Source: Candidatus Pelagisphaera phototrophica (GTDB lineage Bacteria; Verrucomicrobiota; Verrucomicrobiia; Opitutales; Opitutaceae). Taken from it: a stretch of DNA of 64,000 nucleotides. The notes beneath the pieces are model-generated. The model made no database searches. It saw nothing but the letters and a program-made list of their open reading frames with translations, and was not told the origin of the DNA. This document shows, one piece after another, positions 1-64,000 of the stretch (position 1 is the first letter of the stretch; every line of letters starts with the position of its first letter). Both the position numbers and the translations under genes were made by a program. The DNA lies in the NCBI RefSeq assembly GCF_014529625.1, contig NZ_CP076039.1, positions 2,480,001 to 2,544,000 on the forward strand, given 5' to 3'.

Positions 1-2
1 GG

Positions 3-581
3 CGAATAGGAATCCATTCTGATGGTGCTAGAGTGATTGAGCTTCTTTTACGGGAAGCCGGTGCGGACACCTCCGAACTTGACACGTTTAAGGCATCCCA
101 CGACCCCCAGCCGTTGTTAGACGGGAAGCTCGACGCCCTTCAATGTTATTACATCGATGAATTTGTAAAGCTGCAGAAAATGGTCGGAGACAGGGCTGGA
201 ATATTTTTGGCACGAGATCATGGCTATAAAGCTTACTCGCAGGTCATGTTTACTGAACGGAAGACGGCTTTGGCGAAATCCTCAAACCTCCGCGGATTTC
301 TGAAAGCAGCTAAGCTTGGATGGGCTTACGCCTTTGATAATCCAGAGGAGACGATCGACTTGATTTTGGAGAAATACAATCCATCACTAGATCGCGATTA
401 CCAACTTCGCTCATTGGCAAAGATTAGAGAGCTAATGGAGCCTGAATCCGGCTCACTTTTTCGCCCCATGAGCCCAGACCTTCTAGAAAACGGGCAATCA
501 AGACTTTTAGAGCATGGATTGATATCAGACTCGATTTCAATAAAAGATCTTTTGAGCCAGCAATTTCTTCCGCATGACTAA
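3..581 (+). CDS. NMT1/THI5-like ABC transporter substrate-binding protein (5' end cut off)
   Basis: This is the C-terminal part of a periplasmic solute-binding protein of the NMT1/THI5 (SsuA/ThiY-like) type. The frame is open to the left edge of the window, so the GTG at 33 is probably not the start. Residues such as RIGIHSDG at the edge, DALQCYYIDEF, and the late segment with ETIDLILEKY resemble the hinge and second lobe of the family. Members bind pyrimidine-like, sulfonate or similar small ligands for an ABC importer. The deaminase gene starts 11 bp downstream, so the two are probably co-transcribed and the ligand is likely the deaminase substrate or a relative of it. The family call is by pattern; the ligand is unknown. 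Confidence 0.75.
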   Translation, partial: RIGIHSDGARVIELLLREAGADTSELDTFKASHDPQPLLDGKLDALQCYYIDEFVKLQKMVGDRAGIFLARDHGYKAYSQVMFTERKTALAKSSNLRGFLKAAKLGWAYAFDNPEETIDLILEKYNPSLDRDYQLRSLAKIRELMEPESGSLFRPMSPDLLENGQSRLLEHGLISDSISIKDLLSQQFLPHD

Positions 582-592
582 GACAAGATAAC

Positions 593-1894
593 ATGCCCGA
601 AACTTTCATACTTCGTAACGCAGCAATTCCAAAATCATTGCTTGCCAATTCAATCGGATCTGAAGGGGCGGCCAGGGAAGCTGAGATTTTAATCCGAGAC
701 CTGGAAATTTCGGATACACTTATAACAGCGATCGCAGCTCCTGGTGTAATCAATGCAACTGATGGTGTTAAAGTTAAAGATCTGAGTAACAGAATCGTTT
801 TACCAGGATTTATAGATTCTCATGTTCACTTGGACAAAGCATTCACATGGGATCGGGCACCCAACGTCAGGGGAGAATTTTGGGATGCTATCGATTTATT
901 GTCTAGAGATAGATTTAACTGGACAACTGAAGACCTCTACCGCCGAGGAGACTTCGCCCTTAGATGTGCTGAATCCCACGGCACGGTTGCCATGCGAACC
1001 CATTTAGATGTCGGGCGAGATTTCGGGGAAAATAGCTACGAAGCCATGAGGGCTTTGAGCGAGCGTTGGTCAGGCCGGATTCAACTACAGACTGTCAGTC
1101 TATGTGGCATTGAACTTTACATGGAGCCAATCGGACAAGAAATCGCTGAGAAGTCCCTAAATTTTCCCAAAGCATTGTTGGGCGGGATGCCTCAGATGGG
1201 GCCAAATTTGGACGCAGAATTGGATTATTTTTTTGATTTGGCTGCCGAGTTGGGATTAGGCGTTGATTTACATGTCGACGAGAATGGGTTGGCAGAAGCT
1301 GAATGCGTCCGGCGCATCGCAAAAACCATCCTGAAAAAAGATTTTTCGCTCCCTGTAACCTGCGGCCATGTTTGCAGCTTAGCCATTCAGGATGAAAGCC
1401 GAGCGAATTCGACGATAGACCTTATTAAAGAAGCCGGAGTGCAAATCGTATCCTTGCCGATGTGCAATATGTATTTACAAGATAGGCGGGTAGCAAAGGA
1501 CTCCGCTCGAGCAACTCCTCGGTGGAGAGGCGTGACTTTGTTGCATGAGCTGGAAACCGCGGGAGTTCCACTAGCCTGTGCAAGTGATAACGTTCGAGAC
1601 GCCTTTTATGCGTGGGGAGATTTCGATATGTTTGAGGTATTGGTTCAAAGCATCCGCATTGCTCATTTAGACATGAAGCTTAATGCAGCGACTAGAATGG
1701 TTACTTCGGGGCCAGCAGATATAATGGGGTTAGAAGGTATGGGACGAGTCGAGGAAGGTTCCGATGCCCGCTTGGTAGTTTTTGACAGTAGAAGTTTTAA
1801 TGAACTGCTCGCTCGCCCTGCACAGAAAAGAGAATTGATAGGTTTCCACTCTGAAGCGAAAGAGACCCCAGACTACGAGGAGCTCCAGCACTAG
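593..1894 (+). CDS. Cytosine deaminase-like amidohydrolase (CodA-like)
   Basis: Metal-dependent amidohydrolase of the cytosine deaminase/isoguanine deaminase branch, 433 aa and full length. The metal-binding HVH is at residues 77-79, followed by LDKAFT. A second His and a Glu lie in HVDENG (H227, E230), a further His in TCGHVCSL (H259), and the catalytic Asp in ASDNVRD (D332). The stretch SLPMCNMYLQDR followed by RWRGVTLLHEL matches the CodA layout. No signal peptide, so it acts in the cytoplasm. It follows a solute-binding protein gene by 11 bp, which suggests uptake and deamination or ring opening of an imported nitrogen heterocycle. The exact substrate cannot be read from sequence; CodA-like proteins also act on creatinine, isoguanine and triazines. 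Confidence 0.85.
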   Translation: MPETFILRNAAIPKSLLANSIGSEGAAREAEILIRDLEISDTLITAIAAPGVINATDGVKVKDLSNRIVLPGFIDSHVHLDKAFTWDRAPNVRGEFWDAIDLLSRDRFNWTTEDLYRRGDFALRCAESHGTVAMRTHLDVGRDFGENSYEAMRALSERWSGRIQLQTVSLCGIELYMEPIGQEIAEKSLNFPKALLGGMPQMGPNLDAELDYFFDLAAELGLGVDLHVDENGLAEAECVRRIAKTILKKDFSLPVTCGHVCSLAIQDESRANSTIDLIKEAGVQIVSLPMCNMYLQDRRVAKDSARATPRWRGVTLLHELETAGVPLACASDNVRDAFYAWGDFDMFEVLVQSIRIAHLDMKLNAATRMVTSGPADIMGLEGMGRVEEGSDARLVVFDSRSFNELLARPAQKRELIGFHSEAKETPDYEELQH

Positions 1895-1933
1895 GATGGC
1901 TCGTTTTTGGCAGGAATACTGCTCGCCGAATTT

Positions 1934-2464
1934 ATGCAAATTATAAGATTAACAAAAATCGCTCTGGTTTTTTCTGTAGCGTTACTACTTTTTCTGATCG
2001 TTCTCAATAATATCACTGACTACGGCTCAAACCTTCTCTTCGTCGAGAACGTATTGGGAATGACCACCGTATTTGAGGGGAACCAGTTGATGTGGCGTTC
2101 CATCGACAGTCCTCTCGTCCACACGATTTTTTATGCGACAATCATATTATGGGAAGGGGCAGCTATGGTCTTTTGCTTCATCGGGGGATATAAACTTTTG
2201 AGCCGATTAAAAGCTCCGCAAGCAGAATTCGCAGAAGGAAAGTCACTCGCTATTGCTGGCCTTGTGCTTAGTATGCTTCAATGGTTCGTAGCGTTTATTA
2301 CAATTGGAGGTGAGTGGTTCACCATGTGGCAATCTGAAATATGGAACGGTCAAGATGCAGCTTTTCGCATGTTCGCTTGCTTCGGAATCATCCTTATATT
2401 CGTTTATTTGCCCGAGTTCGGCGAAAATTCGCGGGGACTTTCGGAGGAAGAAAACACCAATTGA
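1934..2464 (+). CDS. DUF2165 family small membrane protein
   Basis: Integral membrane protein of about 176 aa with four hydrophobic segments (near residues 3-20, 60-85, 100-125 and 140-160) and the DUF2165 hallmarks NNITDYGSN and a central ILWEGAA. I chose the ATG at 1934; an upstream TTG at 1907 adds nine residues but gives a worse membrane start. It lies 39 bp after the deaminase gene and probably belongs to the same transcript. The function of DUF2165 is unknown. Its place among deaminase genes could reflect a transport role, but that is only a guess. Confidence 0.75.
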   Translation: MQIIRLTKIALVFSVALLLFLIVLNNITDYGSNLLFVENVLGMTTVFEGNQLMWRSIDSPLVHTIFYATIILWEGAAMVFCFIGGYKLLSRLKAPQAEFAEGKSLAIAGLVLSMLQWFVAFITIGGEWFTMWQSEIWNGQDAAFRMFACFGIILIFVYLPEFGENSRGLSEEENTN

Positions 2465-2656
2465 GATTCAAAACCCGCTTTATTTTGTGCAAAATTGACC
2501 ATCGGTGTTGATCAAAAAGAGGACTGCATTCCAGCCCGCCTTTAATTTCTAAACAGATTTCCTAAAGAAAAATCGATGCAGCGTCTAAGAAGTTACGGAA
2601 ATACGGAACGCGACTTTGTGTCTCCACTTCGGAACAGATTATGCTCGGACTAGTGC

Positions 2657-4039
2657 ATGAGCAAAATCTGTAAGGTTCTTTCACTGACTCTGTTTTTCTA
2701 TTCCGTCGCAGTTGCTGGGCTTACAATGGATGTCTATCTGATACGCTCAAATTATATATTAACCATGGCAAAAGGCTCTGCTGAGCCTTTAGATGGTTAC
2801 ATTCAAATTTCAAAAGAAGGCCTAATTATTGATATAGTCGAAGGCGAACCCTCTGAAACGCTAGGTGGGACTCTAATTGATGCCCGCGGTAAAATTATTC
2901 TGCCTGGATTTGTTTCTGGTCACAACCACCTTTGGCAAAGTGCTTTCCGTGGATTGGCAAGTGATCAAGAGCTCTACGGATGGCTCAATTCCTTGCACTG
3001 GACCTTTGGGGATTTCTTTCAAGATGGAGACATGTATAATTTCACCCTATACGGTGCACTTGATCAGCTTGCCAACGGCATTACCACTACTCTGAACCAT
3101 TCACAAAATGTGGCACCCACTTATGATCAATATCTTGAACAGTTTGAGGCAGAGATGGCCGCCGGCCAGCACTTCATTTTTTCTTATGTACTTGACGAGA
3201 ATGAGCCGAGCGCAGCGATCCGAAAATCGAAATTGCTCTCCCTGATAGATGATACTTCTAGGCGCCCTGGCCCTCATGCCTGCTTGGGTTTTGGATTACA
3301 TGGGACTGGTATTTATCGTGATATGGACTTTCATCGCGAAGAAGTTAATTTGGCAAAGGAACTCGATTTAGATATGCAGATCCACTATCTGGAGGAGAAA
3401 GCTGAATCTTTTAGGAATGGGCAGAAAAAGTTCGAGTTAATGGCTGAGAAGGGCGGGCTCTGGGATGGCCTTGTTTACGCCCACTTTATACATGTCACAG
3501 ATAAAATTTTGGAAACTTCAGCGAAAGCAGGTGCGAAAATGATATGGAATCCCCTCTCGAATGGTCGATTAGCATCAGGGTTGGCTGATATTCCAAGATA
3601 TCTTTCCGCAGGTCTTGAAATTGGTATGGGAGTCGACGGAAGTGCAAGTGGTGACGTTTGCGACCCTTTTCAAAATATGAGAATGGGGATGTACGCGTTG
3701 CGAATGAAAGACTCTAACGCAGCTGTTATGTCATCCATTGATATTTTGCGAATGCACACCCTAAAAACTGCACAGGTCCTCGAGGTTGATGATCGAGTCG
3801 GCAGCCTAGAATTGGGCAAATTTGCAGACTTTCTCATAATTCAGCCAGGCTCTCCTGTTTTCGACCCCTACTCGACAGTCGTATTGGCAACAAGTGCTAA
3901 CGATATAGAAAGCGTTTGGGTGCGAGGCCAAAAAATAGTAGAAAACAGAAGGTTCCCAAATCACGATATGGGGGCAATCAAAAATGAGGTTGCTCGACGA
4001 GTTGCTCGCATAGTTTCGGATCAAACTGGCAATAATTAA
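2657..4039 (+). CDS. Exported amidohydrolase (TrzN/AtzB/SsnA-like)
   Basis: Amidohydrolase of the chlorohydrolase/hydroxydechloroatrazine-aminohydrolase group, 460 aa. Metal ligands are visible as GHNHLWQS (H89, H91), a QIHYLEE segment near residue 243, AHFIHV near 277, and the catalytic Asp in GVDGSASGD near 328. The N-terminus (CKVLSLTLFFYSVAVAG) looks like a signal peptide, unusual for this mostly cytoplasmic family; an internal Met at residue 24 (MDVYLIRSN) would give an ordinary cytoplasmic form, so the start is ambiguous. Relatives deaminate or dechlorinate s-triazines, guanine and modified nucleosides. Together with the CodA-like, creatininase and RidA genes it suggests catabolism of cyclic nitrogen compounds. 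Confidence 0.8.
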   Translation: MSKICKVLSLTLFFYSVAVAGLTMDVYLIRSNYILTMAKGSAEPLDGYIQISKEGLIIDIVEGEPSETLGGTLIDARGKIILPGFVSGHNHLWQSAFRGLASDQELYGWLNSLHWTFGDFFQDGDMYNFTLYGALDQLANGITTTLNHSQNVAPTYDQYLEQFEAEMAAGQHFIFSYVLDENEPSAAIRKSKLLSLIDDTSRRPGPHACLGFGLHGTGIYRDMDFHREEVNLAKELDLDMQIHYLEEKAESFRNGQKKFELMAEKGGLWDGLVYAHFIHVTDKILETSAKAGAKMIWNPLSNGRLASGLADIPRYLSAGLEIGMGVDGSASGDVCDPFQNMRMGMYALRMKDSNAAVMSSIDILRMHTLKTAQVLEVDDRVGSLELGKFADFLIIQPGSPVFDPYSTVVLATSANDIESVWVRGQKIVENRRFPNHDMGAIKNEVARRVARIVSDQTGNN

Positions 4040-4250
4040 CCTCGGAGGCGACTTGATCCAAACCTTGAAACCCGGTAAAACATAAGGGAATTAGTTGGTA
4101 GCCACTCAATTTTTTGCTGGTGTACGCAGGCTCCAAAAAAATCGAGAGCCAACAGAGTAAATCAATACATGCTATAAGAATGCCCTATTATTAGTATCAA
4201 TAGGCATCAAGTTTGTCCTGATAAAAAATAAAAAGCCCTAAAAATTAATA

Positions 4251-5051
4251 TTAAAGGCCATCCTCGGTGGGAGGCTTGGCATATTCGAAGTCGATCATAT
4301 CCTGAAGGAACTTCACAGTGCCTTCTACTGCTAGCTCCAGGTACTCAGCCGCAATCTCATCAGTCACGCCGGTTGGATCCCCAAATACTCCTGTCGAAGA
4401 CCAATCTTCTGTTTTCCATTGTGCATAGACTTTTCCAGTCAAACCGATTCCGGTAGTCGGGTAGTCAGGGAAGCAAGGTTTTGCTAACTCGTCTTTAACT
4501 AGTTCAGGTTCCAGTGCTTTTACTAGAGCCGTCTCTGTAAAACTAGCATGTATTCCATAATCTTTTTCTCTCGAATCCACGCTGGGGGGAAGATCTACCC
4601 CGTTAACATAAGAACTCGCCGAACCGAAGAATGTAGTCATCCCAAATTCATCTCGGATATCCCTTGTCACTGAATGTAAGACACCTACATTTCCGCCATG
4701 ACCATTAAAAAAGCAAAGTTTGCGAAAACCGGATTCGTGCACGCTTCGGCCGATTTCGAAAAGCATGTCATATAGCGTCTTTGCTCCGACCCAAATTGTG
4801 CCCGGAAAACCACGGTGTTCATTACTTTTACTAATCGTAATCGGCGGCAAGAGATAGGCAGGCGCGACTTCAGGAAGTCGATCCATAGCCCTTTCAAGTA
4901 CCCCTGAGCTGATTATTGTATCGGTATATATTGGTAGGTGGTGACCGTGCTGCTCGGTTGCTCCAACTGGAAGCACTGCTAGGGCTTTAGATTTATCTAT
5001 AGCCTTAACTTCCGGCCAGGTCATGTGAGCTAAAAAGCGCTTGTTTGCCAT
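4251..5051 (-). CDS. Creatininase-family amidohydrolase
   Basis: Creatinine amidohydrolase family protein, 266 aa, typical length. The signature LPVGATEQHGHHLP (E33, H35) followed by TDT (D44) and the glycine-rich FFNGHGGN motif near residues 114-121 supply the metal site of the family. Members open cyclic amides such as creatinine or act in riboflavin/F420 and mycofactocin side pathways. No signal peptide. It is convergent with the exported amidohydrolase gene and divergent from the RidA gene, so it has its own promoter in the 5052-5168 gap, shared back-to-back with RidA. A role in opening a cyclic amide in the same pathway as its neighbours is inferred. Confidence 0.88.
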   Translation of the reverse strand: MANKRFLAHMTWPEVKAIDKSKALAVLPVGATEQHGHHLPIYTDTIISSGVLERAMDRLPEVAPAYLLPPITISKSNEHRGFPGTIWVGAKTLYDMLFEIGRSVHESGFRKLCFFNGHGGNVGVLHSVTRDIRDEFGMTTFFGSASSYVNGVDLPPSVDSREKDYGIHASFTETALVKALEPELVKDELAKPCFPDYPTTGIGLTGKVYAQWKTEDWSSTGVFGDPTGVTDEIAAEYLELAVEGTVKFLQDMIDFEYAKPPTEDGL

Positions 5052-5168
5052 GCTTGAACAGTCAGCTACTTCCGCGCCGATCCTTAATTCTCAGCGAATA
5101 TATCGCTATTTTTTCTGCACAAACCTTTACCTGATGTAAGTTTGGCACTTAGCTTGCTTTTGTCTTTT

Positions 5169-5558
5169 ATGCCCAAATTTATTAATCCCGATAACATTCC
5201 ATCTCCGTTCGCTAACTACAGCCACGCGGTAGAAATTCCAACAAAGTCCCGAATTCTTTTTTGCTCAGGGCAATTGAGCGTTTCACTAAATGAATCAATT
5301 CCTGAAGACGCTGAAAGCCAAACAGTACTCATTTTCGAAAACATAAAGGCTGTACTCAAGGAAACAAATATGACATTAGCCAACGTCGTACGCATAAATA
5401 CTTTTGTAACTAGCAGAGAGCACTTAAAGCCTTTTATGAAAGTTAGAGATGGATTATTTAAATCCCCAGGTCCCGCTTCGACTTTAATTATTGTGTCTGG
5501 ATTCTCGCGGGAGGAATTTTTGGTAGAAATTGAAGTGGTTGCTGCCGCAACAGACTAG
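5169..5558 (+). CDS. RidA/YjgF/UK114 family protein
   Basis: Small RidA-family protein, 129 aa from the ATG at 5169 (a TTG at 5142 lies in frame but would add a non-family tail). Visible family features are the N-terminal PSPFANYSHAVEI, the middle ILFCSGQLSV, the NIKAVLKETNMTLANVVRINTF segment (shown here as positions about 72-93) and the C-terminal VEIEVVAA. RidA proteins hydrolyse reactive enamine/imine intermediates, and subgroups act in pyrimidine, creatinine or hydroxyamino-acid degradation. The canonical Arg that binds the carboxylate of the imine (R105 of RidA) is not obvious near FFKSPGPAST, so it may be a non-archetypal Rid subfamily member. Divergent from the creatininase gene. Confidence 0.85.
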   Translation: MPKFINPDNIPSPFANYSHAVEIPTKSRILFCSGQLSVSLNESIPEDAESQTVLIFENIKAVLKETNMTLANVVRINTFVTSREHLKPFMKVRDGLFKSPGPASTLIIVSGFSREEFLVEIEVVAAATD

Positions 5559-5604
5559 TCCGCTTCCAGAAGGCTCTAAGACCGTAAATTTGATAACGTT
5601 CTTG

Positions 5605-5628
5605 TTAAAAAAACAGGATTGATCCTGT
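5605..5628 (-). terminator. Terminator-like hairpin read on the minus strand
   Basis: A perfect 7-bp inverted repeat (ACAGGAT, TG, ATCCTGT at 5613-5628) is preceded on the plus strand by seven A bases, giving hairpin plus T-tract on the minus strand. No minus-strand gene is recognisable just upstream of it on that strand, so it may be a relic or may protect the RidA end from antisense transcription. Shape only. Confidence 0.4.
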
Positions 5629-5789
5629 CGCAGATGATCGAGGTGAAGTTCTCGATTAGAGTTAAAGATTAGATTTGTGGAAAATTCTTTATTCATCGTG
5701 CTCTGAATCGTTCTCTCTTCCCAAAGCAAGGTATCATCCGCTTGCTGGTTAAATTTTCCGGTAATTCGGGAAAATGCAGCGATCCCCAC

Positions 5790-6362
5790 GAATCGTGTTC
5801 AGGTGAGGTTTTGGACAAACTGATCGCGAAAGCTAACGCCACTGGAATCGACGCTCCGTTTGGTTAGCCATCTTTATTCGCAAAATCTGTTTCCAAATGG
5901 GCCTACCATTCATCGGACAATGACCTGCGTGATGAGAGGCAGTTTCGAACAACCGATAAGGACATTCGGAAACACCTTGGCAAATAGCCTCTGAGTTTGT
6001 ACACGGACTTGATTGCCCTGCCCGCCATGCGTGCAATGGCTTTGCTTAACAGTCATGGAATGAAAGATAAAAGCGGCGGTAAAAAAGGTTTCTTCGAAGT
6101 TTACCCCAAAGCAAGCCTTCTATCTTGCGGTCTACACGGGCATGGCTACAAAAAGACGTATATTCTCGATACGCGAAAATAAATGCTAGCTGGCATTAGA
6201 CATAAGTTTCCAAATATCGTGATTCCCGAAAGCTACGACAACCTGGACGCCCTGGTCGCCGCTATCACCGCCCGCCGAAGCCGCCCAACGTAGAACTTCC
6301 CTCCAACCGACTCCCAACTCCTTACAGCCCGCCAGGAAGGCTGGATCCACATGCCGCACTAG
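5790..6362 (+). pseudogene. DUF429-type protein with four to five in-frame stops
   Basis: One uninterrupted frame reads as a DUF429 protein (RNase H-fold predicted nuclease): TGIDAPFG, WAYHSSDN, RTTDKDIRKH, PLSLYTDLIALPAMRA, FFEVYPKASL, YDNLDALVAAITA and EGWIHMPH all appear in the family order. The frame is broken by TAG at 5865 and 5985, TAA at 6180 and TAG at 6291; the TAG at 6360 may be the true end. The first two sit where family members usually have Trp (TGG to TAG). There is no frameshift over about 530 bp. This is a recent nonsense-ridden pseudogene, or much less likely a gene needing readthrough. The 231 bp before it hold no recognised gene. Confidence 0.7.
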
Positions 6363-6481
6363 GTCTTCGAGAACGACAAGCACACAAATTAAATCCTTTT
6401 GCCTCGCCCGTTATCGGCCTTCATGAGTGTGCACACCGAATTGAAGGCCCAACTCGGCCACCGAGGGGAGGGAGAAAGGCT

Positions 6482-6626
6482 AAAAGCCTTGAATTCGATC
6501 AAGCATTGGATGACCTCCTCACCGAGGCCAAAGGCTTTATTTAAAGGGTTGCCAATTCCGACGGCCCGTTCTTTCTCTATTTCCCTTTGACGGCACAGCC
6601 CAAGTCGAATCCGTTTTCCTTGAGCT
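6482..6626 (+). pseudogene. Sulfatase fragment
   Basis: A short stretch reads KSLEFDQALDDLLTEAKGFI, then TAA (6542), then RVANSDGPFFLYFPLTAQP and a stop. The second half is the PFFLYFPLTAPHTP segment of S1 sulfatases with the PHTP changed to QPKS. Everything upstream and downstream of the fragment is unrecognisable. It lies between the DUF429 remnant and the PhoD-like gene, in a stretch (6363-6881) with no intact gene. Short match, so moderate confidence. Confidence 0.5.
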
Positions 6627-6881
6627 GAAAGGCGATCACTGAGTTCAATAAGAATGAATCTTATAATTGTATTTGTTTTCCCATTACTATAGGTATAGAG
6701 CTTGTCTCATGTGCATCAGATATTCGCGAAGGAGACAATGCTGACTACCCTTAAGCAGTCGCAACCTTCACGAATCTTATGCGGCTTACTAGCGATCGCT
6801 AGACCGACCTTTCGACTCATGGAACACCCTCTATGCCAAAGGAAGCTTGCTCCGTCATTCCAACAACCCAATCTAACGATT

Positions 6882-8321
6882 ATGAAACGTATCCCTTTTC
6901 GAACAATCCTAGTCCTGGCTACCCTGATCTCCACCGCTCATGCCCAGCCTTACTTCGGCAACGGGATGAAGATCGGCGAAACCACCGACCATTCGACGCG
7001 GGTGTGGGTAAGATTGACGGAGCGAGCGGAGCCCAATTGGGAGGGATTGAAGTGGATTGGAACGAAGGATCGTAATTTCGATGTCGGCGAATTGGGCGAA
7101 AGGCAATTTCCCCAAGGAGCAGCGCTATCAGATATGGAGGGAAGCTTAATGGGCGCGAAGGGAAGCGTCCGGATTAGCTGGTGCCCGGAGAATCGGCCAA
7201 ACTCGAAGTCGCAGACCGATTGGTTGAGCGTCGACCCAAATCGCGACTACACACGGCAGGTGACCCTCGAGAATCTAGAAGCGAATCAACGCTACGAACT
7301 AGAGATTGAAAGTCGTTCCGCCAGTGGTAAAACGGGGCAATCCCTCTCCGGTTCCTTTCATACCGCGCTGGGCGCCAGTGCGAGCGAACCGTTTCACTTT
7401 GTCATTTCGACATGTCAAAGCTGGATCACTCGAGACAAAGGGACAGCGGGTCTCCAGATCTACGACCAAATGCTGGATCTCGATCCCGCGTTCTTCGCTC
7501 ACATGGGCGACATCGTCTATTACGACAAGCGAAGCGCCGGTGGGGACGTCGATGCACTCACTCCAGACTTGGCCCGCTTTCATTGGAACCGCTGGTACGG
7601 ATGCTCGGACATCATCAATTTCCATAAGCAAGTGTCCAGCTTCTTCATAAAGGACGACCATGACACCGTTACCAATGACAGCGTCCCGGGCGACCAAGCG
7701 GGTGATCTCTCGTGGGTGAGAGGGCTTTCGATTTTTCGGGAGCAAGTCCCCATGGGGCATCCGAACTACCGTAGTCGTCGCTGGAGCCAGGACCTCGAAT
7801 TCTGGTTTGTTGAGGGCCGCGACTATCGGAGCCCGAATGATATGTCTGACGGGCCAGACAAGACGATCTGGGGAACGGAGCAAAAGGCTTGGTTCAAGGA
7901 AGGAGTTCTCGCTTCCGACGCGCCCTTCAAGATCCTGTTCTCCCCCACGCCGATTGTTGGTCCAGATCGGAAGAACAAGAAAGACAATCATTCCAATGAC
8001 AACTGGAAACATGAAGGAGACGAGATTCGAAAGTTCTGCGCGGAAAACAACGTGATCGTGATTTGCGGTGACCGGCATTGGCAATTTCATAGTAAAGACG
8101 ATAGGACTGGGCTGCATGAGTTCTCTTCGGGAGCGTCTTCCCCCAAGCACGTTGGCGGGTTTTCGATGGATCTGAAAACCGACGAGCATCAGTACATCGC
8201 TATTATTGCGGGCTTTCTCAGCGGCGAAATATCGAAGGAAGGCGATCAACCAAAGCTGACCTTCCGACACCATCGTACCGATGGGAGTGTCGCCTACGAA
8301 CATACCTTCTCGTCGAAGTGA
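6882..8321 (+). CDS. Exported PhoD-like metallophosphoesterase
   Basis: Alkaline phosphatase D-like protein, 479 aa from the ATG at 6882, which gives a clean signal peptide (MKRIPFRTILVLATLISTAHAQ); longer in-frame extensions upstream lack one. An N-terminal Ig-like PhoD_N domain (about residues 25-160, with TRVWVRLTE) is followed by the catalytic domain with ISTCQSW, HMGDIVYYD, FIKDDHDT and, near the C-terminus, ICGDRHWQFHS. These supply the Fe/Ca-type metal ligands of the family. It would release phosphate from diesters or monoesters outside the cytoplasm. It is flanked by sulfatase remnants, a common pairing in verrucomicrobial and planctomycete genomes, suggesting a former organic-ester scavenging locus. 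Confidence 0.85.
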   Translation: MKRIPFRTILVLATLISTAHAQPYFGNGMKIGETTDHSTRVWVRLTERAEPNWEGLKWIGTKDRNFDVGELGERQFPQGAALSDMEGSLMGAKGSVRISWCPENRPNSKSQTDWLSVDPNRDYTRQVTLENLEANQRYELEIESRSASGKTGQSLSGSFHTALGASASEPFHFVISTCQSWITRDKGTAGLQIYDQMLDLDPAFFAHMGDIVYYDKRSAGGDVDALTPDLARFHWNRWYGCSDIINFHKQVSSFFIKDDHDTVTNDSVPGDQAGDLSWVRGLSIFREQVPMGHPNYRSRRWSQDLEFWFVEGRDYRSPNDMSDGPDKTIWGTEQKAWFKEGVLASDAPFKILFSPTPIVGPDRKNKKDNHSNDNWKHEGDEIRKFCAENNVIVICGDRHWQFHSKDDRTGLHEFSSGASSPKHVGGFSMDLKTDEHQYIAIIAGFLSGEISKEGDQPKLTFRHHRTDGSVAYEHTFSSK

Positions 8322-8391
8322 AGAATCCAAGCCCCGTATTTCCGCAGAAGCACTAAAATATGAAAACAGTATACATGAATCGCAGGACGCC

Positions 8392-9402
8392 ATGATTAGG
8401 CGCTCCACTGTTGCTGGTCATGCTATTCGTTCCTGCCCACACCGAGGCGCAGACTCCGCGTAATCCCAACATCCTTTTAATCTACTTGGATGATCTGGGA
8501 TACGGTGATGTAAACTGCCTCAATCCCGACTCGAAGAACCCCAACCCCAAACTAGACCGCATCGCCCGCGAGGGATTTCATTTCACGGATGCCCATTGTG
8601 TTGGCTCGGTCTGCCGTTCCAGACACTACGCCCTCCTTTCTGGTCGATACCCGTGGCGCCGAGGGAAAGGGGCATGGGCAACGGGGCGAAGTTCCGCGAT
8701 CTCTATGTAGAAACCGACCACTCCACCCTGGCCTCGCGATTAAAGGAAGAGGCATACAATACCCGACAGTTCGGAAAATGGGGATTGTGCCACAATTATT
8801 CCAATACCGTACTACTTGGCCGAACACCTGGCGACATCGACGCCTACGACTTCGCGAGCAACAAACTTCGCGGAGCCCAACTAATGGGATTCGACTGTTC
8901 CTAGTATATCGGGTACCACGACAAACAGGATAGCAACATAAAGGTTCAGTCCGAGGCCGTTAATCCGCTTAATTCAAACATGAATCCTAATGAACCTCCT
9001 CGCTGGCTCCCTGACAGCACGAAAAAGGTAGTGGAGTATCTCGAGGTTTAAGGGGGAAAGAAGTGCAACGATGCTTTCGCCATTGATTCGGAAAAACACT
9101 TTCTTCATCCACTGGGATCCACCCAGTCCAAATGGTCCGATCGTTCCCCAAAGCCCCTTCATAGGCAAAAACGAAACCGGGGCCTATGGCGAACTTGTCT
9201 TTGAGATCGATCACTACATCGGCCTTTCTTTGGATACACTCGGTCTGCTGAACTTGGCAGAGAATATGCTCGTCATCTTCGCGTCGGACAATGGGCCCGA
9301 CAACAGCACTTAAGAGCGTTTCAGCGAATTCAACTACTACAGCATGCGCGAGCGGCGCGGAATTAAGACCGACGTTTTTGAATACGGGCATCGTCGTTAG
9401 CA
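8392..9402 (+). pseudogene. Sulfatase with frameshifts and stops
   Basis: Pieces of an S1 sulfatase lie in order in two frames. A first frame has NPNILLIYLDDLGYGDVN and SVCRSRHYALLSGRYPWR; a second has STLASRLKEEAYNTRQFGKW, ending in a TAG near 8902; the first frame returns with FFIHWDPPSPNGPIVP, GAYGELVFEIDHYIG and NMLVIFASDNGPDNS, then TAA at 9311, then RRGIKTDVFEYGHRR. The formylglycine motif CxPSR is damaged to CRSR. The signal peptide region (VMLFVPAHTEAQ) also needs a shift to join a start. The gene is dead by at least two frameshifts and two stops. The rest up to 9595 holds nothing recognised. Confidence 0.75.
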
Positions 9403-9595
9403 TCTGAAAAGCGTGCTGGCTCCAATTGACCAAATCGCAGGAGCGGTTTTGCACCGCGATGGAAACTGCGGAGATCGCGGCGTAAGACCGCCCCTGAAAT
9501 TAAAAAGATTGAGGAATTCTTGGTAATACTGGCCTGTGCCTTGCTATTTCGGCGGGCTGACTTCAGAAATACCGTAGCGCTTCCTTCCCCTTCGA

Positions 9596-11443
9596 ATGAA
9601 AGACATGTCACTCCCTAAAACCTTCTGGTGGCTCAATGTCACCCAATTTGGAGGCGCCATGAACGACAACGTGTTCAAGCTTTTGATGGTATATGCGTTG
9701 ATTGCTTGGAAAGGAGACTCTGAATCGGCAAGCATCTTGGCATCGGTGGGCTTGGTCTTCGCTATCCCCTTCCTACTGATTGTTCCCATCGCTGGTAACT
9801 TTGCCGATCGCTACAGCAAGCGGGAACTGATCGTAAAGTTGAAAGGAACCGAGTTCTTTGTGATGACTTTCGGAGCTACTGCTCTTTTTATTCAGAGCGG
9901 TTTGATGCTTTACATTACGATGTTCTTGATGTCCGCCCAAAGCGCCTTCTTTGGCCCTTCTAAGTATGGCCTGATCCCAGAACAGGTGCCCACCGAAAAA
10001 TTGTCGAAGGCTAATGGATCCATACAGCTCTTCACCTACCTTGCGATTATTAGCGGTACCGTTCTAGCTCCCGAGCTCAGCCTGTTGGTCGATGGAAAAT
10101 TCGGATTGGCATCCACCGTATGCCTCATCATTTCAGCGGGCGGCTTCCTAGCGGCAATCAATATAGAGCCGAGCCCCGCCCATCCGAATCGGAAGCTAAG
10201 TCTAAACGGATTTGGAACCGTATTCAAAACGTTGGCCGATGTGCGCAATGACGGTTTTCTCACACTTTCAATACTCGCCCTATCTGTTTTCGCTCTCGCT
10301 GCGGCGTACGTTCAGCTCAACGTCATCGATTTTGGCGAACAGCATCTAGGGATGAAACCCGAGGAAGCGACGCGTTTATTCCTGATGACCGCAATCGGCA
10401 TCGGTGTCGGCTCAACCACGGCCGGTTGGCTCAGCGGCAGATCGATCGAATGGGGCATCGTCCCCATCGCCTCGATGCTGATGAGTTTGTCTCTCTTCGC
10501 TTTGGGAACGATCGAGAAAGGCAACATTATGTCCTCCGCCATTAGCATGTCCGTTCTCGGATTCGCCGCGGGTCTATTCATCGTTCCGCTTAATGCGTTT
10601 ATTCAGTACCGTAGCCCCAAGGATCGCTTAGGCTCCATCCAAGCAGCCAACGGTTTCATGACTTGGATTGGAATCTTAATGGCCAGCGGACTCATATTCC
10701 TCGTTTCTTCGGTCCTCGATTTGACCGCCCAAAATGGGTTCTTTATTCTGTCCTTCGGATTAGCGATCCTGGCAATTTTCAGTCTTTGGGTACTGCCAGA
10801 CTTTTTTGCGAAGTTCATTTGCATGCTCATAACGAGGTTTCGGTATCGGCTTCACGTTCGTGGGCTCGACCGGCTTCCCCCATTCGGGCCAGCCCTTCTT
10901 GTCTGCAACCACTTTAGCCTCATGGATGCGACCCTAGTCATCTCTAGCCAGCAACGCCCGATCCGCATACTCATGTCCGGTGGCTTTTATGAAAAGGCAA
11001 ACTGGTTCACCCGAAAGATAAGCTCGCTCGGCAGTGTCATTTTAATAAATGAAGCCGACAATCCAAAAAAGTTTCTTCTCTCGCTAAAAAAGGCCCGTGA
11101 AGCACTCGACGAAGGTTACCTTGTTTGTATTTTTGCTGAAGGCAACTTGAGTCGCACAGACAAGATGCACCCGTTCAAGCAAGGTTTTGAGCGGATTGTC
11201 AAAGGAACGGATCACCCGATCATTCCCGTCTATATCGGAGGGGCTTGGGGCCGCATTTCGAGCTACCGAAAAGGGATGCCTCAAATTCGTCTATTCCACG
11301 ACTTTCGCTATTTCGTAAGCATCCATTTCGGGAACCCGCTACCGTCTACATCGACTACCTTCGAGGTTCAACAAGCCTTCAACAACCTCTCTGTCGACTC
11401 ATTCGATTTAGTCAAGGAGCACCGCAAAGGCCTCGGTTATTAG
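9596..11443 (+). CDS. MFS lysophospholipid-type transporter fused to PlsC acyltransferase
   Basis: Protein of 615 aa with two parts. Residues 1-400 form an MFS transporter of the LplT type (N-terminal WWLNVTQFGGAMNDNVFK, about 12 membrane segments). Residues 415-600 form a PlsC acyltransferase with NHFSLMD (the NHxxxxD motif) and FAEGNLSR (the FPEGxxS motif). It would flip and re-acylate lysophospholipids at the inner membrane. The stop is a TAG at 11441; the same frame continues downstream with acyl-ACP ligase sequence, so this is the first two-thirds of a three-domain Aas-like protein. The two domains present look intact and may still work, as MFS-PlsC fusions exist. Confidence 0.85.
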   Translation: MKDMSLPKTFWWLNVTQFGGAMNDNVFKLLMVYALIAWKGDSESASILASVGLVFAIPFLLIVPIAGNFADRYSKRELIVKLKGTEFFVMTFGATALFIQSGLMLYITMFLMSAQSAFFGPSKYGLIPEQVPTEKLSKANGSIQLFTYLAIISGTVLAPELSLLVDGKFGLASTVCLIISAGGFLAAINIEPSPAHPNRKLSLNGFGTVFKTLADVRNDGFLTLSILALSVFALAAAYVQLNVIDFGEQHLGMKPEEATRLFLMTAIGIGVGSTTAGWLSGRSIEWGIVPIASMLMSLSLFALGTIEKGNIMSSAISMSVLGFAAGLFIVPLNAFIQYRSPKDRLGSIQAANGFMTWIGILMASGLIFLVSSVLDLTAQNGFFILSFGLAILAIFSLWVLPDFFAKFICMLITRFRYRLHVRGLDRLPPFGPALLVCNHFSLMDATLVISSQQRPIRILMSGGFYEKANWFTRKISSLGSVILINEADNPKKFLLSLKKAREALDEGYLVCIFAEGNLSRTDKMHPFKQGFERIVKGTDHPIIPVYIGGAWGRISSYRKGMPQIRLFHDFRYFVSIHFGNPLPSTSTTFEVQQAFNNLSVDSFDLVKEHRKGLGY

Positions 11444-11870
11444 TTTGTCGAGTCCGCACGTCGAAACTGGAGACGACTGGCCATCGAAGACAACAGAGAG
11501 TACGAGCTAAGGTATAGTGAACTTCTCATTGCCAGCCTAATCCTGAAGAACCGTATTCACTCTCTAATATCCGATTCTGAGGACTGCATTGGCATATTGC
11601 TTCCGACAGGTTCCGCCCCCGTCTTGGCTAATCTCGCCATCACTCTGGGAGGCCGAAAAGGCGTCAACCTGAACTACACCGCCCCCGCCACAAGCGTGAC
11701 CTTGGCTCAAGAGCAATGCGAGATCAAGGCAGTGATCACTTCTCGCAAGTTTTTGGAACACCTACCACAGCTGCCTCTGTCACAAAATACTCTACACATG
11801 TAAGACTTGATGGCTTTGATCGGCAAAGCAAAGAAGCTGATCACGTTTGCCAAATTAACCGCCCCAACCG
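11444..11870 (+). pseudogene. Stranded acyl-ACP/AMP ligase domain of the Aas-like gene
   Basis: The frame of the MFS-PlsC gene runs on past its TAG: FVESARRNWRRLAIEDN, then CIGILLPTGSAPVLANLAIT, GVNLNYTAP and AVITSRKFLEHL, which are typical of the start of the AMP-binding ligase domain of Aas-like proteins. A second in-frame stop, TAA at 11801, sits where relatives have the Glu of a YxEDL motif (the sequence resumes DLMALIGKAKKLITFAK). The frame then reaches the end of the convergent methyltransferase gene, and the rest of the ligase (about 400 aa) is missing. So the third domain was lost by nonsense mutations plus a 3' deletion. Confidence 0.75.
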
Positions 11871-12452
11871 TCATCCGAGCTGTCGCATTAGATACATCGA
11901 TTCTTCGTCCTCTCTGCCAGCATAACATAGCGTAGGTTTCCAATGTCCGACTGTTTCAAAAAAAGGGCTAAACAAACTTTCCACTTCTGCATATGACGTC
12001 GGGAAAGGAGGGCCACCTGGGTCATCCAAATTTGTGAAGAGAATCGCAAGGAAATGGCCACCAGGTTTTAATAGTCGCTGAACGGCCTTCACGTAATCTT
12101 TTCTACGACCCGGGTCGATTGCGCAAAAGCAAGTATGCTCGAAAACATAGTCAAAGCTGGCTTCCCGAATGCCGTTGCTGGGGTCAAGTATGTCCGCTAA
12201 CAGGTAGTTAACTGATCCCCGCTCTGGATCTTTGTAAGCTCTGGCTCGACTCAAAGCGGTTTCAGCAAGATCTACTCCCACCGCATCGCAACCCATCGAG
12301 GCTAAAAGCCGGACATCATGCGCCAATCCGCAACCTGGAACCAATACTCTACCACTGATCGAATGCGACTCCAAGTATCCAACCAATGGTGGCGCTGGCT
12401 CACCCCTTTCCCAAGGGGTTTCGTTACTCCGATAGCTTTGGTCCCAATCCAC
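11871..12452 (-). CDS. TPMT-family SAM-dependent methyltransferase
   Basis: Class I methyltransferase of the thiopurine S-methyltransferase superfamily, 193 aa. The family start MDWDQSYRSNETPWERGEPA is followed by the SAM-binding VLVPGCGLAHDVRLLA (glycine loop about residues 35-50), VGVDLAETAL, the DYVFEHTCFCAI motif and LKPGGHFLAILF. In bacteria such proteins methylate chalcogen compounds (tellurite, selenite, thiols) or unknown small molecules. It stands alone, on the opposite strand, and its 3' end abuts the remains of the Aas-like gene, probably marking the deletion endpoint. Confidence 0.85.
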   Translation of the reverse strand: MDWDQSYRSNETPWERGEPAPPLVGYLESHSISGRVLVPGCGLAHDVRLLASMGCDAVGVDLAETALSRARAYKDPERGSVNYLLADILDPSNGIREASFDYVFEHTCFCAIDPGRRKDYVKAVQRLLKPGGHFLAILFTNLDDPGGPPFPTSYAEVESLFSPFFETVGHWKPTLCYAGREDEESMYLMRQLG

Positions 12453-12663
12453 GTCTCAAATCGCTCCTTAAAGAAAAAAGACAAATGGAAACCTTTCTGC
12501 GCATCAATCGCAATCTCTAGCTAATCTCTTTATTTCCACGGATTTTGCTCCGTAAATCCTAAGCCCCCCGTAAAATATCGCTGATTCGGAACAAAGAACC
12601 CCTTTCCACCTTGCTCATATTCGAAGTGACATTTCCGTCTATGTTTTTATAGGTGCTTGACTG

Positions 12664-13287
12664 ATGCCCTTGCCAGAGTTCACTCAAATTTATCTTTTTA
12701 TCGGAGCCTGTCTGGCCCTGGTCGCTATACCCGGACCCGCAGTTGCTTTTATCGTAGCTCGCGGCGTCAGCGAAGGTACGAAAGCAGCTGTAAGAACCGC
12801 AGCGGGAATTGCGGTAGGAAACTTGTGCCAAGCTCTGGCTGCCGCTTTCGGGTTGGCTGCACTCTTGGTATCTTATCCATCGGTGTACCTATGGATCAAA
12901 TACGCGGGAGCCAGCTACCTAATTTACCTCGGACTTCGCTCCTTCTTCGCAAAAGCAAATTCTCGTGCCACCAGCGATAACGAGCGGAATTCGCCTTCGT
13001 TTCGCCAGGGAGCTCTCGTCGGACTGTTGAATCCGAAGGTCGCGCTTTTTCTACTCGCTTTCCTCCCCCAGTTCACCAATCCCGAAAATAGTGAACTCTG
13101 GCTTCAACTTCTGTATCTTGGTTTTGGGTTCGTTTTCATAGGATGGCTCGGTGACAGTGCTTGGGCTCTCTTTGCAGGCCTCGCAAGCGCCCGCCTGCGA
13201 AGAAACAACGACCTCTCCTGGGGACGTTATGCTGCCGGTATCGTCTATAGCGCGGTAGGAATAACGACTGCCCTATGGAGCGGCTGA
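12664..13287 (+). CDS. LysE/RhtB-family exporter
   Basis: Amino-acid efflux protein of the LysE/RhtB family, 207 aa, with the hallmark AIPGPAVAFIVARGVSEG near residues 22-40, and six hydrophobic segments. The segment GALVGLLNPKVALFLLAFLP is also characteristic. It sits in the inner membrane and would export an amino acid or analogue by proton antiport. No regulator is next to it. The 211 bp upstream contain no recognised feature. Substrate not predictable. Confidence 0.9.
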   Translation: MPLPEFTQIYLFIGACLALVAIPGPAVAFIVARGVSEGTKAAVRTAAGIAVGNLCQALAAAFGLAALLVSYPSVYLWIKYAGASYLIYLGLRSFFAKANSRATSDNERNSPSFRQGALVGLLNPKVALFLLAFLPQFTNPENSELWLQLLYLGFGFVFIGWLGDSAWALFAGLASARLRRNNDLSWGRYAAGIVYSAVGITTALWSG

Positions 13288-13408
13288 GTCGCACCGAGTG
13301 CCTAAGCCACAACATTTGACCTACAAAACGTGGCGCGAAAGACCTCTCTGGTACCCGGACCCCTATTCTAGGCTTTTCTCCACCGTATGCCTCATTCAAA
13401 GTCGAGCC

Positions 13409-14140
13409 ATGAAGCAATATCCCTATCTCCTTCGAATCCTTTCATTTTTCCTTCTGGTTGGACTCATCCCTCTTTCCCACGCTCAGGACCCTAGCACTGG
13501 AGCTACCAAGCACGGAAACGCTCGTTTCTTCGAGCTCCATGCCTCGTTTCTCAAACGAGCTGCCTCGGGACCCGCTGGGGTCGTTTTCCTTGGCGACTCG
13601 ATCACCGAGGGTTGGACCAAGGTCCCAGATATCTGGGAATCCGCCTGGGGCAAGTATCAACCGGCAAACTTCGGGATAGGCGGAGACCGCACCCAACATG
13701 TCATCTGGCGGATTGAACAGGGCGAGTTCGACAAGATGTCACCCAAAGTCGTAGTCCTCATGATTGGCACAAACAACACAGGCAATGATTCGGCCAAGGA
13801 TATCGCAGTCGCCAATCGAAAAATCGTGGCAATGCTTCAAGAGGCCTTGCCAGAAACTAAAATCCTGTTGCTGGCCGTGTTTCCACGGGGACCTCGCAAC
13901 GCCAGGGGCGCAGAGGATCCCTGGGAGATGAAAATGAAAAAAATTCGAGCGATCAATAACGAGCTAGCTAAACTGGACAACGGGAAGGATATTCGATTTC
14001 TGGATCTCGGCCCAAAATTCATGTCAGCCGATGGCACTATCGCGAAGGCCATCATGCCAGACCAACTGCATCTCAGCCCTGCAGGCTACCAGATCTGGGT
14101 CGAAGGCATGGCTCCCCTCCTGGATGAGATGATGCGATAG
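13409..14140 (+). CDS. Exported SGNH/GDSL hydrolase (PAF-acetylhydrolase-like)
   Basis: Secreted esterase/lipase of the SGNH superfamily, 243 aa from the ATG at 13409, chosen because it opens a signal peptide (ILSFFLLVGLIPLSHAQ). Blocks: I is VFLGDSITEGW with the nucleophile Ser, II is the Gly in GIGGDRTQHV, III is MIGTNNTGND, and V is DQLHLSPAGY with the Asp-His pair. The layout matches the platelet-activating factor acetylhydrolase beta/gamma-like group common in PVC bacteria, which often de-acetylates glycans. It starts 121 bp after the LysE gene and is probably a separate unit. Confidence 0.88.
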   Translation: MKQYPYLLRILSFFLLVGLIPLSHAQDPSTGATKHGNARFFELHASFLKRAASGPAGVVFLGDSITEGWTKVPDIWESAWGKYQPANFGIGGDRTQHVIWRIEQGEFDKMSPKVVVLMIGTNNTGNDSAKDIAVANRKIVAMLQEALPETKILLLAVFPRGPRNARGAEDPWEMKMKKIRAINNELAKLDNGKDIRFLDLGPKFMSADGTIAKAIMPDQLHLSPAGYQIWVEGMAPLLDEMMR

Positions 14141-14163
14141 CATAAAACTCGCTCGCACCTCAA

Positions 14164-14373
14164 TTGCTATTTGTTCAACGCCGCATTAACCGCTGGCTGA
14201 AACGCTTTCCGCATCGGTAAATTGTCACCATTGTTGAATCCACGGCACTGGATCATGAGGATATAGATGGTTTGATTTACTGGATCTGCCCAGCTTTGCG
14301 TACCGTGGGCGCCCCCTTGTCCGAAGATCCCTAGTGACAGCTTTACCGCCACAACTTGAGGATCCTTTACCAC
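14164..14373 (-). pseudogene. C-terminal fragment of a beta-lactamase-family serine hydrolase
   Basis: The minus strand reads LGIFGQGGAHGTQSWADP, then IYILMIQ and NLPMRKAFQPAVNAALN, which match the end of class C beta-lactamase-like serine hydrolases (KTG-equivalent region and terminal helix). Upstream on that strand the frame is lost; nearby pieces in other frames (STLFSSFPFHRSPETFRWKF) show no catalytic SxxK. Only the last 60-70 residues survive. The 14141-14533 stretch holds nothing else. Confidence 0.55.
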
Positions 14374-14533
14374 TTGAAGGATCGACGAACTTCCAGCGAA
14401 ACGTCTCCGGCGAGCGATGAAAGGGAAAAGAAGAAAACAATGTGGATAAAGTACTCCATAGAATAATCTGGTATTCTGCCTTGGACGGGAAACTAAAGGG
14501 ATTATTTCCGCATTGGCGGATCACTGTGCCCTT

Positions 14534-14995
14534 CTACTCAACACGGACCATATGCCATTCCCGCAACTGTCCATCCGCATGGTGGTTGTCCCGGAAAACG
14601 AGATTTTTCGCGTTCACTTCAAACTCAGTCTGGATCAGCTTTCCCTCAAACAGTTCAGACAGGGCAAACTTGGTCGTGCGATGAATCTTGCCGTCAACGA
14701 TCTCATACTCCATGAAACCTCCCCCCGCTGGAAGCTGCGAAAGGATCTCCTCCGACGTCATGTTCGCAAAATTTTTCTCAACCACAGGCCGGTCCTCCTT
14801 CCCTCCAACCGTCATAATATGCCTCTTCGTCACCACATAGTGCATGTTGCCTGGATCCGATTCCTCTTCGTTATCAAGATTCACAATTTTAGTGACCCTC
14901 CAAACCCCCTGAACCAAGGAAGCGGGAACCTCCTGTCGCACACATGAAGAGACAAGCAATACAAAAACCAGGGCACGTGGGATGTGGTATTTCAT
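14534..14995 (-). CDS. Hypothetical lipoprotein
   Basis: Predicted lipoprotein of 153 aa. The N-terminus RALVFVLLVSSCVRQ has a hydrophobic core and a lipobox-like LVSSC with the lipidated Cys near residue 18. The rest (SLVQGVWRVTKIV, MEYEIVDGKIHRTTKF, LREWHMVRVE) has the alternating pattern of a small beta-barrel like lipocalin-type or META-type domains, but I recognise no family. No functional neighbour. Codon pattern and lipobox support a real gene. Confidence 0.65.
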   Translation of the reverse strand: MKYHIPRALVFVLLVSSCVRQEVPASLVQGVWRVTKIVNLDNEEESDPGNMHYVVTKRHIMTVGGKEDRPVVEKNFANMTSEEILSQLPAGGGFMEYEIVDGKIHRTTKFALSELFEGKLIQTEFEVNAKNLVFRDNHHADGQLREWHMVRVE

Positions 14996-15358
14996 TTTTT
15001 GAATCTAGCAACTCACTTCCCAGCATGTCGAGCCGATCCTCCACTCCTATTTTCCTATAAGCCCATAAACAAGAAGAAGGTTCTAAAGTTTTTTAGCCCT
15101 ATCCTTAGTCGAGCCCGTCGCACAGATGGCTCCCTTAGGTATCGGTGTAGTTCATTAAAGGAATTCCTTTTGCAAGAACCAATAAATCCATTCAATCCTT
15201 TGATCATGAAATCCTCCTGCAATATCTCCAACTTCCTTTTTGACGTTTGTGGGGAACTCCATTTTAAAGTAGCACAGGAATATAACGGTGTCCATGAACC
15301 AGAAGAATTCAGATTTCTGTAATTCGCCATTTAAAATACGCCCTTCAATCCATCTGCC
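14996..15358. other. Intergenic stretch with no recognised gene
   Basis: This 363-bp stretch has short ORFs on both strands (for example minus 15055-15330) without family resemblance or a good ribosome-binding site. No hairpin with a T-tract was seen. It probably contains the divergent promoters for the lipoprotein and the SDR, or more gene debris. Confidence 0.4.
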
Positions 15359-16033
15359 ATGTCAAAACACGTATGTATAACGGGGTGCACCAAAGGGCTT
15401 GGCCTTGCCCTTGCGAAATGGTTCTACGCCGACGGTTGGAGAGTTAGCGGAATCGGTCGAAATCAATTTTCGATTGATTCGCTGCAGTCACAAGGTAATG
15501 GATACTTCCGCGCAGTCGATGTTACGGATGACAACACCCTCGGCTTTTTTGCAAGTGAGCTCGCCGACCAATTAGGCACGCCCGATTTGCTTGTCAACAA
15601 CGCTGGAGTGATCAACGCCAACGCTCCCCTTTGGGAAGTGCCCCCTGAGGTATTCGCTAAAGTCGTCGACATAAACATCAAGGGAGTCTATCATACTATC
15701 CGGCATTTCGCTCCCCTCATGATTGCTCGAGGTAGTGGCATTATGATAAACCTAAGCTCGGGCTGGGGGCGCTCCACTTCCGCTGAAGTCGCTCCTTATT
15801 GCGCGACTAAGTGGGCGATCGAAGGTCTGAGTCAGGCGATGGCCCGAGAGCTTCCAGATGGAGTAGCCATTGCGGCAATGAACCCGGGGATCATCGATAC
15901 TGACATGCTGCGAAGCTGCTTAGGCTCGGACGCCTCCAGGTTCGGAAACACGACCCAATGGGCGGAGAGGACGGGTCCCTATCTGGCTGGACTGGACGCA
16001 TCGATAAACGGTCAAGCTCTTACGGCTCCTTGA
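15359..16033 (+). CDS. SDR-family oxidoreductase
   Basis: Short-chain dehydrogenase, 224 aa. Rossmann motif is GCTKGLGLALA (a Cys replaces the usual Thr-Gly start), NNAG is present as LLVNNAGVINA, the catalytic Ser is in NLSSGWG, and the Tyr-Lys pair in APYCATKWA. The C-terminus is short (ends SINGQALTAP), so the substrate-binding loop is minimal. It is cytoplasmic and NAD(P)-dependent. Neighbours give no substrate clue. Confidence 0.85.
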   Translation: MSKHVCITGCTKGLGLALAKWFYADGWRVSGIGRNQFSIDSLQSQGNGYFRAVDVTDDNTLGFFASELADQLGTPDLLVNNAGVINANAPLWEVPPEVFAKVVDINIKGVYHTIRHFAPLMIARGSGIMINLSSGWGRSTSAEVAPYCATKWAIEGLSQAMARELPDGVAIAAMNPGIIDTDMLRSCLGSDASRFGNTTQWAERTGPYLAGLDASINGQALTAP

Positions 16034-16185
16034 AAAGCATTACCGGCCCTACGCGTTCCAAGCCGCTTTATGTATCCAATGGCATGTCTTCGACCCAACA
16101 GAGATTCCCGATCCAAACCCAGATAGGTAGCCACTAAGTCTGTAGCCACTTCCTGTGAGGCCCACTTTAGGTTAAGCTCAGACAT
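16012..16185 (-). other. Small unrecognised ORF or remnant in a 356-bp gap
   Basis: Between 16034 and 16389 there is no clear gene. On the minus strand a 57-codon frame reads MSELNLKWASQEVATDLVAT, then YLGLDRESLLGRRHAIGYIK. The composition looks protein-like, with a possible helix-turn-helix flavour, but there is no ribosome-binding site and it overlaps the SDR 3' end. It could be the tail of a lost gene. No family is recognised. Confidence 0.25.
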
Positions 16186-16389
16186 CTGCATAACATAATG
16201 AATCTAACATGGTTGATTCGTTGGGTCTAACTAAATCGCTAGACCGCTATTGTAAGCCAATGAAAGAAGGAAATTCGATGTCACCGCAATGAGTGAATTG
16301 CCTAAAAAAGATTTGAATCGCTTCCTTCCGAATAACCAAAAGAATATTATCGCTAGAAAAATATCCGGAACTACACACTGCCCGAACAT

Positions 16390-17145
16390 ATGAAAACAAT
16401 ACGACTAGTTACCGCCTCTCTCCTTGCAGCCTCACTAGCAACCTTGCTCGGAGCTGCGGACAAGCAGACAGCTGATAGCCAGCAAAAGTGGATAGAAGTT
16501 TACCAAAAGCAGAAAAACATTCCATTACCAGAGGCCATGCTCATAAATCGAGACCAGGAGCCTAGTTTGAAGAAGGGTTTCGTTTCTCTCTACAACGGGA
16601 AAAATCTCGATGGCTGGGCACCCTATGGAGGGCATTGCACCTTTGAAGCGAAAGGCAATGCGATCGTTGGCACCACGGTTCCTGGGTCTCCCAGCACCTA
16701 CCTATCTACTCTCAAAGACGACTACACAGATTTCATATTCACGGCTGAACTCAAATGGGAAGTTGACGGCAACACCGGCTATATGTTTCGCGGGCAGGTC
16801 AAGGAGGAGAATGGTAAGCAAACCGTTTTCGGACCGCAGGCCGAAATGGAAGCCGACTCCAAAAAGCGCTTTTGGTCCGGCGGCATCTTTGGTCAGTCAT
16901 GCGGTGGGTGGTACTATCCCCTGTGGCTGAATGCCCACGAAAACGCTCGCCAAGCCGTCAATTACAAAGTCTGGAATCGTATCACGGTAAAAGCGGAAGG
17001 CCGAGTCGTGAAAACATGGATCAATGGCGTGCCCGCGGCCCACTGGACCAACGACGAATATCTGAAAGGATTCTTCAGTCTCCAAATTCACTCCGGCAAA
17101 AAGGGCTCCGTCCACTTCCGGAACATCAAGGTTAAAGAGCTTTAG
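16390..17145 (+). CDS. Exported DUF1080 protein (3-keto-disaccharide hydrolase family)
   Basis: Secreted protein of 251 aa with a signal peptide (MKTIRLVTASLLAASLATLL) and a DUF1080 concanavalin-like domain from about residue 58 to the end: FVSLYNGKNLDGWAPYGG, FIFTAELKWEVDGNTGY, MFRGQV, then TWINGVPAAHW and FFSLQIHSG with the final FRNIKVKEL. Family members bind or hydrolyse 3-keto-glycosides in the periplasm. It is expanded in Verrucomicrobia, Planctomycetes and Bacteroidetes. It probably forms its own unit. Confidence 0.9.
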   Translation: MKTIRLVTASLLAASLATLLGAADKQTADSQQKWIEVYQKQKNIPLPEAMLINRDQEPSLKKGFVSLYNGKNLDGWAPYGGHCTFEAKGNAIVGTTVPGSPSTYLSTLKDDYTDFIFTAELKWEVDGNTGYMFRGQVKEENGKQTVFGPQAEMEADSKKRFWSGGIFGQSCGGWYYPLWLNAHENARQAVNYKVWNRITVKAEGRVVKTWINGVPAAHWTNDEYLKGFFSLQIHSGKKGSVHFRNIKVKEL

Positions 17146-17182
17146 TTTAGCACTTCACGCAATCGATCCTCAAAGACCCCAA

Positions 17183-17635
17183 ATGAAAACCTCCTTCCCC
17201 TACACACCCCTTCATACGAGCTCACTTGTTTTCGCCCAAGAAAAGGAAAGCTACCCGGACCAACAAGACAGCATTCAAAAGCAGAGAGTGTGCACGGGGA
17301 AGGTAAAAGGCCCATTCTCATTCAAAAGCGATATATTTCCTGGCACGGTTCGCAATTACTTGGTGTAAGTACCTAGCCAATACGATACCGCAAAACAGGC
17401 ACGCCTGATGGTGATCCAGGCTGGAATAAGCCTGGCAAAACGGTGGAAACTGCCCACAACCTTCGTTAATCAGATCCACGAAAAGGCCATAGCCGTTAGG
17501 CTAGGGCTGTTTATGACACCAGGTTCCGTGCCAGCTACGAGCCCGTCGACAATGGAGCGGAGCAATCGCATCGCTTTGACCAATCGGGGAATTCAGCAAA
17601 CCGGTACCAGTGCCGGCTGCCATGATAGATAACGC
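17183..17635 (+). pseudogene. Remnant of an exported esterase like the one at 49010
   Basis: The frame reads KVKGPFSFKSDIFPGTVRNY, then TAA at 17366, then VPSQYDTAKQARLMVIQAG, LPTTFVNQIHEK and GLFMTPGSVPA. This parallels the start of the esterase domain of the intact protein encoded at 49010-50782 (EGxxLTFTFDDSKVFPGTSR, then YVPAQYEGTQPA, TTVFDNLIHQ and IGVFVAHG). The TAA replaces the Tyr codon of the YVP motif. After about residue 130 the resemblance ends, so the gene is also truncated. A dead paralogue. Confidence 0.65.
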
Positions 17636-17650
17636 CTGACGTCTATTCAT
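17501..17650 (-). pseudogene. Possible Tat-signal N-terminal remnant
   Basis: The minus strand begins with MNRRQALSIMAAGTGTGLL, which has the twin-Arg, hydrophobic, Ala/Gly pattern of a Tat signal peptide seen on many PVC exported oxidoreductases and sulfatases. The frame then passes antisense through the esterase remnant and stops. It may be the 5' stump of a lost minus-strand gene. Weak evidence: a signal peptide alone. Confidence 0.3.
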
Positions 17651-17797
17651 TAATTGTGTATTTCGGGGTTTGAGGGAATTGATTATGTTTGGTAAAGGGC
17701 TATTCGTTCGGTAGAGCAACACCCTTCAGACATGCCGCACCAGTCGCATAGACCATCCAAAAGCGAAAGAGTGGGACGCTCTCGTCCTAGCTTCATT

Positions 17798-19345
17798 TCA
17801 ATTATAATTTGGCTTCGCCAATCGATCCCATGTATGCGTGTCTAAATACTTGGCTTGGGTTTTTCTCAATTGGGTGGTCATCTCTTTGATGATCCCTCCC
17901 ATGGCAGGATCATCATAACGATTTTTGAGCTCATTGGGATCAGTCTGTAGATCAAAGAACTCCCAGTACTCCTGTTCGCTGTAGTACTCGATCAGTTTGT
18001 ACCGGTCGTTACGAATGCCTCGGTGCGGGCCGATCCGATGAGCGGTAAAGAAATTAAAAGAGGGGTCACTCAGATCCGCTTGCGTAAAATCTTTCAAAGT
18101 CCAAGAGTTTTCGTAGTAGGAATAGTAAATATGTTCGCGCCACTCGACTTCTTCCCCTGTGATGAGCGGTTTAACGCTCTCGCCTTGCATGACATCCGGT
18201 ATCTGAATACCCGCGAAATCAAGAAGCGTCGGAGCCACATCCACATTCATAATCATACTTTCCTCCACTTGGCCTGCCTCAATTTCCCTAGGGAAGCGAG
18301 CAAGTAACGGAATCCGCAGTGAGGGCTCGTACATGAACCGCTTGTCATACCAACCGTGCTCACCCAAATAAAAACCGTTGTCCGTCGTGTAAACGACGAG
18401 GGTATTCTCAGCCAGATTGTGATCGTCCAGGAAGTCTAGAATCTGGCCCAGGCCTTCGTCGATGCTTTGGATGGACCGATAATGGTCCTTAACAAATCGT
18501 TGGTAGATCCAATCCTTTTTTTGCCTCTCCGACATTCCATCGAGTGCGTCTCCATAGTCTTTCGCCAGGCTTTGCTCGAATTTCATGTCCACCGCTTTTC
18601 CCGCAATTGGACGGGTCGCGTAGTCATCATCGAACGTTTCCGGATAAGGAAAGTCTTGGTCACTATAGAGATCCTCGTGGTGCGGCGCAGGCGTGAAGGG
18701 CCGGTGAGGCCCCTTGTGCTGGTAGACCAGACAAAAAGGCTTTTCGGGATCCACCCCACCAAGGTATTTTAAAGCGAGATCCGTAACAATGTCCGTAACG
18801 TAGCCCTTAAACGACTTCCGTGCTCCGTCCTCGATCATCTCCGGATCGAAATACAGTCCCTGCCCCGGCAAAATGCAGGAGTAGTCAAAACCGCGCGGGT
18901 CGTGAGGCAAATGCCACTTTCCCACAATTGCAGTCTGGTAGCCCGACTGCCGCAAGAGCTGAGGAAAGGTCGGTAGCTCAGCATTCAGACGTTCGATGCG
19001 GTCCTTCGATTCCGAATTGCCAAGAATGCCGTTAACATTGGAAAGCGTACCCGTAAGAATCGTGGCACGAGCCGGCGCGCAGAGTGAATTCGTGCAAAAG
19101 GCGTTCTTGAACCACACCCCTTCCCGTCCAAGCCGATCTAAATTCGGTGTGTTGATGAGAGGGTTGCCAGTAATGCTCATCTGATGATGCGTATGGTCGT
19201 CAGTCATCACAAAAATGATATTTGGACGACTGGAATCAGGACGATCGCGATCAGGCACTAAACTACAGGAAGCACCCCCTAACAATAGCAACAAGAAACC
19301 AAGCAAGAAACAAATGAGAGTTTTCAATCGGAAAGGGGGTATCAT
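17798..19345 (-). CDS. Exported S1-family sulfatase (lipoprotein)
   Basis: Sulfatase of 515 aa with a lipoprotein-type N-terminus (GFLLLLLGGASC, Cys near residue 27). The metal-binding start is NIIFVMTDDHTHHQ, and the formylglycine motif is SLCAPARATILTG (C-x-P/A-x-R, so Cys-type, needing an FGE-like maturase not in the window). Later motifs are GKWHLPHDPRGFD, HKGPHRPFTP, YTTDNGFYLGEHGWYDK, MYEPSLRIPL and the C-terminal FDLQTDPNELKN. Layout fits the N-acetylglucosamine-6-sulfatase/heparan-type branch. It would act on sulfated polysaccharide or oligosaccharide outside the cytoplasm. No glycosidase partners are adjacent. Confidence 0.92.
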   Translation of the reverse strand: MIPPFRLKTLICFLLGFLLLLLGGASCSLVPDRDRPDSSRPNIIFVMTDDHTHHQMSITGNPLINTPNLDRLGREGVWFKNAFCTNSLCAPARATILTGTLSNVNGILGNSESKDRIERLNAELPTFPQLLRQSGYQTAIVGKWHLPHDPRGFDYSCILPGQGLYFDPEMIEDGARKSFKGYVTDIVTDLALKYLGGVDPEKPFCLVYQHKGPHRPFTPAPHHEDLYSDQDFPYPETFDDDYATRPIAGKAVDMKFEQSLAKDYGDALDGMSERQKKDWIYQRFVKDHYRSIQSIDEGLGQILDFLDDHNLAENTLVVYTTDNGFYLGEHGWYDKRFMYEPSLRIPLLARFPREIEAGQVEESMIMNVDVAPTLLDFAGIQIPDVMQGESVKPLITGEEVEWREHIYYSYYENSWTLKDFTQADLSDPSFNFFTAHRIGPHRGIRNDRYKLIEYYSEQEYWEFFDLQTDPNELKNRYDDPAMGGIIKEMTTQLRKTQAKYLDTHTWDRLAKPNYN

Positions 19346-19617
19346 GACTTGAGAGACTAGAGATCGGAAAGAGATCGGAGCGAGTCAATATTCTCAATTG
19401 ATTCATCAATGAGAACAAAATTGGTTTCCGAGTTAGGGAGGACTGAGCCAGTCCTCCTATTCCTCAATGCAAAATGCCCCATCCTGCTTATTATTGCAGA
19501 TTCTCGCAACGTCGCAGACTTTCTTAAACGTTACTTCAAAAACAGCCATGAGAATCAACGCCCTCACTTTTATAAACGATAACCCTCAAAAGACGATTCA
19601 AAGACCTCCTCGGTCGT

Positions 19618-19650
19618 AAAAAAAGTCCCAACCGCTAACCGATTGGGACT
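19618..19650 (-). terminator. Rho-independent terminator of the RNA-binding protein gene
   Basis: The inverted repeat AGTCCCAA (19624-19631) and TTGGGACT (19643-19650) is followed, in the minus direction, by a run of seven T. It lies 25 bp past the stop of the RRM gene. The rest of the 19346-19674 gap shows no gene. Confidence 0.85.
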
Positions 19651-19674
19651 CTAGAAATTCTTGATTTTATGAAT

Positions 19675-20007
19675 TTAGCGTCTGCCGCGGAAACCTCCGC
19701 CACCGCGATTTCCGCCGCCGCCACCATAGCCACGGCCTCCGCCACCTCCGCCGCCTTCGCGCGGCGCTCTTGGTGTGGCTTCACGAACATTCAGTTCGCG
19801 GCCCGCGATATCGCGACCTGCCAGTCCTTCAATGGCCGCGTTTGCTTCGTCCGCATTGTCCATTGTTACAAAAGCGAATCCACGTGAGCGGCCTGTATCG
19901 CGGTCCGTGATTAGCTTAACCTGAGCAACGGCTCCATATTCTTCAAAAGCGTCCTGCAGATCGCCTTCACTCGCATCAAACGAGATGTTTCCAACGTATA
20001 TTTCCAT
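19675..20007 (-). CDS. Single-RRM RNA-binding protein with Gly-rich tail
   Basis: RNA-binding protein of 110 aa. Residues 1-80 form one RRM with RNP2 (IYVGNI) and RNP1 (RGFAFVTM); residues 88-110 are a Gly/Arg-rich tail. Such proteins occur in cyanobacteria and PVC bacteria and are often cold-induced RNA chaperones. A consensus promoter lies only nine bases before the ATG, so the transcript may be leaderless, and a strong terminator follows: a monocistronic unit. Confident family call; targets unknown. Confidence 0.95.
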   Translation of the reverse strand: MEIYVGNISFDASEGDLQDAFEEYGAVAQVKLITDRDTGRSRGFAFVTMDNADEANAAIEGLAGRDIAGRELNVREATPRAPREGGGGGGGRGYGGGGGNRGGGGFRGRR

Positions 20008-20016
20008 GATATTGAT

Positions 20017-20045
20017 ATTATAGCTAAAGCATCAGTCAGTTTCAA
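20017..20045 (-). promoter_or_regulatory. Near-consensus sigma70 promoter of the RRM gene
   Basis: Read on the minus strand: TTGAAA (20045-20040), a 17-bp spacer, and TATAAT (20022-20017). The ATG begins nine bases after the -10 box, leaving room for at most about three untranslated bases. Confidence 0.7.
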
Positions 20046-20248
20046 AAAAGGTAGACTCAAACAGCGACGCTTAAAACCGGAATACACCTCGGGCCTCCGC
20101 GAAACGCGAAGACAAATACTAAGCTTTATGCACAAAGCGGTATTTTTAGACTTTGGCGATCACAAAATTCGAGAGAACAGCATCAACAATCAGGCTCAGG
20201 GCACAGGCGGCTTGATCTAAAAGTCTAATCCTGTTCCATTCTAACGCA

Positions 20249-20737
20249 ATGATTCGCACTGAAACGCGGCTTCAATACGCTAATGGCTACCTAGATCTAG
20301 GCATGACCAAAGAGGCTGCCCAAGAGCTCGACTCGATCGAAGACAAGGAGAATTTTCTTAACGAATACCTATCCTCGCATATCCGTCTCCATTTGGGCAC
20401 GAGAAAATGGAAACGCATGGAGCAAGCTTCCAAGCGCCTTGCAGAACTTGAACCCAAGAACCCATATGGCTGGGTCAACTGGGCCTACGCCCTGCGCGAG
20501 CGAAATCAGATCAAAGAAGCGATGAGCGTGGCAGAGACAGGTCTCGAGTTTGTACCGGAGGAAGCCGTTCTTTGGTTCAACTTTGCTTGCTACTCCTCAC
20601 TGCTCGGGGAAGTCGAAGACGCGTCTCAACGTCTAGACGAAGCCGTCCGGCTTGACAAAGCATTTGAGGCGGAAGCGGTTGATGACGCCGACCTAGACAA
20701 CTTATGGCAGTGGATACGGAGCAAGGAGAACGCCTAA
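20249..20737 (+). CDS. TPR-repeat protein
   Basis: Protein of 162 aa built of tetratricopeptide-like helical pairs: ANGYLDLGMTKEAAQELDSI (about 11-30), LAELEPKNPYGWVNWAYALR (about 68-87), AETGLEFVPEEAVLWFNFAC and LLGEVEDASQRLDEAVRLD. No signal peptide, so a cytoplasmic scaffold or interaction protein. It is one of many small uncharacterised TPR proteins of PVC bacteria. It is divergent from the RRM gene across a 241-bp gap. Confidence 0.75.
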   Translation: MIRTETRLQYANGYLDLGMTKEAAQELDSIEDKENFLNEYLSSHIRLHLGTRKWKRMEQASKRLAELEPKNPYGWVNWAYALRERNQIKEAMSVAETGLEFVPEEAVLWFNFACYSSLLGEVEDASQRLDEAVRLDKAFEAEAVDDADLDNLWQWIRSKENA

Positions 20738-20817
20738 CTTCGAATTTACAAACCGGAAAAAGCGCCTGTGGGAAACATGCTCTTAGTGAAGATAGATTTT
20801 TCTGTGACGGTATTTAG

Positions 20818-20999
20818 TTAAGGCTGAACCGGGCACTTGAAGTCGGCTTCGGGAGCTCGAGTCAAAGAGATGTTTGCCCCGTAATAGGCCGCATCCACGT
20901 CCTCGGCTGAGTTAAGGAGATAGGGGACGTTGACCCACTTAACTAGATGAACGGCTCATTTTCCTCCACGGTACTCTTTGTCGCCAGGCACTAAGTAAA
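20818..20999 (-). pseudogene. C-terminal remnant of an unknown protein
   Basis: The minus strand reads VYLVPGDKEYRGGK, a TGA, then AVHLVKWVNVPYLLNSAEDV, DAAYYGANISLTRAPEADF and a TAA stop. The amino-acid pattern is clearly protein-like but no start or upstream part remains. I do not recognise the family. Just beyond it, AAAGCTGT/ACAGCTTT forms a small inverted repeat near 21006-21028. It occupies the gap between the TPR and DUF5069 genes, which otherwise holds no gene. Confidence 0.35.
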
Positions 21000-21089
21000 C
21001 TAAATGAAAAGCTGTCGTAAACAGCTTTCAAATAGCAACCTGCTAGACTGAATTGCTATCAAACTACCCGCCATTTGAGACGTTAGCGG

Positions 21090-21113
21090 AGCCCCGAGTG
21101 CAAACTCGGGGCT
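21090..21113. repeat. Strong GC-rich hairpin
   Basis: AGCCCCGAG (21090-21098) pairs perfectly with CTCGGGGCT (21105-21113) around a 6-base loop. There is no T-tract on either side, so it is not a classical terminator. It lies 60 bp past the end of the DUF5069 gene and may stabilise or end its mRNA. Confidence 0.5.
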
Positions 21114-21173
21114 TCCATGTTTGAACTCCGCGGATACCGTTGTATCCCCGAAAAACTTTTGTCACTCCAGCTA

Positions 21174-21614
21174 CTAAGTACCTTCTTGAGAATCCCGACC
21201 CTCGTCCGCTTCGAAATAATCGAAGAAAGTCTGAATGTCGTCCCTGTGTGACAGGCCGCTCTCAGCCTTGAACTTCTCGAGAAGCTCGGTGACCGCCGAG
21301 TCGGATTCGTGGCAGCCTCGCTTGGTCATGAAATCATTCCAGATGAGAATATCCACATCGTTTAGCGGGCGACCGTTTTCCAAACACCACTGAGCCAGCT
21401 CTTCGTCTGTCAGCCCCTCGTTAACGAGCGATAGTACTTCCTCGTAGCCGATACGCAAATAAGCGCAAGTCCGGCCGTCCATACCCTTGCCTCGTAGCTC
21501 GTGATAGTCTTCGGACAGTTCTCCCGCCAGATGCAAACGCATTTTATCGAACATACGAGGGAGGTAGACCAACCCACCGGCTTTTAAGTAAGGACTGTTT
21601 GGATAACGCTTCAT
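21174..21614 (-). CDS. DUF5069 domain protein
   Basis: Protein of 146 aa with the DUF5069 pattern: GGLVYLPRMFDKMRLHLAGE near residues 13-32, a central YLRIGYEEVLSLVNEGLTDE, and ELAQWCLENGRPL. The C-terminal helix-rich part (NDFMTKRGCHES and following) is typical of the longer PVC versions. No signal or membrane segment. The function of the domain is unknown. Monocistronic on the minus strand. Confidence 0.8.
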   Translation of the reverse strand: MKRYPNSPYLKAGGLVYLPRMFDKMRLHLAGELSEDYHELRGKGMDGRTCAYLRIGYEEVLSLVNEGLTDEELAQWCLENGRPLNDVDILIWNDFMTKRGCHESDSAVTELLEKFKAESGLSHRDDIQTFFDYFEADEGRDSQEGT

Positions 21615-21870
21615 TATTTTTGATTTTGTTTATAAACTGAATTTGAGTAGCGGTGATTTAGGGGCGTCAATCGGGGGAAAGTTTGGTAGTTTAGTTTTGT
21701 GAGAGAGTCCAATACGAATAGAAAAAAGCTACATTGGAAAGGCTGACTATCCTCAGTCAGTTGCGGTGGGTCGTCTTATTTCGGCTGCTTAGGGCTTCGG
21801 CCGTTAGCTCAGTAAAGCGGATAAGCAGACCTACCTTTGGGATTGTCGCATACTCAGAAAAAGACGGCAT

Positions 21871-22278
21871 CTACACAAACACGATTACGCTCCACAAACC
21901 AGTGCGTGGCCAATTGGCACAAACCAGCTGCCGTACCAATTTCGACTCGTTCCCCCTGCTTTGTAGCTTGTCGTGAATGGGGACTACAATGCGAAAGGTA
22001 GCGATCCAGGTCAGAACGACGAGGCCCAGATAGTGGGGTTCGGCACCTGTCCAATGCCGCACCATGAACGCATTCCAAACAGCAAAGCCCAGTTGCCCAA
22101 TCATTAGAGGCCCGACGAGATAACCCATCAACTTCAGATACCGGGAGTGCCAAGTAACAAACCGGCTCTTTTCGATGCGACGAAACCCTGGATAGACAGC
22201 TAACTGGACGAGCCAGATCACCACAACCATAGCCCAATCGATGACCGTATTAACTAGATCCATACTCACCGTCGACAA
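21871..22278 (-). CDS. Conserved hypothetical four-helix membrane protein
   Basis: Membrane protein of 135 aa (an internal start at MDLVNTV, 22263, is equally possible). Four hydrophobic segments are visible: VIDWAMVVVIWLVQLAVYPG, YLVGPLMIGQLGFAVWNAF, YLGLVVLTWIATFRIVVP and a terminal LWSVIVFV. The polar motif FVTWHSRYLKLMG between helices 1 and 2 and the NWPRTGLW near the end are conserved features of a widespread unnamed family. It ends 13 bp before the SDR gene region, on the same strand, so it may be co-transcribed with it. Confidence 0.7.
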   Translation of the reverse strand: MSTVSMDLVNTVIDWAMVVVIWLVQLAVYPGFRRIEKSRFVTWHSRYLKLMGYLVGPLMIGQLGFAVWNAFMVRHWTGAEPHYLGLVVLTWIATFRIVVPIHDKLQSRGNESKLVRQLVCANWPRTGLWSVIVFV

Positions 22279-22291
22279 TCGACTTTAGCTT

Positions 22292-23020
22292 TCAAACCCG
22301 CAGACTAGACAGCCCCCCATCTACTCCAATAGTCTGACCCGTGATCCAGCTTTGATCTGAACTGAGCAACCAAGTAATCGCGCTAGCAACTTCGAACGCT
22401 TCGCCTATACGGCCCAACGGATGCATTTTTTCTGACATTTCCAAACTGGACGGGTTTCCTGTTATACGTTCGGACAAAGGAGTCCGCACTAATCCCGGAG
22501 CGACGCAGTTGACCCTTATCTGCCGCTTGGCATAGGTGGCTGCTGCCGATCTTGCGAGTCCTTCCACCCCGGCCTTGGCCGCGGAAATGGCTTCGTGATT
22601 CGCCAACCCGTGCTGGGCCGCCGCTGTGGAGACTAGGACAATCGAACCTCCGGTCTTAGACAGGGTCTTTGACCCGGCACGTACGGTCGCAAACGCTGAA
22701 GAAAGATTCTTCGAGATGACGGCATCGAATTCCTCCTTCCGAGTGAGGTGAGCGGGCTTGAGCAGAATCGAGCCAACGCACAAGGCCACCCCGGTCAAGG
22801 GAAACTCCTCTGCTTTCAGATCTCCAAAAAGTGCATCCACACTCTCCCAGTCCTCCGCGTCCACGGAACGATACTCAACCCCGTCAACTTTCAATCCTGT
22901 GGCAATTGCGCCAATGTCTCGGACTGCTCCTACGACTTGATTGCCTCCCTTGAGCAGCAAATCGCAAGTTGCCTTCCCAATTCCCCCACTCGCTCCAATG
23001 ATTACGTATCCTTTTTTCAT
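22292..23020 (-). CDS. SDR-family protein lacking the catalytic Tyr
   Basis: Short-chain dehydrogenase fold, 242 aa: GASGGIGKATCDLLL coenzyme loop, VSTAAAQHG at the Ser position, and ANHEAISAAKAGVEG where classical members have YxxxK. Here the Tyr position holds Ile (I-S-A-A-K), with Lys kept. C-terminal VNCVAPGLVRTPLSERI and TGQTIGVDGGLSSLRV are normal. Some SDR subgroups share this substitution, so it is probably a divergent subfamily and not a mutation. Its chemistry may be altered or lost. Upstream of the membrane protein gene in a likely two-gene unit. Confidence 0.82.
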   Translation of the reverse strand: MKKGYVIIGASGGIGKATCDLLLKGGNQVVGAVRDIGAIATGLKVDGVEYRSVDAEDWESVDALFGDLKAEEFPLTGVALCVGSILLKPAHLTRKEEFDAVISKNLSSAFATVRAGSKTLSKTGGSIVLVSTAAAQHGLANHEAISAAKAGVEGLARSAAATYAKRQIRVNCVAPGLVRTPLSERITGNPSSLEMSEKMHPLGRIGEAFEVASAITWLLSSDQSWITGQTIGVDGGLSSLRV

Positions 23021-23163
23021 GACAAAATCTATTTCTTGATTGATTCTTCTATCAGCATCTCCATGACCACTTTCACTTTTGATCTAACTTTACTTTTCTG
23101 TCCCTAATTCAAGCGCTGGGCATTTGGACCACCGCTTTAGAATCTTTTTTCAGAGCCGCCATT

Positions 23164-24168
23164 TTACCGCTTCCCTGGCTCCTGTGTAGTAGGTATGCAG
23201 TTAACACTCAGACTTGAGATAATCGACTCCGCCACTCGTTCTCCAGAAAGAAACGCACCTTCGATCCTCGGAGCGTTATAGCCATCTCCCGAATGCCAGA
23301 TAAAATTCGACTCATCCTCATTAAAGAAGCATTCCAAAGCATGGTCTTTTCGCTTGGCGAAGCGCCACTTTTGCACTGACATCCCCTCCACATCGAGGTT
23401 GCCCGAAATAGGCAAAGCATCCGTAAGTCGTTTGAAAACAGTATCTGGGGAGGCTCCAAAATTTTCTTCCGCAAATTCGGGGCCCGACTGAATTACTATT
23501 CCCGGAAGATCTGTGATGCCTTTGACCGAGGTTTCCGTGATCGTCGCAATTGGTTCCGCTGCCTCAGATTGAATGATGCCCGACTCGGAGAGTCCCAATT
23601 CAGAGCCAAGAAGCAACATCAGACTAATGCACTTTTCGTATTCAATCACACTCAATGTATTTAAAAAATCGACACAACAATCAACTTCACTCGTCTCTAG
23701 TAGGTCAATCGCCTGGGGAGCAGGATTGGTGAGGAGCAGTCGATTTCCTTCAAGAGCTCCCTGATTCGACCGCACCGACCAAACCCCGTCAGCAAACCCA
23801 ACCCACTCAACTTTCTGGTCACGCCTCACATCGAGCCCTACCGAAAGCTCCTTTGCCAAGCGGTTCATACCGCCCACGCCACAGAAGCGTTCGTGTCCCG
23901 GTTTCCCAAACCAGGGTCGAGCGATACCCGCTTCAACCCAGTTTTGAACCTCCGCACTGAAGAGCTTCCCCCGCGCTGTAAAAAACTGAGCCCCGTGGTC
24001 GAATGATTGACCATCGATGCGTCGCGTCGCAAAGCGACCTCCCAATCCTCGACCTTTGTCCAAAAGACAGACCGAAAATCCGGCTGCAACCATTTTCCGC
24101 GCTGCCGTTATACCAGCGATACCCGCACCTAAAACCAAACAATCAAATCTTTCCATGGTACCGAACAA
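23164..24168 (-). CDS. FAD-dependent amine oxidase/renalase-like oxidoreductase
   Basis: Flavoprotein of 334 aa with an N-terminal Rossmann motif (VLGAGIAGITAARKMVAAG), then LLDKGRGLGGRFATRR and SFDHGAQFFTARG, which mark the renalase-like group of NAD(P)/FAD amine oxidases. The C-terminal FAD-closing region is GDGYNAPRIEGAFLSGERVA. The start at 24168 gives MFGTMERFD; a Met four residues on is also possible. Bacterial renalase-like enzymes oxidise isomers of NAD(P)H; exact substrate here unknown. Single gene. Confidence 0.85.
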   Translation of the reverse strand: MFGTMERFDCLVLGAGIAGITAARKMVAAGFSVCLLDKGRGLGGRFATRRIDGQSFDHGAQFFTARGKLFSAEVQNWVEAGIARPWFGKPGHERFCGVGGMNRLAKELSVGLDVRRDQKVEWVGFADGVWSVRSNQGALEGNRLLLTNPAPQAIDLLETSEVDCCVDFLNTLSVIEYEKCISLMLLLGSELGLSESGIIQSEAAEPIATITETSVKGITDLPGIVIQSGPEFAEENFGASPDTVFKRLTDALPISGNLDVEGMSVQKWRFAKRKDHALECFFNEDESNFIWHSGDGYNAPRIEGAFLSGERVAESIISSLSVNCIPTTQEPGKR

Positions 24169-24411
24169 TCACAATGATCAAAAGCGACTCGAATAAAGAC
24201 AATATTTGAACCGTTATTGAGCGCTTATTAAGTCGTTCAAATACTACTCAAGCTACTTCGCGCGACCAAGTTTCTCATTGCAAAAAAGCAGATCAAATCC
24301 CTCAATTTTGTAAAATTAAGTCTGAGATGATATCATAATCAAATGGGTCGACCTGCTAACTATCAAATAAACTCCAAGCAGTTAAAATCGTTTATCAGAA
24401 AACCCATCTAA

Positions 24412-25038
24412 ATGCCTCTAGAAGCTTTTTTTCCAGCCCACGATGCCAACCCACCTCCTACGGCTATCATCTCCTTTCTTGAAGAAGCCGACAGTCGCTG
24501 CGATGCGTTTTTCGATTCAGGAGTACGCAAAAAGATCCCCCGCTTTATTCCCGCGGACTACAACCGGATCTTCCAAGCAATCAATGCGGTAAAATCGTCC
24601 GATGCACTTCTAGGAAATCGCTTTTGTGAGTGGGGCAGCGGTTTGGGAACCGCGACCTGCCTCGCATCACTCATGGGCCTCAACGCTATGGGGATCGAGA
24701 TCGAACCCGAACTCGTCCCGCGTGCGCGAGAATTAGCGAATGTATTCAGTTTACCTGCCTCTTTTCTGCAAACAAGTTTTCTGATTGAGGGGTACGACTT
24801 CCTCCCTACTCAGGGAGGGTTTGAATTACTCCGGCCAAGCGGAAACCCCGTTCTGGGAGTGAGCTACCCCGGTTCCGATTGGGAGTTGGAAGAAATAGAT
24901 CTCTTCTACGTCTATCCCTGGCCCGAAGAGCAGGAGGCTACATTGAAATATTTCGAATGCGTTGCCTCTGAAGGAGCAATTATTATCGCTTACCTCGGGG
25001 AGGGCGAACCCTCCATCTACCGGAAGATTCTCGACTAA
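24412..25038 (+). CDS. Class I SAM-dependent methyltransferase-like protein
   Basis: Protein of 208 aa with a SAM-binding core: CEWGSGLGTATCLASLMGL (residues about 70-90), then AMGIEIEPELVPRARELA, and VYPWPEEQEATLKYFECVAS. The motif after strand 4 (DLFYVYPWP) replaces the usual DPP/Y of nucleic-acid methyltransferases, so a small-molecule or protein substrate is more likely. The N-terminal 60 residues are family-specific. Single gene; no informative neighbour. Confidence 0.75.
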   Translation: MPLEAFFPAHDANPPPTAIISFLEEADSRCDAFFDSGVRKKIPRFIPADYNRIFQAINAVKSSDALLGNRFCEWGSGLGTATCLASLMGLNAMGIEIEPELVPRARELANVFSLPASFLQTSFLIEGYDFLPTQGGFELLRPSGNPVLGVSYPGSDWELEEIDLFYVYPWPEEQEATLKYFECVASEGAIIIAYLGEGEPSIYRKILD

Positions 25039-25306
25039 AAGTATTCCGTTTCACCCAAAAACCATTTGCGGACTTTTCCCCTTCGCGACTCAACAACGAA
25101 CGCTTTTATTGAGAGTTGTGCCCAAATAATATTGACGTCACTCTCCTCTCCTTTTGCCTTGCAAGTTTCCTCAACAAAGGCCCTAAGACCCAGAGGGCGC
25201 AATAAAGGCGTCAGCCTTTATCTGATTGAGGATTGATTCCCTTTTACACGTAACCATTTGCGTGTGGAAAACTGCAGGGCTCCCTGTCCCGATCGTCTAC
25301 TCCAAT

Positions 25307-26374
25307 ATGAAGATCTCTAATACGTTTCAAAAAAAAATGTATCGTAATTCCGTATTCGGAACATTGTTTTTATTCCCTTCATCCATTGCGCAGCTGCAGA
25401 AGACCCCCTTCCCGACCACCTTGTTGAGTTAGCTTGGGCCTATGCTATTACAATTGAGCCCCCACCTCCGCTTCCAGAAGACGAAGTCAAGCACAGTCTT
25501 CCAGACACTCCTTTGACATTCACACGGGATGAGATTGTCGGGCGTAAAGACGGAGTCAGCTTTCAAACCGCCCCCGCCAACTGGTACTCTGGGGATCATC
25601 CAGAAATGCCGGAAATCTACGCCAAGGGAGATCCCGAACGAAATATCATTGCCTGCGCCCTTTGCCACTATCCAAAGGGAAAGGCGTAAAACGCGCCCCC
25701 CGGCCGGTCAGTCTGAAGGCTACCTCATTAAGCAATTATTGGATTTCCAGAAGGACCTAGGAATATGGGCGGATCCACGCAAGTCGAATTACGAGTTGGT
25801 GATCGAAACGGCCAAAGGGATGACGGAGCAAGAGATCATCGAAGTCTCCGCCTACTTGGAATCCATGAAATGGACCCAATGGATTGACGTGATCGAGACA
25901 AACACCGTACCCAAGACCTATCTCCGTGGAGGGCTTTACATTCCGATTGAAGGACCGGATGCCGGCACCGAGCCCATTGGAAAGCGTATAATCGAATCGC
26001 CGGTCGATTCCTATAAAACCGAATTTCTCAGAGATCCTCGGTCCAGCTTCGTTGCCCACGTTCCCGAGGGCTCGATCGAGAAAGGCGCCCAGTTGGTTCT
26101 CACAGGAAAAAATGGGAAAACGATCTAATGCGCCATCTGCCACGGACCGGATCTCAATGGGATCGGCGTGATTCCGGGCCTCGCATCCCGTTCTCCGAGC
26201 TACATGGCGCGTCAGCTAAACGATATTAAACAAGGTACGCGCAAAGGTGAAATGGCTAAGCTCATGATTCCCGTTGTTGAAAACCTGACATCGGAGGATA
26301 TTCTCAATATCGTTGCGTACACCGCCTCCTTGCCGGCACCCGAATTCAAAACCAACCAATACGGCAAAAACTGA
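25307..26374 (+). pseudogene. Exported di-heme cytochrome c with frameshifts and stops
   Basis: Remains of a secreted cytochrome c with two c-type heme sites. A leader (YRNSVFGTLFLFPSSIA) needs a frameshift near 25390 to join EDPLPDHLVELAWAY. The first heme motif is CALCH, followed by TAA at 25687 and a one-base shift at a run of six C (25696-25701). The frame then runs through GQSEGYLIKQLLDFQKDLG and NYELVIETAKGMTEQEI to TAA at 26126, immediately before the second motif CAICHG. It ends with YMARQLNDIKQGTRKGEMAK and LNIVAYTASLP. Four lesions make it a clear pseudogene. It would have been a periplasmic electron carrier of the c4/c553 kind. Confidence 0.8.
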
Positions 26375-26465
26375 AGCGTCCCCCGTCCTAAGATAGAGTT
26401 GTTTTTGAAGCACAATAGTTGCACCGATAGCGGAACCAAAGGACTCTTCTTGGTGTTACACTTAC

Positions 26466-27017
26466 ATGAACCGAATGCCCCATCGAATAATTACCATAAC
26501 AGCAGTCACGTTCATTGCTGCAACCACCGCAAGTATGGCCAGCGAGGCATTTGAGAAAACACCCCCCGGAGAAATCGAGATCAAAGAATTGCCGGCAGGA
26601 AGGCTTCTTGAATCCCAATCCGAAAGAGACTACTTCGATGAATCCAACGGGCTCTTCCGACCCCTCTTCAGCTACATTCAAAAAAACAATATTTCGATGA
26701 CAACTCCGGTTGAGGCTCAAATCGCTCCCGGCAAAATGTACTTCTGGGTCGCTGAGGATCAAAAAGAGAAAGCGAAGATCGGCAGTGCCAACGTGAGCAT
26801 CGTCGATGTTCCAGTGCGGAAAGTCGCTGCGGTCGGAGCTCGAGGATCCTATAGCCGAAGCAACTACGAGGAAGCGAAGGCTAAACTTTTGAAATGGATC
26901 GAATCAAACGATGCGATCCAGCCAATTGCAGAGCCGTACGCAGTTTATTGGAACGGTCCCTTCACCCCTTGGTTTGTCAAGACCTTCGAGGTTCATGTTC
27001 AAATTGAAAACGATTAG
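26466..27017 (+). CDS. Exported SOUL-family heme-binding protein
   Basis: Protein of 183 aa with a signal peptide (IITITAVTFIAATTASMASE) and one SOUL domain: FRPLFSYIQKNNISMTTPVE (residues about 66-85), then YFWVAEDQKEKA and a C-terminal YAVYWNGPFTPWFVKTFEV. SOUL proteins bind heme or related tetrapyrroles weakly. It sits 91 bp after the cytochrome c remnant; a shared heme theme is possible but may be chance. Confidence 0.88.
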   Translation: MNRMPHRIITITAVTFIAATTASMASEAFEKTPPGEIEIKELPAGRLLESQSERDYFDESNGLFRPLFSYIQKNNISMTTPVEAQIAPGKMYFWVAEDQKEKAKIGSANVSIVDVPVRKVAAVGARGSYSRSNYEEAKAKLLKWIESNDAIQPIAEPYAVYWNGPFTPWFVKTFEVHVQIEND

Positions 27018-27058
27018 TCGCACTAAGCAATCATCACTCGTGCTCGACTAGGCATACT

Positions 27059-27101
27059 GGTAGCGGGCGATCTACGAGCACCCATTTAAAGTAGAACAGG
27101 C
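27059..27101 (+). repeat. Dispersed direct repeat, copy 1
   Basis: The first 25 bases match 22 of 25 with the copy at 31325 (GGTAGC, then GGC, ATCT, CGAGCACCC), and both continue with ATTTA, TAGAAC and AGG in the same order. The copies lie in intergenic DNA on either side of the FAH-SDR-deoC-LacI-SDR block. Confidence 0.55.
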
Positions 27102-27251
27102 ATTAATCGTTAAATGCAACAGGCTGTCTAATCCACTCCGCTCAGGGACAATGATACGCCTTCTAGGCTTTTGTTACGGGCGTTGCGTCACCGACAGGCT
27201 CAGGGTTGTGAGCCTTTTCGAACCAAAATCGCCCGCCACCTACAGAACCCT

Positions 27252-28106
27252 CTACTCTTCCGCTTCCGCTACCTGCTGCTGTGTACCCAGTCCATCGATA
27301 CCGAGTTCTGCCACATCACCCGGCTTCAAGAACTGTGGGGGTTTAAACCCAAAACCAACCCCCGCCGGGGTTCCGGTCGAAATGATGTCGCCAGGCAACA
27401 AAGTCATGAACTGGCTAATGTAGGAAACAATGGTCGGAACATCGAAAATCAGATTCTTCGTATGGCCATCCTGCTTGAGCTCTCCATTGATTTTAAGCCA
27501 TAGACGCAATTTACCGGGATCCTTGATTTCATCCGTCGTCGCAATCCACGGACCGCACGGCGCGAAGGTGTCTGCCGATTTGCCCTTAACCCACTGCCCT
27601 TGCTTTTCCAACTGCCACTCGCGTTCGGAGTAGTCGTTGTGAAGCACATAGCCGGCAACATGCGCGAGGGCATATTCCCTAGATACTCGCTTGGCACACT
27701 TGCCAATGACAACGCCCAACTCGACCTCCCAGTCCGTTTTTACAGACCCCTCGGGAATGACCAAGGGATCATTCGGACCCTGATAGGCGGTAGTTGCCTT
27801 GAAAAACAGGACCGGCTCACTGGGAGCGTCCATGCCTGATTCTTCAGCGTGGTCCGAGTAGTTCAACCCAACACAAATGATCTTGCTCGGACGGCAGGAG
27901 GGAGGTCCCAAGCGTGTCTCAGGATCGATTTCCGGAGCAGCGATGGCAATCGAGCTCGACCATTCTTTCAGCTGTTCCAAACCGTCCCCTCCAAAAAAGC
28001 TCTCATCGTAGTCTCCGAAACTGGGTGGTATTTCCACTCGAGTTCCATCTTCTAGCTGCAATCCCGGCTTTTCTTCACCCGGCTCTCCGAATCGAATCAA
28101 TTTCAT
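27252..28106 (-). CDS. Fumarylacetoacetate hydrolase-family enzyme
   Basis: FAH-superfamily protein, 284 aa. The N-terminal small domain (about 1-70) is followed by the catalytic domain: IICVGLNYSDHAEESGMD, PVLFFKATTAYQGPND, the metal-binding DWEVELGVVIG (E-x-E type), GYVLHNDYSEREWQ, KGKSADTFAPCGPW and TGTPAGVGFGF. The sequence resembles the group containing 2,4-diketo-3-deoxy-L-fuconate/L-rhamnonate hydrolases and so-called ureidoglycolate lyases. It ends a pair with the SDR gene 16 bp upstream, an arrangement known from the diketo-hydrolase branch of L-fucose and L-rhamnose catabolism. The sugar acid specificity is inferred. Confidence 0.85.
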   Translation of the reverse strand: MKLIRFGEPGEEKPGLQLEDGTRVEIPPSFGDYDESFFGGDGLEQLKEWSSSIAIAAPEIDPETRLGPPSCRPSKIICVGLNYSDHAEESGMDAPSEPVLFFKATTAYQGPNDPLVIPEGSVKTDWEVELGVVIGKCAKRVSREYALAHVAGYVLHNDYSEREWQLEKQGQWVKGKSADTFAPCGPWIATTDEIKDPGKLRLWLKINGELKQDGHTKNLIFDVPTIVSYISQFMTLLPGDIISTGTPAGVGFGFKPPQFLKPGDVAELGIDGLGTQQQVAEAEE

Positions 28107-28122
28107 AACAATATTTTTTTAT

Positions 28123-28884
28123 CTATCTCAAATTGGTAACTCCCCCATCGATATCATAGGCGGATCCAGTAATGAAGGAAGCTTCCGAGCTGCACAGAAA
28201 GGCGGCAAGACTCGCGATTTCTTCAGGTTTCCCCATTCTACCCATGGGCTGGTAATCAGAAAGCTCCTTGAACGCCTCATCCTTGCGATTTGAGTAATGC
28301 TGCTCTAGATACGAATCGACGAAAGGTGTATGTACACGAGCCGGGCAGATACAGTTGCAACGTATCCCCTCTGTCACATAATCCTTGGCCACGGAAAGGG
28401 TCATGGAGAAGACGGCTCCTTTTGTCATCGAGTAGGCAAAACGATCCGAGATCCCCAAACGGGATGCGATGGAGGCCAAATTGAGAATCGCTCCACCCCC
28501 TTGAGTTCGCATCTTGGGAATGACTCCCTGAATACAATGAAAAAGGCCCTTCACATTAACGGCGTAAACCCGATCCATCTCCTCCGAAGTCGCCACTTCG
28601 ACATTCCCGATCGAGGCAATACCCGCATTGTTGATAAGGACATCCACCGAATCAATCTGAGTGAGGGCATTCTGAACGCTAGCCTCTGACGCGACATCCA
28701 CTTGATAGGCAACACCGCTGCCAGAGAGACCGTCAAACTCTGACAAGACCACGTTTGCTTGTCCTATATCCCGTTCAAAAATGTGGACTATGGCACCTTC
28801 CTCAGCCAAGCGCTTTGAGATGGCTTTACCGATACCCGCTCCACCTCCTGTGACGATAACGCTTTTATCTAAATATCTATCCAT
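28123..28884 (-). CDS. SDR-family sugar-acid dehydrogenase
   Basis: Short-chain dehydrogenase, 253 aa, started at the Met giving MDRYLDKSVIVTGGGAGIGK; the frame extends 13 codons upstream without family sequence. NNAG is LINNAGIASIG, catalytic Ser in NLASIASRLG, Tyr-Lys in FAYSMTKGAV, and the C-terminal GSAYDIDGGVTN. It resembles 2-keto-3-deoxy-L-fuconate 4-dehydrogenase type SDRs, which would make the diketo acid that the following FAH-family enzyme cleaves. The two genes are 16 bp apart on the same strand and are probably one transcript. Confidence 0.85.
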   Translation of the reverse strand: MDRYLDKSVIVTGGGAGIGKAISKRLAEEGAIVHIFERDIGQANVVLSEFDGLSGSGVAYQVDVASEASVQNALTQIDSVDVLINNAGIASIGNVEVATSEEMDRVYAVNVKGLFHCIQGVIPKMRTQGGGAILNLASIASRLGISDRFAYSMTKGAVFSMTLSVAKDYVTEGIRCNCICPARVHTPFVDSYLEQHYSNRKDEAFKELSDYQPMGRMGKPEEIASLAAFLCSSEASFITGSAYDIDGGVTNLR

Positions 28885-29100
28885 AAATAGTACGAAAGAG
28901 CATTTCTCAGTTGCGATGAGCACGCCTCACCCAAGAAGGCCCTTTCATAATTCTTCTGCAATAAAAAACAGGGCTCTCTATCAAATTGCCATGATTCAGA
29001 TAGCCGGAGTTTTCCAATCCATTCGTCGCCGCTGCAATAACCCGAACCAACACTATCAAAATAGATTGATAATCCAACGCGTTGCCTCTACCTCCCACGC

Positions 29101-29787
29101 ATGAAACAGCCCTTAAGCCGCTATCTAGACCACGCCGTTCTGAAACCGGATATGACCCGAACGGAAGCAGAAGAAGCCATCAACCTAGGTCTTAGCTTCA
29201 ACACCCGCACGGTCTGTATTCGTCCCACCGATATCGAACTGGCAAAATCAATGTGCCGCGGAACCGATACGGACGTGTGCGTCGTACTAGGATTTCCGCA
29301 TGGCTGCAGCCTGCCCAGCTCCAAGGTCGCGGAAGCGGAAGCCTACGCCAAGCGGGAAGTAGATGAGGTGGACATGGTTTCCCAATTTGGAATGGCTCGC
29401 GGTGGCGAATGGGGGTCTTTTCGGAGAGACATTGAAGGCGTATTCCAGGTACTCCATCCAAGAGGAATTTTATTAAAAGTCATCTTAGAGAGCTCAATCC
29501 TCCATCCTGACCAGATCGCCGAAGCAACCCATATTTGCTCCGACTTAGGGGTGGCCCATGTAAAAACATCCACAGGATTCAACGGAGGCTGTGCTAGCGA
29601 AGAAGCGATCGAGATCATGCTCAATGCCGTCCGAGGGAACACAAAAGTAAAGGCTTCTGGCGGCATACGGAGTTTTGAACAGGCAAATCGTTTTATCGAG
29701 ATGGGATGTGACCGACTGGGAGTTGGCTTTGGTACCACTCCCGTTCTGTTTGGAGACAGTGTTCAAGCAAACAGATCCGATTACTGA
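29101..29787 (+). CDS. deoC: Deoxyribose-phosphate aldolase
   Basis: DeoC of 228 aa with the family order: YLDHAVLKPDMTRTEAE, VCVVLGFPHGCSLPSSKVAE, DEVDMVSQFG, and the Schiff-base Lys in VAHVKTSTGF. A second Lys (TKVKASGGIRS) completes the active site, and GCDRLGVGFG binds phosphate. It splits 2-deoxyribose 5-phosphate into glyceraldehyde 3-phosphate and acetaldehyde in the cytoplasm. It is divergent from the SDR/FAH pair and precedes a LacI remnant, so it may belong to a carbohydrate-use region instead of a nucleoside operon. Confidence 0.93.
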   Translation: MKQPLSRYLDHAVLKPDMTRTEAEEAINLGLSFNTRTVCIRPTDIELAKSMCRGTDTDVCVVLGFPHGCSLPSSKVAEAEAYAKREVDEVDMVSQFGMARGGEWGSFRRDIEGVFQVLHPRGILLKVILESSILHPDQIAEATHICSDLGVAHVKTSTGFNGGCASEEAIEIMLNAVRGNTKVKASGGIRSFEQANRFIEMGCDRLGVGFGTTPVLFGDSVQANRSDY

Positions 29788-29923
29788 CCGATTCCTCAAC
29801 GATATAAGACTACCAAGAAGCTAAGATTTCTCCCAATTTTGGGCAATCGATCCAGTAATTTCCACGAATTCAGAGCATTCTGGCTACTTGACAGTAAAAT
29901 TAAACTCATGAACTTTACCGCCC

Positions 29924-30520
29924 GTGAGCAAGCGTGTGACTCTTCAAGATATTGCGGATAAATTGGGGTACAAACGTCCCGCTCTTGTTTTGGACGATTC
30001 GATCCACTTGCTCGTGGAACGCCGTTTCTCCACCGGTTTTAAAACAGGCCAACTAGAACTGGAAGACCAAAACCGTATTCCGCCTTTCCTGAAATACAAA
30101 CAGGCCATGGCAGATCCCCGGATATTTAAATCGTGGATACTCAACTCTAAGTCTGACGTCGTTCTCACGCTCTACAATAGTGTCTCGAGCTGGGTTCAGG
30201 AACTAGGCTGGCAAGTACCAGACGATATTGGGTTTGCCCAACTCGAACGAAGACCCGAAAGTCAACAATTCTCAGGGATGGACCAGCACAACGACATAGA
30301 TGGATTGGCTGCCGTCGATATGGTAATCAGTCAAATCCACAATAATGAATCCGAAATCCCAGCATTTCCACGCACCACACTCATTGGCGCTACCTGGACA
30401 GAAAGCAAATCGATCCTCTCTTATTTAACGCAGGTGCCAGCCGCCAACCCCTTAATCGGCCACTACCTGTTAATTCTGTCAATAGAACTTTTAAAGCAGC
30501 ATTATGAAAAACGACGCTAG
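29924..30520 (+). pseudogene. LacI-family regulator with the DNA-binding core deleted
   Basis: The ORF of 198 aa begins like a LacI regulator (GTG start; KRVTLQDIADKLG) but after residue 16 jumps to YKRPALVLDDSIHLLVERRF, which belongs to the middle of the sensor domain. The recognition helix, hinge helix and first half of the ligand domain (roughly 140-150 residues) are missing; LacI proteins usually have about 340. The rest is normal: SDVVLTLYNSVSSWVQELGW, VPDDIGFAQLE, GMDQHNDIDGLAAVDMV and LHNNES-like QIHNNESEIP. The deletion kept the frame, so a protein may be made but should not bind DNA. The end overlaps the next SDR gene by 17 bp. Confidence 0.7.
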
Positions 30521-31292
30521 TCCCTTCAATTTGGCCGGCCGCACTGCCCTAATTACGGGTTCTACCCAAGGAATCGGCTTCGCAATGGCAGAAGCATTGG
30601 CAATGGCAGGAGCGAATATCGTTCTGAACGGAACCAGCTCTCCTGAGAGCGCCCAAACCTCGGTCGACACCCTCAAACAAAGCGGCCGCGAAGTCTGGTA
30701 CTGCCAATCTGATCTATCCAAGCCCGGCTCTGCACACGTCCTCTTCAAAGAAGCGGTTTTATATGCCGGACATATTGATATTCTTATATCCAACGCTTCC
30801 GTACAGAACTTCAATTCTTTCCTAGATGTAACAGAGGAGGAAATGGACTATCAATTTGCTACCAACTTCAAATCGTCCTTCATTCTCATTCAGTGTGCGA
30901 CAGCAGCGATGCTCAAAAAAGGCTGGGGACGGATCGTGACGATTGGAAGCGTCCAAGAAGATAACCACAATCCCAGTTTTGCCGTCTACGGCGCCCTAAA
31001 GGCCGCCCAGACTCACTTTATAAAAGGGCTCGCTAGAGCATATAGCAAAAATGGTATCACCTTTAACAATATTGCTCCCGGGTTCATCGATACGAAGCGT
31101 AACACGGACTTTTTGGCCGACCCTGAAAATGTGGCTAAAATGCTCGCAAAGATCCCAGCCGATCGGGTGGGCGTTCCAGAAGACTGCGGCGGCGCGGCCC
31201 TTCTCCTTTGCTCCGATGCCAGCAGCTACATCACTGGCACCAATCTCTTCATAGATGGAGGCCTTCGGCTTAAACCCGATCCGAATCAGTAG
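30504..31292 (+). CDS. SDR-family oxidoreductase (sugar-acid type)
   Basis: Short-chain dehydrogenase of 262 aa: TGSTQGIGFAMAEALA coenzyme loop, ILISNASVQ in place of NNAG, Ser in TIGSVQEDN, Tyr-Lys in AVYGALKAAQ, and C-terminal GTNLFIDGGLRLKPD. It looks like the gluconate 5-dehydrogenase/ketoreductase group. The start codon lies inside the 3' end of the LacI remnant, so the two are translationally coupled or share a transcript. Substrate unknown. Confidence 0.85.
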   Translation: MKNDASPFNLAGRTALITGSTQGIGFAMAEALAMAGANIVLNGTSSPESAQTSVDTLKQSGREVWYCQSDLSKPGSAHVLFKEAVLYAGHIDILISNASVQNFNSFLDVTEEEMDYQFATNFKSSFILIQCATAAMLKKGWGRIVTIGSVQEDNHNPSFAVYGALKAAQTHFIKGLARAYSKNGITFNNIAPGFIDTKRNTDFLADPENVAKMLAKIPADRVGVPEDCGGAALLLCSDASSYITGTNLFIDGGLRLKPDPNQ

Positions 31293-31324
31293 AGGTCTCT
31301 GCGTTATCATTCAAGAAAACTGAA

Positions 31325-31377
31325 GGTAGCTGGCTATCTCCGAGCACCCGCCTCCTCATTTAGACTAGAACGAGGCT
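31325..31377 (+). repeat. Dispersed direct repeat, copy 2
   Basis: Second copy of the repeat seen at 27059-27101, in the same orientation, with about ten extra bases in its second half (CGCCTCCTC before ATTTA). It ends close to the stop of the convergent dehydrogenase gene. Confidence 0.55.
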
Positions 31378-31388
31378 ACCCCTCAAGT

Positions 31389-32342
31389 CTAGTTGACTCG
31401 GTTGACGATCGATCCGCTAGCGAAAGCCTTCAAATTGTCGGCTGACATTTGCATCAAACGTTCTCTTGCCGCTTTCGTCGCCCAGGCGATATGAGGTGTT
31501 ACAAAGCAGTTCTTAGCGCTCAATAGTGGGTTGTCTGCCTTCGGGGGCTCAGTCGAAAGCACATCCAAACCCGCTCCTGCAATACGTCCCGAGTTTAGGG
31601 CTTCGGCTAAAGCAGGTTCATCGACTAACTGGCCTCTTCCCGTATTCAAAATATACGCGCTTGGCTTCATTTTTGAAATATTGGAGCGATTGACGATGTT
31701 CTCTGTCTCCGGAGTCAACGGAGAATGGAGGGATATAAAATCGCTTTCGGCAAAGAGCTCGCCCAGACTCTTCCAGCTCACACCATCCGGTGGAACTCGA
31801 CTTTCGTCCCGCGTGAACGCAATCACCTTCATGCCGAAACCTTGCGCGATACGACTTACCGATTGGCCAATCTCTCCCAGTCCAATAATGCCAAAGGTCA
31901 ATCCACTCAGTTCGAGAGCGGGATGCAGCCAGTAGCAGAAATCCGGGCTCGCTGACCACCCCCCCTTTCGCACATCATCCGCCTGCCTAGCTAGCCGATG
32001 GACCAAATTCAAAACGTGCGCGAACACCATTTGCGCCACCGAGTCCGGTCCATAGCCCGCTACATTGCAGACAGGTACTCCCTTTTCAGATGCGGCATCA
32101 ATATCGACGATATTCACACCGGTGGCCGTCACTCCAATGTACTTTAGATTGTCCGCCTCTTGTATAGCTTGGGACGATACAATTGCTTTGTTCGTAATAA
32201 GCGCATCGCAGTCGAGCGATCGCTCTATCACTTCCTCCGGCGATGAACGTTCGTAAACGACCACCTCCCCTAATTCCTCAAAAGCCTTCCAACTCAGGTC
32301 ACCGGGATTTAGAGTATGCCCATCTAGGATAACGATTTTCAT
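31389..32342 (-). CDS. D-2-hydroxyacid dehydrogenase (NAD-dependent)
   Basis: D-isomer 2-hydroxyacid dehydrogenase, 317 aa. The coenzyme domain has FGIIGLGEIGQSVSRIA; catalytic Arg lies in NTGRGQLVDEPAL, Glu in STEPPKADNPLL, and His in VTPHIAWATKAARERL. It would interconvert a 2-keto acid (glyoxylate, hydroxypyruvate or a similar acid) and its D-hydroxy form. It precedes, on the same strand, a cluster order with an SDR and a TIM-barrel protein upstream (gap of 36 bp to the SDR), which suggests one transcript for sugar or sugar-acid metabolism. Confidence 0.9.
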   Translation of the reverse strand: MKIVILDGHTLNPGDLSWKAFEELGEVVVYERSSPEEVIERSLDCDALITNKAIVSSQAIQEADNLKYIGVTATGVNIVDIDAASEKGVPVCNVAGYGPDSVAQMVFAHVLNLVHRLARQADDVRKGGWSASPDFCYWLHPALELSGLTFGIIGLGEIGQSVSRIAQGFGMKVIAFTRDESRVPPDGVSWKSLGELFAESDFISLHSPLTPETENIVNRSNISKMKPSAYILNTGRGQLVDEPALAEALNSGRIAGAGLDVLSTEPPKADNPLLSAKNCFVTPHIAWATKAARERLMQMSADNLKAFASGSIVNRVN

Positions 32343-32378
32343 ATTTTCGATCAGTAAAGGACTCTATAGCTCATTTCG

Positions 32379-33146
32379 TTACTGGGCCGTCCAGCCACCA
32401 TCGATAGTGAAGGCACCCCCAGTACAATAGGAAGAGGCATCAGACGAGAGAAACAACGCCAGTCCCCCGATCTCCGTGAGCTCACCCCATCGGCTTAAGG
32501 GAATCTTTGATACGAAATTCTGATATTTCTCAGGATCATCCAAAAGCGGAAGGTTCATCTCTGTAGCAAACGGTCCAGGTAAAATCGCATTGGCCGTGAT
32601 TTTATGTGGGGCCCATTCAACCGCCAATGCCCGCGTCATATTTAAGACCGCACCTTTGCTTGAGGTATAGGGTGTCCGGTCAGCAATCGCAATTACAGAG
32701 AGCATGGAGGCTATATTCACTACACGCCCGTAGCCCTGTACCTTCATGATTGGAGACACGGCCTTACAAGCCAGCCACGTCCCCGTAACGTTTACATCCA
32801 AAACGCTGCGAAAGTCTTCTGGGGTGACCTCCTCGATGGCTCCCCGAATATTTATTCCAGCGGAGTTAATAAGAATATCAATGGAGCCGAGCTCCGCCTT
32901 TACCTCGCCCACGACCTGCTCTACCTGAGCCGCATCGGTAACGTCGCAGCTCTTGCCGATGACTTTGCCCTCCCCGACTGCGTCCACGAAGGCAACCGCT
33001 TCCTCGTTTTTGGAGGAGTCCCGTGCCGCGATGGCAACCGAAGCGCCCGCCTCCGCCAGTGCTTTCGCCATTTCGATGCCGAGGCCCCGATTTCCGCCCA
33101 TCACCAATGCGGACCGTCCCGCTAGTTTAAACTGGTCTAGTATCAT
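32379..33146 (-). CDS. SDR-family dehydrogenase (gluconate 5-dehydrogenase/KduD-like)
   Basis: Short-chain dehydrogenase of 255 aa: start DQFKLAGRSALVMGGNRGLG, DILINSAGINIRG, Ser in NIASMLSVIAI, Tyr-Lys in TPYTSSKGAVL, and YCTGGAFTIDGGWTAQ at the end. The overall pattern is that of gluconate 5-dehydrogenase or 2-deoxy-D-gluconate 3-dehydrogenase. It lies between the D-2-hydroxyacid dehydrogenase and the isomerase-like gene, all on the minus strand, pointing to a sugar-acid route. Confidence 0.85.
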   Translation of the reverse strand: MILDQFKLAGRSALVMGGNRGLGIEMAKALAEAGASVAIAARDSSKNEEAVAFVDAVGEGKVIGKSCDVTDAAQVEQVVGEVKAELGSIDILINSAGINIRGAIEEVTPEDFRSVLDVNVTGTWLACKAVSPIMKVQGYGRVVNIASMLSVIAIADRTPYTSSKGAVLNMTRALAVEWAPHKITANAILPGPFATEMNLPLLDDPEKYQNFVSKIPLSRWGELTEIGGLALFLSSDASSYCTGGAFTIDGGWTAQ

Positions 33147-33259
33147 AATTCGTTTTTTCGCGTTTAGTTTTAGAGTGAATCGAAGTCACGCCTCGACATT
33201 AAGTAATTCGTTTAGGACTCCCATTGGCGAAAGTGCTGATAGGCGGGTTTTAAAATCAT

Positions 33260-34123
33260 TCACCCAATCCCCCTTCGGCCCAGACCAAGCTTGTCCACAA
33301 TGAGATAGCCTTGGTAGCCTTTCGCCATCAAATGACTTAGGAATCCCTCAAAATCCGTTACCCCTCCACCCAAAGGAACATTATAGTGCCCTTTCCCCCG
33401 CTTTTTGCAGACCTTCAGATCAACGTGAAGAATCCATTCGTGAAACGGGTCAACCACTTCGATCGGATCCACATTGACGCCTTCAAGATGGCCCGTATCG
33501 AAGCACATCCCAACATTAGCATGATCGATCGCAGCGAAGATCTCCTCGTAGTCCGCGATTCCTTCCAGCACATTATTGGCTTGGCTTTGCAGAATAACCA
33601 GCAGCCCCTTCGCTTTCGCGACGGGCGCGAGTTCCTTCAAAACCTCAATGACTGACTTTAATCCACCCTGAGTGCCAAGGCGGCTTCCGGTACATTTCAC
33701 GATCCGGCAATCCAATCGCTCACAATCATCCAGCAATACCCTTTTGCGGGGCAGGTCTTCAGTCACCCCATTACGTTCCTCTCTACCGAAACCCGTGCCC
33801 TGAACGCTGATAGGGATAAGCCCCGCCCTGCCACAACGCTCCTTGATCCCGTCAATGTAACTGGGCGTTAGCGTGCCCGGATACCAAAGATTGAACTCCC
33901 CGTTCTTTAAGCCAAGCTCAGGAACGAATCGAGAGGTCGGTTCGTGCCGATGATCCCCCAGGCCATCGACGCAGATCGTGGCAATTTCCAACTCAACTCC
34001 CTTTTTGCTTTCAACCGCTTTCGCTCGCAGAGTCGCTTGGCTCAGCGAATACAACGCTCCTACGCTCGCGCTGGCGGAAACGGATTGCTTCAAAAAATTT
34101 CGGCGGCCGATCAGGGGGTTCAT
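33260..34123 (-). CDS. Exported TIM-barrel sugar phosphate isomerase/epimerase-like protein
   Basis: AP-endonuclease-2/xylose-isomerase-like TIM barrel of 287 aa with a Tat signal (GRRNFLKQSVSASASVGAL). Metal-ligand regions are visible: VILQSQANNVLEG-like segment, NVGMCFDTGHLEG with the Asp-x-x-His pair, and HVDLKV. The C-terminus is unusual: after GYQGYLIVDK relatives carry a catalytic Glu and 15-20 more residues, whereas here the frame turns to LGLGRRGIG and stops. A 3' frameshift or tail loss is likely, so activity is doubtful. It heads the three-gene minus-strand group. Confidence 0.75.
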   Translation of the reverse strand: MNPLIGRRNFLKQSVSASASVGALYSLSQATLRAKAVESKKGVELEIATICVDGLGDHRHEPTSRFVPELGLKNGEFNLWYPGTLTPSYIDGIKERCGRAGLIPISVQGTGFGREERNGVTEDLPRKRVLLDDCERLDCRIVKCTGSRLGTQGGLKSVIEVLKELAPVAKAKGLLVILQSQANNVLEGIADYEEIFAAIDHANVGMCFDTGHLEGVNVDPIEVVDPFHEWILHVDLKVCKKRGKGHYNVPLGGGVTDFEGFLSHLMAKGYQGYLIVDKLGLGRRGIG

Positions 34124-34278
34124 TGATCCAAAAAGGTGCTACAAACAATCAGGAACCCTCGCCGGTTGATCAAACTCATTTCTTCATTAAATCTGGAAAC
34201 TCGGCCTCGCCACTGGACTCGCTAGCACTTTCCGTATTGCAAACCGGGCCTGAATCGTTTCCTAGATAACCAAGGTTA

Positions 34279-35088
34279 ATGGAAATCGCGTTTACAAAAA
34301 TGCACGGGGCCGGAAACGACTTCGTGATGATCGAAAATCTAGATGGAACGATCGAGCTGTCAGCGGTGCAAGTAGCTCGAATGTGCGACCGTCGTCTTGG
34401 GATCGGCGCAGACGGTCTCATCCTCCTCAACCCTCCGCAGGCCGACGATACAGATGCCACTATGATCTACTATAACGCCGATGGCGGTCGCGTAGACATG
34501 TGTGGAAATGGGGCCAGATGCTTTACTTCTTTCGCGCTGCAAAACGGCGTCGGAAATGGCGAGTCGGTTTCTTTTTTGACCGACGCCGGTCCCATGAAAG
34601 CGACCGCCAGTGATGGAGTATTCACGATTAATATGACGCCTGTCCACTCGATCGAGCTCGACCAGGAATTGGAAACAGAGCACGGATCATACAACTATGA
34701 CTTCATGAACACGGGAGTTGAGCATGTCGTAGTCTTCAGCGACGCAGTCGACCGCATCGACATCGTGCCCGAGGGCAGCGCCATTCGCTATCACTCTAGA
34801 TTTCCGAGGGGGGCCAACGCCAATTTCGCAGAAATACAGAAAGACGGTGTCATCAAGGTCCAAACGTACGAGCGGGGCGTCGAAGACGAAACACTCGCCT
34901 GCGGCACAGGGGTTACGGCGGTTGCGATTGCCGCGAACCTTACCAAGAATCAACCGACTCCCATCTCCGTCCTTGTACGCGGAGGTGATACGCTATCGGT
35001 AGATTTCCAAAGAGAGGGAGACGATATCTCCAACATAACCCTTACCGGTCCGGCCAAGGTAGTCTTCCGAGGCCAAATCGAGATCTAG
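34279..35088 (+). CDS. dapF: Diaminopimelate epimerase
   Basis: DapF, 269 aa, full length. FTKMHGAGNDFVMIEN opens the protein; the first catalytic Cys is in DMCGNGARCF and the second in LACGTGVTAVAIA; ANFAEI and YERGVEDET supply substrate contacts. It converts LL- to meso-diaminopimelate for lysine and peptidoglycan. No linked lysine genes. Its last four bases overlap the end of the convergent pyrD gene. Confidence 0.97.
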   Translation: MEIAFTKMHGAGNDFVMIENLDGTIELSAVQVARMCDRRLGIGADGLILLNPPQADDTDATMIYYNADGGRVDMCGNGARCFTSFALQNGVGNGESVSFLTDAGPMKATASDGVFTINMTPVHSIELDQELETEHGSYNYDFMNTGVEHVVVFSDAVDRIDIVPEGSAIRYHSRFPRGANANFAEIQKDGVIKVQTYERGVEDETLACGTGVTAVAIAANLTKNQPTPISVLVRGGDTLSVDFQREGDDISNITLTGPAKVVFRGQIEI

Positions 35089-36143
35089 TCCTGGAGCGAT
35101 TCAGCCAAGCTCCGCGCAATCCGCTTCCCGAGAAAAGGTCCCTCGTACACCATACCTGTATATATTTGCACTAAGGACGCCCCTGCGTCGATCTTCCGCT
35201 TCGCAGTATCCGGGGTTGCAATACCCCCAACCCCAATGATGGGTAGTTTTCCATTGGTTTGACTGAATATTCGCGAAATGATCTCCGTTGACCTCCTCTC
35301 GACAGGCTCGCCGCTGATTCCACCCGCTTCATTCAGGCTTTCCAAGAGGCCTTCTCGAGCCATCGTTGTATTGGTGGCAATAATACCGTCGAGACCTAAG
35401 TCCGTCAGAATCTGCAAAATACCATCCAATTGGAGTTCGCTCATATCGGGGGCTATTTTCAGTAATATCGGCCTTCGCCCTTCCCCCTTTTCTTCACGCT
35501 CCAAATTCAGCTTGCACAACTCGCTTAATAATTCTGTCAATCGCGATTCTTCCTGCAGTTTCCGTAGGTCTGGAGTGTTCGGGCTGCTCACGTTCACCAC
35601 GAGATAGTCGGCCAATCCAGCCAAAGTCTTAAAGGACCGGCGGTAGTCCTCCACGGCCTCTTCCAAGGGAGTAATTTTCGACTTCCCGATATTGATTCCG
35701 AGTGGAATGCCTCGTCGCCCCGGACCCGGCATCTCCGAGAGTCGTTCCGCCACGGCGTAGGCTCCATCATTGTTGAAACCCATTCGATTCAACAGAGCTC
35801 CTTCTTCAGGAAAGCGAAACATTCTCGGCTTTGGATTACCTGGCTGGGCCAGTGCCGTTACCGTACCAATCTCCACGTGGCCGAATCCCAGTGCTTCAAA
35901 GGCCGCCCAGCAAACCGCGTTTTTATCAAAACCAGCCGCCAATCCCACCCGATTCGGAAACTCGAGCCCAAAAAGAGACACAGGCTTTCTTTCCCGAGAA
36001 AGCCGGTTCCACACCACCATCGCCGGTCTCAGGCCGGGCGTTCCGGCCAATAGGGTCAACGCATCCACTGCGAGTTCGTGCGCCCTTTCCGGATCCAATC
36101 GAAATAGCATTGGCTTGATAAAGCTCTTGTACAAAACGCTCAT
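35085..36143 (-). CDS. pyrD: Dihydroorotate dehydrogenase (quinone), class 2
   Basis: PyrD of 352 aa from MSVLYKSFIKPMLFRLDPE; a 25-codon in-frame extension upstream lacks family sequence. Class 2 features: N-terminal membrane-associated helix, NRVGLAAGFDKN, LLNRMGFNNDGA, GINIGKSK, YLVVNVSSPNTP (with the catalytic Ser of class 2), ATNTTMARE and VGVGGI near the phosphate site. It oxidises dihydroorotate, passing electrons to quinone at the inner membrane. Confidence 0.95.
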   Translation of the reverse strand: MSVLYKSFIKPMLFRLDPERAHELAVDALTLLAGTPGLRPAMVVWNRLSRERKPVSLFGLEFPNRVGLAAGFDKNAVCWAAFEALGFGHVEIGTVTALAQPGNPKPRMFRFPEEGALLNRMGFNNDGAYAVAERLSEMPGPGRRGIPLGINIGKSKITPLEEAVEDYRRSFKTLAGLADYLVVNVSSPNTPDLRKLQEESRLTELLSELCKLNLEREEKGEGRRPILLKIAPDMSELQLDGILQILTDLGLDGIIATNTTMAREGLLESLNEAGGISGEPVERRSTEIISRIFSQTNGKLPIIGVGGIATPDTAKRKIDAGASLVQIYTGMVYEGPFLGKRIARSLAESLQD

Positions 36144-36259
36144 ATTAGTCCAGCAAAGCAACAGATAGACCGATTTATGGAAAGAAAAATTCGCTCCAAT
36201 CCAATTGGAAACAAACAAAGCGTTTTTTATGGGCTTACCAGTAATGGGGACTTAATCAG

Positions 36260-36277
36260 TGCCGATACGCATCGGCA
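36260..36277. repeat. 7-bp perfect inverted repeat
   Basis: TGCCGAT, ACGC, ATCGGCA. It lies in the divergent promoter region between pyrD and the acidic protein gene and could be an operator or a chance palindrome. Confidence 0.3.
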
Positions 36278-36420
36278 TATCCAAATACTGATGACGCTAT
36301 CTCGCAATTTGGTTAAATTTCAGTAGAAAAACTCAAAAACCCAAAATTCTCAAATATTTGGACGTTCATTAGTTGACTTACCATGAACACCCGTTCTTTG
36401 GTGATCGTGGAACGCAAGTC

Positions 36421-37155
36421 ATGCCAAACGCTACAAATCAGATTGAATGGTGCACCGTCAAGTTGGGAGAAGACATGAACTGGTGGGTGATGGAAGTCAG
36501 CGACGACATCCATTGGGACGTCGACGGGCTCAGCATCATCGATCCACGCCAAGTTTCCCACCTCATCGACCTCGCCGAACCACTGCGGGAGTACAAGTTC
36601 GATCAGGACATCATGGACCGGGCCTTCATCGCATTTAAAATCCAAAAGGATCTGGGTGACGGACTAGTACGCCTCGTTAGGACAAAGGAGAGCTTTTTTG
36701 ATACCGATGAACCACTTTTCGGACTGCCCGATGTCGTTGACGAGATAAATGGCCCTTATGCCGACTTCCTCAACCACATCACTCGAATCCGCGTTAACAT
36801 TCTGAACGACATCATCGATTTCGAACAGGCATTCACCATCGACGAGTTGGAAGAGGAACTTCGGGAGGAAGAAAACAACAATTTCATCGAAGGGCGTGCC
36901 GTCCACATGTTCAATGAAGTCACCAATATCATGGAGTATGTTCCCGTTGGATGGGAGCTCGATGAAGATGACGTAGAGGAGAAGGATGAAGAAATCGACG
37001 AATTACCCGACATCGACGACGAGGAGGCCAAAAAAATAAGCGAAAGCGAAAATCTCAAGTGGGAGGAGGACGAGACGGAAGCAGAGGACGAGGATTCCTA
37101 CCAAGGCGGTCCTCCTGAAGAGGAGGAAGAAGCGGAAGAGAAAAACTCTAATTAA
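36421..37155 (+). CDS. Acidic hypothetical protein
   Basis: Protein of 244 aa, started at the ATG giving MPNATNQIEWCTVKLGEDM (an upstream TTG at 36373 is possible). The first 170 residues look globular, with WWVMEVSDDIHWDVDGLSII and FLNHITRIRVNILNDIID. The last 75 residues are very rich in Asp and Glu (for example EDDVEEKDEEIDELPDIDD) and probably disordered. I do not recognise the family. A good terminator follows it, so it is a single-gene unit. The tail could bind metal, basic proteins or ribosomes, but nothing decides it. Confidence 0.7.
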   Translation: MPNATNQIEWCTVKLGEDMNWWVMEVSDDIHWDVDGLSIIDPRQVSHLIDLAEPLREYKFDQDIMDRAFIAFKIQKDLGDGLVRLVRTKESFFDTDEPLFGLPDVVDEINGPYADFLNHITRIRVNILNDIIDFEQAFTIDELEEELREEENNNFIEGRAVHMFNEVTNIMEYVPVGWELDEDDVEEKDEEIDELPDIDDEEAKKISESENLKWEEDETEAEDEDSYQGGPPEEEEEAEEKNSN

Positions 37156-37176
37156 GCGCTCCCTCTGCTGTAACAG

Positions 37177-37206
37177 AACGCGATCCCATTACGGTCGCGT
37201 TTTTTT
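37177..37206 (+). terminator. Rho-independent terminator
   Basis: AACGCGA (37177-37183) pairs with TCGCGTT (37195-37201), followed by a run of T to 37206. It ends the acidic protein gene and separates it from the convergent hemB. Confidence 0.85.
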
Positions 37207-37227
37207 GGCACTGAGTCCCGAGACTAA

Positions 37228-38253
37228 CTAATCCAGTTTGTCAGCTACTTCTCGAGCAAAATAGGTCAGTACTAGGTCCGCTCCCGCTCGCTTGATCGCC
37301 AAAAGGGATTCATCCCTACTTTTCTCGTAGTCGAGCCATCCCAATTGAGACGCCGCGTGGATCTGAGCATATTCTCCGGAGACTTGATAGGCCGCCAGCG
37401 GCAAGGCAGACGCCTCTCGCAAATCACGAATGATATCCAGATAAGGACCCGCAGGCTTGACCATCAGAAAGTCCGCACCCTCTTCCTCATCCAAAAGCGC
37501 ATCCGCAATTGCCGCGCGCCGGTTAGCCGGATTGAGTTGATAGGTCTTTTTGTTTAGAGTGGTTGTCCCAGCAGCACCGGCACTGCCCACCGCTTCACGG
37601 AAAGGACCATAATAGGCAGAGGCGAATTTCGCCGAATAAGCCATAATCGCGGTGTTGGTGAAACCTGCCTCGTCCAATATCTCCCGTATCGCACCAACTC
37701 GCCCATCCATCATGTCGGAGGGAGCCACGATATCGACCCCCGCAATTGCCTGATGCACGGCCATCTGGCACAATCTCTCAACCGTTTCATCGTTGAGAAC
37801 GTAATCCCCAGTCGCATTCAACACGCCATCATGCCCATGCGATGTATACGGATCTAGCGCCACATCCGTGATCACTGCAATCTCCGGAACCGAATTCTTG
37901 ATCGCTTTCACGGTCCGCAAAACGAGTCCATCTGGATTCCCTGCCTCCGAACCCACGTCATCCTTCAATGAGGGATCGATACTGGGAAACAAAGCCACCG
38001 CTCGTACTCCGACCTCAGCTAGTTCTCGGCACTCCTGCACCAGATCCTTTACGCTTCGTCGAAAAACCCCCGGCATGCTGCCGACCGGCTCTTTGGGTCC
38101 GTCCCCATCGATTACGAAAAGGGGTGCGATCAAGTCCTCCCTTCTCAGCCAGTTTTCCTGCGTCAAAGCCCGTAGAGCTTGCGTTCGGCGGATCCGTCTG
38201 GGACGCCTCCCTAAATCTAGCTTGAAATCTTCGGTATGATCAGAATCGTTCAT
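37228..38253 (-). CDS. hemB: Delta-aminolevulinic acid dehydratase
   Basis: HemB (porphobilinogen synthase), 341 aa. RRIRRTQALRALTQENWLRR starts the family core; the two Schiff-base lysines are in AYSAKFASAYYG and DFLMVKPAG; the metal region is DVALDPYTSHGHDG, where Asp stands in place of a zinc-ligand Cys, so a Mg/K-dependent rather than a Zn enzyme is expected. It condenses two aminolevulinates to porphobilinogen for heme synthesis. Single gene. Confidence 0.97.
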   Translation of the reverse strand: MNDSDHTEDFKLDLGRRPRRIRRTQALRALTQENWLRREDLIAPLFVIDGDGPKEPVGSMPGVFRRSVKDLVQECRELAEVGVRAVALFPSIDPSLKDDVGSEAGNPDGLVLRTVKAIKNSVPEIAVITDVALDPYTSHGHDGVLNATGDYVLNDETVERLCQMAVHQAIAGVDIVAPSDMMDGRVGAIREILDEAGFTNTAIMAYSAKFASAYYGPFREAVGSAGAAGTTTLNKKTYQLNPANRRAAIADALLDEEEGADFLMVKPAGPYLDIIRDLREASALPLAAYQVSGEYAQIHAASQLGWLDYEKSRDESLLAIKRAGADLVLTYFAREVADKLD

Positions 38254-38449
38254 GACAAATCACTTGGCAAAATGCAGCATCTTATAGCAACACGCAAAGC
38301 GGAAGAACTCTCAAAGGCAAGAGTTTGCGAAGATCGTCCTGCCAAGACCTGCTGCTAACTCCTATGGCCTTAGGATTCGGAATTGGCATTTCCGCACTTT
38401 GCCCAGCAACGTCCGCTTCCCCAAGGATCACCCAATTTCCACCCGTTCT

Positions 38450-39895
38450 ATGATGTCAGACGTCCTTTTTCACAACACACTCTCTCGAAAAGCGGAGCCC
38501 ATCCAGCCGTCTAAAGGCAATCTGGTCGGCATGTACTGTTGCGGCCCCACTGTATATGCCCAAGCCCACATCGGCAACTTTCGCACCTTTCTTTCCCAAG
38601 ACGTAATGAGAAGGACATTACAGATTGCTGGGTTCAAGGTAATCCATGTTCGCAACCTGACGGATGTTGACGACAAAACCATCGCAAAGTCGCGTGAAGA
38701 ATGCAAACCCCTGCAGGAAGTTACAGAGCTTTGGACGAAGGTCTTCCATCGCGATTGTGAACGATTCAACATGCTCAAACCTCAGATTGAACCTAGAGCG
38801 ACCGACCACATCCAGGAACAAATCGATATGATTGCCAATCTGCTGGATCAGGGCCACGCCTACGCCACTGACGATGGCAGTGTCTACTTTAGAGTGTCTT
38901 CATTTGAGAACTACGGGAAGCTATCGCGACTTAAGGAACGCGAATTGACCACGAGCGCCGCAGACTCGTCACCGAACGACAGCGACGAATACGAACGCGA
39001 CTCCATGGCAGATTTCGTAATGTGGAAAAGTCGTAAGGAAGGCGACGGAGATGTTTTCTGGGAAAGCCCTTGGGGACAGGGTCGACCGGGTTGGCATTTG
39101 GAATGCTCGGCGATGGCGATGAAATATTTAGGCTCCAACCTGGATATTCATTCAGGGGGCGAGGATCTCATTTTCCCTCATCACGAAAACGAGATCGCTC
39201 AAAGCGAATGTAGCTGCAACTCACAATTTTTCAAATACTGGATACACTGTGCGCACTTGCTCGTGGAGGGCGGAAAAATGTCTAAAAGACTAAATAACTT
39301 TTACACCGTAGACGACATTGAGAAAAAGGGCTTTCCGCCGGTCGTGTTACGATACGCGCTCACCAGCGGTGCCTATCGACAGACCATTAACTTCACCATG
39401 GATTCGCTCCATGCGGCGCAAAGCGCCTTGGTGCGGCTGAAAAGATTCTCAGACGACATTCTTGGAACTTCGGGTCTCAAGCGTTCTGCACTGCTGAAGG
39501 CGATTGGAAAAGGTAAGCATCTGAAGGACGATTGGGGAATGTTCGCCGCTGCCTGGGAGAAGTTATCCAATGATCTAAATATTCCTGCGGCCCTCGGTTC
39601 CATCTTCACCTCTATTAAATCAGCGAAGATTGAGGAGCTGGATCCCGAAGCAGCAGCCAAGTACGCCATCCCCTATCACAAACTCATATACGCCTTAGGC
39701 TACGATCTCGATCAATTTATCGCTGAGAAGCCGAAGGTCGACGCTCCAGAAGAAATCAAGAAGCTCGCTTTCGAGAGATGGGAAGCGAAACAGTCGAAAG
39801 ACTGGGCGACCTCAGATCAACTCAGGGATGCGTTGCAAAAGCAGGGATGGAAGATCCTGGACAAGAAAGACGGATACGTACTGGAGCCACTGTAA
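38450..39895 (+). CDS. cysS: Cysteinyl-tRNA synthetase
   Basis: CysS of 481 aa from the ATG at 38450 (a second ATG follows directly). Zinc and ATP-site features: YCCGPTVYAQAHIGNFRTF with the HIGN motif, LECSAMAMKYLG, the HHENEIAQSE zinc motif, and GGKMSKRLNNF with the KMSKS-type loop. C-terminal DALR/anticodon part contains FERWEAKQSKDWATSDQLRD. It charges tRNA-Cys. An upstream in-frame TTG at 38399 would add non-conserved residues. Confidence 0.96.
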   Translation: MMSDVLFHNTLSRKAEPIQPSKGNLVGMYCCGPTVYAQAHIGNFRTFLSQDVMRRTLQIAGFKVIHVRNLTDVDDKTIAKSREECKPLQEVTELWTKVFHRDCERFNMLKPQIEPRATDHIQEQIDMIANLLDQGHAYATDDGSVYFRVSSFENYGKLSRLKERELTTSAADSSPNDSDEYERDSMADFVMWKSRKEGDGDVFWESPWGQGRPGWHLECSAMAMKYLGSNLDIHSGGEDLIFPHHENEIAQSECSCNSQFFKYWIHCAHLLVEGGKMSKRLNNFYTVDDIEKKGFPPVVLRYALTSGAYRQTINFTMDSLHAAQSALVRLKRFSDDILGTSGLKRSALLKAIGKGKHLKDDWGMFAAAWEKLSNDLNIPAALGSIFTSIKSAKIEELDPEAAAKYAIPYHKLIYALGYDLDQFIAEKPKVDAPEEIKKLAFERWEAKQSKDWATSDQLRDALQKQGWKILDKKDGYVLEPL

Positions 39896-39902
39896 GCAAA
39901 AC

Positions 39903-39989
39903 CTAGAAAGAACGTTCCAGTCTCCATAACTCGGGATTGCTGTAGTCGCTTGCCACCGTGTAAGGTGCCTGAGGCTCTTCTAGGGTTGT
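39903..39989 (-). other. Possible C-terminal gene remnant
   Basis: The minus strand reads TTLEEPQAPYTVASDYSNPE, then LWRLERSF and a TAG stop. This looks like the end of a protein, but the frame closes just upstream. No family recognised. The rest of the 297-bp gap before thrS shows nothing else. Confidence 0.25.
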
Positions 39990-40192
39990 CTAGCTTTCTA
40001 AGTCCCTCGACGATTGGAGAACTTCATATTCACATAAAACTACCCACTCCCAAATCAGATCCAGCAATCCGGACCCGGCTAATAAAAACCGAATGAATTT
40101 CGTGATTCACATTTTCCCTCATTCGTGAAAGTTCATGACTTTCATAGCAACAACCGTAACTACTCTCTTTTTGCTTCCGAAAAATAGGCCAC

Positions 40193-41980
40193 ATGAAAGC
40201 CCAAATGACTCCTCTTGAGGAAATCCGACATTCTTCTTCGCACGTTCTGGCCACCGCGGTCCTTCGACTCTTCCCAGACGCGAAGCTCGATATTGGTCCG
40301 CCAACCGATACAGGGTTCTATTACGATTTCGACTTGGAGCACAAGTTTACCGCGGAGGATCTTGAAAAGATCGAGGCGGCAATGAAGAAGGTCATTAAAG
40401 AGAACCAGAAGTTCGAACGCATCGAAGTTTCGCGCGAAGAGGCCGTAACGATGATCACCGACTTTGGCCAAACTGAATATAAGTTGAGCCGCCTTCGGGA
40501 CATACCTGAAGGCGAACAGGTTTCCTTCTACCGAAATGGGGAGTTTCTCGATCTCTGTGCCGGGACACACGTCAACTATACGAAAAAGATCAAAGCCTTT
40601 AAACTATTGAGCGTTGCCGGGGCCTACCATCGTGGCGACTCCAACAATAAGCAGTTGCAACGTATTTACGGGACCGCTTTCCAGTCAAAGGATGAACTAG
40701 CAGAGTACCTCGAGATGCTTGAGGAAGCCAAGAAACGCGACCATAGACGTCTCGGTAAGGAGATGCAGTTATTCACCTTTGATTCTGAGCACGTCGGACC
40801 GGGTCTTCCGCTCTGGATGCCGAAAGGAACGGAGCTCGTGGAAGAGCTTGAGAAGCTCGCTAAAGAAACCGAATTCGAAGCGGGATACGATCGTGTAAGG
40901 ACGCCTCACATCGCCAAAGAATCGCTCTATCTAACGAGTGGCCATCTGCCCTACTACGAGGAGTCTATGTTTCCTGCCATGGAGTTCGAAGAAGAGACGG
41001 GCGGTGAAAAAGTCCGCTACTTCCTCAAGGCAATGAACTGCCCGCACCATCACAAAATTTACGCCGCTGTACCCCGAAGCTACCGCGACCTTCCGCTGCG
41101 TTTAGCGGAATACGGAACGTGCTACCGCTACGAGCAATCCGGTGAGCTGATGGGTCTAATGCGTGTTCGCTCCATGCAAATGAACGACGCCCATATCTAT
41201 TGTACGGCGGAGCAGTTCGAGGCAGAGTTCAATGCGGTCAACGAGATGTACTTGAAGTATTTCAAGCTCTTTGGCTTCGAAAAGTATCTGATGCGATTCT
41301 CCACCCACGATCCGGACAAGCTCGGCAAGAAGTTCGTCGATAATCCGGAACTCTGGCTCAAGACCGAAAACATGGTGCGCGATGTATTGCAGGCCTCAGG
41401 AATCAACTACGTCGAGGTTCCAAATGAGGCCGCGTTTTATGGACCCAAAATCGACGTACAGGTCTGGAGCGCTATCGGCCGAGAATTCACTATCGCCACC
41501 AATCAAGTCGACTTCGCCGTTCCAGCTCGTTTCGGCTTGGAATACACGACCAGCGAGAACAAGAAAGAGACTCCATTGTGCATCCACCGCGCGCCGCTGG
41601 GCACACATGAACGGTTTATCGGTTTTCTGATCGAGCACTTTGGCGGCGATTTTCCGACCTGGCTGGCTCCTGAGCAAGTGCGCGTCCTTCCGATTAGCGA
41701 TAAAATAGCGGACTATGCCCAAAGTATTCTGGCAGATTTGAAAGCGGCAGGCGTTCGAGCAACCGCTGATCTTCATGCGGAGAAACTCGGGGCTAAGATT
41801 CGAAAAGCCGAGCTTGAGAAAGTCCCTAATGTTCTCATCGTCGGAGCCAGTGAAGCCGAGGAAGGCAACGTTTCCGTACGTTCACGATTCGAAGGAAACC
41901 GGGGGAGCATGAGTCGAGAAGCATTTCTCACTGATCTTCTCGAGGCGATTCAGGTACGAAAGCTGCAAATCAAGGAATAG
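40193..41980 (+). CDS. thrS: Threonyl-tRNA synthetase, form without TGS domain
   Basis: ThrS of 595 aa. The editing domain begins directly at HSSSHVLATAVLRLFP and includes FLDLCAGTHV with the HxxxH/CxxxH zinc-like motif. The class II catalytic core has FLKAMNCPHHHKIYA (zinc Cys), YGTCYRYEQSGELMGLMRVR (motif 2) and PLCIHRAPLGTHERFIGFLI (motif 3); the anticodon domain ends the protein. The usual N-terminal TGS domain (about 60 residues) is absent. A 9-bp inverted repeat follows the stop. Confidence 0.95.
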   Translation: MKAQMTPLEEIRHSSSHVLATAVLRLFPDAKLDIGPPTDTGFYYDFDLEHKFTAEDLEKIEAAMKKVIKENQKFERIEVSREEAVTMITDFGQTEYKLSRLRDIPEGEQVSFYRNGEFLDLCAGTHVNYTKKIKAFKLLSVAGAYHRGDSNNKQLQRIYGTAFQSKDELAEYLEMLEEAKKRDHRRLGKEMQLFTFDSEHVGPGLPLWMPKGTELVEELEKLAKETEFEAGYDRVRTPHIAKESLYLTSGHLPYYEESMFPAMEFEEETGGEKVRYFLKAMNCPHHHKIYAAVPRSYRDLPLRLAEYGTCYRYEQSGELMGLMRVRSMQMNDAHIYCTAEQFEAEFNAVNEMYLKYFKLFGFEKYLMRFSTHDPDKLGKKFVDNPELWLKTENMVRDVLQASGINYVEVPNEAAFYGPKIDVQVWSAIGREFTIATNQVDFAVPARFGLEYTTSENKKETPLCIHRAPLGTHERFIGFLIEHFGGDFPTWLAPEQVRVLPISDKIADYAQSILADLKAAGVRATADLHAEKLGAKIRKAELEKVPNVLIVGASEAEEGNVSVRSRFEGNRGSMSREAFLTDLLEAIQVRKLQIKE

Positions 41981-42995
41981 AAGCGAATTCAACCGCAGCG
42001 ATCGTGTGAATGGATCGCTCGTCACGATCGCAAGTACGTGATCAGCTAGTTGTTTCTCGCAGAAGCTTGCCAAGAACCATCCATCCCCAATCGTGCTGAT
42101 TACGCTTTTCGCTTTGGCAAGAACACTCGAGCCTAGCATGTCGGCTGACTGGTTCACTGCGACCATGGATCCATCTTCTAGATAGCCAACACCCTGCACA
42201 TCTTCCTTGCCGATTTTCATGATCGATACGGAGAGAGCCCCACCGATTGCAACTTCTTGAGCCAGAGCCCTGTTGAGGTTCAGAATATCGACAAAAGGAA
42301 TGCCAATGTGCCTCGCTTCCTGAAGAAGTGCTTCGCGGGTTGCCAACAACAGTCCCTTCGATGAGGAAACCACGAACAGTATTTTCTCGTCCCTTGGATC
42401 GCTGCTTTCCAGATCACTATCGATCACACGGAAATCAATAAGTTCGATGTCTCTGAGTTCGCTGACCGTCTTCAGCCCTCTCACTCCACGGTTTTTTTGT
42501 ATACTATTGATGAGCTAGAAAGCTTATGCGACTCGATCACGACAAATTTGGGAGTAGCGATCGCGTCGCTCAACAAGCGGGTATTCGCTAGCTTAACCAC
42601 GCACCCATCAACAAAGGTGCTGGTATCAAGCACAACTGGCGGAATCTCGACGCTCTGTGGCTCAAACTTGGCGTAGGGCATTGTAGGATTGAATTCGTCC
42701 CAACCTTAAAAGGCAATTACTTTAGACAAGCAGGTTACTCTAAAGAATACACACAATCGGGAGATGTAGATCACCTGAGGTTATCCACCGTCAAACAAGG
42801 GGAAATCGTTATGAAATGAGATGCTACTGCTCCCATTCGCAGCCCAAAAGTTAACCCGGACAACGCTCTCAGCGAAAATCCCTTTAACAGGATATCAAAC
42901 AAAACCAGAAGTGCCCCGAGCAAACCGCAGAACATTACTGAAATGCCGCGTGGACATTGATATCTGGGAACAAAAAGCCACTGTTTAGTCCCCAA
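41882..42995 (-). pseudogene. YacL-like PIN/TRAM membrane protein gene, frameshifted
   Basis: Three pieces on the minus strand, in order, resemble PIN-TRAM proteins. Piece 1 (42995-42771) is a membrane segment with LGALLVLFDILLKGFSLRAL and LTFGLRMGA. Piece 2 (to 42481) has WDEFNPTMPYAKFEP, then VVLDTSTFVDGCVVKLANTR of the PIN domain. Piece 3 has GLKTVSELRDIELIDFRVID, then the TRAM part EDVQGVGYLEDGSMVAVNQS. Pieces 2 and 3 are split at a run of seven A (42498-42492): one extra A would restore KKNRGVRGLKTVSEL, the family sequence. Pieces 1 and 2 are separated by stops. The 3' end runs 99 bp antisense into thrS. A pseudogene, though the A-run alone could be slippage or a sequencing error. Confidence 0.7.
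41998..42031. repeat. 9-bp inverted repeat after thrS
   Basis: GCGATCGTG (41998-42006) pairs with CACGATCGC (42023-42031). It begins 17 bp past the thrS stop, inside the degraded 3' end of the PIN/TRAM gene. It may act as an mRNA 3'-end hairpin; no T-tract. Confidence 0.4.
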
Positions 42996-43070
42996 TGTAG
43001 GAAAACAGCATCATAATAATGCGAATAACTAAAATGGATTGATTTTTTGGTGCCTGGAAAGCGAATGGGC

Positions 43071-43190
43071 TCAGCCTTGCGACTGGAGCACATATATCGC
43101 TATCAGCAGCAAAATGAAAATCGTCATAAGGATATAAATCAGCTGTTTCGCTTTACGCGCCTTTTCAATCTGTTCTGGTGTTTCGTCCAT
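43071..43190 (-). CDS. Small single-helix membrane protein (39 aa)
   Basis: Short ORF starting ATG at 43190, with a GGAG ribosome-binding site six bases upstream. It reads MDETPEQIEKARKAKQ, then a hydrophobic helix IYILMTIFILLLIAIYVL and QSQG. The charged N-terminus followed by one membrane helix is typical of small bacterial membrane proteins. It is divergent from the EVE-domain gene, 21 bp away. No family recognised. Too short for standard ORF calling, but the RBS and the clean helix support it. The stretch 42996-43070 has nothing else. Confidence 0.6.
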   Translation of the reverse strand: MDETPEQIEKARKAKQLIYILMTIFILLLIAIYVLQSQG

Positions 43191-43211
43191 AGTCTCCTAT
43201 CACTATTTTCT

Positions 43212-43625
43212 ATGCGACACTGGCTCGTAAAGCAAGAACCCGAAACTTATCCTTGGTCTAGACTCCTCGAGGATAAAAAGACGATTTGGCACGGAATCCG
43301 CAATTACCAGGCCCGAAATTTCATGAGAGAGATGTCCAAGGGCGATCTGGTCTTTTTTTACAACAGCGGGAGGGCAAAGGAACTAGTCGGATTGGCCAAA
43401 GTTGCTAAATCAGCCTACTCCGACCCGACAGCGACCGAGGGAGACTGGGCCGCCTTTGACTTAAGGGCCATGAAATCCCTCAAGCAACCCGTTACCCTTC
43501 AGCAAATCAAAGCGGATCCTAGCTTCCAGGAACTGCATCTCGTGCGAAATTCCAGGCTTTCCGTCATGCCGATTGGAGAAAAAGAATTCAAACACTTGCT
43601 GGACCTCGCTCAAACAACCGCTTGA
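43212..43625 (+). CDS. EVE-domain protein
   Basis: EVE-domain protein (PUA-like fold; DUF55), 137 aa from the ATG at 43212, which starts the family sequence MRHWLVKQEPETYPWSRL; the frame extends upstream without homology. Other features: WHGIRNYQARNFMREMSKGD, VFFYNSGRAKELVGLAKV and LVRNSRLSVMPI. EVE domains bind modified bases in DNA or RNA (such as 5-methylcytosine or tRNA modifications), and stand-alone versions occur in ordinary metabolic contexts as well as in restriction systems. Here it directly precedes tyrA by 10 bp, so it is probably the first gene of the tyrA-aroA-cmk-plsC transcript. Confidence 0.9.
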   Translation: MRHWLVKQEPETYPWSRLLEDKKTIWHGIRNYQARNFMREMSKGDLVFFYNSGRAKELVGLAKVAKSAYSDPTATEGDWAAFDLRAMKSLKQPVTLQQIKADPSFQELHLVRNSRLSVMPIGEKEFKHLLDLAQTTA

Positions 43626-43635
43626 ATCCCTCCAC

Positions 43636-44484
43636 GTGCTCGAGAAACTAACAGTGATTGCCCCAGGGCTGCTCGGTGCTTCTATTGGAATGGCCGCTCG
43701 GCAGCGCTCCCTCGCGAAATGCATATCCGTGTGGGCCAGACGGGCCGAAGTGCGACAAGCGCTAGAATCCAAAGACTGGTGCGATGAGGCGCCCGCCAGT
43801 ATCGAAGACGCCTGTTCCGGAAGTTCGTTAATCCTTCTCTGTGCCCCAGTAGAACGAATCAATGAACTCGCATCAAAAATCTCCCCAATGCTCGATTCCA
43901 ACCCGATTGTTACCGACGTTGGCAGCGTAAAAAGCAAATTGAGCCGTCATTGCCATACGGTTCTAGAATCAAAGGGCCGATTTGTGGGCTCTCACCCCAT
44001 GGCGGGATCGGAAAAAACCGGCATGGAAAATGCCGATGCGAATCTCTTCGAAGGAAACACCTGCTTCATTACACCCTTTGAAGAAACGGACTCAAACGCC
44101 GCCAAATACGTATCCGATTTCTGGATTGCTTTGGGAGCGAACGTATTGCAGGAATCACCTGAACGCCACGACGCCATCGTCGCAAACGTAAGTCACCTTC
44201 CTCACCTGCTCGCCTCCAGTTTGGCAAACTATCTATCCACCGCTCTACCCGCAGCAGCCCAATTTTGTGGAAACGGATTAAAGGACACAACCCGAATCGC
44301 TTCCGGCGACCCGCTAATGTGGCGAGACATTATTGTGCAGAATCGACCAGAGATCATTCGATCATTAGACGCCTTTCAGAACGAAATCCAAAGTCTTCGG
44401 ACTGATATCGCAAACGAAGACGACTTCGCGGTCTTGGGAAAGCTTGCTCAAGGTAAAGCGTTTCGCGATCAGCTCGATTCCTAA
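43636..44484 (+). CDS. tyrA: Prephenate dehydrogenase
   Basis: TyrA of 282 aa, with GTG at 43636 chosen because the Rossmann fold begins immediately (LEKLTVIAPGLLGASIGMA). Further motifs: LILLCAPVERINELASKI, VTDVGSVKSKL, the catalytic-region VGSHPMAGSEKTGMENA, HDAIVANVSHLPHLLASSL and KDTTRIASGDPLMWRDI. No ACT or chorismate mutase domain, so a simple feedback-free form. It oxidises prephenate to 4-hydroxyphenylpyruvate in tyrosine synthesis. Followed by aroA after 18 bp. Confidence 0.93.
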   Translation: MLEKLTVIAPGLLGASIGMAARQRSLAKCISVWARRAEVRQALESKDWCDEAPASIEDACSGSSLILLCAPVERINELASKISPMLDSNPIVTDVGSVKSKLSRHCHTVLESKGRFVGSHPMAGSEKTGMENADANLFEGNTCFITPFEETDSNAAKYVSDFWIALGANVLQESPERHDAIVANVSHLPHLLASSLANYLSTALPAAAQFCGNGLKDTTRIASGDPLMWRDIIVQNRPEIIRSLDAFQNEIQSLRTDIANEDDFAVLGKLAQGKAFRDQLDS

Positions 44485-44502
44485 GGAATCCATAAATTCT
44501 TT

Positions 44503-45837
44503 ATGCAGGATCCCTATCCCATTTCACCCTTTACCGTTCCCGTTTCAGCCAAAGTCGCCATACCGGGCTCAAAAAGTATCACCAATCGAGCGATCCTCTT
44601 AGCAGCTCTTTCGGAAGGTGAAACCCGTCTCGATAATTGTCTTTTTAGCCGAGATACAGAAATCATGATCACTGCGATCCAGGATCTCGGTTTCGAAATT
44701 TCCAAAGATGAATCCCAGAAGCGGATATACATCCGAGGTCTGGGCGGTCTCATACCGAATACCAAGACTAAAATAGACATTGGCAATTCCGGTACATCCG
44801 CCCGCTTCCTAACTGCAATGCTGGCCACCTGTCCGGAAGGCGACTTCGAGCTTGACGGAGACGCTGCCATGAGAAAACGCCCTATCCAAAAGTTGGCGAA
44901 TACGCTCATCTCTCTGGGTTGCCGGATCGACACCTCCGATGGTCTTTTCCCTATTCGAATTCGCCCCCAGGGACTCAAAGGGGGTAAAGCTACAGTCGAT
45001 GCATCCGAAAGCAGCCAATTTGTTTCGGCTCTCCTAATGGCGGCCCCCCTTGCGAAGGAGACACTTAAAATTGAGCTTAGCGATTCTTCCATTCGAAGGG
45101 GCTACATCGATTTGACGCTCAAGATGATGGAGCACTTCGGAATTTCACCAGAAAAGCTGTCCGCATCAACAGACAACTACCATGTCAATCCCGCCCCCTA
45201 TTCCGCGCCGAGAAATGGCTATTTGATTGAAAGTGACGCCTCTGCAGCCAGCTACTTCATCGCCCTTCCGCTCGCGACTGGAGGAGTGGTCGAGATCGAA
45301 GGCGTATACAAGGATTCCCTCCAGGGTGACATCGCATTCGCTCAAATCGCTGAAAAAGCAGGCGTCACTCTTGAATGGAGAACAGATTCCCTCGTCGTGA
45401 GCGCAAACCTTAGCGTTAATCCTATACCCCCTCTTTGCGCCAACTACTACGCGTTCAGCGACACTTTTATGACTGGCGCGGCCATCTCGCCGCTGGCGAA
45501 CAGTCCCACATTAATCGAGGGAATCGGACACACGCGACATCAAGAATGCGATCGAATTGAAGCCATGGCCGCAGGATTGGCCAATGCCGGTCAGTCCGTC
45601 CACGAGACGGAATCATCTATCGAGATAACCCCCTCTCTACTCAAACCAGCTACAATTGAAACTTACGAGGACCACCGAATAGCAATGAGCTTTGCAATAT
45701 TGGGAAGTCACGACGCCCTGGGCAATGGTAAACCTTGGTTGAACATCGTCGACCCGCTCTGCTGCGGCAAAACCTTCCCGAATTTCTTCGATGTTCTTGA
45801 ATCGGCTCGGGAACAGAGTTTAGCCAATCATTCGTAA
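44503..45837 (+). CDS. aroA: 5-enolpyruvylshikimate-3-phosphate synthase
   Basis: EPSP synthase of 444 aa. PGSKSITNRAILLAALSEGE is the N-terminal signature, GNSGTSARFLTAML the second, and LIEGIGHTRHQECDRIEAMA with YEDHRIAMSFAILG the C-terminal ones. The loop after GNSGT reads ARFLTAMLA, so class I or II status cannot be fixed by eye. It makes EPSP in the shikimate pathway. Second gene of the tyrA-aroA-cmk-plsC series. Confidence 0.96.
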   Translation: MQDPYPISPFTVPVSAKVAIPGSKSITNRAILLAALSEGETRLDNCLFSRDTEIMITAIQDLGFEISKDESQKRIYIRGLGGLIPNTKTKIDIGNSGTSARFLTAMLATCPEGDFELDGDAAMRKRPIQKLANTLISLGCRIDTSDGLFPIRIRPQGLKGGKATVDASESSQFVSALLMAAPLAKETLKIELSDSSIRRGYIDLTLKMMEHFGISPEKLSASTDNYHVNPAPYSAPRNGYLIESDASAASYFIALPLATGGVVEIEGVYKDSLQGDIAFAQIAEKAGVTLEWRTDSLVVSANLSVNPIPPLCANYYAFSDTFMTGAAISPLANSPTLIEGIGHTRHQECDRIEAMAAGLANAGQSVHETESSIEITPSLLKPATIETYEDHRIAMSFAILGSHDALGNGKPWLNIVDPLCCGKTFPNFFDVLESAREQSLANHS

Positions 45838-45954
45838 TCAATCACAGATACCTCGGAAAATCCGATTCTAGCTTATGCTCAACTGAAACATCAGACAACA
45901 TTTATCAAAATCCATCCTCGTGATTCGTAAATCGAGACGTACCGTACACGCCTA

Positions 45955-46623
45955 GTGACCAAAAGTAAATTCATCATCGTTGCTGTCGACGGAGGTGCCG
46001 CTGCCGGCAAGTCATCAACTTCAAGAGCCCTTAGTCAACGCTTCGGTCTTATGCATGTGGATACGGGTTCCTTCTACAGGGCGACAACTCTCAAACTCAT
46101 GGAAGTAGCTGTATCCCCTGAAGATGAGGCCGCGGTTAGTGATGCCCTTTCTAAGATTACAATCGGAACTTCCATCTCCGGAAACACGGCTTCCATTACC
46201 GTCGATGGACGAATTCCCAATGCGTCCATCAGAAGTCAGGCCGTCAATGAGAAAGTTTCCCAATTCGCCGCGCTTCCAAAACTTCGGACCTTTCTTTTGG
46301 ACTACCAACGGTCTCAGGTGGAGGTCGCCCGAACAAATGGATTCAGCGGTCTCATCATGGAGGGTAGAGACATTGGATCCGTGATTTTTCCCGATGCGGA
46401 CCTGAGGCTCTACCTTTTCGCAGATCCCGCCAAACGCGCTCAACGCCGTGCTAAAGAAGGAATATCCGATAGCGTAGAAAAACGGGATCAGATGGACTCT
46501 TCCCGCAAAACCGCCCCCCTTCAATGCCCAGATGGGGCTACCCTACTGGACAGCTCTGATATGACCCTTGAAGAGGTGATTGAAAAAGTGTCCAGTTGGA
46601 TCGAGGAGATTATTTCCCCATGA
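45955..46623 (+). CDS. cmk: Cytidylate kinase
   Basis: CMP kinase of 222 aa, GTG start. The P-loop is VDGGAAAGKSSTSRALS (Gly-Lys-Ser), followed by MHVDTGSFYRATTLK, the CMP-binding region IMEGRDIGSVIFPDADLRLY and LFADPAKRAQRR. It phosphorylates CMP and dCMP. The aroA-cmk adjacency is conserved in many bacteria. Its TGA overlaps the ATG of plsC (ATGA), so the two are translationally coupled. Confidence 0.93.
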   Translation: MTKSKFIIVAVDGGAAAGKSSTSRALSQRFGLMHVDTGSFYRATTLKLMEVAVSPEDEAAVSDALSKITIGTSISGNTASITVDGRIPNASIRSQAVNEKVSQFAALPKLRTFLLDYQRSQVEVARTNGFSGLIMEGRDIGSVIFPDADLRLYLFADPAKRAQRRAKEGISDSVEKRDQMDSSRKTAPLQCPDGATLLDSSDMTLEEVIEKVSSWIEEIISP

Positions 46624-47267
46624 ATTTCGACAGGAAGGTTTACTGGGTAAGCTTCTGGTTCATCCGCAGTTTCTACCGAAATCTCCTACTAGGAGAAGTC
46701 CGGGGCTTAGATAATGTCCCCAGAACAGGCTCGATTATTCTAGCATCCAACCATGCTAGCCATCTCGACCCGCCTCTGCTGGGATGCAATATCCTGCGCA
46801 TCATCACATACTTCGCCCGAAAGACCCTCTGGAAAAAAGGGATTGGGGCGGCCTGGATGGATGCTGTGGGAGCGATCCCCATCGATCGCGATGGCGAGTC
46901 GGATATCAAGGCAATGAAGCGAACCTTGGCAGCCCTCAAAAGCGGGGGAGTACTCACCCTCTTCCCTGAAGGTACTCGTAGTCCCGATGGTACGCTTCAA
47001 TCCGCAAAACCGGGAATCGGCCTGATCGCTGCCAAATCGCAATCCGCGATCGTCCCTTGCCGCATCTTCAATGCCCACAAAGCTCTGTCAAAAGAATCGA
47101 AACTCCCCAACATGAATCTCTCCATCCACATCGTATACGGAAAAGCACTACTTCCATTAGAATACGATCCGGGAAAGTCCGTTGGCAAGGAACGATACCA
47201 GAAAATCGCGGACAACATCATGTCCGCGATCGGAAAAATTAAACGCCCTAGATCAAAGGTACTCTAG
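46620..47267 (+). CDS. plsC: 1-acyl-sn-glycerol-3-phosphate acyltransferase
   Basis: PlsC of 215 aa, started at the ATG overlapping the cmk stop; GAGGAG lies just upstream as ribosome-binding site. ASNHASHLDPPLLG gives the NHxxxxD motif, ARKTLWKKG the second motif, and LFPEGTRSPDGTLQ the FPEGTRS motif; IVPCRIFNAH is motif IV. It acylates lysophosphatidic acid at the inner membrane. Last gene of the series; the rpsA often found after it in other bacteria is absent. Confidence 0.93.
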   Translation: MNFDRKVYWVSFWFIRSFYRNLLLGEVRGLDNVPRTGSIILASNHASHLDPPLLGCNILRIITYFARKTLWKKGIGAAWMDAVGAIPIDRDGESDIKAMKRTLAALKSGGVLTLFPEGTRSPDGTLQSAKPGIGLIAAKSQSAIVPCRIFNAHKALSKESKLPNMNLSIHIVYGKALLPLEYDPGKSVGKERYQKIADNIMSAIGKIKRPRSKVL

Positions 47268-47623
47268 CCTAGGAACATAGCTTGCCTTCGGTCTCCAAGC
47301 AAACATCTTCACTGGCACAATCTCATCCGGTCTTTCACCATGTTCACAAAACCGGAACGCCGGTATCTTAATGCAGCAGCTCAAGAGAACTTTAATTCCA
47401 AATGATCCGATGAGGGGACTAACTAATTCGCACTACGCCGCAGTTCCAACGATAAATCATCTTAAGCGGTGTCGCACGAGCAACCTACAAGCCTACGCTT
47501 AGGTCACTCTTCACGATTTCGGGGGTTGATCATTTTCGTTCATCGCCAATATTGTCTCTACGTTTGCTAACCTACCTGTGGAACTCCTCAATGAGTGCAA
47601 TTCACTTTAACCCAAAACAAATT
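47268..47623. other. Intergenic stretch, no gene recognised
   Basis: 356 bp between plsC and the arylsulfotransferase gene. A minus-strand frame without a good start reads FRFCEHGERPDEIVPVK and FAWRPKASYVPRLEYL, protein-like but unrecognised; it may be a remnant of a lost gene. No terminator with a T-tract was seen after plsC. Confidence 0.3.
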
Positions 47624-49003
47624 ATGATCCACTCCCCTATTTCACTCAACACTCTCCTCAAACGAGGGTCTCGCCCACTACTTGGGCTAATTATTGCAGT
47701 CCTCATTTTGAGCGTCGTCTCAGCGCAGGAGATTCCTCGAGGAATTGTAACGAATGAAGCGGAAGCGTTCCAAGGCTACACGCTCTACGCTCCTCTCCGA
47801 GGAAACGAGACACTTCTCTTGAACATGGAAGGTAGGGTCGTTCACAAGTGGACGAGTGCACACCACCCTTCCAACTGCGCCTACCTCCTGCCCAACGGCG
47901 ATCTCCTCAGGTCAAGCAAAGTAATGGGAAACGAGGTCTTCGGAAGCCGAGGCCCTAGCGGTGGTCGAGTCGAATTGTTCGACTGGGAAGGAAACCAACT
48001 CTGGGACTTCGTGTTCTCGAATGGCGACCATCACCAGCATCACGACATAGAACCTCTTCCAAACGGCAACGTCCTAATTCTCGCATGGGAGCGGCGGACG
48101 AAAGAAGAAGCGATCGCTGCCGGACGGAATCCTCAAGCGGTATCTGAAAATGGGATATTTCCCGACATCGTGGTTGAGGTGAAGCGGAACGGTCCGACGA
48201 CCGGCGAAGTTGTCTGGGAGTGGAGAGCCTGGGACCATCTTGTCCAGGACTACGACGAAACCAAAGCTAACTACGGAGACGTTGGAGTGCACCCTCACCG
48301 TATCGACGTAAATCTCAATCCCCGACCCCGCACAGACTGGATGCATACTAACGCGATCGACTACAGCCCCGAGCTGGATCAGATCGTACTCAGTCCACGC
48401 AGCTTCAATGAGATTATTGTCATCGATCACAGCACGAATACCGAAGAAGCCGCCAGCTCGACGGGCGGACGGGCTGGTAAAGGCGGGGACATACTCTACC
48501 GCTGGGGAAACCCGGCCAACTACCAAGCCGGAACGCCCGCAGACCGCACGCTGTTCCAGCAGCACGACCCGCGATGGGTGCAAGCGGGGCAACCCGGAGC
48601 AGGCAATCTCACCATTTACAACAATGGCTCGGATCGTCCCGAGGGGAAATACTCAACGATCGAGGAAATCGTCCTGCCTATTAACTCAGGTGGCTCCTAT
48701 CGAATCGAATCAGGCAAGGCCTTCGAACCCGTGCACCCTGTTTGGTCATACCGCGCGTCAAAACCGACCGACTTTTACTCCTCCTTCATTTCAGGAGCGG
48801 AACGACTCCCTAATGGCAACACCCTCATCTGCTCGGGAGCCGAAGGCCTGTTTTTCGAAGTCACTCCAGACAAGAGGATTGTTTGGGAATACCACAATCC
48901 CGTCACCCTGCCTCCCGCAGGGCCAGAAGGTCCTCACAGCGTTTTTAGAGTTACTCGATACGCCTCAGACTATCCCGCATTCAAAGGGAAAAACTTGAAC
49001 TAG
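47624..49003 (+). CDS. Exported arylsulfotransferase-like beta-propeller protein
   Basis: Protein of 459 aa from the ATG at 47624, which opens a signal peptide (LLGLIIAVLILSVVSAQE). The body is an ASST-like propeller: GYTLYAPLRGNETLLLNMEG, HHPSNCAYLLPNGDLLRSSK, GDHHQHHDIEPLPNGNVLIL, WMHTNAIDYSPELDQIVLS, and ERLPNGNTLICSGAEGLFFE. Bacterial ASSTs move sulfate between phenols in the periplasm through a catalytic His; HHQHHD is a candidate region. It ends six bp before the esterase/SMP-30 gene, so the two are co-transcribed and probably act on the same extracellular compound. Confidence 0.85.
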   Translation: MIHSPISLNTLLKRGSRPLLGLIIAVLILSVVSAQEIPRGIVTNEAEAFQGYTLYAPLRGNETLLLNMEGRVVHKWTSAHHPSNCAYLLPNGDLLRSSKVMGNEVFGSRGPSGGRVELFDWEGNQLWDFVFSNGDHHQHHDIEPLPNGNVLILAWERRTKEEAIAAGRNPQAVSENGIFPDIVVEVKRNGPTTGEVVWEWRAWDHLVQDYDETKANYGDVGVHPHRIDVNLNPRPRTDWMHTNAIDYSPELDQIVLSPRSFNEIIVIDHSTNTEEAASSTGGRAGKGGDILYRWGNPANYQAGTPADRTLFQQHDPRWVQAGQPGAGNLTIYNNGSDRPEGKYSTIEEIVLPINSGGSYRIESGKAFEPVHPVWSYRASKPTDFYSSFISGAERLPNGNTLICSGAEGLFFEVTPDKRIVWEYHNPVTLPPAGPEGPHSVFRVTRYASDYPAFKGKNLN

Positions 49004-49009
49004 TCACCC

Positions 49010-50782
49010 ATGAAGCGGCACCAACACATCGCGTTCTTCCTTACATCCCTAATCCTTCTCTCTAGCGCCCTGCTAGCGGCCAATGACGAATGGTCGATAC
49101 ATCAAGATTCTGTCGAAAACCCAGATGTACCCAAGGGCGAGATCCTCACTTTCACGTTTGACGACTCAAAAGTGTTCCCCGGAACGTCCCGGAAAATCTG
49201 GGTCTACGTACCGGCTCAGTACGAAGGGACCCAACCCGCCTGTCTTTACGTCTGCCAAGACGGCATCAAATACGAAGCAACTACTGTATTCGACAATTTG
49301 ATTCATCAAGGCGATATGCCGATAACGATTGGTGTTTTTGTCGCCCACGGGCGCCTCTTAGTCGAAGATCCCGAAACTCAGGTGGACCGATTGAATCGGA
49401 GTTACGAATACGACAGCGTTATCGACAGCTACGCTCAGTTCCTGCACGAGGACCTCCTTCCCACCATCGAAGGCATGAAGACGAGCGATGGACGCCGAAT
49501 CCACCTGTCCCCGCGAGCGACCGACCGAATGATCGCCGGAAACAGCAGCGGAGGCATCGCCGCTTTTACAGCAGCGTTTCTCCATCCGGAATGGTTTTCC
49601 CGAGTATTCACCGGCGTAGGGACCTATGTCGCGATGCGCGGGGGTGAGCAACTGGCCGGTTTGATTCGAAAAGTAGAGCCCCTCCCCCTTCGCGTGTTCT
49701 TGCAGGGCGGGAGCAATGATAACAATAAAGACGTCGGCGACTGGTGGATGGGTAATCAATCCATGCAGCGCTCGCTAGAGTTCGCGGGATACGAGGTGAA
49801 GCACGCCTGGGGCGAAGGAGGCCACAATGCCAAGCACGCCACATCCCTTTTCCCCGACGCCATGCGCTGGCTCTGGAAAGACTGGCCTGCCTTGCCTCAA
49901 AACCATGGGCACTCAGGAGAATGGTACAACCGGTCTATTATCCCCGATCAGCCTTGGGAGCTCATAGGCGAAGGCTACGGATTCACCGAGGGTCCCGTGG
50001 TCACCCCCAACGGCGAGGTCTACTTTAACGACCTGAGGCACAGCAAGACCTACCATATCGACCTCGACGATCGAGTATCCGAATGGATGAGCGATACCCA
50101 ACGAGCAAACGGCATGGCCTACGGGCCGGATGGCCGGCGCTATACTCTGGCCGCCAACGTAGAGGAACTTTGGGCGTTTAATGAGAAAGGTCATAAAGAT
50201 GTCGTGGCTAAAGGGATACGGGGCAACGACATTGCCATAGCTTTCAATGGAAACATGTACATAACCGAACCCGTTAGCAACGCCAGCAAGCGCTCCGATC
50301 GAAGCCGCGTTTGGCTGGTTCGTCCTAATGGTGAAAAGCAGGAACTCGACTACGGTTTGAAATTCGCTAACGGAATCGCCCTCTCACCTGACCAGACCCA
50401 ACTCTATGTATCCGACTATGATTCCCATTGGATCTATAGCTATATGGTCCAGCCCGACGGCACTCTTGCCTACAAGCAACGCCTCATCTGGTTGTACAAA
50501 AAGGACTCTGAGGACTCCTCCCGAGCGGACGGCGTGCGTGTGGACCGATTCGGAAACATTTGGGTCGCAACCGCGTTGGGTATCCAGATTTGCGATTCAG
50601 CAGGCCGCCCTCGCATCATCCTGCGCACACCTAATGGGCGGGTGGCCAACTTCTGCTTTGGAGGACCCAACTTAGATACGATCTACGCCACCTGCGGCGA
50701 CAAGGTCTTCAAACGCAAAGTGAAATCTATCGGGGCTCAAGCTTGGCAAGCCCCTATCAAGCCCAAACAGCCGAAGACCTGA
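49010..50782 (+). CDS. Exported esterase fused to SMP-30/gluconolactonase
   Basis: Protein of 590 aa with a signal peptide (FFLTSLILLSSALLAAN). Residues 40-300 form an enterochelin-esterase-like alpha/beta hydrolase with the nucleophile elbow GNSSG (S179), RVFLQGGSNDNNKDVGDW and a His in WGEGGHNAKH. Residues 315-585 form an SMP-30 propeller: FTEGPVVTPNGEVYFND, NGMAYGPDGRRYTLA, FANGIALSPDQTQLYVSDY and VDRFGNIWVATALGIQI. Such fusions are common in Verrucomicrobia and Planctomycetes, probably hydrolysing sugar esters or lactones outside the cytoplasm. A dead paralogue of the esterase part lies at 17183. Confidence 0.88.
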   Translation: MKRHQHIAFFLTSLILLSSALLAANDEWSIHQDSVENPDVPKGEILTFTFDDSKVFPGTSRKIWVYVPAQYEGTQPACLYVCQDGIKYEATTVFDNLIHQGDMPITIGVFVAHGRLLVEDPETQVDRLNRSYEYDSVIDSYAQFLHEDLLPTIEGMKTSDGRRIHLSPRATDRMIAGNSSGGIAAFTAAFLHPEWFSRVFTGVGTYVAMRGGEQLAGLIRKVEPLPLRVFLQGGSNDNNKDVGDWWMGNQSMQRSLEFAGYEVKHAWGEGGHNAKHATSLFPDAMRWLWKDWPALPQNHGHSGEWYNRSIIPDQPWELIGEGYGFTEGPVVTPNGEVYFNDLRHSKTYHIDLDDRVSEWMSDTQRANGMAYGPDGRRYTLAANVEELWAFNEKGHKDVVAKGIRGNDIAIAFNGNMYITEPVSNASKRSDRSRVWLVRPNGEKQELDYGLKFANGIALSPDQTQLYVSDYDSHWIYSYMVQPDGTLAYKQRLIWLYKKDSEDSSRADGVRVDRFGNIWVATALGIQICDSAGRPRIILRTPNGRVANFCFGGPNLDTIYATCGDKVFKRKVKSIGAQAWQAPIKPKQPKT

Positions 50783-51299
50783 ATCGCTTTCCATATCTAA
50801 TTTAGAGTTTCTCCATTAGGTCACAACGACACGCGGGGCTCCTGTTGCTGGCAAAAGAGACATGAAGCTGTCTCTCTCAACCTTATCGAGTAGGCACACA
50901 AACGACCTTTGTCGTTAGGCAAACGAATTAGGAATTTCAAATATGGATTGCTGTCTAATTTTCACTGAGAATCCCTAGCCTCAAGTGCTCACTTATTAAA
51001 ATAACCACTATATTAATTCCTTTTACCTTCATCAAACCTAAAATACCTCCTAAACTATCCAATTCTGATGGGATATCAGTTAAAACCTTGTTAGGCCCGC
51101 AAAAAATCGGGGGTAAAAACTATGAATACGCAGAGAAATTCAATTTTGTTTATCCTAATATTTTCAGCTTGAGTAAGTTGGGGCATAACTCCCCTCTAGG
51201 CAATTATTTCTCGCACCTTGGTGCCATTTCATCCAATCTAAGGCAACTTAAACGAATTTTCTTTAAATCGACCTGTCTAACCGTACGTTTTTTAACTTT
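50783..51299. other. AT-rich upstream region of the copper operon
   Basis: 517 bp without a recognised gene, visibly more AT-rich than its surroundings. It includes a perfect 12-bp palindrome GCACCTTGGTGC at 51213-51224 about 75 bp before the first copper gene, which could be an operator; no copper-regulator gene (CueR, CusR, CsoR) is adjacent. Confidence 0.4.
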
Positions 51300-51713
51300 G
51301 TGAGCCTACCGAAACCCATAACGCTTCTCCTCGTAGCTGCCATCGCCAACCCGATGTGCTGCTGCCTGAGCTTTGCGGAGATGGATCTTGAGGCTTCGTC
51401 GGAGGCAAGTGCGGACTCTCACGCCTGTTGTCAGCAAGCGGACATATCAACTCAATCAGAGCAATCGTCTCCTCCCGGGGATCACGATTGTTTTCACGAA
51501 GAGATTGAAGGTTCACAATACAGCGACAATACAGGCTTCTCTACCACATTCTCAACTGGGCCCTCCCAACAGGTAGTGGACTATGTAGTTGCTACAAGCC
51601 TTTACACCGTACCGCATTTAATCGCTATCTCTGACTCGGCTAACAGGCACTGCCCCTGCTGTAGGGGAACTGAGATTTCGTATTCACAGAAGTACTGCGT
51701 CTTCATACTTTGA
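51300..51713 (+). CDS. Cys/His-rich exported protein heading the copper operon
   Basis: Protein of 137 aa, GTG start, with a signal peptide-like N-terminus (PKPITLLLVAAIANPMCCC). It is rich in Cys and His: MCCCLSF, SHACCQQ, HDCFHEE, and HCPCCRG near the C-terminus. The pattern of small exported Cys/His-rich proteins at the head of cus-type operons suggests a periplasmic copper-binding or metallochaperone role. I know no named family for it. It precedes the TolC-type gene by about 150 bp and probably shares its transcript. Confidence 0.65.
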   Translation: MSLPKPITLLLVAAIANPMCCCLSFAEMDLEASSEASADSHACCQQADISTQSEQSSPPGDHDCFHEEIEGSQYSDNTGFSTTFSTGPSQQVVDYVVATSLYTVPHLIAISDSANRHCPCCRGTEISYSQKYCVFIL

Positions 51714-51864
51714 TACGTACAATCGCTGCTTGAGCAACGTCGCTCGAGTTAGCTCATTCCGATTGGATCAGCCGGTCCACCGTGGGCCGACCAGGCCTGC
51801 TCAGGCCGCGCAAGCCATCCAATCCCAACAGAGTCTTCACAGACTCCCATTGCACGTACACAAT

Positions 51865-53178
51865 ATGAAACTCACAGTCTATTTTCAGAAAAAAGTTTAT
51901 CGGTTTTGCCTCAGCTTGGCGACCCTTTCTACTATTCCGCCGATCTATTCGCAAGTTCCCGAATCGAGCGTGCCTGAAGCCTTGCTGCAAAAAGACATCG
52001 CGGGTCGCTACATCCTAGAGGCCCTCCAAAATAATCCTGGGATACTCTCGCAGGAAAAGCGTTACCAAGCGGCTCGTGCCTCAATCACCACCGCTCGGGC
52101 TTTGCCCAATCCGCGCGTTCAGATTACGCATTTCGTTGAGTCCATCCAGACGAGGACCGGACCGCAAAGGCAGGGAATTCAACTGCAACAGCCCTTTCCC
52201 GCTATGGGAACCCTAGGCCGAAGAACCGATATCGCTCGCACCCACGCTGAAGCACTTTGGCACGCTTACGCGATTCAACAGTTCAAGCTAATGGAGAAAG
52301 TCGTCGAAGCCGTGTTCGACCTGGCGTACATCGAGAAGTCAATCGAGATCACCCTTAAAAACATAGACCTTCTGCAGCGTCTCGAGTCCATTGCCGAGGA
52401 TCGCGTCAAATCGGGTGCCAGCTTAACCGATCTCTTGCGGATCCAAGTCGAAATCGAACGCCACTTCGATAGGGTATCCAAACAAGAAACGCAGCGGGAC
52501 TCTACTGGCTATACGCTGGAAAGTCTTTTGGGAAAGGACCCCACCGGCAGGCCGTTCACCCTAGACTGGGAAGCGCCGCAACCCATTGAGATTGAAACGA
52601 AACAGTGGATCTCCTTCCTACGCGAGCATTCCCCCGAGGTCGCCATGTTACGTTCAATTGAATCCAGCCAGGAAGCACGCGAACGATTGGCCAAGCTCGC
52701 GAACCGCCCCGAATGGTCTGTAGGATTAAACTACCTACGCACCGGCGATGCTTTGAATTCAGCAACTTCCGGAAGCGGCGACGACCCTTGGGCGATTATG
52801 GTCGGCGTATCACTCCCGATCTGGGGCAAGGCCAATAATGCCATCAGTATAGCGGCCGCTCTTGAAAAAGACGCCGTGTCTGCCCAAATCCTAAATCAGG
52901 AGAGAGTGCTTATTGGAAATGGAATGTCATGGATTGCCAAACTGGAAGACTCACAAAAACGCATCCAGAGATTCCAAACGAAGCTCATTCCACTTGTCCG
53001 ACAAGTCCAGGAAATCACCGAATCCAGCTACCAGTCGGGGAACGCCAGCGCGCTCGACATTATCGATAGCGACCGAGCCCTTCTCCAACAGGAAACTGAA
53101 TATTGGCGAGCCGCGGCGGACGCCTGGATCGCCCGCTGGAAACTCGCCACCCTCTCAGGAGGGCTCTGGTTGAACTAA
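51865..53178 (+). CDS. TolC-family outer-membrane efflux protein (CusC/CzcC-like)
   Basis: Outer-membrane channel of 437 aa, started at the ATG at 51865 that gives a signal peptide (YRFCLSLATLSTIPPIYSQ). Two OEP repeats are visible as long helices: ILEALQNNPGILSQEKRYQA onward and RERLAKLANRPEWSVGLNYL onward, with the typical VGVSLPIWGKANNAISIAAA of metal-efflux TolC proteins and the SSYQSGNASALDIIDSDRAL tail. It forms the outer-membrane duct for CusBA. Between it and cusB lies a 140-bp gap with a 9-nt periodic repeat. Confidence 0.88.
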   Translation: MKLTVYFQKKVYRFCLSLATLSTIPPIYSQVPESSVPEALLQKDIAGRYILEALQNNPGILSQEKRYQAARASITTARALPNPRVQITHFVESIQTRTGPQRQGIQLQQPFPAMGTLGRRTDIARTHAEALWHAYAIQQFKLMEKVVEAVFDLAYIEKSIEITLKNIDLLQRLESIAEDRVKSGASLTDLLRIQVEIERHFDRVSKQETQRDSTGYTLESLLGKDPTGRPFTLDWEAPQPIEIETKQWISFLREHSPEVAMLRSIESSQEARERLAKLANRPEWSVGLNYLRTGDALNSATSGSGDDPWAIMVGVSLPIWGKANNAISIAAALEKDAVSAQILNQERVLIGNGMSWIAKLEDSQKRIQRFQTKLIPLVRQVQEITESSYQSGNASALDIIDSDRALLQQETEYWRAAADAWIARWKLATLSGGLWLN

Positions 53179-53271
53179 ACTAATTAGCCCAGGAACTGAT
53201 ACCAGCCACAGAAAGCGTAAAATCCAGAAGAATGCTTAAAAACTTACACATACCCATTCAGATCCTATCAT

Positions 53272-53304
53272 CCTTTTGTGACTTCTGTGCTCCTTGTAGT
53301 TAAC
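53272..53304 (+). repeat. 9-nt periodic repeat (TGTG type), copy 1
   Basis: Three near-identical 9-base units of the form pyrimidine-rich plus TGTG/TGTA, then GTTAAC. It is the same family as the inverted copies flanking the GxxExxY gene. Located in the cusC-cusB gap. Confidence 0.6.
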
Positions 53305-53318
53305 CTAAAATTTTTATC

Positions 53319-55184
53319 ATGAAAACTAAAACGTATCTGATATCTGGAGGCATCGCCCTCCTACTAGCCATTTTCTTCCTTGGGCGCTGGACTGCACCAA
53401 ATTCCACCAACCCCCACGGGGACCATAATCAGTCGGCAACGGCGCCTTCTGCCCAACAGATTTGGAACTGCTCCATGCACCCACAGATTCAAGCGACCGA
53501 GCCGGGGAATTGTCCCATATGCGGCATGAAGCTCATTCCCATCGGTCAAGGGTCCGGATCCGAAGACGGGTCGAGATCGTTTAGTATGAGCGAAACCGCG
53601 AAAGCGTTGGCTGATATTCAGACCAGTCCCGTCGAAAAGCGATTTCCCCAAGCGGAAATTCGACTGGTGGGAAAACTCGGCTACGATGAAACCAAAGAAA
53701 AGTCCCTGACTGCCCGCTTCCCCGCCAGAATCGACGAGCTTTTTGTTAACTTCACTGGTATTCCCGTTAAGCAAGGAGATCACCTTGCTCTGGTTTACAG
53801 TCCGGAGCTTCTAACGGCTCAAAGTGAGTTACTATCCGCCTTCCAATACGATCCAAATGGCTCCACGACATTGGCAGCGAGAGAGAAACTACGTCTCTGG
53901 GATTTGCTTCCCCAACAGATTGATTCCATCATTCAAAGCGGTAAATCGAGCGACCATTTTGAACTTAAAGCCCCTATTAGTGGGGTCGTCGTCCACAAGA
54001 ATGTCAATGAAGGGGACTATATAAAGACGGGTCAGCCTTTGTTCCGAATTGTCGACCTCAGTGCTCTCTGGCTGCGCCTGGAAGCCTACGAATCCGATCT
54101 AGCCTGGCTTCGCTTTGGTCAGCAGGTGTCATTCAGTGTCGAGGCTTACCCCGGACAAACTTTTCAAGGACGGATCACTTTCATAAACCCAGAGCTCGAC
54201 CCGAAGTCACGCACCGTATCCGTTCGGGTAAACGTTCCCAACGGAGATCGTAAACTGAAGCCGGGCATGTTTGCCAAATCGATCGTCCGATCAAATATCG
54301 CACTGGCCGGTAAGGTCTACTCTCCAGCATTCGCCGGCAAGTGGATCAGTCCCATGCATCCGGAAATCGTAAAGGACGCTCCGGGTAAATGCGATATTTG
54401 CGGAATGGATCTTTTGCCTGCGGAAGAGCTGGGATACGTACAGGACCCAAATGCGGAACCCCCTCTTGTCGTACCCGCCTCCGCTGTACTGCGGACCGGA
54501 AAACGAGCTGTTGTTTATGTTAAGATTCCGGATACGGAAACGCCCACCTACGAAGGACGGGAAATTGAAATAGGAGCCCGCGCTGGGGACGTCTTCATCG
54601 TTTCCTCGGGTTTGAGTATAGGTGATCGCGTCGTAATCAATGGCGCATTTAAGATAGACAGCGCCCTTCAAATTAGAGCCAAGCCTAGCATGATGAATCC
54701 CGAAGGCGATGGACCGACACCCGATCACGATCATGGAGACACTGTGCCAACTACTGGGCAGAGCGAGCACATTGACGGCAATCTTCTCGAGTTTGATTCT
54801 GCGACGACGAAGGATGTTCTTCCCCACTACTTCGCTCTTCATTCTGCGCTGGCCGCTGACTCGATCGACGAAGCAAAGAAGGCCCTCAGGGAAATGATGG
54901 CGGCAACGGGTCATAGCGGTCCCGCTGGTGACCTGATTCACACAATGCTGAAAGCCGACTTGCTCGACGACCTCCGGAGACCCCACTTCGAAGTACTCTC
55001 CAATGCGCTAATCAAATCGGTTTCTAGCTACGATGAAGCCTTCGAAGGGAACCTTTTCCAAATGCACTGCCCAATGGTCTACCCTGACCGCGGTGCAGAC
55101 TGGCTGCAGAAAGACAACCAACTGAAAAACCCCTACTTCGGAGCAATGATGCAAACCTGTGGAGAGATTCATAAAGAATTTTAA
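53319..55184 (+). CDS. cusB: RND periplasmic adaptor CusB with two HMBD domains and DUF3347
   Basis: Membrane-fusion protein of 621 aa, longer than the usual 400. A membrane anchor (LISGGIALLLAIFFLGRW) is followed by a first heavy-metal-binding HMBD domain (residues 49-74, NCSMHPQIQ ... CPICGMKLIP), the barrel-sandwich/lipoyl region (APISGVVVHKNVNEGDYIK near 220), a second HMBD domain (about 343-372, SPMHPEIVKDAPGKCDICGM), the C-terminal adaptor part, and a DUF3347 domain (about 488-621) with MHCPMVYPDRGADWLQKDN and MMQTCGEIHKE. It links CusA to CusC and passes Cu(I) to the pump. The insertion of an HMBD inside the adaptor is unusual. Confidence 0.92.
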   Translation: MKTKTYLISGGIALLLAIFFLGRWTAPNSTNPHGDHNQSATAPSAQQIWNCSMHPQIQATEPGNCPICGMKLIPIGQGSGSEDGSRSFSMSETAKALADIQTSPVEKRFPQAEIRLVGKLGYDETKEKSLTARFPARIDELFVNFTGIPVKQGDHLALVYSPELLTAQSELLSAFQYDPNGSTTLAAREKLRLWDLLPQQIDSIIQSGKSSDHFELKAPISGVVVHKNVNEGDYIKTGQPLFRIVDLSALWLRLEAYESDLAWLRFGQQVSFSVEAYPGQTFQGRITFINPELDPKSRTVSVRVNVPNGDRKLKPGMFAKSIVRSNIALAGKVYSPAFAGKWISPMHPEIVKDAPGKCDICGMDLLPAEELGYVQDPNAEPPLVVPASAVLRTGKRAVVYVKIPDTETPTYEGREIEIGARAGDVFIVSSGLSIGDRVVINGAFKIDSALQIRAKPSMMNPEGDGPTPDHDHGDTVPTTGQSEHIDGNLLEFDSATTKDVLPHYFALHSALAADSIDEAKKALREMMAATGHSGPAGDLIHTMLKADLLDDLRRPHFEVLSNALIKSVSSYDEAFEGNLFQMHCPMVYPDRGADWLQKDNQLKNPYFGAMMQTCGEIHKEF

Positions 55185-55214
55185 TTAACCACAAAAAGTA
55201 CAAAATCTACAAGA
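55185..55214 (-). repeat. 9-nt periodic repeat, copy 2 (inverted)
   Basis: TTAAC followed by three units of the form CACA/TACA plus purines with 9-base spacing. It begins right after the cusB stop and ends just before the ATG of the GxxExxY gene; orientation is opposite to copies 1 and 3. Confidence 0.6.
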
Positions 55215-55215
55215 A

Positions 55216-55587
55216 ATGAATACGGAGGTCCAACAACTCACAGATACTGTACGCGAAACTGCATTTTCGCTTCATAGCTACTTGAAGAACGGCCTGCTCG
55301 AAAAAGTTTATAAAAATGGACTCGCACATCGGCTTCGAAAGAAAGGATTGAAAGTAAAACAACAGTGCCCAATTCGAGTCTACGATGAGGATAGAATACT
55401 CTTGGGAGAATACTTTGCCGATCTAGTTGTGGAAGAATTGATAATTATTGAACCGAAAGCAGTGAAGACACTTGCTGACGAGCACACCGCTCAGGTACTC
55501 GCCTATTTTAGATCGGCAAAGCTAAAACAAGGAATCCTTTTAAACTTCGGAAATCCTAAACTGCAAATCAAGAAACTGGCACAGTGA
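55216..55587 (+). CDS. GxxExxY protein
   Basis: Protein of 123 aa of the GxxExxY family (PD-(D/E)XK-like fold). The signature is NGLLEKVYKNGLAHRLRKKG, then EYFADLVVEELIIIEPKAVK with the E-x-K of a nuclease-like core, and a C-terminal QVLAYFRSAKLKQGILLNFG. The biological role of the family is unknown. It is inserted between cusB and cusA, where no gene is expected, and is flanked by inverted 9-nt periodic repeats, suggesting a small mobile or domesticated cassette. It is co-oriented with the operon, so it is read through. Confidence 0.92.
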   Translation: MNTEVQQLTDTVRETAFSLHSYLKNGLLEKVYKNGLAHRLRKKGLKVKQQCPIRVYDEDRILLGEYFADLVVEELIIIEPKAVKTLADEHTAQVLAYFRSAKLKQGILLNFGNPKLQIKKLAQ

Positions 55588-55602
55588 CAGCTCGCAACCT
55601 AA

Positions 55603-55634
55603 GTTTTTGTGCCTCCTGTGAATTCTGTGATTAG
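55603..55634 (+). repeat. 9-nt periodic repeat, copy 3
   Basis: Three TGTG-type units at 9-base spacing ending in GATTAG, the same orientation as copy 1 and opposite to copy 2. It lies 15 bp after the GxxExxY stop and 25 bp before cusA. Confidence 0.6.
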
Positions 55635-55658
55635 AACACAAGCTAAACCTATCATTAC

Positions 55659-58600
55659 ATGATCAATCAGCTCATACGTTTTTGTCTCGAGAATAAGATT
55701 GTCGTGGTCCTATTTACAGCGGCCTTGATTCTCTGGGGCATAATGGTGGCTCCGTTCGACTGGAAGATCGATGCCTTGCCACGCGATCCCGTACCCGTGG
55801 ATGCGATACCGGATATCGGAGAGAACCAGCAGATCGTATTCACCAAATGGATGGGGCGATCCCCGCAGGACATTGAAGACCAAATCACCTATCCGCTCAC
55901 AACGGCGCTTCTCGGACTTCCCCAGGTAAAGACGATTCGCAGCTATTCCATGTTCGGATTTTCCTCCATCTATATAATTTTCAAAGAGGAAGCAGAATTT
56001 TATTGGACGCGTAGTCGCATACTGGAGAAACTGAACAGCCTTCCTTCCGGCACGCTCCCGCAAAGCGTCTCACCGCAACTCGGTCCCGACGCGACTGCGC
56101 TGGGACAGGTATTCTGGTATACGCTCGAGGGACATACGCCCGACGGAAGCCCTTCTGGAGGCTGGGATCTCGATGAGCTCCGCTCTACGCAAGACTGGTA
56201 CGTTCGCTATGCTCTTCAAGGCGTCGATGGTGTCGCGGAAGTCGCCTCAATCGGAGGTTTCGTGAAAGAATATCAAGTCGATGTCGATCCCGATGCCCTG
56301 CGGGCCTATGGCATCGCCCTGCACGATGTCTACAACGCCGTCCGTGCCAGCAATATCGATGTCGGCGCTCGGACGATTGAAATCAACGCGGCGGAATATG
56401 TGGTTCGCGGGCTCGGATTCCTCGAATCTCTAGACGATCTTCGCCGAACGGTAATCACTCAACGGGACAATGTGCCCATAACCCTCGACCAGATTGCGGA
56501 AATAGAGTTTGGCCCGGCTCTCCGCCGCGGAGCCCTCGATAAAGCAGGGGCCGAAGCGGTCGGCGGTGTGGTAGTTACCCGCTATGGCGAAAACCCTCTC
56601 GCGGTCATTCAGCGCGTCAAAGATAAGATTGCCGAGATTTCGCCCGGACTCCCCAAGAAAACGCTCGAAGACGGAACCGAAAGCCAAGTTAAAATCGTTC
56701 CCTTCTATGATCGCACGAATCTTATCTATGAAACACTTGGCACTCTCGAAGACGCGGTAAGTCAGCAAATTCTGGTTACAATCATCGTCGTCGTCTTGAT
56801 GGTGCTGCATCTGAGAAGCGCCGCCCTCGTCTCAAGCGTCCTCCCACTGGCTGTACTTTTTGCCTTCGTCGGCATGAAACTCTTCAAGGTCGATGCCAAT
56901 GTGGTTGCGCTTTCAGGTATCGCCATCGCTATCGGCACCATTGTCGACATGGGAGTTGTTCTGATCGAAAACATTCTAAAACACTTGGACGAATCCTCGG
57001 AAGACGAAGATCGGCTTGAGGTCGTATACAGAGCTTGCACGGAAGTGGGCAGCGCAGTGGTGACTGCAGTTCTTACAACTGTTATCAGCTTCCTCCCGGT
57101 ATTCACGATGGAAGCCGCCGAAGGAAAGCTATTTCGGCCCTTGGCATTCACGAAAACATTCGCTCTGGTCGGTTCAATCGTAGTCGCGCTAACGATCATC
57201 CCTCCGCTCGCCCATTGGCTGATAGCGGGAAAGTTCAAAGCGGGCCGGACGAAAATGGGACTTTGGGTAGTCACCGCTCTCGCCGGAGTTTTTTGTCCCT
57301 TCGCTTTAATCTGGTTTCCCGCATGGCTTGGCTTTGCTCTCTTCGGCGTTGCTTCGTTTAACCTCCTCAAGGACCGCCTCCCCACGCAAACCCAACAATG
57401 GGTGATCTACAGTTGCAATTTTCTGATTACCCTTACAGTGGCTCTAGTTCTCGCGTCTGACTGGAAACCGATCGGCCCAGATCAGTCGATAGCAAACGCA
57501 GCTTTCGTTATTGTTGTTATAGGCGGACTGCTAGGATCCTTTCATTTTTTCATCAAGTACTACTCTTTCCTTCTGGCGTGGGTACTGAGAGCAAAAGGGC
57601 TTTTCCTCACTTTCAATGCGGCGATCATTCTATTTGGCTTGATGGTCTGGATCGGCTTTGGAGCCGTTTTCAGTTGGCTTCCGAACGCCCTTAAAGAGAA
57701 CAGGATGTGGAGCAGTGCCGCCCACACGCTTCCTGGTCTAGGTAAGGAGTTCATGCCCACTCTCGATGAAGGTTCCTATCTTTACATGCCAACCACGATG
57801 CCCCATGCTTCGATCGGCGAAGTCATGGATGTACTGCGAAAGCAAGACATGGCGATCAATGCCATACCCGAAGTTGAAATTGCGGTCGGAAAACTCGGCC
57901 GCGTGGACAGCCCGCTGGATCCCGCTCCCATTTCAATGATCGAAACGATCATATCCTATAAAACCGAATACAAGGTAGACAGCAACGGTCGTATCCTCAC
58001 GTATTCCTTTGATCGAGAAAAAGGAGCCTATGAGTATAGCCCCGGGGGAGATCTCATCCCCGACAAAAACGGAAAATCGTTCCGACAGTGGCGCAGCCAC
58101 ATTAACTCGCCCGAAGACATATGGGCTGAGATTGTTCGAGCAGCCACCATACCCGGGACGACCTCTGCTCCGGAGCTTCAGCCGATCGCCGCTCGCATCG
58201 TCATGCTCCAAAGCGGAATGCGGGCTCCAATGGGCATGAAGATCTACGGACCCGATCTTGAAAACATTGAGAAGGTGGCCTTGCGCATCGAATCTCTCTT
58301 GAAACAGGTTCCCGCCATAAAGCCGGAAGCGGTACTGGCCGATCGCATGGTCGGAAAGCCCTATCTCGAGATCGATATCGACAGGGATGCCACTGCCCGC
58401 TACGGCATTAAAATCGCCATGGTGCAGGACGTGATTGAGGTAGCCATTGGGGGCAAACCCATCACCCAGACGGTCGAGGGGCGCGAACGCTACGGGGTTC
58501 GCGTACGCTACCAGCGGGAACTGCGCGACAGTATCGAAGAAATTGAGAACATTCTCGTCACCGCTCCGGATGGCACTCAGATACCACTGGGGGAACTTTC

Positions 58601-59402
58601 AACGATAAACTATCTGAGAGGCCCCCAGGTGATCAAGGCAGAGGACACCTTTCTCGTCGGTTATGTAATATTCGACAAGCAAGCAGACTTCTCGGAAGTA
58701 GACGTTGTTGAGCAGGCCCAAGGCTTCTTAGCGGACAAGATCGAAACCGGTGAGCTTTCGATTCCGTCAGGCGTCAGCTACAAATTCACTGGCAGCTACG
58801 AGAACCAAGTTCGAGCGGAAAAGAAGCTAATGGTTGTGCTGCCAATTGCTCTTTTCGCAATATGGCTAATTTTGTATTTCCAATTCAAGCGTATCACCAC
58901 TACTTTGCTTGTGTTCTCAGGGATACTATTCGCTTGGTCCGGAGGCTTCATCCTAATCTGGTTCTACAATCAACCCTGGTTTCTCAACTTCGAGCTCTTC
59001 GGAGAAAATGTGCGATCGCTCTTTCAAATGAGCACTATCAACCTCAGCGTCGCCGTCTGGGTCGGATTCCTCGCCCTATTCGGAATCGCCACCGACAATG
59101 GAGTCATCGTCTGCACATACCTTCAACAGGTGTTCAGAGATAAGTCGCCGCAATCCATCGAGGAGATCCGGGAAGCGACCCTCATTGCCGGCACACGCCG
59201 CGTACGTCCCGCCATGATGACGAGTGCCACTACCATCCTAGCGCTACTTCCTGTATTGACATCTACAGGACGCGGCTCCGACATAATGGTTCCCATGGCC
59301 ATACCCACGTTCGGAGGCATGCTCCTAGCTATCATCACAATCTTCGTCGTGCCCGTACTCTATTGTACGATCGAAGAGCTGAGAATCAAATTCAAACATT
59401 GA
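55659..59402 (+). CDS. cusA: Copper/silver RND efflux pump CusA
   Basis: HME-type RND pump of 1247 aa, about 200 longer than E. coli CusA. Start QLIRFCLENKIVVVLFTAAL, IPDIGENQQIVFTKWMGRSP, and central IAIAIGTIVDMGVVLIENIL with the proton-relay Asp. The three methionines used for Cu/Ag transport in CusA are present at equivalent positions: M710 (YMPTTMP), M760 (PISMIET) and M849 (RIVMLQSG). Extra length comes from a membrane-rich insertion around residues 520-680 (WLIAGKFKAGRTKMGLW and following) and the DLIPDKNGKSFRQWRSH loop. It works with CusB and CusC to expel Cu(I)/Ag(I). Confidence 0.95.
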   Translation: MINQLIRFCLENKIVVVLFTAALILWGIMVAPFDWKIDALPRDPVPVDAIPDIGENQQIVFTKWMGRSPQDIEDQITYPLTTALLGLPQVKTIRSYSMFGFSSIYIIFKEEAEFYWTRSRILEKLNSLPSGTLPQSVSPQLGPDATALGQVFWYTLEGHTPDGSPSGGWDLDELRSTQDWYVRYALQGVDGVAEVASIGGFVKEYQVDVDPDALRAYGIALHDVYNAVRASNIDVGARTIEINAAEYVVRGLGFLESLDDLRRTVITQRDNVPITLDQIAEIEFGPALRRGALDKAGAEAVGGVVVTRYGENPLAVIQRVKDKIAEISPGLPKKTLEDGTESQVKIVPFYDRTNLIYETLGTLEDAVSQQILVTIIVVVLMVLHLRSAALVSSVLPLAVLFAFVGMKLFKVDANVVALSGIAIAIGTIVDMGVVLIENILKHLDESSEDEDRLEVVYRACTEVGSAVVTAVLTTVISFLPVFTMEAAEGKLFRPLAFTKTFALVGSIVVALTIIPPLAHWLIAGKFKAGRTKMGLWVVTALAGVFCPFALIWFPAWLGFALFGVASFNLLKDRLPTQTQQWVIYSCNFLITLTVALVLASDWKPIGPDQSIANAAFVIVVIGGLLGSFHFFIKYYSFLLAWVLRAKGLFLTFNAAIILFGLMVWIGFGAVFSWLPNALKENRMWSSAAHTLPGLGKEFMPTLDEGSYLYMPTTMPHASIGEVMDVLRKQDMAINAIPEVEIAVGKLGRVDSPLDPAPISMIETIISYKTEYKVDSNGRILTYSFDREKGAYEYSPGGDLIPDKNGKSFRQWRSHINSPEDIWAEIVRAATIPGTTSAPELQPIAARIVMLQSGMRAPMGMKIYGPDLENIEKVALRIESLLKQVPAIKPEAVLADRMVGKPYLEIDIDRDATARYGIKIAMVQDVIEVAIGGKPITQTVEGRERYGVRVRYQRELRDSIEEIENILVTAPDGTQIPLGELSTINYLRGPQVIKAEDTFLVGYVIFDKQADFSEVDVVEQAQGFLADKIETGELSIPSGVSYKFTGSYENQVRAEKKLMVVLPIALFAIWLILYFQFKRITTTLLVFSGILFAWSGGFILIWFYNQPWFLNFELFGENVRSLFQMSTINLSVAVWVGFLALFGIATDNGVIVCTYLQQVFRDKSPQSIEEIREATLIAGTRRVRPAMMTSATTILALLPVLTSTGRGSDIMVPMAIPTFGGMLLAIITIFVVPVLYCTIEELRIKFKH

Positions 59403-59461
59403 CCCGTCCCACGGACCTCGGTTTTCCAACGATCCATACATCATTTTAAACCTACTAAAAC

Positions 59462-59962
59462 ATGAAAACACTCATTGCGTCATCTATCGCAGTCATCGTG
59501 ACAACATTTAGCTTTGCGGACATAGAAGCGGAACTCACATGTTCAACTCCTCAGTTCGAAACCTATTTCGAAGCCCAGACCGCGCTTGCCAACGACGATC
59601 TCTCCGCAGCTCAAACCGTAACGAATTCATTAGTCGAGCTAGCAAAGGAAAAGGGTTGCCCACTCGAGAGAAAAGAGTGTTGCGCCGCTGAACTTGAGGC
59701 CGCTAGCAAAATCGCTAAAACGACCGACATCGCAACGGCCCGAAGAGCATTTAAACGGTGGTCCGATGCGCTTTTCGCTAAGTTAGAAGATTCCGGCTTG
59801 GCAGAAGGTCCCGTCTACAAGATGCACTGCCCGATGGCTTTTGGGAATACTGGCGGCATCTGGCTTCAGAACTCGAGCGATCTTAGAAATCCCTATTACG
59901 GAGCCATGATGCTCAAGTGTGGCATGATTCAGAAAGAGTATGAATCGAAACCGGAATCATAG
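59462..59962 (+). CDS. Exported DUF3347 copper-associated protein
   Basis: Periplasmic protein of 166 aa with a signal peptide (IASSIAVIVTTFSFADIE) and a DUF3347 domain. The domain ends with KMHCPMAFGNTGGIWLQNSS and GAMMLKCGMIQKEY, closely parallel to the C-terminal domain of CusB in the same operon. MxCPM and CGM are plausible Cu(I) ligands. It starts 60 bp after cusA, within the operon. Probably a soluble copper carrier feeding CusB; this role is inferred. Confidence 0.88.
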   Translation: MKTLIASSIAVIVTTFSFADIEAELTCSTPQFETYFEAQTALANDDLSAAQTVTNSLVELAKEKGCPLERKECCAAELEAASKIAKTTDIATARRAFKRWSDALFAKLEDSGLAEGPVYKMHCPMAFGNTGGIWLQNSSDLRNPYYGAMMLKCGMIQKEYESKPES

Positions 59963-60076
59963 AGCTCCCACCAAGCCAATTCGCATGGAGCGCATCAACC
60001 TTCAGAATAAACGGCTATTCGAAAAACTCAGTCCCACCCATCGATTAAGAGAATCGCAATTTGGCAGAAATGAGCA

Positions 60077-62389
60077 ATGACTTCTTCTAAAGATAACCCG
60101 GATTGCTGCCACCAAAATAGCGACGGCGAGCATCCTGAGAACGCCCCCACTCCCAACAGGAAATACTATTGCCCGATGTGTCCCGGGGCAGAATCGGACA
60201 AGCCTGTCGATTGCCCCAAATGCGGCATGCTCCTAGAGCGCAACCCATCCTACCGGGAATCCACCCAAACGATTTACACCTGCCCCATGCACCCGGAAGT
60301 GCAGCATGGCCATCCGGGTCAATGCCCCCAATGCGGCATGGACCTGGAACCGATGTCACCCGTAAATTCAGACGAGGAGGAGAGTGATGAGATCCGTTCC
60401 CTCGCCATAAAGTTTTGGATCGGACTTGGACTGACCATTCCCGTTTTTCTCATCGCCATGGGAGGCATGATTCCCGGGCTGTCGCTCGAGGAATTCCTTC
60501 CGCGTTCCGTTACGAAATGGGTTGAACTGATTCTCGCCACTCCCGTCGTCTTCTGGGCAGGCGGCCTGTTTTTTGTCCGCGGTTGGCAATCTATTGTCAA
60601 TCGCAGCCCCAATATGTTCACGCTCATCATGTTAGGTGTGAGTGCCGCTTGGGGATTCAGCACGGTCGCCGTTGTCTTCCCAGAGGTTTTGCCGGATTCC
60701 TTCCGCATGCACGGCGAAGTTGGCGTCTATTTCGAAGCCGCCGCCGTCATTACCGTATTGGTTCTTCTCGGACAATGGCTAGAAGCTCGGGCCCGCCGAC
60801 AGACCGGCCAAGCCATCCAAAGCCTTCTCGATCTGGCCGCCAAGACCGCTCACCGTGTCGATGATAACGGTGACGAAGAAGACTTAGACATCGACGTGAT
60901 ACAAAAAGGCGACCGACTGAGAGTCCGGCCAGGTGAGAAGATTCCCCTAGATGGATCGATCCGAGAGGGCAAGAGCGCCGTCGATGAATCCATGATTACC
61001 GGCGAACCGGTTCCGGTCGAGAAAGGCGAAGGTGACAAGGTTATCGGGGCCACCGTCAACCATACCGGCAGTTTCATCATGGAAGCCGAGGCTGTCGGTG
61101 ATGAAACGATGCTGGCGCGCATCATCGGCATGGTAGCGGACGCCCAGCGCAGCCGGGCCCCCATCCAGAAACTCGCGGATACGGTCGCAGGCTACTTCGT
61201 CCCAACCGTTGTGCTTGCAGCCGTAGTGGCCTTCTTGATGTGGGCAATGTTCGGCCCCGAGCCGGCAATGGCATACGCGATTGTTGTGGCTGTCTCCGTT
61301 TTAATCATCGCTTGCCCCTGCGCTCTGGGACTCGCCACGCCGATGTCGATCATGGTCGGAGTCGGCAAAGGGGCCCAAAACGGAATCTTAGTGAAGAACG
61401 CCGAAGCGATTGAGCGAGCGGAAAAGGTCACCCATCTGATAACCGACAAGACCGGCACCCTGACTGCAGGAAAACCGGCCGTAGTGGCTCTGAGCCCCAG
61501 CAATGGAGTTTCCTCCAAGGATCTCCTATGTTTAGCCGCTGCCGTCGAATCACAGTCGGAGCACCCTCTGGCTCGCTCCGTATTCGAAAAGGCGAAATCG
61601 GAAAAGCTGGAAGTTTCTCAGGCCACGGATTTCAAGAGCACGACCGGAGGAGGCGTCCAGGCGATGGTAGGCGAGACTCTCATTCGCGTCGGCAAGCAAT
61701 CTTTCATCGAAGCGGAAGGAATTGAAATTCCGCAGGGTTTGACTACTGGGTCCGAGCGCCTTCAAGCGGAAGCCAATACGGTGATCTGGGCCGCCCGAGA
61801 CGATCAGTTGCTCGGCTACATTGCGATTGCCGACCCCATCAAGGAAAGTTCGAAAGAAGCCATCGAATCCCTTCACGCGATGGGCATCACCATCGTCATG
61901 TGCACCGGAGACAATTCAAGAACGGCTAACGCAGTGGCCACAGCACTCGGTATTGACAAAGTTCACGCAGAAGTTTCTCCCGAGGATAAACAACGCATTG
62001 TGAACGAGCTAAAGGACGAAGGTCGTCATGTCGCCATGGCAGGCGATGGGATCAACGACGCCCCGGCCCTGGCTGCGGCTGACGTGGGAATCGCCATGGG
62101 CACGGGCACCGACGTGGCGATCGAGAGTGCCGGGCTAACCTTGGTTAAAGGTGACCTGCGTGGCATCGCGGGCGGTTTGCATCTCAGTCGGGCGACGATG
62201 CGCAATATCCGGCAAAATCTGTTTTTCGCCTTTGTCTATAACGCTATCGGTATTCCGATAGCGGCGGGTATACTGTATCCATTCATCGGAGTTCTATTGA
62301 GTCCCATGATCGCAGGCGCTGCCATGTCCTTCAGCTCAGTTTCCGTCATCACCAACGCCCTACGACTTAAAGGGCTGAACCTGAAGTAA
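60077..62389 (+). CDS. copA: Copper-exporting P1B ATPase with N-terminal HMBD domains
   Basis: P-type ATPase of 770 aa. In place of HMA domains it has two HMBD zinc-ribbon-like domains: residues 28-56 ([10 protein letters not shown] ... CPKCGM) and 66-95 ([10 protein letters not shown] ... CPQCGM). The transport core has CPC in [20 protein letters not shown] (near 410), DKTGTLTAG (near 457), the SEHPLA motif, and [20 protein letters not shown] (near 655). CPC with the terminal [15 protein letters not shown] and [15 protein letters not shown] fits the Cu(I) P1B-1 group. It exports cytoplasmic copper to the periplasm for CusCBA. It starts 114 bp after the DUF3347 gene and ends the operon. Confidence 0.93.
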
Positions 62390-62435
62390 AGGTCCGTCGT
62401 GTATGCTTCGAGGCAGCACAAGCTCAATATTCCCT

Positions 62436-62450
62436 CAGGCATCTTGCCTG
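62436..62450. terminator. Hairpin between convergent copA and dmeF
   Basis: CAGGCA, TCT, TGCCTG: a compact 6-bp stem with a 3-base loop, 46 bp after copA and 24 bp before the end of dmeF. No T-tract, so only a possible bidirectional terminator. Confidence 0.35.
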
Positions 62451-62473
62451 TGACAACCGGCTAGAACCCTCTC

Positions 62474-63463
62474 CTACTTTTTCAATAAATCAGGTCCCAT
62501 TGCAGGTCCGCTATCCTTGTCACCTCTCTCCACTTCGATTTCAATCGAACTGTAGGTGATCCAAGGGACCTGCTGCAGTCTGGATCGAATCCCTTTTAGC
62601 TGATCTAGAGAACCTGATGCATGAATCGTGGCTGCAAAGTGTTGCGGGGCGATTTTCCACAGGCGAATGCTTGGCGTTACCGCTTGACCCGACGACGCTA
62701 CCAATTCCCGAATCTCCGCCTCCTTCTTTCCGTATTCGCCACCGTCGAGCAGGATTGACGAGGTTTCCCTTAACAGGCCCCAAGCCCACTTCGTGATAAC
62801 GACGGCACCGACTATTCCCATCAACGCATCAAGCCAAAGCAGTCCGTAGAACTTTCCAGCCGTAAGTGCCACGATGGCGAAAACAGATGTCAGGGCATCT
62901 GCCAATACGTGAAGGTAGGCGGCCTTCAAATTATGGTCGTGGTGATGATGATCCTCGTGTCCCTGATGACTGTGGGGGTGGTCATCCGTTTCGTCGTGAA
63001 TATGGCTATGAGAATGGCCGTGGCCGCTGTCATGCAGAATCTTGGCGCAGCCTAAATTTACGATGAGACCGATGATCGCTACGATGATGGCTTCGTCAAA
63101 AAGGATTTGCTCTGGCGAAAAAAAACGACCGACCGACTCAAGCCCCATCACAAATGCGACCACAACAAGAGCGACGGCACTGGCGAACCCGCCTAGGACG
63201 CTTACCTTGCCGGTACCGAACTTGTAGAAAGGGTTGTCCGCGTGTCTTCGAGCATACCAATAGGCAAACAACGTGATACTGAAAGCAGCCACATGAGTTG
63301 ACATGTGCCAACCATCTGCAAGCAAAGCCATCGAACCGAATAGAATTCCCGATACAATCTCCCCCACCATCATGATGGCGGTGATAGCGATCACAATCTT
63401 GGTTGAGCGCTCGCCCCGTTTATGCCCTATGAGCATCTCGTGATTATCGCCGTGAGCCCTCAT
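62474..63463 (-). CDS. dmeF: Cation diffusion facilitator DmeF-like (Co/Ni efflux)
   Basis: CDF-family transporter of 329 aa. Helix 2 carries LLADGWHMSTHVAAFSITLF (the D-x-x-H metal site is HMSTH/ADGWH) and helix 5 AYLHVLADALTSVFAIVALT with H-x-x-x-D. Between helices 4 and 5 is a His-rich loop (GHGHSHSHIHDETDDHPHSH and following). The pattern SMALLADGWHMSTH is that of the DmeF branch, which exports Co(II) and Ni(II). Its start overlaps the end of the RcnR-like gene by four bases, a dmeRF operon. Confidence 0.9.
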   Translation of the reverse strand: MRAHGDNHEMLIGHKRGERSTKIVIAITAIMMVGEIVSGILFGSMALLADGWHMSTHVAAFSITLFAYWYARRHADNPFYKFGTGKVSVLGGFASAVALVVVAFVMGLESVGRFFSPEQILFDEAIIVAIIGLIVNLGCAKILHDSGHGHSHSHIHDETDDHPHSHQGHEDHHHHDHNLKAAYLHVLADALTSVFAIVALTAGKFYGLLWLDALMGIVGAVVITKWAWGLLRETSSILLDGGEYGKKEAEIRELVASSGQAVTPSIRLWKIAPQHFAATIHASGSLDQLKGIRSRLQQVPWITYSSIEIEVERGDKDSGPAMGPDLLKK

Positions 63464-63735
63464 TTCAAATAGCTCCTTACAATACTCTGAATCTCTTTTC
63501 CAGTATCGCGAACCCCTTCGCTAGCATCGTCGCTTTCGACCAAATGATGTTCGATATGACTCAAAATCAATTCTTTTGTCAGGGCGTTGAGGGCACCTCG
63601 GCAGACAGCTGTATTTTGGAGGATAGCGAAGCAATCCTCACCCTCAGTTAACGTGCGTTCAACGCCTTCAAGTTGCCCCTTTAAACGTTTCACGCGAGCG
63701 ATGAGCTTTGTGTTTTCTGTAACTAGATGTACCAA
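63460..63735 (-). CDS. dmeR: RcnR/DmeR-type metal-responsive repressor
   Basis: CsoR/RcnR-family repressor of 91 aa, TTG start. The metal-ligand pattern of RcnR is intact: H3, C35, H60 and H64 (MVH..., GEDCFAIL, SHIEHHL), which favours Co/Ni sensing over copper or formaldehyde. The all-helical core has KLIARVKRLKGQLEGVERTL and CRGALNALTKELI. It represses its own operon with dmeF until Co or Ni binds. A G-tract site lies just upstream. Confidence 0.92.
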   Translation of the reverse strand: MVHLVTENTKLIARVKRLKGQLEGVERTLTEGEDCFAILQNTAVCRGALNALTKELILSHIEHHLVESDDASEGVRDTGKEIQSIVRSYLK

Positions 63736-63744
63736 CTTTATGCG

Positions 63745-63756
63745 ATAGAGGGGTAT
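63745..63756 (-). promoter_or_regulatory. Candidate RcnR/DmeR operator
   Basis: ATAGAGGGGTAT: a G-tract flanked by ATA and TAT, the A-form G/C-tract plus inverted AT ends that RcnR-type repressors bind. It is 10 bp upstream of the dmeR start, where the promoter should be. Confidence 0.45.
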
Positions 63757-64000
63757 TGTATATTTCAGTCAAGTTGAACTCTCATAATCCAAGAAGAAAT
63801 AAAGCATCTCCGGGGAAAGTCCCGAGGTATTTTAAGGTAGCGACGAACCCACCGACACCTCGAGTTCAGCGACAACAGTCTTCGCCTTTCAGGCTACGCC
63901 CGTCATGAGCTTAGAGGTATTTACCCAAAGGGTATAGAACGACTACTAGAAATGCAATAGCACGTTAAACGTATTCCATGCAATAAAGACCAGAATGGGA
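63757..64000. other. Right-hand edge, no gene recognised
   Basis: 244 bp upstream of dmeR to the window edge. It contains the probable dmeRF promoter and no recognisable coding or RNA feature. Confidence 0.35.

Follow-up and report, generated by a model that had tools for sequence, protein, structure and literature searches.

RAYTs are HUH transposases. Specific groups of REPINs are found near specific RAYT genes, as described in the accessible part of one report (PMC3116915). A second system is the intervening sequence of 23S rRNA genes. The Coxiella one encodes a protein of the four-helix-bundle family, carries tandem heptamers (GACAGAT) 5' of its ORF and is excised by RNase III; the available portion of the report also mentions, from other work, a pentameric ring formed by a protein related to the encoded one, and describes the origin of 23S rRNA intervening sequences as unclear (PMC4990558). 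For GxxExxY proteins, a limited literature search returned no described role. The GxxExxY/PDDEXK_3 literature that it retrieved (giant virus, reverse transcriptases, Arctic algae; PMC8934634) did not appear, from its accessible text, to concern repeats, and literal repeat strings retrieved only papers unrelated by title.

We have analysed a stretch of 64,000 nucleotides of the Candidatus Pelagisphaera phototrophica genome (hereafter, the window), in which a GxxExxY gene and short periodic repeats interrupt a cus operon. The relevant features are the following:

~53206-53232, plus strand: stretch that may be a degenerate left counterpart to the third array, as in a gutted cassette or a mini-hairpin, recognised by eye
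53272-53304, minus strand: third array, inverted, in the cusC-cusB gap, matching the left and right arms of the GxxExxY cassette
53319-55184, plus strand: cusB-like periplasmic adaptor gene, upstream neighbour of the GxxExxY gene
~55185-55214, plus strand: left array of 9-nt period (TTAAC and three YACA-purine units), seen in the sequence and abutting the start codon; period-9 self-similarity equalled by 6/2000 shuffles
55216-55587, plus strand: GxxExxY gene, 123 aa, predicted PD-(D/E)XK fold, with D69, E79, K81, Q93 and Y97 kept
~55603-55634, minus strand: right array of 9-nt period, seen in the sequence, inverted and 3' of the stop codon; self-similarity equalled by 7/2000 shuffles
55659-59402, plus strand: cusA/czcA-like RND pump gene, downstream neighbour of the GxxExxY gene

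The GxxExxY cassette of the cus operon

A preliminary description of this locus had placed a GxxExxY gene with inverted 9-nt arrays between cusB and cusA, and a further array copy in the cusC-cusB gap. The former was confirmed, the 9-nt periodicity of its arrays being reached by few shuffles (see above). The latter was borne out by the similarity of the third array to the left arm (1/1000 shuffles as good) and to the right arm (3/1000). The direct similarity between left and right arms was not significant alone (66/1000), and neither was that between the two halves of the cusC-cusB insert (341/1000), to which the inward partner at ~53206-53232 belongs. This partner, if real, would make the insert a possible gutted pair. 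The predicted RNA fold of the cusC-cusB gap was ordinary (z -0.48).

The window arrays are weak, with 13/18 (left) and 12/18 (right) periodic positions. Both values fall below the threshold of 14/18 used in the survey presented below, which none of the 130 gene flanks within the window reached. Scanning the entire window without a motif, at 16/20, detected no periodic stretch, because the window arrays are too decayed. No Rfam family scored above its gathering score in window positions 52900-55900 or in seven loci. The same genome holds three further GxxExxY copies, all broken, at which other repeat types were recognised by eye (CGCAAAGGA, CACGGATGA and CACAGAGAA, one each); a looser array search of this genome was too noisy to use (165 matches vs 71 for the control). 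The window cassette is thus a decayed copy, and the pattern that it represents stands out much better at other loci.

The window protein matched TIGR04256 (E 4.2e-35, 120.6 bits against a curated cut-off of 35) and PF13366 (E 1e-31, 110.1 bits against a cut-off of 22). It reads EPK where most GxxExxY members read ELK. Profile searches with TIGR and Pfam models found PDDEXK_3/GxxExxY as the only domain of the cassette, and no known transposase domain. The residues D69, E79, K81, Q93 and Y97, which make up a D, ExK, QxxxY pattern, were invariant in 30 sequences, QxxxY being a mark of the RecB/Cas4 group. The structure model (pLDDT 93.8) had the Cas4 protein SSO0001 as its best structural match (PDB 4ic1, Z 10.0, rmsd 3.4 over 98 residues). 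The next match scored Z 8.2 and the others listed below 8, and these may reflect only a common arrangement. The best Foldseek E-value was 1.8e-3, and a search for sequence relatives in the PDB gave none that was significant (best E 0.56). According to the model, the GxxExxY protein thus resembles a minimal Cas4/RecB-like PD-(D/E)XK nuclease, at about 60% of the length of Cas4/RecB-family enzymes.

GxxExxY genes have a wide, patchy and multi-copy distribution, being detected in 84/100 genomes of the host's bacterial family and in 103/194 genomes drawn across the phylum. With one protein query for each collection and one profile-derived scan, they were nearly absent from plasmids (8/72,556 records), phages (0/50,697) and viral contigs (one locus). 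Therefore, transfer between phyla, if any, would proceed by chromosomal DNA.

We have compared the cus site in ten loci, that of the window included. The cusB-cusA gap measures 474 bp in the window vs 13 bp in G008 (91% protein identity at the cusA start), and 13 bp in G089, 27 bp in G073, -4 bp in G032 and -8 bp in G019. In G063 and G035, whose cusA is less similar, gaps of 204 and 106 bp are filled by other sequence. G057 carries a GxxExxY gene directly 5' of cusA (67% identity over 91 residues) with a similar array at its right, and none of 1000 shuffles matched the window right array to this right flank (L393) as well. The contig of G057 stops within the GxxExxY gene, leaving cusB outside the view, and no cusB was found in G033. 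Between cusC and cusB, the window has 140 bp, G008 has 29 bp and G073 has 4 bp, and in G089 the two genes overlap; three further loci yielded no cusC. Since the window gaps are longer than those of several relatives, both hold inserts relative to these relatives. Cassettes of this kind are not confined to the cus operon.

Arrays that follow the protein

The survey started from 214 loci, of which 209 cassettes covered the profile and 208 had a stop codon, close relatives being kept in. A flank was called strongly periodic, independently of any motif, when at least 14/18 positions were repeated at one period; flanks shorter than 90 bp or containing N were left out (411/416 used). Strong periodicity was found in 88/411 flanks (45 at period 9, 25 at period 8, 17 at period 10 and one at period 13), against 1.0 expected from shuffles and 10/407 in control pieces taken 600-700 bp away. 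The same comparison for predicted genes in 400 kb of G071 gave 30/696. The claim that CACAAAGGA-type repeats accompany GxxExxY genes was therefore upheld as a strong association.

The core C-R-C-(A/C/G)-R-A-(G/T) occurred at least twice within 140 bp in 118/208 left and, inverted, 133/208 right flanks, compared with 30/404 control pieces 400-800 bp away, and its spacing peaked at 8, 9 and 10 nt. A chain of at least two called units on either side was absent from 69/208 cassettes. Chains on both sides were present in 75/208, and in 58 of these 75 the consensus core was identical left and right, vs 16% of pairs drawn across cassettes. Within the genomes holding two such cassettes (7 genomes, 14 cassettes), core identity was 79% vs 14% (78/5000 permutations). 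Left and right periods were equal in 27/30 cassettes, with a permutation mean of 11.6 (0/5000). Array sequence thus drifts between cassettes, both ends together, as paired ends would. Terminal inverted repeats are present in the GxxExxY family at large and weak in the window, where the arm comparison gave the 66/1000 reported above. A rule, suggested by the first loci, by which the cassette is always oriented like its operon was rejected, both neighbours being co-directional in 81/168 cassettes and both opposite in 28/168.

We have mapped array type onto two protein trees. The first, built from 201 proteins, required 22 changes of period (105 labelled) vs 43 when shuffled, and 57 changes of core (136 labelled) vs 90; neither was equalled in 300 shuffles, also within GC bins. 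The second tree held 76/80 cassettes of named genomes (14 named phyla, three rows without phylum). On it, core (64 labelled) required 32 changes vs 42.3 (0/1000, and 0/1000 when shuffled within phyla) and period (36 labelled) 10 vs 14.8 (0/1000, and 4/1000 within phyla). Among single core positions on this tree, positions 2 and 5 were clear, position 7 was weaker (18 and 20/1000) and position 4 failed within phyla (419/1000). The phylum of the host was likewise clustered on this second tree (25 changes vs 31.2), and part of the array signal is therefore due to common descent. The unit CGCAAAG at period 8 is common to four relatives, from Desulfobacteraceae, KSB1, SAR324 and a cyanobacterium. 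Array type, both period and unit, follows the GxxExxY protein tree across phyla.

Residues 9, 10, 11 and 13 of helix 1 covaried with unit position 5 (0/200 tree-simulated labels). In the first set, Lys or Arg at residue 10 went with A in 26/26 and Asp or Glu with G in 40/41 cassettes, such a residue being present in 67/136 cassettes with only two well-supported independent switches. In new cassettes (44/73 with a called unit), the pairing of Asp/Glu with G held (13/14) and that of Lys/Arg with A failed (5/10), and a residue-10 specificity code was discarded. Thr at residue 9 accompanied G in 56/61 cassettes of the first set and 21/22 of the new, a pairing picked after the new data had been seen. 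The relation between helix-1 residues and unit position 5 is an association and not a code.

A different period marked a second family. The four-helix-bundle family TIGR02436, unrelated to GxxExxY, was detected in 81/100 genomes, and its genes stand between arrays in many of 30 loci. Of the 60 flanks examined, 32 were strongly periodic, all 32 at period 7, a period found in none of the 88 strongly periodic GxxExxY flanks.

Filled sites, empty sites and arrays without a gene

The preliminary description had proposed a search for empty sites in relatives. Such sites were found at the cus gaps (e.g., the 13 bp of G008) and between gatA and gatB, where we have inspected 50 loci from 95 genomes with gatB: the 30 best gatB matches and 20 picked by hand, these mostly away from known GxxExxY matches, so that occupancy shares are not rates. 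The gap was 45 bp or less in 19 loci. It held a GxxExxY cassette in 11, a GxxExxY relic (a weak profile match) in one, a four-helix-bundle cassette in three and another insert of 80-172 bp in 14, and two loci could not be assigned. By eye, 6 of these 14 other inserts consist of inverted arrays, of CACG or CGCG type, that make up a hairpin with no gene in it. Five of these six were folded, with z-scores of -9.9, -6.4, -1.8, -6.5 and -3.5. Coordinates placed a GxxExxY gene just 5' of gatB in nine further genomes. Occupants also differ within a genus: in g17, the site is filled by a four-helix-bundle cassette in two genomes and by a GxxExxY cassette in one, and in g16 a hairpin occupies it in one genome, whereas two others have an empty site, in which the gatA stop overlaps the gatB start (TGATG). 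No target-site duplication was recognised by eye between filled and empty gatA-gatB sites, the genomes compared being too diverged.

The 9-nt pattern, searched with one mismatch allowed and with long arrays counted more than once, gave 5374 matches in the 100 family genomes vs 258 for a reversed control pattern. GxxExxY matches summed over the same genomes numbered 370, and most arrays are therefore not at GxxExxY genes. Array density correlated with GxxExxY density (rho 0.51; genus-centred over 81 genomes, rho 0.37, p 6e-4). Its median per Mb was 4.9 in the 16 genomes with no detected GxxExxY vs 11.2 in the other 84, the former still being above control (317 vs 24 array matches). The within-genus contrast of array density in seven genera was not significant (p 0.11). 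In 400 kb of G071 there are 34 arrays, including ten inward-facing pairs without a GxxExxY gene, and some of these hairpins are, by eye, nested in one another. The mean best identity of 19 distinct G071 arrays to the arms of the 11 cassettes of that genome was 0.725, against 0.653 (sd 0.021, 0/1000) for 11 random cassettes of other genomes. In this one genome, the likeness between arrays and own cassettes may parallel the pairing of REPIN groups with RAYTs.

The preliminary description had named two findings that would count against it. One, a lack of enrichment near other GxxExxY genes, did not occur (88/411 flanks vs 10/407 control pieces). The other, an abundance of the repeat independent of the gene, was partly observed, in that arrays are numerous outside GxxExxY loci (5374 vs 258) and many are gene-free, and yet their density tracks gene number and the G071 arrays resemble the arms of their own cassettes. 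Its interpretation is thus partly supported. That of a small mobile or self-maintaining unit is favoured by the occupied and empty sites and by a gene and array type common across phyla.

The excess of array matches over GxxExxY matches (5374 vs 370), the persistence of arrays in genomes with no detected gene and the occurrence of gene-free and nested hairpins would also be compatible with arrays that are independent REP-like hairpins spread by other means, the GxxExxY and four-helix-bundle genes being passengers in hairpin loops. We regard this as unlikely, since free passengers would mix, whereas period differs by family (7 vs 8-10) and by GxxExxY lineage; moreover, array density follows gene number and array type follows the resident genes (in one genome).

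The position of the left array, which abuts the start codon in the window and lies close 5' of it in many loci, would suit control at the mRNA level, in which the paired arrays mask the start site and serve as an RNase III substrate, so that the gene is autoregulated and immobile. The fold of the gene-free hairpins (z -9.9 to -1.8, n=5) and the excision of the Coxiella rRNA intervening sequence by RNase III, taken from the accessible part of that report (PMC4990558), point the same way. Such control nevertheless leaves unexplained the gene-free hairpins, the empty sites, the several occupants of one site and the array type common across phyla, and the gene does not always run in the direction of its neighbours (with both in 81/168, with neither in 28/168); we hold it to be quite improbable. 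A defence or addiction module under selection with the arrays as operator sites, which the predicted nuclease fold and the wide, patchy, multi-copy distribution could suggest, is very improbable, as array matches far outnumber genes and cassettes of about the size of one gene plus arrays leave no room for a partner gene.

A candidate insertion element and its described counterparts

In keeping with the observed anatomy, matching ends, lineage-linked period and unit, occupied and empty sites, gene-free hairpins and array-gene correlation, we hold with slightly better than even confidence that the gene and its two inverted arrays form one insertion element of ~0.45 kb, the arrays being both its ends and the recognition sequence of its protein. 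The element, of about 0.45 kb, would lodge in gaps between genes and end in repeated 7-nt cores, C-R-C-N-R-A-K (R, purine; K, G or T), at a spacing of 8-10 nt. With the cores facing inward, the left and right ends would be able to base-pair with one another into one extended hairpin, in RNA or in single-stranded DNA. Most likely, the nuclease would recognise its own arrays, perhaps in the form of a hairpin that arises when DNA becomes single-stranded in replication, and new gaps would receive copies of the element through cleavage and subsequent repair. What remains of an element after gene loss would be an array-loop-array hairpin, comparable to the REPINs that accompany RAYTs, and it could be moved in trans. 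We infer that the RecB/Cas4-like protein would bind and cleave its arrays, or the hairpin, and that the element would thereby be spread or maintained.

A broader reading, which we put forward tentatively and at somewhat less than even confidence, takes these cassettes as members of a general class, very small bacterial insertion elements that end in short tandem arrays and in which the encoded protein sets the period: 7 nt with the four-helix bundle, which forms rings, and 8, 9 or 10 nt with the GxxExxY lineages. Recognition of the array would rest on contacts repeated from subunit to subunit. The 23S intervening sequences would represent those few insertions that hit rRNA genes, and gene-less remains of such elements would account for much of the hairpin DNA between genes.

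Should GxxExxY proteins drive a hairpin element, this would give an origin to a large part of the intergenic repeats of these genomes. The origin of 23S intervening sequences would also become testable, because genes of the same family stand with period-7 arrays in ordinary operons. The link between protein family and repeat period offers an unusual handle for biochemistry.

The cassettes share inverted ends, empty sites and gene-less derivatives with insertion sequences and MITEs. They differ from these in that no transposase family was found in them, no target duplication was recognised and the ends are drifting tandem arrays. They share with REPINs and RAYTs the short inverted repeats, the predicted hairpins, the location in intergenic DNA and the association of repeat group with gene, as far as the accessible part of that report describes it (PMC3116915). 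REPIN-like inverted doublets or hairpins were seen elsewhere, and were not significant in the window's own gap. Unlike the RAYTs, which are of the HUH type, the linked protein has a predicted PD-(D/E)XK nuclease fold, with PDDEXK_3 as its only Pfam match; unlike REPINs, the repeat is a tandem array whose period follows the protein and which is spread over many phyla.

The 23S rRNA intervening sequences with an S23p ORF are similar in that inverted repeats bound a short ORF, at about 0.43 kb. They lie inside 23S rRNA genes, whereas the cassettes described here lie between protein genes, that of the window being located between cusB and cusA, carrying GxxExxY and having period 9. The tandem heptamers of the Coxiella element, as given in the available text (PMC4990558), match the period 7 found here at four-helix-bundle genes, and its intervening sequence would be the same kind of element, placed in an rRNA gene. 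By analogy, our best reading is that the GxxExxY element may work as REPIN/RAYT pairs or rRNA intervening sequences do, with protein-specific arrays as its ends.

Broken and tandem GxxExxY copies

The genome containing the window holds three broken GxxExxY copies (L001, L003 and L004), one with an in-frame stop and two being fragments, and the repeat type differs beside each of them. A tandem pair of GxxExxY matches was observed in genome G005 (L378, 5003436-5004194), the second match scoring much weaker than the first; a 277-aa open frame was reported to contain both. Within the window, cusA is followed by this gene:
59462-59962, DUF3347 / LIC13259-like protein
By eye, the C-terminus of this protein looks similar to the end of the CusB encoded in the window.

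Arrays flanking four-helix-bundle genes

Inverted arrays flank four-helix-bundle genes (TIGR02436, Avd/S23p-like) at L304, L307 and L308, located in the gatA-gatB gap, and at L340-L369. The period was 7 in all 32 strongly periodic flanks (at least 14 of 18 positions repeated at one period) out of 60, with the arrays being of many sequence types.

Array hairpins and other gap inserts

By visual inspection, a 72-76 bp array hairpin occurs six times in genome G071 (L279-L289, about 2.89-3.09 Mb); several of the copies have an extra outer inverted motif near ATACCAA, and hairpins of one type lie nested within another type's loop. Also by eye, the gatA-gatB gap at L302, L311, L318 and L322 carries 95-119 bp inserts whose short inverted repeats belong to other types (GCGAGTA, CCAAGCTC and CAGAATT-like); these inserts perhaps represent further element families.
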